Positions 1-44,015 of a stretch of DNA of 44,015 nucleotides are shown piece after piece. Position 1 is the stretch's first letter; each line of letters begins with the position of its first letter. The DNA is from Desulforudis sp. (lineage in GTDB: Bacteria; Bacillota; Desulfotomaculia; Desulfotomaculales; Desulforudaceae). Under the pieces are notes generated by a model. That model was not told the DNA's origin, did not search any database, and saw only the letters and a list, made by a program, of their open reading frames with translations. The translations under genes were made by a program, and so were the position numbers. The DNA lies in assembly GCA_003604975.1 (NCBI GenBank), contig QZIR01000068.1, positions 1-44,015 on the forward strand, given 5' to 3'.

Positions 1-30
1 ATTCCCCTACATATTTCTGAAAACATCTAA

Positions 31-71
31 AGGCCGCAACCCCTTTATTTGCAAGGGTTGCAGCCTTTTTT
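31..71 (+). terminator. Rho-independent terminator of a gene left of the window
   Basis: A 12-base arm (31-42) pairs with 54-65, with one G-U type position, around an A/T-rich loop, and six T follow directly. It would end a plus-strand transcript entering from outside the window and separates it from asnB. Confidence 0.75.
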
Positions 72-332
72 CTGTTCTTTTGCTGTCAAAGTCAGGATTC
101 TATACACACCATTTGGCAGTGTCAACGTTTTTTTCGGATGAATGCTGTATACACTGACTTCCAATCATTACCGGGTTGGTTAATTGTCAACCTGGGCGCT
201 CCTTTTCCGTAAGATGTACAGAAGCGGATACCTTTTAATATGCGGACCCACGGCAATGGCGCCACGGGTGGGGGTTCAAGGATGACTCTCGCTGTGTGGC
301 CGTTTTTATGTTTAAGGAGAGGATGGGGCCGA

Positions 333-2177
333 ATGTGTGGCATAACCGGCTGGATTGATTGGGATGACGACCTTACCGGGCGGCGTCCGATACTGGACGC
401 GATGACCGAAACGCTCTCCGCACGTGGACCGGACGCATCGGGAGCCTGGATTTCCAGGCACGCCGCCCTGGGCCATCGCCGTTTGGTGGTGGTTGATCCC
501 GCGGGAGGGGGCCAGCCCATGGTCCGCCGTCGCGGGGAGCGCGAGTATGTCCTGGTTTATAACGGTGAACTGTACAACACCCCGGACCTGCACCGGGAAC
601 TAAAGGCCCGGGGATACACTTTCCAGGGTCATTCGGACACCGAGGCCCTTTTGCTGGCCTTCATTGAGTGGGGACCGGATTGTCTCGAACGCCTGAACGG
701 GATCTTCGCCTTCGCCGTCTGGAGCGAGGCCGACCAGAGGCTGTTTATGGTCCGCGACCGGATGGGGGTTAAGCCCCTGTTCTACACAGAGCGGGGGAAT
801 GCCTTTCTGTTTGGTTCTGAGTTGAAGGCGCTGCTGGCCCACCCACTGGTCCCGCCCGAGGTGGATGCCGAAGGCCTGGCCGAGGTCTTCCTGATCGGTC
901 CCGCCCGCACCCCGGGTCATGGGGTCTTCCGGGGTGTTTCCGAATTAAGGCCCGGTTACTGTCTGTTCTATGACCGCAAGGGGCTTCGCCTCCACCGCTA
1001 CTGGACCCTGGAGAGCAAGCCCCATACTGATGATCTCAAAATCACCGCCGAGAAGGTGCGGGCCCTGTTTCAGGATTCCGTGGAACGACAGATGGTGGCT
1101 GACGTCCCCGTCTGCACCCTGCTTTCCGGCGGGCTCGATTCGACCGCGATTACCACCTATGCCGCCGGTATCTACAAGCAAAGGGGTTTAGGGCCGCTAC
1201 ACACCTATTCCATCGACTATGTGGATAATGATAAGTACTTCCACCCGCATACCTACCAGCCGGATTCCGACGCGACCTGGGTTGAATTCGTATCCGGGTG
1301 GCTGGAAAGCCACCATCACCAGGTATTAATCGATACACCAAACCTCGTGGAGGCGCTCAACCCGGCGGTGCTGGCCCGTGACCTGCCGGGAATGGCGGAC
1401 GTGGACTCCTCGCTGCTCCTGTTTTGCCGCAAGATCAAGAAGCAGTCCACCGTGGCCCTGTCGGGCGAGTGTGCCGACGAGGTCTTCGGCGGTTATCCCT
1501 GGTTCCACCGGGAAGAGGACCTGGCCGCCGGCACCTTTCCATGGTCGAAGTCGGTCCGGTCCCGAATGAGCCTTTTGTCGCCGGAACTGGCCGGTAGACT
1601 GAAACCCGAGGAATATGTTTCTCAGAGGTACCACGACACGCTGGCCGAGGTCCCCCGCCTGACCGGTGAACCGTGCGAAGAAGCCTGCCGACGCGAGATG
1701 TTCTACCTGAACATGGTCTGGTTTATGCAGACCCTGCTGGACCGCAAGGACCGCATGAGCATGGCCACAGGCCTCGAAGTCCGGGTGCCCTTCTGCGACC
1801 ACTGGCTGGTCGAGTACGTCTGGAACATCCCCTGGGAGATGAAGACCTACAATGACCGTGAAAAGGGCATCCTGCGTCTCGCCCTCCAGGACGTCCTGCC
1901 CCGGGAGATCATTGAGCGGCGCAAGAGCCCCTACCCAAAGACCCACAACCCCGGCTATCTCGCCGCCGTACAGGTAAACCTGCAGCGAATCCTGGATGAT
2001 CCAAACTCGCCGCTGCTCCCGCTAATCGATACCAACCTGGTAAGCGCCCTAGTCCGTACCGACGGCTCTTCCTTCGGTCCGGCCTGGTTCGGCCAGCTAA
2101 TGGCCGGTCCGCAACTCTTCGCCTACCTGGCCCAGGTGGACACCTGGCTGCGGAAGTACCGCGTAAAGATATGCTGA
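333..2177 (+). CDS. asnB: Asparagine synthase (glutamine-hydrolysing)
   Basis: Makes asparagine from aspartate, glutamine and ATP in the cytoplasm. The start is set at 333 because Cys2 of Met-Cys-Gly-Ile-Thr-Gly must become the N-terminal nucleophile of a class II glutamine amidotransferase once Met is removed; an AGGAGAGG ribosome site lies about 10 bases upstream. A longer in-frame reading from 240 would bury this cysteine. The glutaminase domain fills roughly residues 2-210 (MVRDRMGVKPLFY is typical). The synthetase domain carries the pyrophosphatase loop SGGLDST near residue 265 and SGECADEVFGGYPWF, both classical for AsnB. The 614-aa length fits the family. It stands alone, after a terminator at 31-71 and before minus-strand signalling genes. 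Confidence 0.93.
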   Translation: MCGITGWIDWDDDLTGRRPILDAMTETLSARGPDASGAWISRHAALGHRRLVVVDPAGGGQPMVRRRGEREYVLVYNGELYNTPDLHRELKARGYTFQGHSDTEALLLAFIEWGPDCLERLNGIFAFAVWSEADQRLFMVRDRMGVKPLFYTERGNAFLFGSELKALLAHPLVPPEVDAEGLAEVFLIGPARTPGHGVFRGVSELRPGYCLFYDRKGLRLHRYWTLESKPHTDDLKITAEKVRALFQDSVERQMVADVPVCTLLSGGLDSTAITTYAAGIYKQRGLGPLHTYSIDYVDNDKYFHPHTYQPDSDATWVEFVSGWLESHHHQVLIDTPNLVEALNPAVLARDLPGMADVDSSLLLFCRKIKKQSTVALSGECADEVFGGYPWFHREEDLAAGTFPWSKSVRSRMSLLSPELAGRLKPEEYVSQRYHDTLAEVPRLTGEPCEEACRREMFYLNMVWFMQTLLDRKDRMSMATGLEVRVPFCDHWLVEYVWNIPWEMKTYNDREKGILRLALQDVLPREIIERRKSPYPKTHNPGYLAAVQVNLQRILDDPNSPLLPLIDTNLVSALVRTDGSSFGPAWFGQLMAGPQLFAYLAQVDTWLRKYRVKIC

Positions 2178-2179
2178 AT

Positions 2180-2362
2180 CTACTGGTTGGGTGGGACGAC
2201 CGGAGTCCGTCGTAGATCAGGATCGGTCTTAATCTCAGCCAGTACCTGGCGGCCGCGCCGCACTCCCTGCCTCTCTCCTTTACTTACTGGTATCTCCCGA
2301 ATCAGGCGTGCATCCGCCGGGTTATCCTCAATCAGCAAAACACTGACAGGGTTATCGCTCAT
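2180..2362 (-). pseudogene. Response-regulator receiver with an internal deletion
   Basis: About 60 codons. The N-terminus VLLIEDNPADARLIRE is the start of a receiver domain with its acidic pair, and it closely matches the start of the next gene upstream (2394-3923). It then jumps to GRQVLAEIKTDPDLRRTPVV, which in normal receivers lies about 50 residues later. The segment holding the phospho-acceptor Asp is therefore missing, so the protein cannot act as a phosphorylated switch. The ATG at 2362 has an AGGAAA site, so it may still be translated. It is most simply a decayed duplicate of the neighbouring regulator; a short expressed remnant with a new role is possible but unsupported. Confidence 0.7.
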
Positions 2363-2393
2363 GCTCACGTTTCCTACCCCTTGGTACCCCCAA

Positions 2394-3923
2394 TCACAAC
2401 GTCCATCTATTCAATTGCAGCCCTTTTCTGCGATTACCCTTACGAATCGGATCAGCCACGATGTCAAACCTATAGCCTTCCCTGATCAGTTCCAGGCAGG
2501 CGTCCACCGCCTTGGGATCGTACAGGTTGCCTCTCCCCTGCTGAATCTCCTGTAAGGCTCTATCCAGCCCGAGTGCTTGCCTATAGGGGCGGTGAGAGGT
2601 CATCGCCTCAACGACATCGGCTACCGCCAAGATTCGTGACTCAAGGAGAATATCCGTCCCAATCAGCCCATTGGGATACCCTGACCCGTCAACCCGCTCA
2701 TGGTGCTGCACTACAATATCGGCCACAGGCCACGGGAAATCCACGGTCTTCAGGATGTCATAACCTACTTTGGAGTGCATCTTTATCAAGTTGAACTCGA
2801 TATCGTTCAACCGACCGGGCTTATTGAGGATCTGGGCCGGGACGTAAATCTTTCCCAGGTCGTGAATCAAAGCAGCATAATGCAAACCTTGAACTTGTTC
2901 CTCGGGGAGACCGATTCTCTGCCCGATTGCAGTTGCCAGTAGGGCTACCCGCTTCTGATGTCCGGAGGTGTATGGATCACCGACTTCCACCATCGACATT
3001 ATGGCCCCAATGATCCCTTGCACCATCTGCCGTAATTTCTCTTCACTCCAACGTAAAGCCTCTTCCGCCAGCAATCGTTCCAGTTCAGCCCCGGCCCGCG
3101 CGGCAAAAATCTTGATGATACTGTTTCTCCAGGATTCAGCGTACATCACTTTATCGTCGAACACACACAAATGACCGATCACATGTCCCTGCGAGTTGAT
3201 CAGCGGAGTCCCCAGGAAGCTCTCCGCGCCAAGATTCACCAGTTTCGTGTCCTCGCAGAAAAGCTCTTTCAAACCTTCCGGGTAGTGGCGCCGTTCCCCG
3301 CCGCTGACTACCTGTTCACAGGGGGTTCCCGCAAGAAGGTACTCAAAGTTCTCCCCGTGTTCCTGGCCTGTCCAGAAAGCAAGCGTCCGAGCCCGGGGCG
3401 GGGGTCTATCCACAAACCTGGCCACCAAAGCGTAACGAACCCGCAGCGCGGAAGCAAGATGACTCACAAGTGACCGGAAGAAGTCATCCCCGATTACGGC
3501 AGCTGTCCTCTCAAAAATATCTCTGAATGTCTTTACGGTTTGCCGCTCCATTGCATAACGTATGGAGCGCCCCAGGAGCCTGCTCTCTATCCGACCCTTG
3601 AACAGGTAATCCTGGGCCCCCCCGCGTACCACCCTTTGGGCCATCTCTTCATCGTCCAGACCGGTAAGCACAACAATGGGTATCCAGGGAGCCTGGCCAT
3701 GGACCTTGACAAAGGTGTTGTATCCCACACTGTCCGGTAGCCCCAGGTCTAACAAGATAATATCAAACTGACTCGTACCAAGCCGCTCAAGTCCTGATGA
3801 GAGATCCCGCGTCCACGTCAGCTCAAAGGGGCCTTCTTTGGCATCCTTCAGCTGTTCTTGTATCAAGCGGGCGTCCGCAGGGTTGTCCTCGATAAGCAGA
3901 ATATTGAGACCTTTATCGCCCAA
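2394..3923 (-). CDS. Response regulator with receiver, GAF and HD-GYP domains (c-di-GMP phosphodiesterase)
   Basis: Likely hydrolyses cyclic di-GMP under control of a partner histidine kinase. The receiver covers about residues 6-125, with acidic pocket IEDN and phospho-acceptor Asp59 in IILLDLGLPDS. A GAF-like region follows (about 140-290), then HD-GYP (about 310-480) with HDLGK and HHERVDGSGYPNG, the metal-binding and GYP signatures. Family knowledge assigns such proteins to c-di-GMP breakdown. The start is a TTG at 3923 with GGGAGGATG just upstream. No kinase gene is next to it, so its partner is encoded elsewhere. The gene sits beside a c-di-GMP riboswitch-controlled receptor and a second HD-GYP gene. 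Confidence 0.88.
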   Translation of the reverse strand: MGDKGLNILLIEDNPADARLIQEQLKDAKEGPFELTWTRDLSSGLERLGTSQFDIILLDLGLPDSVGYNTFVKVHGQAPWIPIVVLTGLDDEEMAQRVVRGGAQDYLFKGRIESRLLGRSIRYAMERQTVKTFRDIFERTAAVIGDDFFRSLVSHLASALRVRYALVARFVDRPPPRARTLAFWTGQEHGENFEYLLAGTPCEQVVSGGERRHYPEGLKELFCEDTKLVNLGAESFLGTPLINSQGHVIGHLCVFDDKVMYAESWRNSIIKIFAARAGAELERLLAEEALRWSEEKLRQMVQGIIGAIMSMVEVGDPYTSGHQKRVALLATAIGQRIGLPEEQVQGLHYAALIHDLGKIYVPAQILNKPGRLNDIEFNLIKMHSKVGYDILKTVDFPWPVADIVVQHHERVDGSGYPNGLIGTDILLESRILAVADVVEAMTSHRPYRQALGLDRALQEIQQGRGNLYDPKAVDACLELIREGYRFDIVADPIRKGNRRKGLQLNRWTL

Positions 3924-3985
3924 TCATCATCATCCTCCCATTGACCCACTGATTTGACTTGATATACTTCTATTCAGCAGTTGTT

Positions 3986-4441
3986 TCGACGAAGGATGGA
4001 AACCTGGTGGTCTACCGGGATCAACCGGGCATGCAGGGGCATTACGTACCGCTCTGCGTCTTCGAGGGGATCAGGCCGGATCACGTCCTGGCCCAGGATG
4101 AGATATTCGGCCCGGTATTCTCCATCATCAAGGTCAAGGACTTTACGGAGGCCCTGCAGGTGGCCAACGGGACCCGCTACGCCCTGACCGGAGGCTTGTT
4201 CAGTCGGAGCCCGCAGAACATCGCGCGGGCAAGACGCGAGTTCCGGGTGGGCAACCTCTACATCAACCGCGGCTGCACCGGAGCCATCGTGGAACGGCAT
4301 CCCTTCGGCGGGTTCAAGATGTCCGGGGTCGGTTCAAAGGCCGGAGGCCCGGACTACCTGCTGCAGTTCACCGTTCCACGTGTGGTTGTGGAAAACACCG
4401 TCCGACGCGGATTTGCGCCGGTGGCCGAGGGCGACGAGTAA
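3986..4441 (+). pseudogene. C-terminal fragment of 1-pyrroline-5-carboxylate dehydrogenase (PutA/RocA type)
   Basis: This reads as the last third of an aldehyde dehydrogenase: LAQDEIFGPVFSIIKVKDF, then ALTGGLFSRSPQNI, YINRGCTGAIVERHPFGGFKMSG and GGPDYLLQF, all standard in proline-catabolic P5C dehydrogenases. The NAD-binding half and the catalytic Cys and Glu are missing, and no ribosome site precedes it. It must be inactive. Sequence upstream of about 3986 has no match to the family. A proline dehydrogenase relic on the same strand lies at 6383-6667, so both probably come from one PutA locus, although their order is the reverse of a normal PutA gene. Confidence 0.85.
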
Positions 4442-4460
4442 GAGACCCTCTCCCAAGCAA

Positions 4461-6047
4461 CTAATCAGCCTTACGTATACCGACAACTAAGGAGTTTAGC
4501 TGATCCGCCATCTTTGCCAGCTCATGGGCGGCCGCGGCCATCTCCTGCACTGTGCTATTAACCTCTTCGGACGATGCTGCCAGAGTTTGAACGCCCTGGG
4601 CATTCTGCTGAGTCATTTCCGCAATTTGTTCCGCCCGTTCCGTGCTTGTGCCGGCGCTCTTCACGATGTTTTCCAGAGCCTCGCCCGCCTGCTGGATGAT
4701 CTGGACTCCCTCGTTGACTTCCCCGGACCCGACCTGCATTGCTTCTACGGCTGTGACGGTGTCTTTCTGGATAGCTTTGATAATCTGCTCGATTTCCTTG
4801 GTGGCTTTTGATGATTTCTCCGCGAGTTTACGCACTTCCTCGGCGACCACGGCGAAGCCGCGACCGTGGTCGCCGGCTCGGGCTGCTTCAATGGCTGCGT
4901 TTAAAGCCAGCAGATTAGTCTGGTCGGCAATATCGTTGATAACTTGGATGATCTGCCCGATTTTTACTGACTGTTCGTTTAATTGCTGTACCGATTTAGC
5001 GCTGGAGTTGACGGTGTTTTGAATGGCGCTGATTCTGCTCACGGCTTGCTTGGCAGCTTGTCTTCCAGAGCCAGCAGCGCTCTCCGTAGCTCGGGCCGCA
5101 TCGGCAGCTTCGGCTGCTGTAGCGGATCCTTGCTCCGCAGTTGCAGCCATCTCGGCAGTTGTAGACGTGAGGTTTTCTAAGGCTGCCCCGATGTGTTCAG
5201 AGGAAGCCGAAAGTTCCTGACTGTGCGAGGCCAGCTGTAAGGCGTTATCCTGGACCCTGGCAATTAAGTTATCTAGCTTTTCGGCCAGGTTGTTAAATAC
5301 CTCGCCCAGCTGATTAATCTCATCCTGCCCCCGTACCGGGATACGCTGCTTAAGATCCCCGTCAGCCATTTTCGCGGCGGCCTCCGTCAAAAGGTGCAGA
5401 GGTCGGACCAGGATCCGATTCGACAGCATGATCCAGAGCAGCAAGGCAAGTCCCAGCAACACAAGCGCTGTGGTAATCACCGAGGCATACGCTTGTTGGA
5501 TCATGGTATCTACAAATTCCTTTGAAGCCCCGACATACCAAATACCAATGACCCTACCGTCAGCGTCCCTGATCGGCTCGTAGGCTGTCTGGTACATGGT
5601 GCCGACTACGTTCGCCTCCCCATAATAAGACTCACCCTTTTTCAAGACGGCCTCAGCAACGACATCGCTCACCTTGGTATTTACCGCACGGGAACCGTCA
5701 GGGGTTTTGACATTGGTTGCCACCCGGGTGTCGCCCCGGAAGATGGTTACCGTGTCACCGGTAAGCTCACCGATCAAGTCGACAACACCATAATTGTCGT
5801 TCATCAGCACATCGCCCTTAAATAGGTTCTCTCCTTCCAGCCGCCAGGCACCAGGGTAAGTCACGTCAATGATCTGCCGGCCGGTGGCCAGATCGCTCTT
5901 GGCCTTCTCCACCGCGGCGTCGGTGGCCCCAGTGGTAATCAGCCCGATCACCACGTACAAAATGATGCTACTCAACAGCAAAACAAGCCCCAGAAACAAG
6001 GCCCCCAATTTGTGCTTAACGGAGAGGGCACGATTTTTCAGCACCAC
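4461..6047 (-). CDS. Methyl-accepting chemotaxis protein with a Cache sensor domain
   Basis: A membrane receptor feeding CheA/CheW. TM1 is at about 13-36, followed by an extracytoplasmic single-Cache domain to about 185 ([20 protein letters not shown] is typical of this Cache class), TM2 at about 189-210, HAMP, then a long coiled-coil signalling domain. The hairpin tip has the near-invariant [19 protein letters not shown] followed by [16 protein letters not shown] ends at 6054 and directly abuts a TTG at 6053, so the GTG at 6047 (or 6044) is the better start. The leader of about 200 bases carries a c-di-GMP riboswitch and a terminator, so receptor synthesis is probably tied to c-di-GMP. Ligand unknown. 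Confidence 0.92.
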
Positions 6048-6127
6048 ACTCAACTCCTTAAATCAAATATTAAAAACCAGAAGCTGGATAAACTTGCTGT
6101 GGATCAAATTGGGTACCGTACACCTGC

Positions 6128-6165
6128 AAAACAACAAACCCCGCCACCAGCCTGTGCGAGGTTTG
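6128..6165 (-). terminator. Intrinsic terminator of the riboswitch expression platform
   Basis: On the minus strand CAAACCTCGC pairs with GCGGGGTTTG (10 bp, one G-U), followed by TTGTTTT. It begins immediately after the last aptamer helix strand and lies about 80 bases before the receptor start, the usual place for a transcription-control platform. Confidence 0.8.
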
Positions 6166-6255
6166 CACGGTAACTGGCTGGCATAGTAGCTCATCACCAC
6201 CTTAGCCCCTGTAGCTTTGCGCCCCCGGCTTTCGCCGAGTTTGCCTTTATTCGTG
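6166..6255 (-). promoter_or_regulatory. Cyclic di-GMP-I (GEMM) riboswitch aptamer
   Basis: Read on the minus strand, the leader has the GEMM-I layout: AAAGGCAAAC, a GAAA tetraloop closing the first hairpin (CGGCGAAAGCCG), then GGGCGCAAAGCTACAGGGGC, a variable second hairpin, and GCCAGCCAGTTACCG. CACG (6255-6252) can pair with CGTG (6169-6166) as the closing helix. The base before CAAAC is G. If it aligns with position G20 of the Vibrio Vc2 aptamer, it favours c-di-GMP over cyclic AMP-GMP; that alignment is my inference. The class is known to control chemotaxis and motility genes. The sequence does not decide whether the switch is ON or OFF. Confidence 0.85.
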
Positions 6256-6260
6256 TCTAC

Positions 6261-6266
6261 ATTATA
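6261..6266 (-). promoter_or_regulatory. -10 box of the riboswitch/chemoreceptor transcript
   Basis: A perfect TATAAT on the minus strand lies six bases before the closing helix of the aptamer, so the transcript would start at the aptamer. No good TTGACA-like -35 is visible 16-18 bases upstream. Confidence 0.55.
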
Positions 6267-6382
6267 CGACACATAGGTAAAAATTCCTACCCTTTTGGGT
6301 CCATTTTCCTATATTTTTCGCCTGTCAAGACCGGTTTAGAAATTACCGCATTTAGCATACGGGAGGCAGCAAAAGAAGGTTT

Positions 6383-6667
6383 GGTGGCACCGAAAAGAGG
6401 ATCCTGAACACCCTGAACACCGCTCGGCACCAATGGACGGTCCTGCGCAGCGCACAAGGTGATCTGGACTGGAGCCACTCCCCCAAGTCAACGTCTCGAT
6501 CAAACCCTCGGCAATGTACTCCCAGATGAACCCCAAGGCGTTTGAGCATTCGATCGAGATGGCCAAGAACCGGTTACGGCCGCTTCCGCAAGGCCGTTGA
6601 AATGAAGGCCTTTGTGATGCTGGACATGGAGTACACGGCCTTGAAAAACATCACCCCTTTCCTATAA
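6383..6667 (+). pseudogene. Frameshifted proline dehydrogenase (PutA type) fragment
   Basis: Three reading-frame pieces join into one recognisable stretch of a PutA-like proline dehydrogenase: QWTVLRSAQGDLDWSHSPK, then VNVSIKPSAMYSQMNP continuing through KAFEHSIEMAKNRLRPL, then RKAVEMKAFVMLDMEYTALK. One base is lost near 6486 and the frame shifts again (net -2 or +1) near 6585. TAA at 6665 ends the last piece. The substrate-binding C-terminal barrel strands are missing. It lies on the same strand as the P5C dehydrogenase fragment at 3986-4441 but to its right, whereas this domain is N-terminal in PutA, so the locus was rearranged as well as eroded. Confidence 0.75.
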
Positions 6668-6806
6668 AGCCGGGGCCCTGCGCCAAAAGGTACATCGAAA
6701 GGTACAGGGCGCACCTTTTGGTGCAGTCCTTGCCGGGAAAAAGGATAACCGGTCACTAATAACGAAAAGAAACACCCATCAGAAACCAAGAGCGGGGGAT
6801 TAAAAG

Positions 6807-8801
6807 ATGGGGGACTTTGGACGGCGACATAAGCAATTGTTAGAAATCGCTGTTAGTCTGGCCCAGGAACTGGATCAGGAGATGGTTGTTTATTTATTGA
6901 AGAAGGCTGTACTGGACCTGATGGAATGTCACCAGGTTGTGATCGGCTTACGGTCCGACCCTGACAGCCCCACACTTACCTATATTTGTGACGGAAAGCT
7001 GGATCCTGCTCTCGCGTCGGAGCGGACTTTTATGCCAATCGTGGAGCAGGTAATGGCCAGCGGCTCCTCAGTGGTAATCGCTGATTACGGGCCTCCCCAA
7101 TCGACCCCTGAGAAGTCCCCCGCAACAGCCGCATGTAACGTAGCGGCGGTTCCCCTGGAGTCCGGCAGCGGTATTCACGGCATCGTTCTGGCAGTGTCCA
7201 TAACCCCTGGTTACGCGTACACTGCAGATGACCTGGGCATCTTGAAAACACTTGGCAGATTGGCTGGGGAAGCGTTCACAAGGGCTCTTCAGCTTTCGAA
7301 ATACCGTCGCCGCGATGAAGAATACCAAATAATCTGTGAACTTGCGCCACTAGGAATCTATAAAGCAAACGAAAAAGGAACGATGGTTTTACTTAATCCA
7401 TCTGCACGGTTTTTGCGTGGTCATCCGGTTAGTTGGGATGAGGTCGATCAAGGTTGGGGACACTCCGTCTTTCCAGACGATTTGGACCAAGTATGCCGTG
7501 AAATCGAGCAGAGAATCGTCGCCCGAGAACCGTGGACTTTACACTACCGGGCTATCGACTCCACCGGTGAAATCCGTCACATCGTGGATACGTCGGTCCC
7601 ATTTACGGGAGTACGAGGTGAGACCGGTCGTGTGGGCTACCTGGCTGATAACAATCAGCAGGTACAATTCGAGCGTGAAGCCCGCCGCCAGTCGTCCTTA
7701 CTCCAGCTCATGTTCGAATTGGGACAAATAATCCTTGACAGCCAGAACCAGGAGAGCATCTTTCAGCAATGCTGCGAACAGATATCGTCGAGGCTTGAGC
7801 TGCCACTGGTGGGATTGGTTGAGAAGTCTCAAGAGTCGAAACCGTCTATCCTGTCTTTCTGCGGACCACCCGGGGGAGAGGAAGCCTTGCTATCCCTGAC
7901 ATCCAGCGTATTCCACGGTAGCATCCAGACGCAGGGTGTTTTTCTCCACGTTACCCACACGCACCTGGCCGTATGGCAGCAGCTCAGTGCACAGGAGAAC
8001 CTGGGGACTCTGGCTCTACTGCCGCTGATCGCTGACGATCAGCCCTTAGGTCTTTTAGCTGCTGCCAACTATTTCGGGGCCGACCCGCGGGACGGCTTTG
8101 AAGAAACGATCACGTCCCTCAGTGTTTTCCTGGCGATGGCCCTGGCACGGCGGCAGGTTCAGTTGGAGTTGCAGCGATCATTCAGATACCTGGTGCGAAT
8201 CCTGGCCAGAGCTGCTGAGGCTAACGATGACGCTGACGACCGCCATGTCGAACGGGTTGGCGACTACAGTGCCCTGTTAGCCGCAGAAGTGGGTTCAACT
8301 GCCGCCTTTGTGGAAGACGTCCGCCTTTTTGCCCAGCTTCACGACGTGGGGAAGGCCCTAGTACCACCGCAGATTCTGCACCGGGCACGGGTGATTGGCG
8401 AGGAAGAGCAAGCTATTATCCGTTCCCATACTATACACGGAGCCCATATTCTGGAGGAATGGCCCTTACTTGATATGGCCCGGGATATTGCCTTATTCCA
8501 TCATGAACATTGGGACGGCAGTGGGTACCCATACGGTCTGAGGCGCGAGGAGATCCCCTTGGCTGCTCGTATTGTCCACCTCGCCGATGTGTACGACACT
8601 TTACGCAGCTATCGTCCAGGCGGACATGCATTAACGCATGAGGAAGCGGTAGCTGTGATCCTGCAGGGCAATGACGAGATCCGCCGGGAGCATTTTGATC
8701 CCGGACTGCTGGAAGCGTTTGCGAGGAAATCCTCGGAAATGTCTCGGATTTACGAGGCCGCTTCGTTGGTCCAACCGTCAGACAAATATCTGCTTATCTA
8801 G
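6807..8801 (+). CDS. GAF-PAS-GAF-HD-GYP protein (c-di-GMP phosphodiesterase)
   Basis: A 664-aa soluble sensor enzyme that probably hydrolyses c-di-GMP. A first GAF domain covers about residues 10-150, a PAS domain with the PAC-like end YLADNNQQVQFE lies at about 170-290, a second GAF at about 295-450, and HD-GYP at about 465-640. The catalytic motifs are complete: LHDVGKALVPPQ and HHEHWDGSGYPYG. No transmembrane segment is seen, so its signal is cytoplasmic. The ATG at 6807 follows GGGGG by eight bases. The FapA-like gene starts 28 bases after its stop, suggesting one transcript. Upstream lies only a decayed putA piece. Confidence 0.88.
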   Translation: MGDFGRRHKQLLEIAVSLAQELDQEMVVYLLKKAVLDLMECHQVVIGLRSDPDSPTLTYICDGKLDPALASERTFMPIVEQVMASGSSVVIADYGPPQSTPEKSPATAACNVAAVPLESGSGIHGIVLAVSITPGYAYTADDLGILKTLGRLAGEAFTRALQLSKYRRRDEEYQIICELAPLGIYKANEKGTMVLLNPSARFLRGHPVSWDEVDQGWGHSVFPDDLDQVCREIEQRIVAREPWTLHYRAIDSTGEIRHIVDTSVPFTGVRGETGRVGYLADNNQQVQFEREARRQSSLLQLMFELGQIILDSQNQESIFQQCCEQISSRLELPLVGLVEKSQESKPSILSFCGPPGGEEALLSLTSSVFHGSIQTQGVFLHVTHTHLAVWQQLSAQENLGTLALLPLIADDQPLGLLAAANYFGADPRDGFEETITSLSVFLAMALARRQVQLELQRSFRYLVRILARAAEANDDADDRHVERVGDYSALLAAEVGSTAAFVEDVRLFAQLHDVGKALVPPQILHRARVIGEEEQAIIRSHTIHGAHILEEWPLLDMARDIALFHHEHWDGSGYPYGLRREEIPLAARIVHLADVYDTLRSYRPGGHALTHEEAVAVILQGNDEIRREHFDPGLLEAFARKSSEMSRIYEAASLVQPSDKYLLI

Positions 8802-8829
8802 ATTCGGGAAACGGGGTTGTTACGTAAAG

Positions 8830-10716
8830 ATGAGCGACCTGGAGTTAGACCGGCTCTTAGCCGAAGTCCTCAATGACAGTCCTAAAACCGATACCCCACA
8901 GGATCGTCGTCCTGACCGGCAGTCACAGGAGGATAAGCTTGTCTCTGAGGATGCTCCCGGTTTGGTCGGGGTGAGGAACGGGCAGATCTGGGTACAAAAC
9001 CCAAGGAATGACGGATCCCCGGCCAAATTGGTCCCTTCCGGGTTAAAAATCCTGGTTAACGGCGTTGTCATTAAAGAAACCGTATATCTACACGAGAGTG
9101 ACCAGATTACATACGAACCACGCATAGATCTGGTCCCACCCCGTGTCGAAGTCATAAAGAGCCCGAATAATCTACTCGCTTACATTACCATTGCCTATGG
9201 GCAACGTATCGAACATATCCTTGATGATCAGGAACCAAAGAAACTCATCACCCTGGCGACCAAAGCCATCCCCCACCCCACCGAGCCACCCACTTTCGCA
9301 CAGATAGTAGCGGCATTGGAGCGGGCAGGCGTGAGTCACGGGATCGACCAAACATCCCTCTCCCAGTTATCTCGGGAACTACGGGAGGGACGGTTTGTGA
9401 TTGCCCGTGGAACCCCGCCGGGACTGTCAACAGACGAAACCGTCGAAATCCTTTTTAGCGAAAACGAGGCCGTTGTCCAGCAGAACAAACATGGTAATGT
9501 GGATTACCGGGAAAGACGGCGTTTATCCACGGTGGACAAGGGTACGGTCCTGGCCCGCAAGCTTCCGGGGCAGCCGGGGAGCCCGGGGTTAGGTGTGACT
9601 GGAGAGATAATCCTCCCCATTCCGCCAAAGCTGGTCTATTTGGTCTGTGGTTCTGGTACCGCTTTGCAGGCCGGAGGGTCAGAGGTGGTTGCCACTAAAG
9701 CGGGTCAACCCTCCTTTGAGGCCCAGAGCCATACCTATACTTTCCGGGTGAGCCCGGTCCTGCATATAGCAGGAAATGTTGACCTGGAATCAAGTAACGT
9801 GCGGTTCGAGGGCAGCATCGACATACGCGGCGATGTTAAGCCTGGAATGATTGTGTTCAGCGGCGCCGATTTGTTTGTCGGCGGTAGCATCGAAAAAGCC
9901 CAGGTCGGCGCCTTTGGGTCGATCCGGATCCGTGGCGCGGTAATCAATGGCACCATCACTGCCGGGTACCCAAACGTCACTGCCTTTCAGGAAGTGGCCG
10001 AAGACCTAAACAAGGTATTGAGAGAGATGGGGGCCTTGATAAGTACTCTCCAACAAATCTATAGTAACCCCTCCATGTCCCGTGTGACGATCGATTTTGC
10101 CCAGTTGCTTCAAAGGGTAATCGACATGCGTTTCAGGAATCTCCCCTCTTCGGTAACCGGTCTGCTGGCCCACCTGCGGCACATCATAAACATGTTGCCG
10201 GAGAATGTGCGGGTTAACCTGGCAGACTTGGAGTACTATTTCGACGGGATTAATCTATTGCGCATGAAGAATCTTGACCAGTTGCAGACACTGTATAAGA
10301 ACTTCAGTCACGCCATCACATGCGTCCACCAAAAAGACCCTAAACCGTCAAACCTGTTGCTGTTGTCGGCGATGAATAGCAAGCTGAGGGCCTCTGGAGA
10401 AGTCACGATCGCCGGTGAGGGCTGCTATGCCACACAGGTGGATGCGGGAGGGAATATAACCGTTGCCAAAACGGTTCGCGGTGGTTACGCTATTTCGGAT
10501 GGAGGAGCGGTTACCATCGGTGAGGCGGGTTCGGAAATGGGAGTAACCACCCTGGTCCGGGTGGCAGCCCATAACCTCGTTAAAATCGAACGGGCTCATC
10601 CGGGAGTCCATGTCTATGTCGGCTCCCAGAAGTTTGACGTCACAGAGGAGGTCGTCTGCTTAAGAGTATTTCAAGATCCTCAGGGTAACTTAAAATCGAA
10701 TTATCGGGTGCTTTGA
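8830..10716 (+). CDS. FapA / DUF342 family protein with beta-helix repeats
   Basis: A 628-aa protein of the DUF342 family, now called FapA (flagellar assembly protein A). Family work links it to envelope and flagellar assembly and polysaccharide-type regulation; the molecular activity is not settled. The N-terminal part is variable. Residues of about 320-410 form the typical glycine-rich beta-helix (IDIRGDVKPGMIVFSGADLF, then GGSIEKAQVGAFGSIRIRG), followed by a helical insert and a second short helix block (AGGNITVAKTVRGGYAISDG). The start is the ATG at 8830 just after the upstream stop; longer in-frame readings overlap the HD-GYP gene. Only a weak AAAG ribosome site is seen, so translation may depend on the upstream gene. 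Confidence 0.85.
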   Translation: MSDLELDRLLAEVLNDSPKTDTPQDRRPDRQSQEDKLVSEDAPGLVGVRNGQIWVQNPRNDGSPAKLVPSGLKILVNGVVIKETVYLHESDQITYEPRIDLVPPRVEVIKSPNNLLAYITIAYGQRIEHILDDQEPKKLITLATKAIPHPTEPPTFAQIVAALERAGVSHGIDQTSLSQLSRELREGRFVIARGTPPGLSTDETVEILFSENEAVVQQNKHGNVDYRERRRLSTVDKGTVLARKLPGQPGSPGLGVTGEIILPIPPKLVYLVCGSGTALQAGGSEVVATKAGQPSFEAQSHTYTFRVSPVLHIAGNVDLESSNVRFEGSIDIRGDVKPGMIVFSGADLFVGGSIEKAQVGAFGSIRIRGAVINGTITAGYPNVTAFQEVAEDLNKVLREMGALISTLQQIYSNPSMSRVTIDFAQLLQRVIDMRFRNLPSSVTGLLAHLRHIINMLPENVRVNLADLEYYFDGINLLRMKNLDQLQTLYKNFSHAITCVHQKDPKPSNLLLLSAMNSKLRASGEVTIAGEGCYATQVDAGGNITVAKTVRGGYAISDGGAVTIGEAGSEMGVTTLVRVAAHNLVKIERAHPGVHVYVGSQKFDVTEEVVCLRVFQDPQGNLKSNYRVL

Positions 10717-10840
10717 TCGATTGACCACAACAACCCCCGATTTCTTACACTTCGAGGATACATGTATTGCCATCCGCTAAGGACGTAATCTTTTAGTTAT
10801 ACCTGCCGTAAGATGTATCGAGTGTGAGTCGCGCAAAAAA

Positions 10841-10890
10841 AGCGCTACCGTGAGAGTTCAAAGGCGAACTCGCACTGTAGCGCTTTGTTG
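10841..10890. terminator. Long hairpin terminator after the fapA gene
   Basis: Bases 10841-10859 pair with 10865-10884 in a nearly continuous 19-bp stem with a six-base loop. A run of seven A precedes it (a T tract on the minus strand) and TTTGTTG follows, so it could act in both directions. Confidence 0.7.
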
Positions 10891-10930
10891 TGTTACCGGC
10901 TACGAGACTATCTGTGAGGGGGATTATCTC

Positions 10931-12082
10931 TTGAGTAAAGGCAGACAGAAGCACGTGTTTCCTGGAGGCAATACCTCGTTGGGTTTCTACTCCTACTACC
11001 ACCACATAATTGCGCCGGATGCCACCCGTATTTTCGTCCTCAAGGGCGGACCGGGAGTCGGTAAGTCCAGTTTCATGCGTAAGATCGGTGAAGAAATGCT
11101 GGAGCGCGGTTTTGACGTGGAGCACCACCACTGTTCATCGGACAACGGCTCCCTGGACGGCCTGGTCATCCCGGACATTGGGGTCGCCCTGCTCGACGGT
11201 ACCGCCCCGCACGTCGTCGACCCGAAACATCCGGGAGCCGTGGACGAGATCATCAACCTCGGCGAGTACTGGGACGAAAGTAAGATCCGAGCTCACAAAG
11301 CCGACATCCTCTCTACCACCCGCCGGATCAGCCGCCTGTTTTTCATTGCCTACAGCCAGCTGGCGGAGGCCAAGGTCATCCGCGATGAGATGGAAGGCTA
11401 CGTTACCGAGAGTATGAACTTCGCCGGAGTGAACCGCCTCACCTCAGACCTCATCCACGACGTCCTCGACCAGATACGGGGGCAGTACGAAACCGAACCC
11501 CGGGCCAGGCGCCTCTTCTGCTCGGCCTTTACACCGGAAGGCATTATGCACCACATCGGAAGCCTCTTGCCGGACGTCAAGAAACTATACCTGATCAAAG
11601 GCCAACCGGGCAGCGGCCGCTCCGCGCTGGTGGAGAGGGTGGCCCGTGCCGCTCACAATAAGGGGCTAGGCACCGAGGTCTACCACTGCACCTTCGAACC
11701 GAAAAAGGTGGATTTAGTGGTGATACCAGAGGTAAAGACGGCGGTATTGAAAGACGTCCCGGAAGTCGGGTTCGACCCGGCGACGGTACCCGGGCTCCGG
11801 ATTACGATTCATAGCCTGGACGCGTATGTCAGGCGGCCGGTGCTGGAACAGTACGCGGTCGAGCTGATGGGTGCGAAGGCCCGTTTTGCCGCCGCCTTGG
11901 AGCGGGCAGTCCGGTACATCCGGGACGCCAAGCTAACCCACGACTACCTGGAGGGCTTCTACGTCCCGGCGATGGACTTCACGGCCATCGACCGTAAGCG
12001 ACAGGAGATCACGAAGCGGATCCTGGACTACTCCGCCGAGGCCGAACAGTGGCGCATCCGGGCGCTGGTGAAGGGGTCTTAG
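10931..12082 (+). CDS. Tandem P-loop ATPase, PRK06851 family
   Basis: A 383-aa protein with two nucleotide-binding halves. The first P-loop is GGPGVGKS (residues 39-46); the second, IKGQPGSGRSALVER, lies in the C-terminal half and has Arg in place of the invariant Lys of Walker A. The family is widespread in Firmicutes and has no proven function. The start is TTG at 10931, preceded by GAGGGGGA; an ATG-like reading further upstream would run through the terminator hairpin. It stands alone, ending before a tRNA scar. Each half has a paired His/Cys-rich strand (EHHHCSSDN; VYHCTFEP), suggesting an internal duplication. Confidence 0.8.
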   Translation: MSKGRQKHVFPGGNTSLGFYSYYHHIIAPDATRIFVLKGGPGVGKSSFMRKIGEEMLERGFDVEHHHCSSDNGSLDGLVIPDIGVALLDGTAPHVVDPKHPGAVDEIINLGEYWDESKIRAHKADILSTTRRISRLFFIAYSQLAEAKVIRDEMEGYVTESMNFAGVNRLTSDLIHDVLDQIRGQYETEPRARRLFCSAFTPEGIMHHIGSLLPDVKKLYLIKGQPGSGRSALVERVARAAHNKGLGTEVYHCTFEPKKVDLVVIPEVKTAVLKDVPEVGFDPATVPGLRITIHSLDAYVRRPVLEQYAVELMGAKARFAAALERAVRYIRDAKLTHDYLEGFYVPAMDFTAIDRKRQEITKRILDYSAEAEQWRIRALVKGS

Positions 12083-12153
12083 GCTAGAGCACCAGGCACT
12101 TAAGGTGATAATAAAGGATTTCAGCTACTTTGGTACTTTCGGCATTTCTAGCT

Positions 12154-12192
12154 CTAAAGAGGTCGCTGGTTCGATCCCAGCCGTGCCCACCA
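12154..12192 (+). pseudogene. 3' fragment of a tRNA gene with CCA end
   Basis: GCTGG-TTCGATC-CCAGC is a perfect T arm, followed by CGTGCCC, a discriminator A and CCA at 12190-12192. The matching 5' acceptor strand (GGGCACG expected) and a full anticodon arm are not found in the preceding 150 bases. The string GGCTAGAGCACC at about 12083-12094 resembles a D arm but may be chance. It is followed by its own terminator. Such 3' ends are the usual scar of elements that integrate into tRNA genes. Confidence 0.65.
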
Positions 12193-12203
12193 TAGACAAA
12201 GGC

Positions 12204-12232
12204 CCGTCAGGACTGAATTCCTGGCGGTTTTT
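12204..12232 (+). terminator. Terminator of the former tRNA gene
   Basis: CCGTCAGG pairs with CCTGGCGG (8 bp, one G-U) around an eight-base loop, followed by five T. It lies 11 bases after the CCA of the tRNA fragment. Confidence 0.75.
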
Positions 12233-12365
12233 CCTTTGGCCTGTCTACGGCCAAAACTGTACGTAGTCAAAGTGAAGGTCACTAACGGGCAGCAATGTTG
12301 AGTATAAGGTGGTTAATCCTGTATTAGGTGTATAACCCTGGTTAGTAAAAATATCCCCTTGACCT

Positions 12366-12387
12366 ATTTATTTCACGTGAAATAAAT
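12366..12387. promoter_or_regulatory. 22-bp perfect palindrome with a parS/Noc-like core
   Basis: The arm ATTTATTTCAC is followed directly by its reverse complement. The central 16 bases (12369-12384) are TATTTCACGTGAAATA. This differs from the ParB site parS (TGTTTCACGTGAAACA) only at positions 2 and 15. Its flanks equal those of the Noc site (TATTTCCCGGGAAATA). It may instead be an operator for the gene at 12522; a TTGACC lies just upstream at 12359. Confidence 0.6.
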
Positions 12388-12472
12388 CCTTATTATATCT
12401 TCCGGAGAGTTTCGGCAGATGGCAAAGATGCAGTGTGAGTTTTCAAGGTTCTCTAACGCAAGCTGTTAGGTG

Positions 12473-12481
12473 TGCTATAAT
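12473..12481 (+). promoter_or_regulatory. Extended -10 promoter of the CNNM/CBS gene
   Basis: TG-C-TATAAT is an extended -10 element 40 bases before the ATG, with no clear -35. The palindrome at 12366-12387 lies about 85 bases upstream of this box. Confidence 0.55.
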
Positions 12482-12521
12482 ATCAGTTGAGTTAGTTAAC
12501 TAAAGGGAAAAGGAGAGTGGT

Positions 12522-13850
12522 ATGACCTTTATGGATGATCCCTTGTCATTAGGGTTAAGCGTCTTAGCCCTGTTCCTGGCCTTCATCCTAGTCCTTATGA
12601 ATGCGCTCTTCGTTGCTGCAGAATTTGCGTTTGTGAAAGCACGGCCTTCCCGTATCACTAGTCTGGCGGCTTCCGGTAATTCCCTTGCCAGACACGCTCA
12701 ACATTGCATAAGTAATCTCGACGCTTATCTTTCAGTCTCCCAGTTGGGCATCACCCTTTCCAGCCTTGGACTTGGGTGGCTTGGCGAGCCTGCTGTTGCT
12801 CGTCTTCTTGAACCTATCTTCGTAAATGTCTTCAATGTAACATCCTCGGCCGTACTGCATACCGTAGCATTTCTTATTGCCTTTAGCTTTATTACAGTTA
12901 TGCACGTTGTTTTTGGTGAGTTGGTTCCCAAGTCTCTGGCTATCCAGCGGGCAGAAAGGCTTTCCCTTGTACTTGCACCGGCCATGAGGTTTTTTTTCAT
13001 CACCTTTTATCCCGCAATCTGGCTACTCAATGGAGCGGCTAACCGTTTTGTCCGTCTAATCGGGGTAGAACCTGCCGGCGAACATGAGAAGGCCCATACC
13101 GAAGAAGAGTTAAGGCTCTTAGTCTCAGAGAGCTATCGAAGCGGCCTGCTAAAAAAGAGTGAAAAGGAGCTACTTCAAAACGTCTTTGCTTTTGAGAGGA
13201 AGGTTGCTCGAGACGTAATGGTACCCCGCCCTGAAGTAGTTTTTCTAGACTGCCAGCGTTCCCTTGATGAGAACCTTGCAACTGCTAACCTTTCCGGACA
13301 TACCAGGTTTCCCCTTTGTGATCGGGATCTCGACCACATTCTTGGCTTGGTTCACATCAAAGATTTATCACGTTTGCAGGGAACAAGCCTCGAATCCATT
13401 GAACGCGAGATCATGGCTGTGCCGGAAGGTATTACTCTTGACAGACTGCTAAGGCAGTTTCAACGCAATCGGCAGCATATGGCCATTGTTATTGATGAAT
13501 ACGGTGGAATCGTTGGGATAATAACTCTGGAGAATGTTCTCGAAGAACTGGTGGGCCAAATTCAAGATGAGTTTGACAATGAACCCCCGGACGTTCAGAA
13601 GGAAGAGGGAGGCCAGTATCTGGTTAGTGGACGAACTCTCATTGAAGAAGCTACCGAAAGATTCGATATTCCAGTTCCTGAAGAGACGGAGTACGATACG
13701 CTGGGTGGGCTCGTGTTTAATACCTTGGGTAAGACCCCTAAGCTTGGAGATGAGGTCCGGGTCGGGGACTACAGGTTGCAGGTAGCTGAACTGTACGGAT
13801 ATCGCATAACAAAAGTTAGAATCATACCACCAGATAATCTCAAGGCCTAG
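12522..13850 (+). CDS. CNNM/CBS/CorC-HlyC membrane protein (hemolysin-like, probable Mg/Co transport)
   Basis: A 442-aa inner-membrane protein of the CNNM (DUF21) family, related to CorC/TlyC and linked to magnesium or cobalt efflux. Residues 1-200 contain four hydrophobic segments of the CNNM core (for example LSVLALFLAFILVLMNALFV and the region around residues 110-135). The CBS pair follows at about 205-340 (VMVPRPEVVFLDC; FPLCDRDLDHILGLVHIKDL; HMAIVIDEYGGIVGIITLE). The C-terminal CorC_HlyC transporter-associated domain covers about 355-440 (YDTLGGLVFNTLGKTPKLGD). AAAAGGAGA precedes the ATG. Monocistronic; a decayed HD-GYP fragment follows. Base use is slightly more A/T-rich than the neighbours. 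Confidence 0.88.
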   Translation: MTFMDDPLSLGLSVLALFLAFILVLMNALFVAAEFAFVKARPSRITSLAASGNSLARHAQHCISNLDAYLSVSQLGITLSSLGLGWLGEPAVARLLEPIFVNVFNVTSSAVLHTVAFLIAFSFITVMHVVFGELVPKSLAIQRAERLSLVLAPAMRFFFITFYPAIWLLNGAANRFVRLIGVEPAGEHEKAHTEEELRLLVSESYRSGLLKKSEKELLQNVFAFERKVARDVMVPRPEVVFLDCQRSLDENLATANLSGHTRFPLCDRDLDHILGLVHIKDLSRLQGTSLESIEREIMAVPEGITLDRLLRQFQRNRQHMAIVIDEYGGIVGIITLENVLEELVGQIQDEFDNEPPDVQKEEGGQYLVSGRTLIEEATERFDIPVPEETEYDTLGGLVFNTLGKTPKLGDEVRVGDYRLQVAELYGYRITKVRIIPPDNLKA

Positions 13851-13880
13851 AGCATTTGTAAGTTTGGTACATACCTCTCA

Positions 13881-14149
13881 GGTTGGCACCGTTGGTCCCA
13901 ACTCGCCGACTGGATCCTGAAGCACCACGAATGGTGGAACGGTGGAGGGTATCCTCTCGGTTTGAAGTGTGAGGAGCTCCCGCTGGAATGCTGCATCCTG
14001 GTTATCGTAGACGCCTATGACGCGATGACCAGCGACCGGCCGTACCGAAAGGCGATGTCCCATACCAAGGCCTTGGCTGAACTGGAAGAAGGTCGGGCAC
14101 GCAGTTCGATCCCCGGCTGGTCGAGGCGTTTACCGCCACCTTAAGGTGA
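13881..14149 (+). pseudogene. Frameshifted C-terminal half of an HD-GYP protein
   Basis: Reads LADWILKHHEWWNGGGYPLG followed by ILVIVDAYDAMTSDRPYRKA, the second half of an HD-GYP domain including the GYP loop and the DAYDAMTSDRPYR motif. The frame is lost by one base at about 14096 (CGGGCACG where CGGGGCACG is expected), after which QFDPRLVEAFTATL and a stop complete the usual C-terminus. The HD motif half is absent. It lies directly after the CNNM gene, and its end overlaps the 3' end of the opposing MFS gene by 20 bases. Confidence 0.85.
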
Positions 14150-15422
14150 GAGAGCCGGCGCAACCGAGGCTGGCGACGGCCGCGGCCAGGAGGAAGGACA
14201 TGCTCAAGGAGTCGGTTGCGTCTGCCAGGTAACCGGCCACGGAAGGAGCCGAGGCCTGTCCGACCGCAAAAAAGAGGGTGACCATGCCCAGGGCGGCGGG
14301 TGCCAGCTTCGGCCCCACGTAGTCACCGCAGGCCGCTGCTACGATGCCGGGGATGCTGAAGGCGGTAAGGCCGTAGAGGAACGCTGAGACGTACAGCGTT
14401 CCCGTAGTATTGGCTGTTGCAAACAAAAAGTAACAGACTACCTGAATAGCGAAGACCCCCGCCAGGGCGTACTTGCGACCGATGTAGTCAGAGACCGTCC
14501 CCCACAGGATACCGCTGAAAATACCGATAACACCGATTGAAGACCATATGGCACCAGCTTCGGACTGGGTAAACCCTTTGTCGGTCACCAGGGCAGCCGA
14601 GAAAAAGGTACCGTAAATAATGTAGGAAAAGCCGAATAGCAGGTACACTGTTCCCAGGTGCCACAACGCCGGGGACGTGTAGATACTGTGTAACGAGGGA
14701 GTCTGTACTTCGGAGGTGCTGCACGACGTCGATCGGGGAGCCAACCCAGAGCCAACGGGTTCAAGCCCTTTTTCCGAAGGCTTGTTTCGCAGGAAGGCCA
14801 GGCTTAACAGTCCCAACACGACCACCATACTCCCCAGGATGAACCAGCTCAGACGCCAGCCGTTTTCCGGTGAGGCCTCGATCACCCAGGGAACCAGGGA
14901 ACCGGTCACCAAAAACGCGAGTCCTGATCCACCGACCAGAATCCCGGCCGCCATGCCACGGCGTTTAGGGGCAAACCATGCCGAGACAAGACCCATGACA
15001 GGTATATTGCTTCCGGCACTCCCCAGACCGGTCAAAAAACGCAGGGCCACCGCCTGGCCAAACCCCCCGGCCATCCCCGTAAAGAACATGGTCGCCCCGG
15101 TCACAAACATTGAGCCTCCGATCACCAGCCGCGACCCAAACCTAGCGGCCAGAAAACCGCCGATAAGCGAAAAGGCTGCATAGCCAACCAGATTTCCGGT
15201 AGCGATCATGCCCATCTGGGCATTGTTTAACAGGAGACCCTCTTTCATCGATGGTAAAATGGTGGCATAACCAAACCGGGCGAAGCCCAGGGCACCGGTC
15301 ACCGTCAGAAACCCGATCACCAGGATAACGTAACCGTAGTGTAGGCCCCGCCTGCCACCTGTCTCCGGCCGGTGTGCCCCCCCGGTTTGTTCAGATTCGG
15401 TAGTCCGCGAGTCTGTGGGCAT
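14130..15422 (-). CDS. MFS transporter (YbfB/YjiJ-like)
   Basis: A 430-aa twelve-helix major facilitator. After a polar N-terminus of about 28 residues, helix 1 holds GALGFARFGYATILPSM, a pattern typical of the YbfB/YjiJ branch. The loop 2-3 motif is weakly kept (GGFLAARFGSRL), and a repeat of it (GTVSDYIGRKYAL) opens the second half at about residue 305. The substrate is unknown. The ATG at 15422 has AAGGTGGTG nine bases upstream. It is monocistronic; its 3' end runs into the HD-GYP relic on the other strand, and an alpha/beta-hydrolase relic lies upstream. Confidence 0.85.
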   Translation of the reverse strand: MPTDSRTTESEQTGGAHRPETGGRRGLHYGYVILVIGFLTVTGALGFARFGYATILPSMKEGLLLNNAQMGMIATGNLVGYAAFSLIGGFLAARFGSRLVIGGSMFVTGATMFFTGMAGGFGQAVALRFLTGLGSAGSNIPVMGLVSAWFAPKRRGMAAGILVGGSGLAFLVTGSLVPWVIEASPENGWRLSWFILGSMVVVLGLLSLAFLRNKPSEKGLEPVGSGLAPRSTSCSTSEVQTPSLHSIYTSPALWHLGTVYLLFGFSYIIYGTFFSAALVTDKGFTQSEAGAIWSSIGVIGIFSGILWGTVSDYIGRKYALAGVFAIQVVCYFLFATANTTGTLYVSAFLYGLTAFSIPGIVAAACGDYVGPKLAPAALGMVTLFFAVGQASAPSVAGYLADATDSLSMSFLLAAAVASLGCAGSLTLRWR

Positions 15423-15508
15423 CTAAAAGAACACCACCTTGCTCCGAAATGCTTTTTCTTTCACCGTAATAGCATAAAACCCTTTTTTAAACGGGCCGTT
15501 AAAGCAAA

Positions 15509-15615
15509 ACGGTCGTGATCCCCGATGCCGCGCACGTCGCCAACCAGGATAACCCCGCGTTTTTCAACCAGGCATTGCCTTCCTGGCCGAAATCAAAGCG
15601 CAAGGCGCCTCCTGA
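15509..15615 (+). pseudogene. C-terminal relic of an alpha/beta hydrolase
   Basis: TVVIPDAAHVANQDNPAFFN contains the catalytic His strand of alpha/beta hydrolases (3-oxoadipate enol-lactonase style). After QAL one base is missing, and the reading AFLAEIKAQGAS plus stop completes the usual end. Nothing of the nucleophile domain remains. Confidence 0.65.
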
Positions 15616-15744
15616 TCACCCCAGTCCTAACTTCTGTTGTTTGAGAACAATCCGGAGATAACTGAACACCGTAAAAAGAGGAACAGGCAACCATGTTGTC
15701 CAACTATTAACCAACTTACTAAATCGAGGGTGGTTGGTAGTCAG

Positions 15745-17022
15745 ATGCGTCGTTGCCTTCTCCTGTTGCTTCTTTGTTTTCTTTCTCTGACTAAGGTCGG
15801 TACAGCCTGGGCGGCCGTGGGAGAGCCGGAGTATACCCGTCTGCAGGCGGAGCTGCAGGCTAAGTTAGCAAAAGCCCCTGGAGAGTACGGGCTCTGCCTG
15901 ATCGATCTGGCAAGCAGGAGTCGTTTCGGAATCAACGAGGAGAAGATCTTCCACGCCGCCAGTACGGTTAAGATCCCGATCAACCTGTATCTCGCCCAAA
16001 AGTTCGCCAACAGGGAAATCGACCCGGCAGAGTATCTGACGTACGAAGCAGTTCACTACGAGGGAGGGACCGGGTACCTCCATACCCATTCCTTCGGCAA
16101 CAAGTACCAGATCGCACGGCTCTCCCGGGACTCCATTGTTTACAGCGACAACGTGGCTACCAACATCATCCTGTCTCGCCTCGGACGGAAGCAGGTAAAA
16201 GACTTCATGCGTTCCCTGGGCGCCGAAGCGGTGGAAAACGACCGGAACACTACCTGTCCTAAAGACATGGCCCTTATGATGGAGGCTCTGGTCCTTTTTG
16301 CGGATGAGCACCCTGCGGAGGGCGGACTGCTGTTGGAATATCTGAGGACCTCGGTTTTTCGGGACGGTATCCCGGCGGCCGCCCTGGATACCGTCCCGGT
16401 AGCCAATAAGATCGGTTTCTGGCCAGCAAGCGGCACCTATAACGATGTCGCCTACGTGGAGCATCCCGCCCGGCCTTACGTCCTGGCGATATACAGCAAG
16501 GACACCCCCGGGCGGGAAGCTGCTTTTGCCCACATCCGCCGGTTAGCGAGCGTGGTCTATTCTTATCAAGACAATCCCGACCTAGCGGTGAACCTGAACT
16601 GGAACGGTGATAACCTGGTGCTGGCTGACCAGCCCGTCGTACTCCGGCGGTCAGTGCAGGTGGAGGTCCCGGTAAGGGCCCTTGCTTCCGCGGTACCCGA
16701 AATTGACCTGGGTTGGAATCCCGAGACCAAGGAAATCACAATACACTCTATAGAAACCGGAAGAGAAGCGTCGCTTGCCGTCGACGGAGGAACCGGCACG
16801 TTACTGAACGGGAGTTTCTATACCCCGCTGCGCCACCTGCTGGAGGCCCTGGGATACCAGGTGGATTGGTCCGCCGAAAACCTAACGGCCACGGTCACCG
16901 GCCCGTATTACGCCGCACCCGGGAACAGCGATCCTGTGGTAACCGGTTCACCCGAACCGGAGGAAGCGGACAGCCCATCAGGCCAGGCCGTTTCTAAACC
17001 CCCTCCTGAAATGCAGGTCTAA
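15745..17022 (+). CDS. Secreted class-A beta-lactamase-fold serine hydrolase with stalk domain
   Basis: A 425-aa exported protein. A signal peptide covers residues 1-23 (poly-Leu core, cleavage near WAA). The penicillin-binding fold follows, with S73-T-V-K76 (SxxK), S134-D-N136 and K222-I-G in place of KTG. No clear omega-loop Glu166 was recognised, so a peptidase or wall-modifying role is at least as likely as penicillin hydrolysis. Residues of about 310-395 form a copper-amine-oxidase-N-like stalk domain (VPVRALASAVPEIDLGWNPE; FYTPLRHLLEALGYQVDWSA), thought to bind the envelope. The ATG at 15745 starts the signal peptide with GAGGGTGG upstream; the open frame reaches back to 15637 without signal-peptide character. 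Confidence 0.82.
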   Translation: MRRCLLLLLLCFLSLTKVGTAWAAVGEPEYTRLQAELQAKLAKAPGEYGLCLIDLASRSRFGINEEKIFHAASTVKIPINLYLAQKFANREIDPAEYLTYEAVHYEGGTGYLHTHSFGNKYQIARLSRDSIVYSDNVATNIILSRLGRKQVKDFMRSLGAEAVENDRNTTCPKDMALMMEALVLFADEHPAEGGLLLEYLRTSVFRDGIPAAALDTVPVANKIGFWPASGTYNDVAYVEHPARPYVLAIYSKDTPGREAAFAHIRRLASVVYSYQDNPDLAVNLNWNGDNLVLADQPVVLRRSVQVEVPVRALASAVPEIDLGWNPETKEITIHSIETGREASLAVDGGTGTLLNGSFYTPLRHLLEALGYQVDWSAENLTATVTGPYYAAPGNSDPVVTGSPEPEEADSPSGQAVSKPPPEMQV

Positions 17023-17128
17023 CGGGAACCATCTCAAAAGGGTTCCCAAAAAAGCCGCGTACCCGAAAACGCATCAGACTTGCAGGACTTTCCCCCTGAC
17101 GACAGAAGTAGTATTAGTAAGAAAACCG

Positions 17129-17908
17129 GTGGGAATGCTGGGGGTCGGTTTATTGGGGAAGCGTTTGCTGCAGGGATTTGCACTGCCCCTGGGGGTTCTA
17201 CTCCTCTGGTGGGCTGCCGCTGAAACCGGTCTGGTTAACACAACGATTCTACCCGGCCCGGGTGAGGTTTTCCTGGCCTTAAAAGACCTGGTGGCCGACG
17301 GTCGCCTCTGGGGACACCTGGACATCAGTCTGCGCCGGGTTGCGGGCGGCTTTACCCTCGCCCTGCTGTTCGGACTGCCCGCCGGCCTTGCCGTCGGTTA
17401 CTGGTCGCCGGTGCGCGAGTTCCTGGCCCCGTTTCTGCACTTCTTACGGCAGATACCACCGATCGCCTGGATTCCGGTCTTTATCCTGTGGCTGGGCATT
17501 GATGAAATGTCTAAACTGGCGGTCATCGCCTACGCCGCTTTCTTCCCGGTCTTCCTGAACACAGCGGCCGGGGTGGGGGGTATCAGCCAGGGCTACCTAC
17601 AGATGGGGCGAATGCTCGACTTCAAGTGGAGCGAGAGTTTCCGGCACATCGTCTGGCCGGCGGCCCTGCCTTCCATCGTTGCCGGGCTTCGCCTGGGAAT
17701 GGGCAACAGCTGGCGGGCCCTGGTGGTGGCGGAGATGATCGCCGCCACCAACGGGCTGGGATTCCTCATCGTGGAATCACGGCAGCGCGTGGATACACCC
17801 GAGATGTATGCCGGAATCCTGGTGATCGGCGTGGTCGGTCTGGTCCTGGACTATCTGCTCGTCGGTCTGGAAGCGAGGTTGCTGGTTTGGCAGGAGAGGC
17901 AGTGCTAA
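17129..17908 (+). CDS. ABC transporter permease, NitT/TauT/SsuC type
   Basis: A 259-aa membrane subunit with six helices and the BPD_transp_1 fold. The EAA-type cytoplasmic loop is seen as AAGVGGISQGYLQMGRMLDF followed by WPAALPSIVAGLRLGMG. ILPGPGEVFLAL near the N-terminus and QIPPIAWIPVFILWLGIDE are standard for the nitrate/taurine/alkanesulfonate family. Start GTG 17129 or ATG 17135; neither has a strong ribosome site. The stop overlaps the ATPase start by seven bases, so the two are translationally coupled. The substrate cannot be read from sequence. Confidence 0.88.
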   Translation: MGMLGVGLLGKRLLQGFALPLGVLLLWWAAAETGLVNTTILPGPGEVFLALKDLVADGRLWGHLDISLRRVAGGFTLALLFGLPAGLAVGYWSPVREFLAPFLHFLRQIPPIAWIPVFILWLGIDEMSKLAVIAYAAFFPVFLNTAAGVGGISQGYLQMGRMLDFKWSESFRHIVWPAALPSIVAGLRLGMGNSWRALVVAEMIAATNGLGFLIVESRQRVDTPEMYAGILVIGVVGLVLDYLLVGLEARLLVWQERQC

Positions 17909-18657
17909 CGGTACGGGAATCAGAAATACGCTGGCAGGGGGTCACCGTGGACTTCCCGCTTCGGCGCCTGCGCGCCATCCAGGATATCAGCCTGGAGGTA
18001 CAGGGCGGCGAGGTGCTGGCCGTTATGGGGCCAAGCGGTTGCGGCAAGAGCACCCTGCTGAAAACTGCCGCCGGCCTGGTCAGCCCCAAGGCCGGAACGG
18101 TGCAATTGGGAGCAAAACCGATCTCCAGCCCGTCGCGGCAAATTGCACTGGTCTTCCAGGAAGCGGCGCTCTTTCCCTGGTTTACTGTGGAACGAAACAT
18201 CGATCTCGCACTAGCCCGCACCATCTCCCGCAATGAACGTACCACACAGGTCTCCCGCCTGCTGGCCACGGTCGGCCTGACCGACTTCGGCCACGTCTTC
18301 CCCCGTGAGCTATCCGGGGGAATGGCCAGGCGCGCGGCTCTGGCCGCCGCGCTCGCGCGTGACCCGGCGGCGCTCCTACTCGACGAACCGTTCAGCGGAC
18401 TCGACGTGACGAGCAGGCGCAAGCTCGCGCGTGAACTTGCCGGAATCATTGCCAACCGGGCCCTGACCACGATCCTGGTGACCCACAGTGTGGACGAGAC
18501 CCTGATGCTGGCGGACCGGGTGGTTGTGCTTACCGGACGCCCCGGACGGGTCCGGACCAGCGTTCCGGTCGGGCTGCCCCACCCGCGTCAGGGAAACGAA
18601 CCGGAACTGGCCGAAGTGCGTACCCGTCTGTACAACATCCTGGAAACGGAGGAATGA
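17902..18657 (+). CDS. ABC transporter ATP-binding protein, NitT/TauT type
   Basis: A 251-aa ATPase energising the adjacent permease. Walker A is GPSGCGKST, the Q-loop lies in LVFQEAALFPW, the signature is LSGGMARRAALA, Walker B is ALLLDEPFSGLD, and the switch His is in VTHSVDET. The GTG at 17902 has CAGGAGAGG five bases upstream inside the permease gene. Longer in-frame readings reach back to 17626 but lie wholly inside the permease. It ends in an ATGA overlap with the binding-protein gene. Confidence 0.92.
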   Translation: MLTVRESEIRWQGVTVDFPLRRLRAIQDISLEVQGGEVLAVMGPSGCGKSTLLKTAAGLVSPKAGTVQLGAKPISSPSRQIALVFQEAALFPWFTVERNIDLALARTISRNERTTQVSRLLATVGLTDFGHVFPRELSGGMARRAALAAALARDPAALLLDEPFSGLDVTSRRKLARELAGIIANRALTTILVTHSVDETLMLADRVVVLTGRPGRVRTSVPVGLPHPRQGNEPELAEVRTRLYNILETEE

Positions 18658-19643
18658 GCGTTATGCTTAGACGTGTCCTGGTCTTGATGCTTGTTGTCCT
18701 GGCCTCGCTGCTCGCGCTAACGGCTTGCGGCGAAAAGGAAAAACCCGGCTCCGAACCGCTGGAAGCGTTCCGCCTGACCTATAATCCCCTGCCCTTTAAC
18801 CTGCCCTCGATGGTGATGCGGAGCGAGGGGTTCCTGGATCAGCAACTAAGCGAGCGAGGGTTTGACGGGGTGACCGTCGAGCACAAGGCCTTCGAGGCCG
18901 GGTTTAACATGAGTGAGGCGATGGCCACCGGTCAGTTGGACATCGCCACGGTAACCGGGTTTACATCCGCCGTAATGGCTCGGGCTGCCGGGCGCGATCT
19001 GAAAATCGTGGCGGCCTACAGCCGTGCCCCGTCCGCGTTTGCCCTGGCCGTCCCCGCCGGGGAGACGGCCCTGCCTGCGGACATCCGGGGTTGGAAGATC
19101 GCCCTCCCGATCGGCACCGAGGCGCACTACCTCCTAGGCCGGATCTTGGACGAACAGGGACTGTCGTTCTCAGACGTAGAGATCGTGAACATGCTGGTAC
19201 CGGACGCTGCGGCCGCACTGCTCTCCGGGAATGTGGACGCCGCGGTGCTGGTCGATCCGGTACTCTCCCGCCTGGAAACGGGGAACAAGATCCGTGTTTA
19301 CCGTGACGGCGAGGGTCTGGTCCTGGGAATGACCGTTACTGCCGTGTGGGCCGAATTCCTGGCCGCCCATCCCGAAGCTATAGAGGCCTACCTGGCCGCC
19401 GTCGGTGACAGCCTCGGGTATATTGACGCCAACAAAGAGGAGACGCTCGTCCTGGCCGTGGAGGAAACCGGCCTGCCGCAGCCCGTGGTCACCAAACTCA
19501 TGCAGAAGTACAACTTCGACCCGATGATTGATGAAGATGTCAAGCGGGGTATGGAGGACCAGATCGAGTTTCTCTATGAGGCCGGTCTGATCAAGGAGCG
19601 GATCAGTCTGGATGACCTGCTGGACCTGGGGCCGCGGGGATAG
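18654..19643 (+). CDS. ABC transporter substrate-binding lipoprotein, NitT/TauT type
   Basis: A 329-aa extracellular solute-binding protein. Residues 1-24 form a lipoprotein signal with lipobox LTAC, Cys25 being the lipid anchor. The body is SsuA/NMT1-like: FEAGFNMSEAMATGQLDIAT, LPADIRGWKIALPIGTEAHY and SGNVDAAVLVDPV mark the two lobes. It is the last gene of the operon, sharing ATGA with the ATPase gene and followed at once by a terminator. The ligand is unknown; family members bind sulfonates, nitrate, taurine or pyrimidine precursors. The regulator in the opposite direction at 19696-21453 may control it, but this is only positional. Confidence 0.87.
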   Translation: MSVMLRRVLVLMLVVLASLLALTACGEKEKPGSEPLEAFRLTYNPLPFNLPSMVMRSEGFLDQQLSERGFDGVTVEHKAFEAGFNMSEAMATGQLDIATVTGFTSAVMARAAGRDLKIVAAYSRAPSAFALAVPAGETALPADIRGWKIALPIGTEAHYLLGRILDEQGLSFSDVEIVNMLVPDAAAALLSGNVDAAVLVDPVLSRLETGNKIRVYRDGEGLVLGMTVTAVWAEFLAAHPEAIEAYLAAVGDSLGYIDANKEETLVLAVEETGLPQPVVTKLMQKYNFDPMIDEDVKRGMEDQIEFLYEAGLIKERISLDDLLDLGPRG

Positions 19644-19650
19644 GTGGCAA

Positions 19651-19676
19651 GGCAGGTCACAGACCTGCCTCTTTCT
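19651..19676 (+). terminator. Terminator of the ABC operon
   Basis: GGCAGGTC, a three-base loop ACA and the perfect complement GACCTGCC, followed by TCTTTCT. It separates the operon from the convergent regulator gene. Confidence 0.75.
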
Positions 19677-19695
19677 CACCTATCCCCTTAAAGTG

Positions 19696-21453
19696 TTAAT
19701 CACCGCCGCCGCCCGTATCTTCGTCCAGCAGCCGATAGATGAATTCTACCGGCACCCCGCACTTCCGGGCGAACTTCAGCGTGTTCGGAAGGCTTGGGAA
19801 CTTGGCTCCCTTCTCGTACATCAGATACTGCCCCGGGTTAACGCCGAGCATCCTCTGGCTGAATTCCGACTGGTTAAACCCAAGGGTTTTCCGGATCTCC
19901 CGCCAGTGAATCGAAACCGGAACCTGTTCCTTCGGCGCCGTAGCGGACACGCCTCCCGGTCCAACTTCACCCTGGTTAAAGAAGTTGCCTGTGAGGCGCT
20001 CGGCATCTTCAAAGATAGAGAGTGTGCTGGTGCCGTTGGACCCTTCCAGGAAGAAGTGTTCAATTAAATACGGGCGGATCTCGGTGATATTTAGCCGGAT
20101 CAGCCTGATCCTCGGACGAACGCCGGCCGTCTCCCCCGGAATGTCGATCAACTGGGTGTGGTTGGCCAACTCCCGGCGCGTACGGCCCAGTACAAACTCC
20201 GGTCCCAGGCCGCTGGCATCACACCAGGCCCGGTTCACGAAAACGATCCGGTCGTTCAGATCGGAGAGGATCATGGCAAAGGGCAGGTGGTCGAATAGTT
20301 GCAGTGCCTGCTCCTTGTTTTCAAAATGCCCAACTTCCTTGAAGGTGAGTACGACGGTCCTGTCGTTGGCCACCCTGATCGACAAGGTGAGCAAGACATC
20401 ACGCCCGTCAAAACGGGCCCGTACGATCTGGTCGTTCAGCTCCGAGGCCTCGGAATTCAGGAACTGCTCCACAAGATGCGCCGTTTCGGGAAGGTCCGGT
20501 AACTGGTAGATGTTCCGGCCCAGGACCTGTTCCCGGCGAACTCCGGTGATCCGCTCGGCCGCCTTGTTCCAGAGCACCACCGTCAGGGCATCGTTCAGCA
20601 GGACGACGCCGACGTCCATCTTCTCATAGTCGGCAATCGCCTTCTGGGAAACGCGGTCGTAGTCACGCTGCTTCAACACCAGCTGCTGCTGTAAGGACAG
20701 TTTGTTGGTGTGGGCCTCAATCCCGTTGGCCATGGCCCGCAGGATCGTCACCACGTGGCTGACAGCGTAGTCGTTTGGGACGGTCACGCTTATCGCGCCC
20801 TTGACCTCTCCAACCAACCCTAAAATGGGTGTGCCAAAGCTGGTCCAGTTGTCGAACATCTCATTGTAGTGCTCTGCCCCGGCGATAACCACCGATTTTC
20901 CGGTGACAAGCGCGGTTCCGAGACCGTTGTTGCCAATGTTTGTCTCTGAATGCAGGGCCCCTTTTATAAAGTACTTTTCCCCTGCCTCCGACGCAGTCTG
21001 ACTATCTGTACGGACGTCAAGGATGTAGCCCTCTTCGTCAGCGATGCTGATTACAAAGACCGGTACCAGGTTACCGACCAGATCACCCAGGATATCAAAG
21101 AACGGCTTTGCCGCTTCAAAGATGTCTACGCGTTGCAGGATGCGCTCCCGGAGTTCTTCCACCGAAAGGATTACCGGGTTCAGGATACCATCGCGTGTAC
21201 CTCCGCTGTCCCGAACGCGCCGCCAGGCCTGTACAACAAGGGGATCGACCATGATCAATTCGGACTCTTCCCCTCTGGAGAGAACTTCACGGGCCTTCTT
21301 CAGCAGCCCCTGATCCCGCTCGATTGGAAAGACACGGGAAACCATCAGGCTGTTCTTCTGCACCCCGGGAAGATTTCTCAGGCTGGAGAGCATGGGCATC
21401 GCATCAAAACCCTTAGCCCGTACCTTCAGGCGTACCTCGTATACTGTGTCCAA
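19696..21453 (-). CDS. AcoR-like GAF - PAS - PAS - XRE helix-turn-helix regulator
   Basis: A 585-aa sensor-regulator. The N-terminal 240 residues resemble the sensor of sigma-54 activators such as AcoR (VVQAWRRVRDSG, then NIGNNGLGTALVTGKSVVIA in a GAF-like domain). Two PAS domains follow at about 265-370 (DVGVVLLNDALTVVLWNKAA; ITGVRREQVLGRNI) and 385-470 (FAMILSDLNDRIVFVNRAWC). There is no AAA+ module. Instead the last 70 residues form an XRE-type helix-turn-helix (GFNQSEFSQRMLGVNPGQYL). The TTG at 21453 follows a G-rich site. It faces the ABC operon, which may be its target. Confidence 0.8.
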   Translation of the reverse strand: MDTVYEVRLKVRAKGFDAMPMLSSLRNLPGVQKNSLMVSRVFPIERDQGLLKKAREVLSRGEESELIMVDPLVVQAWRRVRDSGGTRDGILNPVILSVEELRERILQRVDIFEAAKPFFDILGDLVGNLVPVFVISIADEEGYILDVRTDSQTASEAGEKYFIKGALHSETNIGNNGLGTALVTGKSVVIAGAEHYNEMFDNWTSFGTPILGLVGEVKGAISVTVPNDYAVSHVVTILRAMANGIEAHTNKLSLQQQLVLKQRDYDRVSQKAIADYEKMDVGVVLLNDALTVVLWNKAAERITGVRREQVLGRNIYQLPDLPETAHLVEQFLNSEASELNDQIVRARFDGRDVLLTLSIRVANDRTVVLTFKEVGHFENKEQALQLFDHLPFAMILSDLNDRIVFVNRAWCDASGLGPEFVLGRTRRELANHTQLIDIPGETAGVRPRIRLIRLNITEIRPYLIEHFFLEGSNGTSTLSIFEDAERLTGNFFNQGEVGPGGVSATAPKEQVPVSIHWREIRKTLGFNQSEFSQRMLGVNPGQYLMYEKGAKFPSLPNTLKFARKCGVPVEFIYRLLDEDTGGGGD

Positions 21454-21519
21454 TACTACCCCCCGTTTCCTGGTTACTTGTGACGCTTCGTGAATTGGTG
21501 TGATCAGACCATTAATGTC

Positions 21520-21549
21520 TATCTAACACGTTTTTGTTAGCGTCGTCAA
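21520..21549 (-). promoter_or_regulatory. Probable promoter and operator-like repeat of the XRE regulator
   Basis: TTGACG (21549-21544) and TAGATA (21525-21520) are spaced by 18 bases. The spacer and -10 carry an inverted repeat CTAACA / TGTTAG (21523-21540), a good position for autoregulation. Confidence 0.45.
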
Positions 21550-21812
21550 GATTGATTCCAGGTTGTGCTAAGAATTGATATTGATTAGAACTCCGCTGGA
21601 ACATATACCCCGGTTAATACGCTTTTGGTAAGGCTCGCCTGCTCAAACGTATAACAGCCCTGTTTAAAGTTTAACATCGCTGTGGGCGTGGCCGTGATCA
21701 TTGACTCGGTGGCCCTTTCCGGACTGCTGCGCCCTTGAGGCCTTAAACCCGAACCCTTTTCCCGGCAGAAGACTTGCAATGTGGAATAGCTAGTCAACTG
21801 GAGAGGAACACG

Positions 21813-21821
21813 TGTTATAAT
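21813..21821 (+). promoter_or_regulatory. Extended -10 promoter of the CPBP gene
   Basis: TG-T-TATAAT lies 17 bases before the TTG start with a G-rich ribosome site between. No good -35 is seen. The rest of the interval 21550-21812 shows nothing recognisable. Confidence 0.5.
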
Positions 21822-21838
21822 GTCAGGGGGGGGTCGAC

Positions 21839-22732
21839 TTGACTCGAAAACTGGCGGGGTCTCTGCTATATCTCATCCTCATCTGTACAGCCTGGCTTGT
21901 GGTCGTCTTCCCGGCAGGCATTAGCGGCTCTCTCCTGGGCCAGGTCGCCGGTGATAATTTGGATTTGGTGGGTAACACTGTTTCGCGCCTGGCCGCCCTG
22001 GTCACGGTGCTTTTGGTAACCCATCTATTTGTGCGACGGACCTTGAATATGGGGCTCGGCGAATTGGGCCTGGCCCTTACGAACAGGACCGGGTTGCTCC
22101 TCGGGACCGGTACCGTAATCGGAGCGGTAGGACTGACGGCGGTGTTTCTGCTCTGCCTCAGCCTTGGCCATCTGGTGGTACTGGGATTTTGCTGGCACCA
22201 CGTCCCCCCGGTGGAGTTTCTGGCTGCCATTTACCGTGGAGTCCTGGTCTGTATCGTGGTGGCCGTCACCGAGGAAGTTATTTTTCGCGGTTATTTCCTC
22301 CAGTCCCTGAGCCGTACCTTCAGTTTTCCGCTGGCAGTGGTGCTTACCTCCCTTCTTTTCGCGTTGCTGCACTTCGGTGGGCCTGCGGCTTCCTCCGTGC
22401 AACCAATGCTCCTTTTCGGCGGGTTGTTTAGCGCCGGGCTGATCCTCGCCGCCGCCTACTACATATCCCAAAGCCTGTGGCTTCCCATCGGCATCCACTT
22501 TGCCTGGAACCTGACCGAGAAGATACTCGGGATTACCGGTCAAACCGGCGAAACCGCCGTTCTCCTGGTTACCAGGGTTGATGGGCCGACATGGCTGGTC
22601 GGGTCGGCATACGGTACGGAAGGCGCCGTTTTTGGCTATCTGGGGATGGGCCTAATGGCCGTTCTCCTCTACCTGCTGAGGCACAAGCTGAAGGCCCCCC
22701 CCTTGCGGGCCCGCATTTCCTCAGTACGTTAA
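21839..22732 (+). CDS. CPBP-family (CAAX-type) intramembrane protease
   Basis: A 297-aa membrane protein with about eight hydrophobic segments. It has the CPBP/Abi metalloprotease motifs: E145-E146-V-I-F-R150 (EExxxR), LHFG with His178, and H220-F-A-W-N224 (HxxxN/D). Family members process prenylated or membrane peptides, and several act in bacteriocin self-immunity or stress. The start is TTG at 21839 behind a run of eight G. The small gene at 22748 follows after 15 bases with its own AAGGAGG, so the two form an operon. Confidence 0.85.
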   Translation: MTRKLAGSLLYLILICTAWLVVVFPAGISGSLLGQVAGDNLDLVGNTVSRLAALVTVLLVTHLFVRRTLNMGLGELGLALTNRTGLLLGTGTVIGAVGLTAVFLLCLSLGHLVVLGFCWHHVPPVEFLAAIYRGVLVCIVVAVTEEVIFRGYFLQSLSRTFSFPLAVVLTSLLFALLHFGGPAASSVQPMLLFGGLFSAGLILAAAYYISQSLWLPIGIHFAWNLTEKILGITGQTGETAVLLVTRVDGPTWLVGSAYGTEGAVFGYLGMGLMAVLLYLLRHKLKAPPLRARISSVR

Positions 22733-22747
22733 GGAGGGAACGGGGGT

Positions 22748-23218
22748 GTGGCCGTGACCAGGAATTTTGACTATCCGTCTTTTAGTACCTTAAGCCTGGA
22801 AACCTTTCTAAAGAGCGCTGCGGAGGCTAGGCCCAACAGAGTTGACCTTACATACCTGACCGAATTCGTAGGCCTGCCCGCCAAGAATGCCGATCTTCTA
22901 CTCTCGGGGCTGCTTACCTTGGGTTTTATAAATTCCGACGGGGGGGTAACCATGGAGGGGCGCCTCGCGGTCAGTGACCAGACGCGCCCGTCCGCCTTCG
23001 GGAGTGCATTCACCCGGGTCTATGGGGAGATGCTTGTAGTCCTGCTTGAGAACGATGAATTCAATCTGGATCAGGTGCATCAGTTCCTCGATGCCCGCAC
23101 CGACCTTAAGCTGAGCGGTCGCCAGAAGGTAGCGGCCGTCTTTAGGTACCTCCTGCTAAACGGCGACCGTGAGGACATCAAGGCTCGGTTCAGCCAGAAG
23201 AAGTGCTTTGCCACCTAG
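22748..23218 (+). CDS. Conserved-looking protein of unknown function, winged-helix-like
   Basis: 156 aa, soluble, with a pattern of short helices. DLTYLTEFVGLPAKNADLLL and GLLTLGFINSDGGVTMEGRL look like a winged helix-turn-helix followed by a wing, then a second helical half (FNLDQVHQFLDARTDLKLSG). I cannot name the family. The start is GTG at 22748, nine bases after GGAGGG. Its stop overlaps the end of fetB on the other strand by four bases. Being cotranscribed with a membrane protease suggests a regulatory or accessory role, but this is context only. Confidence 0.7.
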   Translation: MAVTRNFDYPSFSTLSLETFLKSAAEARPNRVDLTYLTEFVGLPAKNADLLLSGLLTLGFINSDGGVTMEGRLAVSDQTRPSAFGSAFTRVYGEMLVVLLENDEFNLDQVHQFLDARTDLKLSGRQKVAAVFRYLLLNGDREDIKARFSQKKCFAT

Positions 23219-23991
23219 CTTTTCGCGGGATCCCTCGACCGCCCCGGTTCGCGCAGTTGATGCGCCGGGGTAAAGAGGGCCGGGTAGGTCAGAAAGGCCA
23301 GCACGATTGCGCACACCGCCGAGACCGCCGTTAACGAAAACATGATCAGGAGCTGCCAGCGCACCGCTACCTCGGGACTGACCCCGGCGATGATCAACCC
23401 GGTCATCATCCCCGGCAACTGCACCAGCCCAACCGTCTTCAAATTATCGATGATCGGTATCGTCCCCGCCCTCACGGTCTTGCGCAGGACGGGCAGCACG
23501 GCCTGACGTGCCGTGGCCCCCAGTGACAGGGCCACCATTATCTGCTGCCGCCCCGCCTCGATCTCAGCCTGCAGCCGGTTGAGCAGGAGGCCGGCCACAA
23601 TCATCGCGTTCCCAACCACCATCCCGCTGATCGGAATCACATACTGCGGGGTCGGCGGAATAATCTCCAAACCCAGCATGACCAGCATGGCCATCACCTC
23701 GGTCGCGGTGATCGCGGCCAGTACCTTCCAGAAAACCTGGGGGATCTGGTTTCCCCGCCGGGCGGCATTCTGAGCCGCCACCAGGATCATCACCATTACC
23801 ATCAACACGATGTAAGGCCAGTCTCGCAGTTCGAAGACCACCAACAGGACGTAGCCGACCAGGGTTAGCTGCACGGCTGCCCTGATGGTCCCAATCAGAA
23901 GGTCCCGCTCCAGACCCAGTCGCTGCCAGAGGGAAAGTAAGATCGTGAGTCCGATGAAAACCAGGGTCAGTACCGTTGCCGTAATACTCAC
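23215..23991 (-). CDS. fetB: Iron (metal) export ABC permease FetB (UPF0014/YbbM)
   Basis: A 258-aa membrane protein with seven hydrophobic segments. Typical FetB patterns are NAARRGNQIPQVFWK, YVIPISGMVVGNAMIVAGLL, ALSLGATARQAVLPVLRKTV and VGLVQLPGMMTGLIIAG. In E. coli FetAB exports iron and protects against peroxide; the same role is inferred here. The GTG start shares four bases with the fetA stop, giving tight coupling. Its 3' end meets the small gene at 22748 convergently. Confidence 0.88.
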   Translation of the reverse strand: MSITATVLTLVFIGLTILLSLWQRLGLERDLLIGTIRAAVQLTLVGYVLLVVFELRDWPYIVLMVMVMILVAAQNAARRGNQIPQVFWKVLAAITATEVMAMLVMLGLEIIPPTPQYVIPISGMVVGNAMIVAGLLLNRLQAEIEAGRQQIMVALSLGATARQAVLPVLRKTVRAGTIPIIDNLKTVGLVQLPGMMTGLIIAGVSPEVAVRWQLLIMFSLTAVSAVCAIVLAFLTYPALFTPAHQLREPGRSRDPAKS

Positions 23992-24731
23992 CGGGCCTCA
24001 CCCCTCTCCAGCCTCGATCTCAGGTATTCCCTGGCGGCGGGGTGCTGGGGCTGGTTGAGAACCTCGACCGTGGGTCCCGCTTCCACCAGCCGCCCGCAAT
24101 CGAGCACCCAGGTCTCCCCATCCAGACGCAGAGCCTGAGCCAGGTCGTGTGTCACCCACAAGCAGGTCAGCCCCTTTTCCCGCTGCATTCCGAGGAGAAG
24201 TTCCTCGATCCCCCGTGCCGCGTTTTGGTCAAGGGCCGAGGTCGGTTCATCCAGCAACAGTACTGCCGGGTCATTGGCGAGTACCCGCGCCAGGGCAACC
24301 CGCTGCTGCTGCCCGCCCGAAAGGTCACGGGCGTCGCGGTTGGCAAGGGACGAATCCAGGCCCACCTGGCGCAACAGGGCCTCCGGGTCCTCATCGCACT
24401 CCCGGCCTACCAAGCGCGGGCCGTAAAGGACGTTCTCACGGACTGTACCGGAGAGCATCACCGACTGTTGAAAGACCATCCCCACCTGCCGCCGCAGGTC
24501 CAGGACGTTCCACTTCCGCAGATCCCGGCCCAGGTACGTGATCCGGCCCCGGTCGGGGTCTTCCAGGCGGTTTAACAACAGCAGCAGCGTGCTTTTGCCC
24601 GATCCGGAGGGACCGACGATGGTGACGATGTCTCCGCCGTGTACCGAAGCCGATAAGCCTTCCAGGGCGTTAAAGCACTCCTTGCCGTCAAAGCGGGATT
24701 TCCAGAGGTCATCCAATGAGAACATCATCAT
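23988..24731 (-). CDS. fetA: Iron (metal) export ABC ATPase FetA
   Basis: A 247-aa ATPase with Walker A GPSGSGKST, Q-loop VGMVFQQSVML, signature LSGGQQQRVALA and Walker B VLLLDEPTSALD. It powers FetB encoded immediately downstream. Three ATG codons in a row stand at the start (24731, 24728, 24725), preceded by GGCAGGAG, so the first or second is used. A strong promoter (24801-24773, minus strand) lies 40 bases upstream, its -10 covered by a palindrome shared with mnmA. Iron as substrate comes from the family, not from the sequence. Confidence 0.87.
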   Translation of the reverse strand: MMMFSLDDLWKSRFDGKECFNALEGLSASVHGGDIVTIVGPSGSGKSTLLLLLNRLEDPDRGRITYLGRDLRKWNVLDLRRQVGMVFQQSVMLSGTVRENVLYGPRLVGRECDEDPEALLRQVGLDSSLANRDARDLSGGQQQRVALARVLANDPAVLLLDEPTSALDQNAARGIEELLLGMQREKGLTCLWVTHDLAQALRLDGETWVLDCGRLVEAGPTVEVLNQPQHPAAREYLRSRLERGEAR

Positions 24732-24748
24732 CCAGCAGCTCCTGCCCT

Positions 24749-24801
24749 TTGGACGTCAGAATGATACCGATTATATTATCGGTTGCGGACGAGCGGGTCA
24801 A
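24749..24801. promoter_or_regulatory. Overlapping divergent promoters of fetAB and mnmA with a palindromic operator
   Basis: Minus strand: TTGACC (24801-24796), 17-base spacer, TAATAT (24778-24773). Plus strand: TTGGAC (24749-24754), 17-base spacer, TATATT (24772-24777). The two -10 boxes occupy the same bases. They lie inside the inverted repeat ACCGAT-TATATT-ATCGGT (24766-24783). Only one polymerase could occupy the site at a time, and a bound regulator would block both. Confidence 0.65.
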
Positions 24802-24876
24802 CCCGGAAGGAGAAAGAGGAAACACGGGCAAAATGGAGAAAAGGGCTCAGTCAGGGAGAAAGGAACGTGACCGGAT

Positions 24877-25926
24877 GTGAAGACGGCAGCGGTGGCGATG
24901 AGCGGGGGGGTCGACAGTTCAACCACAGCCCTGCTTCTGAAGGAGCGGGGTTACCGGGTCTTCGGTCTAACGATGCCGACCAGTGAGCTGGCCGTAGAGC
25001 AGGCCCGCCGGGTGGCCGATTTCCTGGGTATCGACCATGTGGTGGCCGACCTGGGCGACATCTTCAAAACCAGGGTGGTGGAGTACTTCTGCCGTGCCTA
25101 CCTGGCCGGGCAGACGCCCAACCCCTGTATTTCCTGTAACCGCCACGTCAAATACGGGGTGCTTTTCGACTTTGCCCTGGCCCGCGGCGCTGATTACTTC
25201 GCTACCGGACACTACGCCCGTGTGCACAAGGACGAACAGCATCAACGGCACCTGCTGCTGCGCGGGGTAAACCCAAGGAAGGACCAAAGCTACGTCCTTT
25301 ACCACCTGCCCCAGGAACGCCTGCGACGCCTGCTACTGCCCCTGGGCGAAATGATGACCAAGGACCAAGTCCGACAAAAGGCCGAGGCGGCCGGTCTGCC
25401 ATACATCCGACAGGAGAGCCAGGAAATCTGTTTCATTCCCGGGGACGACTACCGCGGGTTTCTCACCCGCCGGTACGGGACGGAGATCAAACCGGGGTCA
25501 TTCATCGACACGAAGGGGAGGGTGTTGGGGCGGCACCGGGGCTTGCCCTTTTATACCATCGGCCAGCGCAAGGGCCTGGGTGTGGCCCTGGGCAGCCCGG
25601 CCTACGTCGTGGGCCTCGACCCCGCGGCGAATACGGTGGTTCTTGGCAAGGAGTCCGACTTGATGGCTGCCGGTCTGCTGGCCGCCGAAACGCACTTCAT
25701 CATGCCCGAGTATGCCCGGGCCGACACCGCACTGGAGGTCCAAATCCGGTACAATGCCGGCGCCGTACCCGCACGTCTTTTTCCGGATGATGAGGAAACC
25801 GTCCGCGTGGTCTTTGACCGGCCCCAGCGGGCCGTGACCCCGGGACAGGCCGCCGTGTTCTACCATGGCGACTATGTGGTCGGAGGCGGGATCATCACTG
25901 CCGGGCTGCCGGTCAGCTGCGGCTAA
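24877..25926 (+). CDS. mnmA: tRNA-specific 2-thiouridylase MnmA
   Basis: A 349-aa cytoplasmic enzyme that puts sulfur on U34 of tRNAs for Lys, Glu and Gln, using ATP and a persulfide. The PP-loop SGGVDSS is at residues 9-15. The two catalytic cysteines are Cys84 (TPNPCISCN) and Cys185 (QESQEICFI). ATGHYARV and FYTIGQRKGLGV are family signatures. The start is GTG at 24877 with AAAGGA upstream. It is transcribed away from fetAB. Its last 14 bases overlap the end of the convergent coiled-coil gene. No cysteine desulfurase gene is adjacent. Confidence 0.93.
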   Translation: MKTAAVAMSGGVDSSTTALLLKERGYRVFGLTMPTSELAVEQARRVADFLGIDHVVADLGDIFKTRVVEYFCRAYLAGQTPNPCISCNRHVKYGVLFDFALARGADYFATGHYARVHKDEQHQRHLLLRGVNPRKDQSYVLYHLPQERLRRLLLPLGEMMTKDQVRQKAEAAGLPYIRQESQEICFIPGDDYRGFLTRRYGTEIKPGSFIDTKGRVLGRHRGLPFYTIGQRKGLGVALGSPAYVVGLDPAANTVVLGKESDLMAAGLLAAETHFIMPEYARADTALEVQIRYNAGAVPARLFPDDEETVRVVFDRPQRAVTPGQAAVFYHGDYVVGGGIITAGLPVSCG

Positions 25927-27007
25927 GGATCACAACCACCTTGTCCGGCTCGTGCCGGATGTCGGTAATCGCAAAGGCCCGGAAGCTCTGACCGAGAGAA
26001 AAGGAAAGACTCCCTTCCCGGTTCAAAAGCGGCAGCAGTTCGGCCTTGATTGCTGTACCGTTGATGGTCAGCGACCGGGGACGGAAAATAACCGTGATTC
26101 CGTCCCGGGTGGGAACCAGTTTGCCGGCGAGGGTGAACTTCGCCTGCTGCGCGGCGTTCTCCCCGTTGATCAGGACCGCGTCCTGCGCCAGGGATACCGA
26201 GAGTTTATCCCCTGGTTTCTGGTTGGCCGACCGGATCGCCTTGTTCACCGACTGGGCACTGACCTCCAAGCGCACATTACGCCCCTCGAACCGGATCCGG
26301 TCCGGTTTCAGCTCACTGACCAGCAGATGGCTGAGCTGTTTGAGGACATCCTGCAGCGGGGCCAGCGAGGCCTGCCACTGATCCTCCATCCTGGTCATCC
26401 GGTCCGCCAGTTCAGCGGACTGCTTACGGATATCGTCAAGAAAGGCCACCCGCTTAGCCTTGGTTTTTTCAATCTCTTGCATCTGGGCCGCAATCCGGTG
26501 TTCCTCGGCCCGGGCCTCGGCGTACAATCTCCGTAAACCGGCGAGCTTCTCCTTGATTTCGGCGTTCAAGGCGCGGACTTCGTTAACCAAGACGGCTTCG
26601 TGCACAATCAAGAACTGGAGCATTTCCATCCGGCTGACAAACTCCCCAAAACTCCGGGTGTCCAGCAGCAGCTCCAGGTAGGACCAGCGGCCGTTTTCGT
26701 AATGATACCGTAACCAGACGGCCAGCCTGACCCTGGCCTCGGCGAGCCGTTCCTCTGAACGTGCCAGTTGGGCCTGCTCCGTCCTGATCTTCCCCCGGAT
26801 CTCGGCCAGGTTCTGCTCCTGGGCTTCCCGAACCTGGCGCAGCTGCATCAGCTCCAGGTTGATCGAGAGGAGTTCGGCGACCAGCGTTTCCTCCTGGGCG
26901 TTGAGTTCCTCAACCGTAGCCGCCCCGACCGATACCGGAAGAACCGGCGTCAGCAGGCAGAGGACAAGAATACCTACCAGAAGGTAGGCACATGGTTTTC
27001 TCCGCAT
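25913..27007 (-). CDS. Secreted coiled-coil protein (CwlO/PcsB N-terminal-like)
   Basis: 364 aa. Residues 1-29 are a signal peptide ending near VGA-AT. A long amphipathic coiled coil follows (about 32-235), with the break RLAVWLRYHYENGRWSYLEL and LLLDTRSFGEFVSRMEML seen in CwlO/PcsB-type hydrolase regulators. The C-terminal 130 residues form a beta-rich region (VRLEVSAQSVNKAIRSANQK), not a NlpC/P60 or peptidase domain, so it probably regulates or scaffolds wall enzymes rather than cutting wall itself. The function is inferred. It lies between mnmA (convergent, 14-base overlap) and fdhD (31 bases upstream, same strand). Confidence 0.75.
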   Translation of the reverse strand: MRRKPCAYLLVGILVLCLLTPVLPVSVGAATVEELNAQEETLVAELLSINLELMQLRQVREAQEQNLAEIRGKIRTEQAQLARSEERLAEARVRLAVWLRYHYENGRWSYLELLLDTRSFGEFVSRMEMLQFLIVHEAVLVNEVRALNAEIKEKLAGLRRLYAEARAEEHRIAAQMQEIEKTKAKRVAFLDDIRKQSAELADRMTRMEDQWQASLAPLQDVLKQLSHLLVSELKPDRIRFEGRNVRLEVSAQSVNKAIRSANQKPGDKLSVSLAQDAVLINGENAAQQAKFTLAGKLVPTRDGITVIFRPRSLTINGTAIKAELLPLLNREGSLSFSLGQSFRAFAITDIRHEPDKVVVILSRS

Positions 27008-27038
27008 ATCCGATAATCACCGCCGTTGCACAGGCAGT

Positions 27039-27869
27039 CTAGTCCGCTCTTACATTATATTTCCACATTGACGGAAGAATCCTTGTACGGGCACATTTTA
27101 TCCGATGGGGTAGGCTGTAGATGTTCATCCGCCGGCCGCGCGCAAAACCAACCACGGTTACACCCAGGCGGACCGCCACTTCGACTGCATAGACCGTGGG
27201 AGCCGATTTGGACACCACAATTGGTACCCGCATCCGCGCCGCCTTGAGTACCGCCTCGGAGGAAAGACGCCCACTAGAGAGAACGATGGCGCAGGAGAGC
27301 TCCAGGCTGCGGCGTAAACCACACCCCAAGACCTTGTCCACCGCATTGTGACGTCCGATATCCTCGTAGAACGCGAAGATCTCCTCCTGGATAACCAGCC
27401 CAGCCGCATGCGTGCCCCCGGTTTCCCTGAAGGTCACGGCCCTCTTCTGGAACTGTGCCATCAATCCGATCAACCGCTCCGCGGCGATTGCCGCCTCCCC
27501 GGTCACCGGCGGGATGCCGGCAAGGTCCCGGATATTCGCGGCCGACCCCCCGGCACAGCCCGAGGTAATCGTAGGCTTGTACAGCAACCTCTCCGCCGCC
27601 CCGGAGTCGAACCCATCCCGGGTCTGAACGGTGGCCGTCTGCCTGACCATATCGATGTCCAGGGCCTTGAGATCTTCAAAGGACTTAATAACACCCTCCG
27701 CAGCCAGAAAGCCGGTTACCAGGTCTTCGAGACCGTCCGGACTGCAGAGCAGGGTTGCCAACTCCCAGCCGTCCAAAACCACGGTCAACGGGAACTCCTC
27801 AACAATCCGGTCTACAGTCGGACGGCACGCTTCCCCGTCCCATTTCACAATCTCCCATTCCCTATACAA
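27039..27869 (-). CDS. fdhD: Formate dehydrogenase accessory sulfurtransferase FdhD
   Basis: A 276-aa protein needed to sulfurate the molybdenum or tungsten cofactor of formate dehydrogenase. Typical stretches are EEFPLTVVLDGWELATLLCS, TSGCAGGSA (one conserved Cys105 instead of the CxxC of E. coli, as is common in Firmicutes), EDIGRHNAVDKVLG and SSGRLSSEAVLKAARM. The start is TTG at 27869 with a weak GGATGG upstream. No formate dehydrogenase gene is in the window, so the enzyme it serves lies elsewhere. Confidence 0.92.
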   Translation of the reverse strand: MYREWEIVKWDGEACRPTVDRIVEEFPLTVVLDGWELATLLCSPDGLEDLVTGFLAAEGVIKSFEDLKALDIDMVRQTATVQTRDGFDSGAAERLLYKPTITSGCAGGSAANIRDLAGIPPVTGEAAIAAERLIGLMAQFQKRAVTFRETGGTHAAGLVIQEEIFAFYEDIGRHNAVDKVLGCGLRRSLELSCAIVLSSGRLSSEAVLKAARMRVPIVVSKSAPTVYAVEVAVRLGVTVVGFARGRRMNIYSLPHRIKCARTRILPSMWKYNVRAD

Positions 27870-27979
27870 GCTCGTAACACCATCCCACTAACCCTGTTGA
27901 GGTCATTGCTGAGTCCCTGCCACCCTGCTTCGATTCTACAGTACCAGGCCCGGGTGGTCAATTTGTTTCCCTCCCGGAG

Positions 27980-28013
27980 AAAAAAAGGCGACCCCCATTT
28001 TCCGGAGGCCGCC
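27980..28013 (-). terminator. Terminator of the stalk-domain gene
   Basis: On the minus strand GGCGGCCTCC pairs with GGGGGTCGCC (10 bp, two G-U) around seven bases, followed by seven T. It ends the transcript of 28047-29042 before fdhD. Confidence 0.8.
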
Positions 28014-28046
28014 ATCCACACCGGTTCCCAGGTTATTCTCCTGATT

Positions 28047-29042
28047 CTAATCTTCCCATTCCACCACTGCTACTGTATTCGACTCAGCATAGAACTCGAC
28101 GTCCGTGTCCAAGGCCTCGCCGATGAAGCGCAGCGGCACCAACACCCGTTTGTTCACGATTAGCGCCGGGGTATCAAGGGTGACCCTCTCACCGTCAATG
28201 ATCGCTTCCAGGCCTCCCACCTTCAGAGACACCATCTTGCTTCCCTGGACAAAGACCACCGTCTGGGTGCCCTCATTCCAATCGACGTTGCTCCCCAGGC
28301 TTTCCGCCAGCTTGCGTAGCGGTACCATGGTCCGGTTATTGATCAGAGCGGGCGGTACGTCAAAGTCAACTTCACCGCCCCTGATAAAGACCTTCAACGC
28401 TTTGTTCCCGTTCAACCGAAACTGTTCATTAAGGGCTTGGGCCGTTTCCCCGTCCGTCGGGTTCAGTTTGAAGGCGTCACGGAGCAGGGCCTCCGCGGCT
28501 TCACTCTCCAGCTTCTTCAGGGCTACGCCCAGCTTGCGCAGGGCCCAGGCCTGTTCTTTCCGCTCCCGTATTTCCGCCCTGATTCTAGCCTGAGTCTGGT
28601 GGAGCTGGGCCAGAAGGGCATCCCGCAGTTCTTCGTCCTCGGCAATCTCTTCGAACGACTCTTCGTCTTCGGTCAGTTCCTCGGCGGCGTATACCTCTTC
28701 CGCTACACTGCGCGCCTCAATCAGGCCCTTCAATACTTCCTGGGCCCGCGGGCTGGCGCCGTTGCGCACCACGTTGGCGTACGCTCTCTCCAGGCCGCGC
28801 AGGCTGGGATGTCCGTTCACCCAGTTCGGCTTGACCTTGGTTACTTCTTCCTTGTCCTGATCTTCGGCGTCCTCATCCACGGCCCCGGTTACAGCAGCTG
28901 ACTGGTCCTTTTTATCCGCCTTCTTGGCCCACTCCGGCGGGGCCGCGTCCGCCGGAGCGGTGAAAGCGAAACCAAACAGGCACCCCACCACAAAGAGAAA
29001 AACCGTCGCCGTTGCTAAAGTACAGAGTTTACGCAACTTCAA
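28047..29042 (-). CDS. Secreted stalk-domain (copper amine oxidase N-like) protein
   Basis: 331 aa. An N-terminal signal peptide runs to about residue 34 (ADAAPP). An acidic, helical middle part (about 40-215) includes a Glu-rich run and LGVALKKLESEAAEALLRDA, resembling a TPR-like helix pair. Two repeats typical of Cu_amine_oxidN1 stalk domains follow (about 235-330): VPPALINNRTMVPLRKLAES and DTPALIVNKRVLVPLRFIGE. Such domains are thought to bind the cell envelope; no enzyme is attached. The start is TTG at 29042, eight bases after GGAGGTG. A terminator at 27980-28013 closes the unit. Confidence 0.82.
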   Translation of the reverse strand: MKLRKLCTLATATVFLFVVGCLFGFAFTAPADAAPPEWAKKADKKDQSAAVTGAVDEDAEDQDKEEVTKVKPNWVNGHPSLRGLERAYANVVRNGASPRAQEVLKGLIEARSVAEEVYAAEELTEDEESFEEIAEDEELRDALLAQLHQTQARIRAEIRERKEQAWALRKLGVALKKLESEAAEALLRDAFKLNPTDGETAQALNEQFRLNGNKALKVFIRGGEVDFDVPPALINNRTMVPLRKLAESLGSNVDWNEGTQTVVFVQGSKMVSLKVGGLEAIIDGERVTLDTPALIVNKRVLVPLRFIGEALDTDVEFYAESNTVAVVEWED

Positions 29043-29110
29043 AGAAGAACACCTCCTGTAAATATTGATCGTGGCAACCCCCCCCCCGTAAAAAGAATCA
29101 CCCCCTTCTT

Positions 29111-29153
29111 ACTGTCCTCTACTTAACATTTTCGTGGTAGAGGACAGTTTTTG
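29111..29153 (+). terminator. Perfect 12-bp hairpin with a T tract on the plus strand
   Basis: ACTGTCCTCTAC pairs perfectly with GTAGAGGACAGT around 14 bases, followed by TTTTTGGGGG on the plus strand only. Flanking genes are all on the minus strand, so it would stop antisense transcripts, or serve as a plain hairpin 3' of rsgI. Confidence 0.55.
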
Positions 29154-29185
29154 GGGGTACGAGGGAAGTATTTCCTTTGAGTTTT

Positions 29186-30313
29186 TTAACGGTTTGCCGG
29201 AACCGGCCCCGGATTGCCGTCCCCGGAGGCCCCTTCTCCGACGCCGATATTTTCGTTACTTTCGGTTATCTGGCGACCGGGATTACCCTCCCGTCCTGCC
29301 CCTGACGGCAATTCCCGATCCTGAGGCGTCTCTCCCGGGTCCAGATCCGGCGGGCTAGACGGCCTACCACCCTCAGGCTCCCGGTCCCCTCCCGGTTGAT
29401 TATCCTTTTTCTCCAGACCGGGCGGTGTCCGGTCTTCCAAACCAGGCGGTGTCCGGTCTTTCAAACCAGGCGGTGTCCGGTCTTTCAAACCAGGCGGTGT
29501 CCGGTCGCGCATAGAACCACCGGGCGGAGGCAGGCTCTTCTCCCGGACCAGGGCGGCCACCGCCAGTCCGTGGGCCGACTGCCCCAGGTTTCCGCCACTG
29601 CGCTGAAGCGCTACGGCTAATCCATGACGGTGTACGTCCTCCGGATCGACGGAAATGCCCGCCCTGCGGGCCTCTTCCATTATCGCCAGGGCCGCCGTCG
29701 ACAACCCCAGGGACCTGGCCTGCTCGCGCACCTGGGACCGGCATTCCAGTACAAACAGGTCGGCAGTGGAAGCGTCGCTTTCAACGACCGCCCGCGCCCG
29801 CTCCGTCAGTGAGTCAACAAAACCAGTCGCCAGACCTTGCTCATCCGCTGCGGTCACACCGATGATCACCTGTCCCCGGGAGAGATAGCCCTCCGCCAGA
29901 CAAAGCCGCAGATAGGCCTCAATCGCTTCGGTTACCGGGCGGCCTGTCAGTTCCAACCGTTCCAGTAGCAGCCGGCCGTCCTCGTTTAGCGAACTGGCCT
30001 CCACAATCCGGTCGCGGGTGTCTACAGCAAATTCAACGCTCGGGTTGATATCAATCCCGACATAGGCGTAAACCGCCGGCGCTGGCGAAAACGGTCGCCA
30101 CAGCGCCGTTAGCATCAGGGCCAGGATGATCACGGAGGCCACCATCGCCACGGCGTTGAAGCGCCTCGGCACGACGATGTCCGCCGGGGTGAACTGTACT
30201 TCCTCCCCGGTCACCATTCCCGGACGGCGTATGATTTCGGTAAACTCAAACTCACCGGTCATTACGATGGCAGTCCGCTTTTTCAGTTTGAACACGATTC
30301 CCTTATTGCTCAT
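29186..30313 (-). CDS. rsgI: Anti-sigma-I factor, RsgI family
   Basis: A 375-aa single-pass membrane anti-sigma factor. The cytoplasmic N-terminus (about 1-50, GIVFKLKKRTAIVMTGEFEF) binds SigI. A TM segment lies at about 52-72. The extracellular juxtamembrane domain opens with VGIDINPSVEF; in studied RsgI proteins the Asn-Pro bond here (N90-P91) is cleaved spontaneously. The C-terminal third is low-complexity, Pro/Gly/Asp-rich, and carries four DRTPPGL(K/E) units in place of the carbohydrate-binding modules of cellulolytic clostridia. Its ATG overlaps the end of sigI by 11 bases. Confidence 0.88.
   Translation of the reverse strand: MSNKGIVFKLKKRTAIVMTGEFEFTEIIRRPGMVTGEEVQFTPADIVVPRRFNAVAMVASVIILALMLTALWRPFSPAPAVYAYVGIDINPSVEFAVDTRDRIVEASSLNEDGRLLLERLELTGRPVTEAIEAYLRLCLAEGYLSRGQVIIGVTAADEQGLATGFVDSLTERARAVVESDASTADLFVLECRSQVREQARSLGLSTAALAIMEEARRAGISVDPEDVHRHGLAVALQRSGGNLGQSAHGLAVAALVREKSLPPPGGSMRDRTPPGLKDRTPPGLKDRTPPGLEDRTPPGLEKKDNQPGGDREPEGGRPSSPPDLDPGETPQDRELPSGAGREGNPGRQITESNENIGVGEGASGDGNPGPVPANR
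29411..29506 (-). repeat. Four tandem 24-bp repeats in rsgI
   Basis: Ninety-six bases encode DRTPPGLK, DRTPPGLK, DRTPPGLE, DRTPPGLE. Copies are nearly identical at DNA level, a sign of recent expansion and likely copy-number variation. Confidence 0.9.
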
Positions 30314-31019
30314 CGGGCGCCATTCCTCTCTCCGGCCGGGCCAGGTACTCCCTTATGATCGGAAAATCGCCGGTCAGGACAATACAGGCTGCTATAATAT
30401 ATTTTCGATGTCTTTGCACGGTTTTGGGGCTGAAAAGGATCTGGGAGAACAAAGTTTTTAGAGGGATGGCCTTTTTCTGCAGGAACTGCCCACGCAGGGC
30501 GGCATCACCGGCGATCCGGGCGGCGATGGAAAAGGTGATCTCACGCGTGTCACGGTGCTTTGGGGTCACGCGCACCAGTTCCTCAAGGGTGATACCGAAT
30601 TCGCTGAGGCGGGACACAAAGGCCTCAATTTCATAACGAACGTTGCGCCTTTCGTCCTCATCGGCGCTGGCAAAATCAGTACCCTCCGGGAGAGCCGACC
30701 ACGGCACCTCGGGCAACCAGCGTCCCTTCCCCCGGTAGTGGTCGATCAGCCGGCGGCGGATCACCTCGGTCGCGAAGGTGCGAAAAGCAGCGCTGCGTGC
30801 CGGGTCATACTTGTCGACGGCCTCGTTGAATGCCAGAAGGGCGATGCTAAACTCGTCGTCCGAAGGACCGACCGCTCGCTTTACTTGTCTGGAGGCAACG
30901 TTTAAAATGAAGTCACGGGATTCCTGGATCAGTTCTTCCCGCGCTCCGGCATCGCCGGCCTGGGCTCTATTCACTATAGTTGGCTCGTGTTCGGGGACAG
31001 TATCTTTGACCTGCTCCAA
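30303..31019 (-). CDS. sigI: RNA polymerase sigma factor SigI
   Basis: A sigma-70 family factor of the SigI group, about 238 aa from the TTG at 31019. NRAQAGDAGAREELIQESRD, FSIALLAFNEAVDKYDP and FRTFATEVIRRRLIDHYRGKG are region 2 motifs; the C-terminal half (LVRVTPKHRDTREITFSIA; FSPKTVQRHRKYIIA) is the SigI-specific replacement for region 4. The frame is open to an ATG at 31139, but that has no ribosome site, while TTG 31019 follows a run of nine G and gives the usual SigI length. It is held in check by RsgI encoded downstream. In Bacillus and clostridia it governs heat or wall and polysaccharide responses. Confidence 0.88.
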   Translation of the reverse strand: MEQVKDTVPEHEPTIVNRAQAGDAGAREELIQESRDFILNVASRQVKRAVGPSDDEFSIALLAFNEAVDKYDPARSAAFRTFATEVIRRRLIDHYRGKGRWLPEVPWSALPEGTDFASADEDERRNVRYEIEAFVSRLSEFGITLEELVRVTPKHRDTREITFSIAARIAGDAALRGQFLQKKAIPLKTLFSQILFSPKTVQRHRKYIIAACIVLTGDFPIIREYLARPERGMAPDEQ

Positions 31020-31195
31020 AAAGGTAACCCCCCCCCTGGTCGAATCCCAAACTGATACCGGAAATGCTTCGACCCGTATCCCGATATTTCCTGCTCTGGT
31101 ATTCGGCACCGTACCGCATAACCGACCGTTTCCATTCATATCTTGTTGTCATAGAATAGAGCGTGGGCTTCCGGAGAATTTCATTCACAGCCTGA

Positions 31196-31477
31196 GATAC
31201 CACGGTTGGAAGGAGGGTACCAGGTGCTGAGAAGACGCTGGCAGTTAAGGCAGGTCGCGCACTGCAAGGGCGGCTGCACGATTTGGTCCTGGGCAAGACC
31301 TTAAAAGGCCCGCTACTTTTACCAAGCACACGGGGAATCGCTGTACCAACTGGGGAGATAATGGTGATGGATCTCTTTGACCAGGCCTTGGAGGACAAGC
31401 AGCGCGCACCGCTCGCCGACCGAGTGACCAAGGCTGGGAAAGGGCGCCTGCGCAAGCCCGAGAAACCGGATTCTTAG
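31196..31477 (+). CDS. Short open frame of unknown function, possibly a gene remnant
   Basis: An open frame of 93 codons between a stop at 31193 and TAG at 31475. The protein is well composed (GRALQGRLHDLVLGKTLKGP, LPSTRGIAVPTGEIMVMDLF), ending in a Lys/Arg-rich tail. I do not recognise it. A good ribosome site (GGAGGG at 31212) followed by GTG at 31224 is in a different frame that stops after 26 codons; the in-frame start nearest is TTG 31283 without a site. A one-base frameshift behind the GTG would join the two, suggesting a damaged gene. It lies in the 526-base gap upstream of sigI. Confidence 0.35.
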   Translation, partial: DTTVGRRVPGAEKTLAVKAGRALQGRLHDLVLGKTLKGPLLLPSTRGIAVPTGEIMVMDLFDQALEDKQRAPLADRVTKAGKGRLRKPEKPDS

Positions 31478-31512
31478 AAGAACGTTACCAACGCCCCAGA
31501 CGATCAGGAAAC

Positions 31513-31544
31513 GGGATTCCGGGATTCCGGGATTCCGGGACTCC
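31513..31544. repeat. 8-bp tandem repeat
   Basis: GGGATTCC repeated three times and a fourth copy GGGACTCC, ending two bases before the stop codon of the U32-like gene. Confidence 0.9.
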
Positions 31545-31545
31545 G

Positions 31546-32406
31546 TTACTCCCGTACCAACTCCGTATAGCGCTTCAGGATCGTGCGAATGGTCGTCTGT
31601 TCAACGTACTTGCCAAGCTCCCGGTGCATATAGTCCCAGGATTCCTGCCGGCCCTGCAGCTTGAAATGCCGGACCCCTAAATCCGACAGCCAGTCAATGT
31701 CCCCCTGGCTCAGCAGCAGTTCCCCCCCGAACCGGCTCCGTTCGAACATGGCCTCGGAGAGGCACCCCATCCGATCCCTGTAAAAGACCCGCTGGTTGCT
31801 GAGGACGAGCTGGGAAATGTTCTTGTAGTGCTGCAACCGGTTGGGGCAGTTGTAGAAACAGTCCTCGTTTACCAGTACCTCCAACCGGCTCATGTCCAAC
31901 TGGCGGATATATTTGAGGTCCCGATTCAGGTCGGGGTGCAGAACCACCAGGTCGTACTCATCCAGAGCCTTCTTGTAGAATTCCAGGTCGGTCCGGCAGA
32001 AACAGATGGAGGCGATCAGCCGGTACTGCGGGTAATTTTGGCGGATGTGGTTTCTGAGCAAATCTGAGGCCACGATGACCCCGTTCTGCTTGCTTTGGCA
32101 CTGCTCCAGGAACCAGTTACAGTACTCGTCGCCCAGTTCCCGTTCCGTCAGGAGGACATTGCTGAAGGCGATGTTAAACCCGAGACCCCTCTCGTTGTAA
32201 GCTTTGACCCGCCTGACCGACTCCTCCAGGCTGAACCGTGCCATGGTAACGCGCCCGCCTTCCCAGGACAGGCCGCCCGGGCAATCGTAAACGCTGCTAA
32301 CCAGGCCCAAGTCCCTACCGTAGAAGCACTTTCGCTCGTCGATGTACCGTAGGATCTCGTGGAAAAACACCAGACCCCCGGAGATATTCCAAAGCCTGTC
32401 GATAAT
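31546..32406 (-). CDS. Peptidase U32-like protein
   Basis: About 286 aa. The TIM-barrel-like pattern of U32 proteins is visible: GLGFNIAFSNVLLTERELGD, NGVIVASDLLRNHIRQNYPQ, YDLVVLHPDLNRDL and VLVNEDCFYNCPNRLQHYKN with Cys residues where U32 proteins carry them; HFKLQGRQ is near the end. Some U32 proteins serve tRNA or RNA hydroxylation or quinone biosynthesis; this one's role is unknown. AGGAGGG (32420-32414) stands seven bases before an ATT at 32406, in frame, with no ATG, GTG or TTG nearby. The first in-frame ATG (32478) lies inside the vanW-like gene without a ribosome site. I therefore infer an unusual ATT start. Confidence 0.7.
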   Translation of the reverse strand: MIDRLWNISGGLVFFHEILRYIDERKCFYGRDLGLVSSVYDCPGGLSWEGGRVTMARFSLEESVRRVKAYNERGLGFNIAFSNVLLTERELGDEYCNWFLEQCQSKQNGVIVASDLLRNHIRQNYPQYRLIASICFCRTDLEFYKKALDEYDLVVLHPDLNRDLKYIRQLDMSRLEVLVNEDCFYNCPNRLQHYKNISQLVLSNQRVFYRDRMGCLSEAMFERSRFGGELLLSQGDIDWLSDLGVRHFKLQGRQESWDYMHRELGKYVEQTTIRTILKRYTELVRE

Positions 32407-32422
32407 GATATCTCCCTCCTTT

Positions 32423-33496
32423 CTAACTCCGGACCTCCCAGAGACGGACGTACAGCTGGTGCACCGTCCCGCCGGCATCGACGCGAATCGGGTACGACCG
32501 GTCGTTCTTGAACTTCATATCGTGTACCCCCCAGGTTACGGTCGCGTCTTTTCCAACCGGCACGTAGCCCACCGGGCGGCTGTGCGGGTGCCGTTCCACC
32601 ACGGGCAGACCGGCGTCTAAAACGGCGCCGTAGATGACCGTCGACATCCGGCAAACCCCGCCACCGACCGTGGGGACCGAGCGGTTGCCGCTGATTGCGT
32701 AACCCCTGACGAAGCCCCGCTCAGTGGTGCGCCGCCCAACCGCCTGGTTGTAGGAGAACACCGTTCCGGGGGGAACCACCGTCCCGTTCAGGTACTTGCT
32801 CGCCTGGACCGCGTTGAGCATGTTGTTGTAGGCCGACGCAGTATTGAAGTTCACCACGCATTCGCCAAGCAGCTGTAGGGCTGGCAGTGTCACGATCTGC
32901 CGTTTCTCCTCAAGCGCGCTGATCAAGGCCCACGGGGCCTCGGGGACCAGAGCGAAGTTGCCGCCGCCGGCCTCCCGTACTTCCCGCTCAAAAAAATGGA
33001 CCAGAGCGGAGACGGTATGCTCGCTCCGGTCCGGGAGCAGCCATACGCTGCCCGGCCGCGACCAGTGACGTTGGCTGAGGCTCAGGTCAAGGATGGAGTA
33101 ACCCGGAGGGGGGCATTCCAGGACCAGGTAAGACCAGTCTCCCACCTGGACCACCGTACCGGTGATCTCCTCCACCGGTTCGGGCTGCTCCACAGGTGTC
33201 GCCGGCAGGTGATCCAGCACCGAGCCCGGCACGAAGGTGGTGCCCTGCAGGGTCACACTGGGACGCTCCAGGGTATGCTCCACCTCGTTGATGTACACCG
33301 ACGCCGCTCCCGGTACAAACCGAATGGTTCCGGCCGGCCAGTGTCCGGTAACCTGCCGGCCGTCCCAACCCACGGTGATTCCCTGTCGCTCGAAGGCCAC
33401 CCGGGCCGGAACCATTACCGACCCCCAGGCCTGTGTAGCAAGCAGCGAAACCTGAAAAAGCACCAGTACTGCCAACACTGTGAACCGTCTCACCAT
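32423..33496 (-). CDS. Secreted VanW-family protein
   Basis: 357 aa from ATG 33496 (GGGGGAGGCGG upstream). A signal peptide covers about 1-25. A stalk-like beta region (VAFERQGITVGWDGRQVTGH; TTFVPGSVLDHL) and a middle domain precede the VanW domain at about 230-340: NTASAYNNMLNAVQASKYLN, VPPGTVFSYNQAVGRRTTER, GGGVCRMSTVIYGAVLDAGL, ERHPHSRPVGYVP. VanW is an accessory of some vancomycin-resistance clusters, but most homologues, as here without vanA/H/X, are wall-associated proteins of unknown function. Its 3' end precedes the ribosome site of the U32-like gene, forming an operon. Confidence 0.88.
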   Translation of the reverse strand: MVRRFTVLAVLVLFQVSLLATQAWGSVMVPARVAFERQGITVGWDGRQVTGHWPAGTIRFVPGAASVYINEVEHTLERPSVTLQGTTFVPGSVLDHLPATPVEQPEPVEEITGTVVQVGDWSYLVLECPPPGYSILDLSLSQRHWSRPGSVWLLPDRSEHTVSALVHFFEREVREAGGGNFALVPEAPWALISALEEKRQIVTLPALQLLGECVVNFNTASAYNNMLNAVQASKYLNGTVVPPGTVFSYNQAVGRRTTERGFVRGYAISGNRSVPTVGGGVCRMSTVIYGAVLDAGLPVVERHPHSRPVGYVPVGKDATVTWGVHDMKFKNDRSYPIRVDAGGTVHQLYVRLWEVRS

Positions 33497-33702
33497 AGAC
33501 CCACCGCCTCCCCCTGTCCGCTCCAATAGATGGAACCACAGTCTCTAACTATGCATACGCGGAAAACGGCGGTTGGTGTACCAAAAGTTTTGGGGGCAAG
33601 GATCGGCGCCGGAGATACGATCGGGTAATGCGGGAAATACTATGCCCGAGAATCCTGAGGGTACGTTGCAGTCGAAGCTTTGGCCTTCTAAGGGGGATAA
33701 GG

Positions 33703-36285
33703 ATGTCCGACACGGATAAAGAGATTCCGCAGATCATTGACCGCTTGGTAGACAATGCGCAGGCCGCCTACCGGGAGTACCTGGATATGGACCAGGACAC
33801 TGTAGACCGGATCGTACGGGCCGCTGCCCTGGCCGGGGTGGACCGACACATGGAACTGGCCCGGATGGCGCTGGAGGAAACCGGACGCGGAGTCTATGAG
33901 GATAAGGTTATCAAGAACCTATTTGCCACCGAATATATTTACCACGATATCAAATACGACCGGACGGTAGGAGTGATTCGGGACAATGAGGAGGAAGGGT
34001 ACATTGAGATCGCCGAACCGGCCGGGGTAATCGCCGCCCTGACCCCGGTAACTAACCCGACCTCCACTACCCTGTTCAAGAGCCTGATTGCGCTCAAAAC
34101 GCGCAACCCGATCATCTTCAGTTTTCACCCCGGCGCCCGCCGCTCCAGCGCAGCCGCCGCCTGGGCGCTGCGTGACGCCGCAGTGGCGGCCGGCGCCCCG
34201 TCCCACTGTATTCAATGGCTTGGGGTCCCGACCAAGGAAGCCTCCCGGACCCTTCTCCACCACCCCGGCGTAACCCTGATCCTGGCTACGGGAGGGGAGC
34301 AGATGGTCCGGGCCGCCTACAGCGCCGGTCGCCCGGCCCTAGGGGTGGGACCGGGAAACGTGCCCTGCTACATAGAACAATCCGCTAACCTCAGACGGGC
34401 CGTCCACGACCTCGTACTCAGCAAGACCTTCGACAACGGAATGATCTGCGCCTCCGAACAGGCCGTGATTGTCGACCGTGCCGTAGCCGCGGAAGTCCGT
34501 ACCCTGATGGAAAAACTGGGCTGCTATTTCGCGCAGCCGGAGGAGATCTCGTGCCTGGAGGCCCTGGCCACCTGCGGGGAGGTGTGTTCGCTGAACCCCG
34601 ACGTGGTCGGGAGGAGCGCGGTTCAGATCGCGGAGATGTCCGGCATCCAAGTTCCGACCGACACCAAAATTTTGGTGACCGAACAGGGCGGGGTAGGCAA
34701 GGAGTTTCCGCTCTCCCGCGAGAAACTCAGCCCGATCCTGGCCTATTACGTGGTCGGGGACTACCGGGAAGGGACTGAGCGGGCGGTAGAGATGGTCTCT
34801 TTCGGAGGTCTTGGACACTCCGCCGTTATCCATTCAGAAAACAAGGAGATCATTGAGCACTTCGCGGGCCGAATTTCGGTGGGGCGGATCATCGTCAATG
34901 CCCCGGCCAGCCAGGGAGCGATCGGGGATCTGTACAACAACCTTACCCCTTCACTGACCCTGGGCTGCGGCTACGTCGGACACAACACCACCACGGCCAA
35001 CGTCACCGCGCTCAACCTGGTCACCGTAAAGCGGGTGGCCCGGCGACGGGTGAACATGCAGTGGTTTAAGGTGCCCAACCGGATCTATTTTGAGAGCGGC
35101 GCCCTACAGTACCTCGCCAAGATGAACGACCTAAACCGCGCCTTCATCGTCACCGACCCCGTACTGTCCGACCTCGGCTATGTGGAACGGGTGCTGCGGC
35201 ACCTGGACAAGCGCCGGAACCGCGTGGCCGTGGAGGTGTTCCAGGATGTTGAACCCAACCCATCCCTGGAGACCGTCCAAAAAGGGGTCGCGATTATGTC
35301 CGGGTTTAAGCCTGACACCATCATCGCCCTCGGGGGCGGTTCAGTCATTGACGCGGCCAAGGGGATGTGGCTGTTTTACGAGCATCCGGAAGTGGAGTTC
35401 GATTTCATGAAACTGAAGTTCATGGATATGCGCAAGCGTACCTACAAGTATCCCCGCACCCGCCGAAGAACCCAACTGGTGGCCATTCCCACCACCTCGG
35501 GCAGCGGCTCAGAGGTGACGGCCTTCGCGGTGATCACCGACCGCGGTCGCGACATCAAGTACCCGCTGGCCGATTACGAGCTGACCCCGGACGTGGCGAT
35601 CATCGACGTAGACCTGGCCATGGGACAGCCGCCCGGCCTGACCGTAGACGCCGGTCTGGATGTGCTCACCCACGCCATCGAGGCCTACGTCTCGGTAATG
35701 GCCTCCGACTACACTGACGCGCTGGCCCTGAAGGCCGTGGAACTGGTTTTTGAATACCTGCCCAGGGTCGTCCGCCAGCCGGGCGACCGCCTGGCCCGAG
35801 AGAAGATGCACAACGCCGCAACCATCGCCGGGATGGCCTTCACCAACGCCTTCCTCGGGGTCAACCATGCATTGGGGCACAAGCTCGGCGGCGAATTCAA
35901 CCTGCCCCACGGCCGGGCCAACGCCGTGCTGATGCCCCACGTGATCGCTTACAACGCCTCGCCCCCGACCAAGCTGACCGCCTGGCCCAAGTACGAGTAC
36001 TACAAGGCCCCCGAGCGATACCGGGACATCGCGCGGCAGCTTGGACTGCCCGCCACTAACAACGACGAGGCCGTGCAAAGCCTGATCGGGGCGGTCAGGG
36101 GTCTGATGCAAGAAATGGGAATGCCCGGGAACATCCGGGACTGCGGGGTGAACGAACAGGAGTTCTTTGCCAAGCTGCCTCTCCTGGCGGAGAAGGCCTT
36201 TGAGGACCAAACCGTCATCACCAACCCGCGGATGCCGCTGGTTTCCGAGCTGAAATCGATCCTGCGCGCCGCCTGGGACGGCTAA
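33703..36285 (+). CDS. adhE: Bifunctional acetaldehyde-CoA / alcohol dehydrogenase AdhE
   Basis: An 860-aa fermentative enzyme that reduces acetyl-CoA to acetaldehyde and then ethanol with NADH. The N-terminal aldehyde dehydrogenase half has VTNPTSTTLFKSLIALKTRN and catalytic Cys249 in FDNGMICASEQ. The C-terminal iron-dependent alcohol dehydrogenase half (about 450-860) has ALGGGSVIDAAKGMW, PTTSGSGSEVTAFAVITD and HALGHKLGGEFNLPHGRANA with the metal-binding His residues. ATG 33703 follows AAGGGGG; the frame stays open to 33628 without family similarity. The full length indicates an intact, spirosome-forming type. It stands alone and diverges from the vanW-like gene. Confidence 0.95.
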   Translation: MSDTDKEIPQIIDRLVDNAQAAYREYLDMDQDTVDRIVRAAALAGVDRHMELARMALEETGRGVYEDKVIKNLFATEYIYHDIKYDRTVGVIRDNEEEGYIEIAEPAGVIAALTPVTNPTSTTLFKSLIALKTRNPIIFSFHPGARRSSAAAAWALRDAAVAAGAPSHCIQWLGVPTKEASRTLLHHPGVTLILATGGEQMVRAAYSAGRPALGVGPGNVPCYIEQSANLRRAVHDLVLSKTFDNGMICASEQAVIVDRAVAAEVRTLMEKLGCYFAQPEEISCLEALATCGEVCSLNPDVVGRSAVQIAEMSGIQVPTDTKILVTEQGGVGKEFPLSREKLSPILAYYVVGDYREGTERAVEMVSFGGLGHSAVIHSENKEIIEHFAGRISVGRIIVNAPASQGAIGDLYNNLTPSLTLGCGYVGHNTTTANVTALNLVTVKRVARRRVNMQWFKVPNRIYFESGALQYLAKMNDLNRAFIVTDPVLSDLGYVERVLRHLDKRRNRVAVEVFQDVEPNPSLETVQKGVAIMSGFKPDTIIALGGGSVIDAAKGMWLFYEHPEVEFDFMKLKFMDMRKRTYKYPRTRRRTQLVAIPTTSGSGSEVTAFAVITDRGRDIKYPLADYELTPDVAIIDVDLAMGQPPGLTVDAGLDVLTHAIEAYVSVMASDYTDALALKAVELVFEYLPRVVRQPGDRLAREKMHNAATIAGMAFTNAFLGVNHALGHKLGGEFNLPHGRANAVLMPHVIAYNASPPTKLTAWPKYEYYKAPERYRDIARQLGLPATNNDEAVQSLIGAVRGLMQEMGMPGNIRDCGVNEQEFFAKLPLLAEKAFEDQTVITNPRMPLVSELKSILRAAWDG

Positions 36286-36362
36286 AAGTAGGGTTTTCCG
36301 GGGGCAAAGCAAAACCAGGCCCGTCGCCAGACCCGATCTAAGATGCTCACCCGTTAACCGGT

Positions 36363-36590
36363 TTACTTGAGGGAATTATTATCGGCCAGCCACTTGGCCC
36401 ACTCCCGCCACTGTTCCTCGGTCCACTGCTCAAGGCTCTCCTGATCCACGCTGGGAGGCAGGCTAAAGCGCGCGCACAACTCGTCATAGTGTCTCTTGAC
36501 TTCTTTCTTCAGTTCCTCGCCGTGCAAATCATTCAGAGCACGGCGCAGACTCTCGTTCAAGGCCCAAAGGTGGCCCCCGTCTACCTTCAT
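36363..36590 (-). CDS. Small acidic/basic helical protein of unknown function
   Basis: 75 aa, charged and mainly helical, with four Trp in EQWTEEQWREWAKWLADN. The upstream GGGAGG and AAGGAG support translation from ATG 36590. Codon use is like its neighbours. I do not recognise the family; homologues are likely restricted to related Clostridia. It is convergent with adhE (77 bases between stops). Confidence 0.6.
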   Translation of the reverse strand: MKVDGGHLWALNESLRRALNDLHGEELKKEVKRHYDELCARFSLPPSVDQESLEQWTEEQWREWAKWLADNNSLK

Positions 36591-36822
36591 CGTCTCCTTC
36601 AGCCTCCCGTTCTATCAATCTTGTACCGTGCGGTTAGTTATTCGACAAATGATCTCCCATTCCTGCCCCGGGACTTAACATGTATATACAGACATAAAAG
36701 AAAAAAACGCAACGTACCTTGGACCCTACCAGGTAGGATGGTCTGATCGGACTGGAGGGAGGTGGTATTAATCCCGTGAAAACCGGCTGCTCGCCGTGCC
36801 AACGCACGTTGCCGAACGGGAT

Positions 36823-36942
36823 CTAAACCCGGTTAGCCACCGGGCAGGGCTTCTCCCCGACTGCCGACCCGCCGCCGGAAGCCTGAGGCCCAGCACCAGA
36901 ATACAGGTACGCCGCGTAATAAACCACTTTCTCGATATTCAT
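36823..36942 (-). CDS. Possible 39-aa protein downstream of era
   Basis: An ATG frame of 39 codons, MNIEKVVYYAAYLYSGAGPQ followed by a Gly/Ser/Pro-rich tail, 65 bases after the era stop on the same strand. A weak CAGGGGCG precedes it. In related genomes this spot often holds the small yqzL gene before recO, but this sequence does not look like YqzL. The rest of the interval 36591-37007 shows nothing I can name. Confidence 0.4.
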   Translation of the reverse strand: MNIEKVVYYAAYLYSGAGPQASGGGSAVGEKPCPVANRV

Positions 36943-37007
36943 CTAATTCGCCCCTGTCTGGGGAAATCCTGCCATATATTCAAATTTATTAGAAGGGCGG
37001 CACCAAA

Positions 37008-37901
37008 TCAACCCTGCCGGTCAAAACCAAAGTCCTGGAGGGCGCGTTCGTTCTGTCTCCAGCCCGGTTTGACCTTTACCCACAATTCTAGAAAAACCTT
37101 CATTCCCAGGGTTTTCTCGATTTCAACCCGCGCCTTTTGCCCGATCTGTTTCATCATCTCCCCGCCCTGGCCGATCAGGATGACCTTCTGCGAATCACGC
37201 TCCACGTAGATGGTCGCCCTGATCACCTTGACCCCCTTCTCGCCGTCTCGAACCTCATCGATGACCACCGCCACGCTGTGCGGCACCTCCTGCCTGGTCA
37301 GCCAGAGCACCTTCTCCCGGACAAGTTCCGATAGGATCAGGTTCTCCGGCTGGTCGGTCACCACATCCTCGGGGTAGTACTGCGGTCCTTCCGGAAGATA
37401 ACCGATCATTAAGGGCAGCAACCGGTCCAGATTCTCCCCGGTACGTGCAGACACCGGCACGATCTCGGTAAAGTCGAACTGCTTGCTGAAAAAAGAGATC
37501 AGCGGCAGCAGCTGTGGTTTCTCGACCCGGTCGACCTTGTTGATTACCAGTATGACCGGGGTTTTAGTTCCCTTCAGTTTCTCCAGGATAAACTCATCAC
37601 CCGGACCGCTTGCCTTGTCGGCATCCACCACCATCAGGATCAGGTCCACATCACCAATGGTCCCCAAGGCGGAATCCACCATCATCTGCCCGAGGCGATG
37701 CTTCGGCTTATGAATCCCGGGCGTGTCCACAAAGACGATCTGGGCCTGGGGTGTGGTGAGCACCGACCGGATTCGGTGCCTGGTGGTCTGCGGCTTGTCG
37801 GAGATGATCGCCACCTTCTGCCCAACCAGGCTGTTCAGGAGCGTCGATTTGCCCACGTTCGGACGACCGATAATGCTTACGAAACCAGACTTGAATCCCA
37901 T
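37008..37901 (-). CDS. era: GTPase Era
   Basis: A 297-aa GTP-binding protein needed for 30S subunit assembly; it binds the 3' end of 16S rRNA. G1 is GRPNVGKST, G2 lies in KPQTTRHRIRSV, G3 is DTPGIH, G4 is NKVD, and the KH RNA-binding domain occupies the last 90 residues (VILIGQGGEMMKQIGQKARV, then LELWVKVKPGWR). ATG 37901 follows AAGGAAAAG; an upstream in-frame start at 37925 adds a Cys-rich octapeptide not found in Era. It is the last main gene of the operon, separated from cdd by a repeat cluster. Confidence 0.95.
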   Translation of the reverse strand: MGFKSGFVSIIGRPNVGKSTLLNSLVGQKVAIISDKPQTTRHRIRSVLTTPQAQIVFVDTPGIHKPKHRLGQMMVDSALGTIGDVDLILMVVDADKASGPGDEFILEKLKGTKTPVILVINKVDRVEKPQLLPLISFFSKQFDFTEIVPVSARTGENLDRLLPLMIGYLPEGPQYYPEDVVTDQPENLILSELVREKVLWLTRQEVPHSVAVVIDEVRDGEKGVKVIRATIYVERDSQKVILIGQGGEMMKQIGQKARVEIEKTLGMKVFLELWVKVKPGWRQNERALQDFGFDRQG

Positions 37902-37936
37902 CTTTTCCTTCAAACAACAACACACCCCTTCTAAAG

Positions 37937-38172
37937 GGTGCCAGGCACTTAACTTATTCTTAACTTATTAACTTTTGCTTGAGCCTGGACACCAACCCTT
38001 CCATTATGTCCCCCTGTCTTCGCCATACCAATATCTTTCCCTGAAAAAGGTGCCACAAAAAATGGTGCACTTAACCTATTAACTTCTGCTTGAGGAGGAT
38101 GTGGGCTTTGTGTTGAGGCGGCTGATGAAGACAATAATCCCCCATAAGTTAATAAGTTAGGTGCCTGGCACC
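37937..38172. repeat. Palindromic (REP/MITE-like) repeat cluster between era and cdd
   Basis: Three related units share the core AAGTTAATAAGTTAAGTGCC followed by TGGCACC (or a variant). They lie at 37937-37985, about 38054-38099 and 38140-38172, the last inverted relative to the other two. The outer ends GGTGCCAGGCAC (37937) and its inverse GGTGCCTGGCACC (38160-38172) give the block terminal inverted repeats. A single degenerate piece, CACCAGGCACTTAA, occurs near 12090. No transposase gene is inside. The right end runs into the 3' end of cdd. Confidence 0.75.
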
Positions 38173-38561
38173 ATGCTGAAGGCTTCGGGGAGCAGCTGCA
38201 GAAGTGTGCGGGAACGGAAACGACCCGTGCGGTCGGCCATGATCACCCGTAATTCGGGGGCGAATTCGCTCATTACCTGCAGGCAGGCGCCGCAGGGGCG
38301 GCAGTAGTCATCGCTCGGACCGGCTATTGCCAAAGCCGTAAACGTCCGGGAACCTTCAGAGACTGCCTTAAAGAGCGCAACCCTTTCGGCGCACACGGTG
38401 AGCCCATAGGACGCGTTTTCGACGTTACACCCGGTGAACACGCGCCCGTCCCGGGTTAGCAGGGCCGCGCCAACGTGGAAGTTGGAATAGGGTGCGTAAG
38501 CCTGCTCGCGGGCGGCCAGGGCCATCCTGACCAGTTCCGCGTCAGACGGCCCACTCGTCAT
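38157..38561 (-). CDS. cdd: Cytidine deaminase Cdd with a repeat-derived C-terminus
   Basis: A 134-aa zinc enzyme that converts cytidine and deoxycytidine to uridine forms. The catalytic CAE is in YGLTVCAERVA and the zinc cysteines are in CRPCGACLQ, where the usual Arg (PCGxCRQ) is Leu. Up to LLPEAF the protein is normal. The last residues, VPGT, and the TAA stop come from the palindromic repeat that follows. The ATG overlaps the ybeY stop by four bases. dgkA, usually between ybeY and cdd, is absent. Confidence 0.93.
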   Translation of the reverse strand: MTSGPSDAELVRMALAAREQAYAPYSNFHVGAALLTRDGRVFTGCNVENASYGLTVCAERVALFKAVSEGSRTFTALAIAGPSDDYCRPCGACLQVMSEFAPELRVIMADRTGRFRSRTLLQLLPEAFSMVPGT

Positions 38562-39019
38562 AGTTCAATGCCCATCCCGCTGAGTACCTTATCCTCGCGC
38601 AGGCGCATCCGTTCAGCCTCGGCTTCGTCCACTTCGTGGTCATAGCCGAGCAGGTGCAGCGTACCGTGTACGACCAGCCTCGCCACTTCAGTCTCCAGCG
38701 TCCAGCCGTATTCCATGGCTTGACGCGCCGCCGTGGGAACCGAGATCACCACGTCCCCGAGCAAGAGCGTCGGTACACCCTCTTCATTCACATCTTCCTC
38801 GTCCATCGGAAAGGAGAGCACGTCTGTAGGCTGGTCCTTGTCCCGGTATTCCCGGTTCAGTTTCCGGATCCGCTCGTCATCGACCAGCGCCACGCTCACC
38901 TCGACCCCAGCGGCGCGTTCTTCGTTCACCAGCACTGCCTGGACGGCGTCACTGGCGGCCTGAGCCACGCGATCGATGCCGTCGGTCCTATCCTGTAAGT
39001 TGCTTACTACCACGTTCAT
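38558..39019 (-). CDS. ybeY: Endoribonuclease YbeY
   Basis: A 153-aa zinc-dependent RNase for 16S rRNA 3'-end maturation and ribosome quality control. The metal site HGTLHLLGYDH (H-x3-H-x5-H) is intact, with TDVLSFPM upstream. ATG 39019 has AAGGAGAAAGG upstream; an in-frame longer reading from 39064 lies inside the pgpH gene. The first 32 bases overlap the end of pgpH. Confidence 0.94.
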   Translation of the reverse strand: MNVVVSNLQDRTDGIDRVAQAASDAVQAVLVNEERAAGVEVSVALVDDERIRKLNREYRDKDQPTDVLSFPMDEEDVNEEGVPTLLLGDVVISVPTAARQAMEYGWTLETEVARLVVHGTLHLLGYDHEVDEAEAERMRLREDKVLSGMGIEL

Positions 39020-41153
39020 TCCGGGCCTTTCTCCTTTCCACATCCTTGGCATCAGGATACTCAATTCGACGGTGGAAAATACCCGTCAGGATCCGTACGA
39101 AGGCCGAGCTGATCCGGTTCAGGTCCTGGAAATTGAGGTCGCACTCCTCCAGCTGCCCGTCATCAAGTTTATCCTTAACGATCTTGCGGACCAGGCCTTC
39201 GATCTTACCTTCCGTGGGATTGGACAGCGACCGCACCCCTGCTTCCACGGCGTCCGCCAGCATCACAATCGCCGCCTCGCGGGTCTGGGGCTTCGGTCCC
39301 TCGTATCGGAAATCATCGGCCTTCACAACATTCTTCTCGTCCTGTTCCAGGGCCTTGTGGTAGAAGTAGTTAATAATGCTTGTCCCGTGGTGCTGCTCGA
39401 TGATATCCACGATCTTGCCCGGCAGCTTGTGTTCCCGCGCCATCTCGACGCCGTCCTTCACATGCGAGGTCAGGATCAGCGTGGAGAGTCCGGGGGCGAT
39501 CTTGTCGTGCGGGTTCTCCGCGCTCATCTGATTCTCAATGAAGAAGTACGGGCGCCTGATCTTGCCCACGTCGTGGTAGTAGGCGCCGACCCGGACGGCT
39601 ACGGAATCGCCGCCCACCGCGTCCGCGGCGGCCTCGGCCAGGTTTCCCACAATGATGCTGTGGTGATACGTGCCCGGCGCCTCCAGCAGGAGCTGGCGCA
39701 GCAGCGGCTGAGACGGATTGGACAGTTCCAGGAGCTTTACGGTAGACGTGATCCGGAAGGTGCTTTCCAGGAAGGGCAGCGCCCCGTTGGCCAGGATGGA
39801 AGACAGAAGGCCGTTGCCGACCCCCAGCACCAGGCTCGAAGTGAGCAGGAGTCCCCAGGAGACGTTCGTGATCAGGCCCACCGCGAAAATGGCGACCATA
39901 TTGGCCACGGCCACAAACAGTCCGGCGCGCACCAGGTCGGTACGTTGGCTGAGTTTGGACACGCTGAAGACACCGGCGATACCGCCGACCAGACCGACCA
40001 GGGCGAAACGCAGGTCGTTGCCGGTCATGATCCCGAGCAAGATGGCCATTACCGCCATGACCACAATCGCCAGACGGGAATCGATCAGGATGGCCATCAG
40101 CATTCCAGCCGCTGCCAGGGGCACGCCATACCCCATCAAGGTCCCGAACTCCGGCCACTGGCTTACGTTTACAGCGATGATGATCTTACCCAGGAGGAAC
40201 ACGGTGATCAGGATGATCCCGATCAGGTACAGGTAATTAAAATTACGGTATATCTCCCGGTGCTGCCGGTAAATGTAGAACAGGATCCCACCGAGGAGCA
40301 GCAGGATCATCAGGGCCACCCCGATCACGCTCTTGAAGGGTAGCGGCTGCTGCAGCAGGCCCAGGGCCTGGAGCTTGGCCAGGTGTTCGGCGGTCACGAT
40401 CTCGCCCTCACCGATGACCTTCTCTTCCTTTTTCACAGTCACCTGAACCGGAGGTACCTGATCCATCGCCGCCCGCTGGAGCTGCTCGGTCAGTATGGCG
40501 TTATAGAAGGAATTCGGCCGGAGAAACTCGTTGACTAACCCGCGACCCAGCAATTCGTGCGGCCTGGTAAACCCGGCGTCCCTGACGTCGTCGTACAGTT
40601 GTTTCTTGGCATCGGCCAGGTTCTCCGCCTTAACGCCGCCTTCGCGCTGCATGATCCGTTCAATCATGGCACCCAGTTCCCGCCCCAGGATCTCCAGGTT
40701 TGCGGGGGAACCGTCGGCCAGCGACCCGACCACATCCGCCGGGAGAACAAAGGGCAGGTTCTGCTTGGTTTGCTCGACTTTTTCGGCTCGCTCCAGCGTC
40801 TCGTCGGCCTGGATCGCCCTCAGCGTATTGATTACTTCCGCGACGTCGTCCTGCACCGCCACCGTGACCTTCGGGTCGAAGTCGTACTGTCGCTGCACCT
40901 TGGCCGCTTCCTGGCGCCGGGCTTCCTCCGTCTTGGCCTTGTCTTCAAAGGTCACTGTATGGGGAGCCTTGATAGTGCGCGGCGAAGGCTGACCCACACT
41001 CAGCTTCACATTATGCGGGAACAGCTCCACGGACAGCAGAAAAGTTAGAAAGACAAAGAAACACAGAACCGCAGCTGCCCGGCGGACCCTCTCTCTGCGG
41101 AACGCTGTTGACAGACCAACACCTGATTTATGGATTAGGTCCCGCAGACCCAT
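38988..41153 (-). CDS. pgpH: PgpH/YqfF-type 7TM-HD cyclic-di-AMP phosphodiesterase
   Basis: A 721-aa membrane enzyme. TM1 lies near residues 28-46, a large extracytoplasmic 7TMR-HDED domain extends to about 290, seven TM segments fill about 295-485, and a cytoplasmic HD domain covers about 510-700 (PGTYHHSIIVGNLAEAAADA; YHDVGKIRRPYFFIENQ; EQHHGTSI). In Listeria PgpH this HD domain hydrolyses c-di-AMP. ATG 41153 has TAGGAGTG upstream and follows phoH by ten bases; an in-frame start at 41201 would overlap phoH. Part of the phoH-pgpH-ybeY-cdd-era operon. Confidence 0.92.
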   Translation of the reverse strand: MGLRDLIHKSGVGLSTAFRRERVRRAAAVLCFFVFLTFLLSVELFPHNVKLSVGQPSPRTIKAPHTVTFEDKAKTEEARRQEAAKVQRQYDFDPKVTVAVQDDVAEVINTLRAIQADETLERAEKVEQTKQNLPFVLPADVVGSLADGSPANLEILGRELGAMIERIMQREGGVKAENLADAKKQLYDDVRDAGFTRPHELLGRGLVNEFLRPNSFYNAILTEQLQRAAMDQVPPVQVTVKKEEKVIGEGEIVTAEHLAKLQALGLLQQPLPFKSVIGVALMILLLLGGILFYIYRQHREIYRNFNYLYLIGIILITVFLLGKIIIAVNVSQWPEFGTLMGYGVPLAAAGMLMAILIDSRLAIVVMAVMAILLGIMTGNDLRFALVGLVGGIAGVFSVSKLSQRTDLVRAGLFVAVANMVAIFAVGLITNVSWGLLLTSSLVLGVGNGLLSSILANGALPFLESTFRITSTVKLLELSNPSQPLLRQLLLEAPGTYHHSIIVGNLAEAAADAVGGDSVAVRVGAYYHDVGKIRRPYFFIENQMSAENPHDKIAPGLSTLILTSHVKDGVEMAREHKLPGKIVDIIEQHHGTSIINYFYHKALEQDEKNVVKADDFRYEGPKPQTREAAIVMLADAVEAGVRSLSNPTEGKIEGLVRKIVKDKLDDGQLEECDLNFQDLNRISSAFVRILTGIFHRRIEYPDAKDVERRKARNERGSKQLTG

Positions 41154-41163
41154 TCCGTCACTC

Positions 41164-42129
41164 CTATTCCAGTTTACCCGCCCGCTCGTAGGCGGAGGCA
41201 ATCTCGGTTACGAGGGGGTGGCGGATGGTATCCGCCCCGGTGAGATAGGCAAACCCGATGCCCCCAATACCAGCCAGCACACCCTGCGCCTCAATCAGTC
41301 CCGAAGTCTGACCTTTGGCCAGGTCGATCTGCGTAATGTCACCAGTGACTACCGCCTTGGAACCAAACCCGAGGCGGGTCAGAAACATCTTCATCTGTTC
41401 GGGCGTCGTGTTCTGCGCCTCATCCAGGATGATAAAGGCGTCTTCCAGCGTCCGGCCGCGCATATAGGCCAGAGGCGCCACCTCAATGATATGCCTGTCC
41501 AGGTAACGCTGGGTATTCTCTAAACCCAGTATATCATAAAGACTGTCGTAAAGTGGGCGCAGGTAGGGGTCGACCTTGTCCTGCAGGTCACCTGGCAGGA
41601 AACCAAGCTTCTCGCCGGCCTCCACGGCCGGTCTGGTCAACACCAGACGGTTGATTTCTTTAGCCTTCAGTGCCCGAACCGCCATCACCACGGCCAGGTA
41701 GGTCTTTCCGGTACCCGCCGGCCCAATCGCAAACACGAGATCTTTTTCCCGCATGAGTTGGACGTAGCGCTGCTGGCCGACCGTTTTAGGACGCACCGTC
41801 TTGCCCCGCGGGGTCGCGATGATCACGTCCTGGGCGAGCCCGCTCAAGGTCGACTGCTGACCCCGCCGTACCGTGTCGATGATGTAGCGCACATCCCGGA
41901 TGGTCAGTTCCTGACGCTCCCGGTAGAAGGATTCCAGGTGCTGGATCACACTCCTCGCCAATTCCGCCTGTTCCTCGAGGCCCATGATCACCAGATCACC
42001 GTTACGCGTAACCAGCTTCACGCCAAGGTAGTCTTCGATTACCTTCAGATATTCATCATACTGACCCAAAACAGCGGCCGCCACGTTGGGGTTTTCCAGC
42101 TCCATCCGGAGTTCCACCTGTTTGATCAA
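41164..42129 (-). CDS. phoH: PhoH-family ATPase (PhoL/YbeZ type)
   Basis: A 321-aa protein with an N-terminal KH-like region and a PhoH ATPase domain. Walker A is GPAGTGKT, Walker B lies in AFIILDEAQNTTPEQ, and RPAVEAGEKLGFLPGDLQDK and GDITQIDLAKGQTSGL are family signatures. Linked by family and operon to YbeY and RNA metabolism. The start is TTG at 42129 with GGAGGAGG upstream, 27 bases after yqfD. Confidence 0.93.
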   Translation of the reverse strand: MIKQVELRMELENPNVAAAVLGQYDEYLKVIEDYLGVKLVTRNGDLVIMGLEEQAELARSVIQHLESFYRERQELTIRDVRYIIDTVRRGQQSTLSGLAQDVIIATPRGKTVRPKTVGQQRYVQLMREKDLVFAIGPAGTGKTYLAVVMAVRALKAKEINRLVLTRPAVEAGEKLGFLPGDLQDKVDPYLRPLYDSLYDILGLENTQRYLDRHIIEVAPLAYMRGRTLEDAFIILDEAQNTTPEQMKMFLTRLGFGSKAVVTGDITQIDLAKGQTSGLIEAQGVLAGIGGIGFAYLTGADTIRHPLVTEIASAYERAGKLE

Positions 42130-42156
42130 TCCCGGCCAACGCCTCCTCCAAAACGA

Positions 42157-43374
42157 TTAATTAAAGTGTTTTTCTTTCCCGATATCCTCAAGGGTCTCCA
42201 GGATCACCTTTACGCGTACCAAGTCCTCACTCTTGCCGGTGCGCACCACTTCAACGCGCCGGTTCAGGTTCTTGACATCCTCGGAAAGACCCTCCGTCAG
42301 GCTTTGTACGGCACGCTCTTCGGCCAGTTGCAGAGCCTCGGCCCGGTTTCGCCGTTCGACGGTCGTCTTGGCTTCCCGGAAAGTAGTCGTTATCACTTCG
42401 ACAGGAACCGTAAAATTCCTCCAGCCGAGCTGCCGTGCCGTGTCCACGTCCTGGTCAAAGTCCTTGAACGGTGACTTGCGTGCACCGGCAACCACGATGG
42501 TCCGGCCCATCACTCGGACCGCGGTCTGCCGCTCCTCCCGGCCGGTTAACCCCCTGATCTCCTCATTCAACGGCACCTCGCCGTATTCCTCGTACCACAC
42601 CCGGGCCCGCACGATACCGCGGGAGCGGACGTACCGGGGCTGCAGATCCAGGATGGGGTTATCCCCTTCCAGGATCGCCTGCGGCCAGATCTCCCCCGTG
42701 ATCAGGAGTTGGCCCGGCAGCACCGTATCCCCCTCACGCACCACCGCCTGACCGCTTAAAACCAGTACTTCCTTCACCAGCCCGGCCTTGGCCGCGATGA
42801 TGTTTGACGGGGAATCGTCGTCATCGGTCATCAGCTTCTTCTCGGCCACCGAGATGTTCGCCCGTGTCCCCCGGACCTCAATACCGACCCACGCGATCCG
42901 CGGCAGTTCGTCTTTAAGCTGCTGTTCAACCTCGCCCACTTCGACGCGCCATTTTGAAGCACCGGGATAAAGACCGGCCTCGCGGGCTATACTGATGATC
43001 TCCTGACGCTTGATCACCGTGTTCCCGTCCACCTCGACGAACCAGACAAACGATGACAAATAGTAGAGCGCAAACAGGAAAAGGACGGCACCCAGGGTCA
43101 TCATCTTGCGCCGCCGCAGGCGGTATAACAGGAAGGGCAGTCCAATCCTTTCGGACACGTGGAAACGGCTGCCCGTGCGCCGGGCGATGTGCCGCAGCGG
43201 CTTGACTCCGGTTACGCGCGTTCGGATCAGGATCTCGTCCGGTCCGATGCGCCGGATATCCCAGAACCTGATCCCCCGGCTGGTGGCCATGTTAATGAAG
43301 CGTTCGAGCGCCTCACCCCGCACCACCATTGTCACGTAACCAAGCAGAAAAGACAGTATCCTCAGGACAAACAA
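42157..43374 (-). CDS. yqfD: Sporulation protein YqfD
   Basis: A 405-aa membrane protein of the YqfD (SpoIV-related) family, made in sporulating cells. VRGEALERFINMATSRGIRF and RTGSRFHVSERIGLPFLLYR precede a TM segment at about 92-112, then an outward domain with VDGNTVIKRQEIISIAREAG and IAWVGIEVRGTRANISVAEK. In B. subtilis it is needed for SpoIIIA-channel related forespore engulfment signalling. The start is TTG at 43374 behind GGGGGAGGG. It is cotranscribed with yqfC. Confidence 0.9.
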   Translation of the reverse strand: MFVLRILSFLLGYVTMVVRGEALERFINMATSRGIRFWDIRRIGPDEILIRTRVTGVKPLRHIARRTGSRFHVSERIGLPFLLYRLRRRKMMTLGAVLFLFALYYLSSFVWFVEVDGNTVIKRQEIISIAREAGLYPGASKWRVEVGEVEQQLKDELPRIAWVGIEVRGTRANISVAEKKLMTDDDDSPSNIIAAKAGLVKEVLVLSGQAVVREGDTVLPGQLLITGEIWPQAILEGDNPILDLQPRYVRSRGIVRARVWYEEYGEVPLNEEIRGLTGREERQTAVRVMGRTIVVAGARKSPFKDFDQDVDTARQLGWRNFTVPVEVITTTFREAKTTVERRNRAEALQLAEERAVQSLTEGLSEDVKNLNRRVEVVRTGKSEDLVRVKVILETLEDIGKEKHFN

Positions 43375-43478
43375 AGTTTACACCCTCCCCCGGCAAAAAT
43401 CAAATTAGAGAGCTCGCCAGCCCTGTCCCACGCCAAGGCCCAGACGGCCCCGGTTACAGCACATCCTGGACCCCTTCG

Positions 43479-43760
43479 TCAGGCAAAGCTCAAGCCCTCG
43501 ATCTCACCCTCCACACAGATCTCGTCCTTCTGGATGTTACGGAGCACCAGGTCCCGGCCGCGCACACTGACCTCACCGGACGGCAAGACCACGCGCACCA
43601 CCTCGCCGGTGTACTCCACAATCCCCCGGTGGTTCTCAATGAACACCTGCACGTTCCCGAGCAGGATGATCTTGGGCAGGTCCAGCGCCACCTCACCGGG
43701 AATCTCAAAGATGTCGGCCACGGCCCGGCGTGCCTTCCGGCGAATCTCGTTCCAAGCCAT
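43479..43760 (-). CDS. yqfC: Sporulation protein YqfC
   Basis: A 93-aa YabP/YqfC-family protein: VALDLPKIILLGNVQVFIEN and RGIVEYTGEVVRVVLPSGEV are the family core. Found in all spore formers, directly before yqfD. ATG 43760 follows GGGGGAGGG, which is part of a perfect 10-bp hairpin, so translation may be limited by RNA structure. It is the first gene of the seven-gene operon reaching to era. Confidence 0.92.
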   Translation of the reverse strand: MAWNEIRRKARRAVADIFEIPGEVALDLPKIILLGNVQVFIENHRGIVEYTGEVVRVVLPSGEVSVRGRDLVLRNIQKDEICVEGEIEGLSFA

Positions 43761-43766
43761 TAGAAA

Positions 43767-43798
43767 ACCCTCCCCCTAAAATCTATGCGGGGGAGGGT
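43767..43798 (-). promoter_or_regulatory. Hairpin covering the yqfC ribosome site
   Basis: On the minus strand ACCCTCCCCC (43798-43789) pairs perfectly with GGGGGAGGGT (43776-43767), which is the Shine-Dalgarno sequence of yqfC, followed by TTTCTA and ATG. It could block translation, or act as an attenuator since T residues follow. The same GGGGGAGGGT recurs as the yqfD ribosome site at about 43381-43391. Confidence 0.6.
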
Positions 43799-43832
43799 CA
43801 GTTAACGCTATGATCTTTTTGAACAGGAGTCC

Positions 43833-44015
43833 TCAGGTCCAGATCCGTCTTACTTTGATTATGTTCCGCGGAACATAATCAAAGTACACTGTTTCCGGGA
43901 TGCCGTATTTTGTGATGGACTGGCGGAAGCAGTCCTCTACGATGAGTTGATCCAGGGTGGGATAGAACTCTCCGTGCACGACGAAACGGGTGGCGTCGTC
44001 CACAAAGCTGACCAG
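43833..44015 (-). pseudogene. Truncated DDE transposase / integrase-core fragment
   Basis: The frame enters from outside the window: LVSFVDDATRFVVHGEFYPT, then EDCFRQSITKYGIPETVYFD, the integrase-core region with the first catalytic Asp (VDDATR) and the second (YFD). Where YFDNG is expected the protein turns into YVPRNIIKVRRIWT and stops. The break coincides with a 36-bp perfect palindrome. The third catalytic residue is lost, so it is inactive. Confidence 0.8.
43851..43886. repeat. 36-bp perfect palindrome at the transposase break
   Basis: TACTTTGATTATGTTCCG (43851-43868) is followed without spacer by its exact reverse complement. One arm is the coding sequence of the transposase YFD motif, so the second arm looks like a fold-back copy. 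Confidence 0.9.

Follow-up and report, generated by a model that had tools for sequence, protein, structure and literature searches.

That c-di-GMP-I riboswitches lie upstream of MCP genes is already known from Bc1 of Bacillus thuringiensis (B. cereus group), which is found 5' of mcpE and acts as an ON switch (PMC11218506). Akin to the locus analysed here, which lies in a window of 44,015 nucleotides from Desulforudis sp. (contig QZIR01000068.1), Bc1 combines a c-di-GMP-I aptamer in the 5' UTR of an MCP gene with intrinsic termination (PMC11218506). As opposed to Bc1, an ON switch whose long platform contains two terminators, the window copy has one terminator abutting the aptamer and is predicted to be OFF. 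Its layout resembles that of Cd1 from Clostridioides difficile, a tested OFF switch in which a c-di-GMP-I aptamer is followed by a terminator compatible with it, while an antiterminator competes with both (PMC9262584); Cd1, however, targets flagellar genes and its OFF direction has been tested, whereas the target in the window is a chemoreceptor and OFF is predicted. The same RNA family is also described from the same bacterial family, in Candidatus Desulforudis audaxviator (CP000860.1, c(1860063-1860186)), where a riboswitch with a terminator downstream has been modelled as kinetically controlled (PMC3974018, PMC3280964). That riboswitch differs from ours in locus and platform, and precedes a flgB-like gene. 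By eye, the “tfoX riboswitch” of PMC3974018 (G004:C1:1860097-1860186) is directly 5' of this flgB-like gene, and the same arrangement of riboswitch and flgB-like gene is seen in a further genome (G006).

Across the class, GEMM-I is present in 97 of 113 genomes, with up to 16 copies each, and a relative in the same order (L171) has another GEMM-I/MCP pair; the positions of receptor orthologues in other genera never coincide with GEMM-I positions. Tandem c-di-GMP-I riboswitches, each with an apparent terminator, were observed in a related genus before a Flp-pilin-like gene (G001:C5:898-1163) and, again in a related genus, before a secreted-protein-like gene (G005:C39:1543-1796).

Aptamer, terminator and receptor gene

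The elements of the locus and the neighbouring genes are the following.

6166–6255, minus strand: c-di-GMP-I (GEMM-I) aptamer (RF01051, 75.4 bits)
6245, minus strand: specificity base G, equivalent to Vc2 G20 (model position 11), from the cmscan alignment
6135–6165, minus strand: intrinsic terminator hairpin with a 10-bp stem, CAAACCUCGC/GCGGGGUUUG, from folding and a further search
6126–6134, minus strand: U-rich tail UUGUUUUGC, read from the sequence
6054–6059, minus strand: good Shine-Dalgarno sequence AAGGAG, read from the sequence
4461–6047, minus strand: chemoreceptor gene (sCache_3, HAMP and MCPsignal), from profile matches
2394–3923, minus strand: neighbouring gene for a response-regulator HD-GYP protein with HDLGK and HHERVDGSGYP, from profile and motifs
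6807–8801, plus strand: neighbouring gene for a GAF-PAS-HD-GYP protein with HDVGK and HHEHWDGSGYP, from profile and motifs

The original prediction had described a complete GEMM-I aptamer, leaving the strand unstated, and had named a search with the Rfam GEMM-I covariance model as one way to check it, with the lack of a hit as a refutation. This search (cmscan) matched the minus strand from 6255 to 6166 to RF01051 over model positions 1–87 of 87, well above the gathering score of 35 bits (E 3.8e-13), and the aptamer was the sole Rfam match in the 44-kb window. In the cmscan alignment the GNRA tetraloop is present as GAAA in the first hairpin, and so is the tetraloop receptor, with the segment CUAAGG...CUAUG aligning to the consensus. 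A terminator directly after the aptamer, likewise predicted, is borne out: the hairpin begins at the base next to the aptamer end (6165 versus 6166), and the interval 6124–6166 has a folding energy of -18.2 kcal/mol compared to -11.6 for shuffles (z -3.0), with 2 of 200 shuffles equalling it. A simple terminator scan did not list the hairpin at 6165–6135, probably owing to its 11-nt loop, as the scan is limited to loops of 8.

The next gene on the transcript, starting 118 nt after the aptamer, encodes a Cache_3-HAMP-MCPsignal protein (sCache_3_3, 1.6e-38; HAMP, 8.1e-16; MCPsignal, 9.9e-47), which supports the earlier proposal of a c-di-GMP riboswitch driving a Cache chemoreceptor, a proposal that had left the direction open. 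Its start codon is most likely the GTG at 6047; an alternative TTG at 6053, given in the list of open reading frames, abuts the Shine-Dalgarno sequence. As judged from its sequence, the locus is thus an ordinary, well-formed c-di-GMP-I riboswitch upstream of a chemoreceptor gene. The HD-GYP proteins encoded on either side have intact motifs and are probably c-di-GMP phosphodiesterases. The genome contains four CheW-domain matches, one of them within a possible CheA frame of 740 aa, as well as flagellin, so that flagellar chemotaxis is plausible. It also holds two further GEMM-I copies, one of which, by eye, precedes a prepilin peptidase-like gene.

Other frames were noted nearby. A FapA-family protein gene (8833–10716, plus strand) lies directly 3' of the GAF-PAS-HD-GYP gene. 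Between the receptor and HD-GYP genes, a 160-aa frame (3959–4441, plus strand) corresponds to the last ~135 residues only of an L-glutamate gamma-semialdehyde dehydrogenase (TIGR01237, 375–510 of 511) and is, going by this match, a gene remnant. A 45-aa fragment (6463–6600, plus strand) that looked proline dehydrogenase-like by eye gave no Pfam or NCBIfam match and is not claimed.

Ligand specificity

The key specificity base is G, not A, as had been predicted; the equivalence of model position 11 to Vc2 G20 is our own mapping from published residue lists. Each of the 52 family and class aptamers in the comparison likewise has G there. The genome encodes 18 GGDEF domains, every one with Asp at the selectivity position (GHxxGD in 15, G[FL]xxGD in 3) and none with the Ser of Hypr enzymes, and hence no Hypr-type GGDEF cyclase was found among them. 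Because position 20 is G and Asp is present in all 18 GGDEF domains, c-di-GMP is likely to be the ligand of the window aptamer. The reason to consider an aptamer that binds cGAMP (GEMM-Ib), or one with an otherwise altered ligand, is that GEMM-Ib has the same fold as c-di-GMP riboswitches and was first annotated as such (PMC9262584). The base at position 20 argues against it, all the more as an A20G change makes a Geobacter cGAMP aptamer recognise c-di-GMP instead (PMC6456294), and so does the GGDEF survey; on these two grounds we rejected cGAMP specificity, and we regard a GEMM-Ib or altered-ligand aptamer as very improbable.

Alternative folds and the predicted direction of the switch

Since the aptamer (6255–6166) and the terminator (6165–6135) share no bases, the two can coexist. 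The only strong alternative pairing that was found disrupts both together: the aptamer 3' strand GCCA-CCAGUU can pair with GGCUGGUGGC, enclosing a GUGC/GCAC hairpin. Folding defined its parts as follows.

6172–6182, minus strand: aptamer 3' strand GCCAGCCAGUU, which pairs in the antiterminator
6154–6168, minus strand: nested antiterminator hairpin GUGC-AAACCUC-GCAC, overlapping the terminator 5' strand
6143–6152, minus strand: antiterminator 3' strand GGCUGGUGGC, drawn from the terminator loop and the start of the terminator 3' stem

Stepwise folding of the growing transcript yielded the aptamer up to ~108 nt, the antiterminator as the minimum at 111–114 nt, and aptamer plus terminator from 117 nt onwards. 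For the ligand-free window copy at full length, the minimum is aptamer plus terminator (-48.0 kcal/mol), compared to -42.7 to -44.6 kcal/mol when the antiterminator is forced in one register; with the terminated form as the full-length minimum, the switch would therefore have to rely on folding order. The 60 nt that follow the aptamer are more complementary to its last 24 nt than are 96% of the platforms swapped in from other riboswitches; across the whole set of 52 riboswitches, this swap test gave a weak signal (mean rank 0.43, z 1.7). With random terminators of the same composition, a competing fold was favoured to the same degree 129 times in 400 for the window copy (84 in 400 for the sister-species copy); the antiterminator is therefore not provable by folding energy alone.

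The riboswitch copy of the sister species (G007-C89) is 86% identical to that of the window. Both alternative folds are retained in it with a shifted register of the terminator stem, and in stepwise folding the antiterminator is the minimum at lengths around termination. Synteny is the same and the riboswitch and terminator are retained, but the receptor is absent save for 80 nt of its 3' part (L082, 3608–3835 of G007:C89; 97.5% identical to window 4562–4641). This remnant directly follows the terminator and is itself followed by a PAS-HD-GYP gene that is seemingly truncated at its start; the loss of the receptor may reflect a deletion or a misassembly.

In light of the Cd1-like layout, in which the terminator loop can pair with the aptamer 3' strand, we propose that the Cache chemoreceptor is under the transcriptional control of a class-I c-di-GMP riboswitch acting as an OFF switch, and give this reading a probability of roughly 0.7; the direction as such is a modest prediction, favoured by the anatomy on moderate evidence. 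RNA polymerase would initiate just 5' of the aptamer. While c-di-GMP is low, the aptamer 3' strand would capture the emerging GGCUGGUGGC with the small hairpin nested within, and this antiterminator would prevent the terminator stem from forming, such that transcription continues into the receptor gene. When c-di-GMP is high, the ligand would lock the aptamer first and make its 3' strand unavailable, whereupon the terminator would form and transcription would end ahead of the receptor gene. Read-through at low c-di-GMP would mean that the receptor is made in the motile, low-c-di-GMP state.

The same riboswitch and ligand could also act in the opposite sense, with c-di-GMP disfavouring the terminator and raising receptor expression as in Bc1, a GEMM-I element that is also 5' of an MCP gene and activates a reporter (PMC11218506); that the window copy has the terminated form as its full-length minimum without ligand agrees with such an ON switch. 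A pilM-type ON switch, however, requires aptamer and terminator to be mutually exclusive (PMC9262584), whereas here they are adjacent and non-overlapping, and the sole strong alternative pairing destroys both at once, so that we consider the ON direction unlikely. The preference of the window copy for termination without ligand would equally suit an RNA that by now serves chiefly as a sponge, or persists as a relic, in the form of a short c-di-GMP-binding transcript ending at the terminator, with the receptor expressed largely independently. A gene-less, highly expressed c-di-GMP riboswitch RNA is known from Bdellovibrio (PMC3627812), and the sister-species assembly has kept riboswitch and terminator with the receptor gone. 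Yet the gap in that assembly is possibly a misassembly, and the receptor gene of the window is intact and co-oriented at its short distance downstream, with no predicted sigma-70 promoter between it and the riboswitch, which renders a sponge or relic quite improbable.

Promoter-like elements upstream of the riboswitch

Three elements were read from the sequence upstream of the aptamer.

6282–6290, minus strand: sigma-H-like -35 element GTAGGAATT, fitting RnAGGAwWW
6264–6270, minus strand: sigma-H-like -10 element GTCGTAT, spaced 11 nt from the -35 element and differing from RnnGAAT at one base
6261–6266, minus strand: TATAAT, the -10 of the original prediction, without a matching -35

The TATAAT at 6266–6261 is five bases upstream of the first aptamer base, and a transcript would therefore begin at the aptamer; in this respect the original placement holds. 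It does not hold as a clear sigma-70 promoter: we looked for both hexamers at a spacing of 16–18 nt, and the best -35 (TAGGAA, 17 nt away) matches at only 3 of 6 positions, while a sigma-70 scan lists no promoter at 6266–6261.

The sigma-H-like element overlaps the TATAAT region. Sigma-H is Spo0H, the sigma factor of the transition to stationary phase and sporulation. In the strict test, which followed the consensus RNAGGAWWW / RNNGAAT (PMC8510167) with 11–12 nt between the two parts, the window copy is not a match: the -35 element and spacing fit, and GTAT replaces GAAT. In the sister species the -35 element is identical and the whole block, GTAGGAATT-N11-ATCGAAT, matches the sigma-H consensus in full, with AATAAT in place of TATAAT. 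Perfect sigma-H elements are also present upstream of the riboswitch of an HD-domain gene in G004, which is D. audaxviator going by the published coordinates of its other riboswitch, and of its orthologue in G003. Strict elements thus lie 5' of 3 of 52 riboswitches (two independent loci), compared to a mean of 0.016 for dinucleotide shuffles, of which 2 in 3000 gave at least two strict matches; the motif had been spotted by eye before this statistical test. A looser pattern has 49 genome-wide occurrences versus 8 for a reversed control, sigH is present in 8 of 8 family genomes, and among the papers searched none linked sigma-H with c-di-GMP riboswitches. Because the motif was seen by eye first, only two of the three loci count as independent and the window copy is not strict, we treat sigma-H as a lead: it is possible, though we put it forward tentatively, that some c-di-GMP-I riboswitches of the Desulforudis family are transcribed from sigma-H promoters, in which case their genes would answer to a starvation-stage sigma factor as well as to c-di-GMP. 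Separately, the flgB-type riboswitches of G002, G003, G004 and G006 have a common upstream block resembling AAGGGAAA..TGTRCCA..GGAGAAAA, which may be another alternative-sigma promoter.

Taken together, the predictions added at this locus are an OFF direction for the switch and a possible sigma-H promoter, both of them modest. The c-di-GMP regulon of a bacterium of the Desulforudis family gains a likely chemoreceptor, with probable HD-GYP phosphodiesterase genes on both sides, and if the sigma-H link is true, c-di-GMP would converge on a single transcript with the onset of stationary phase or sporulation.
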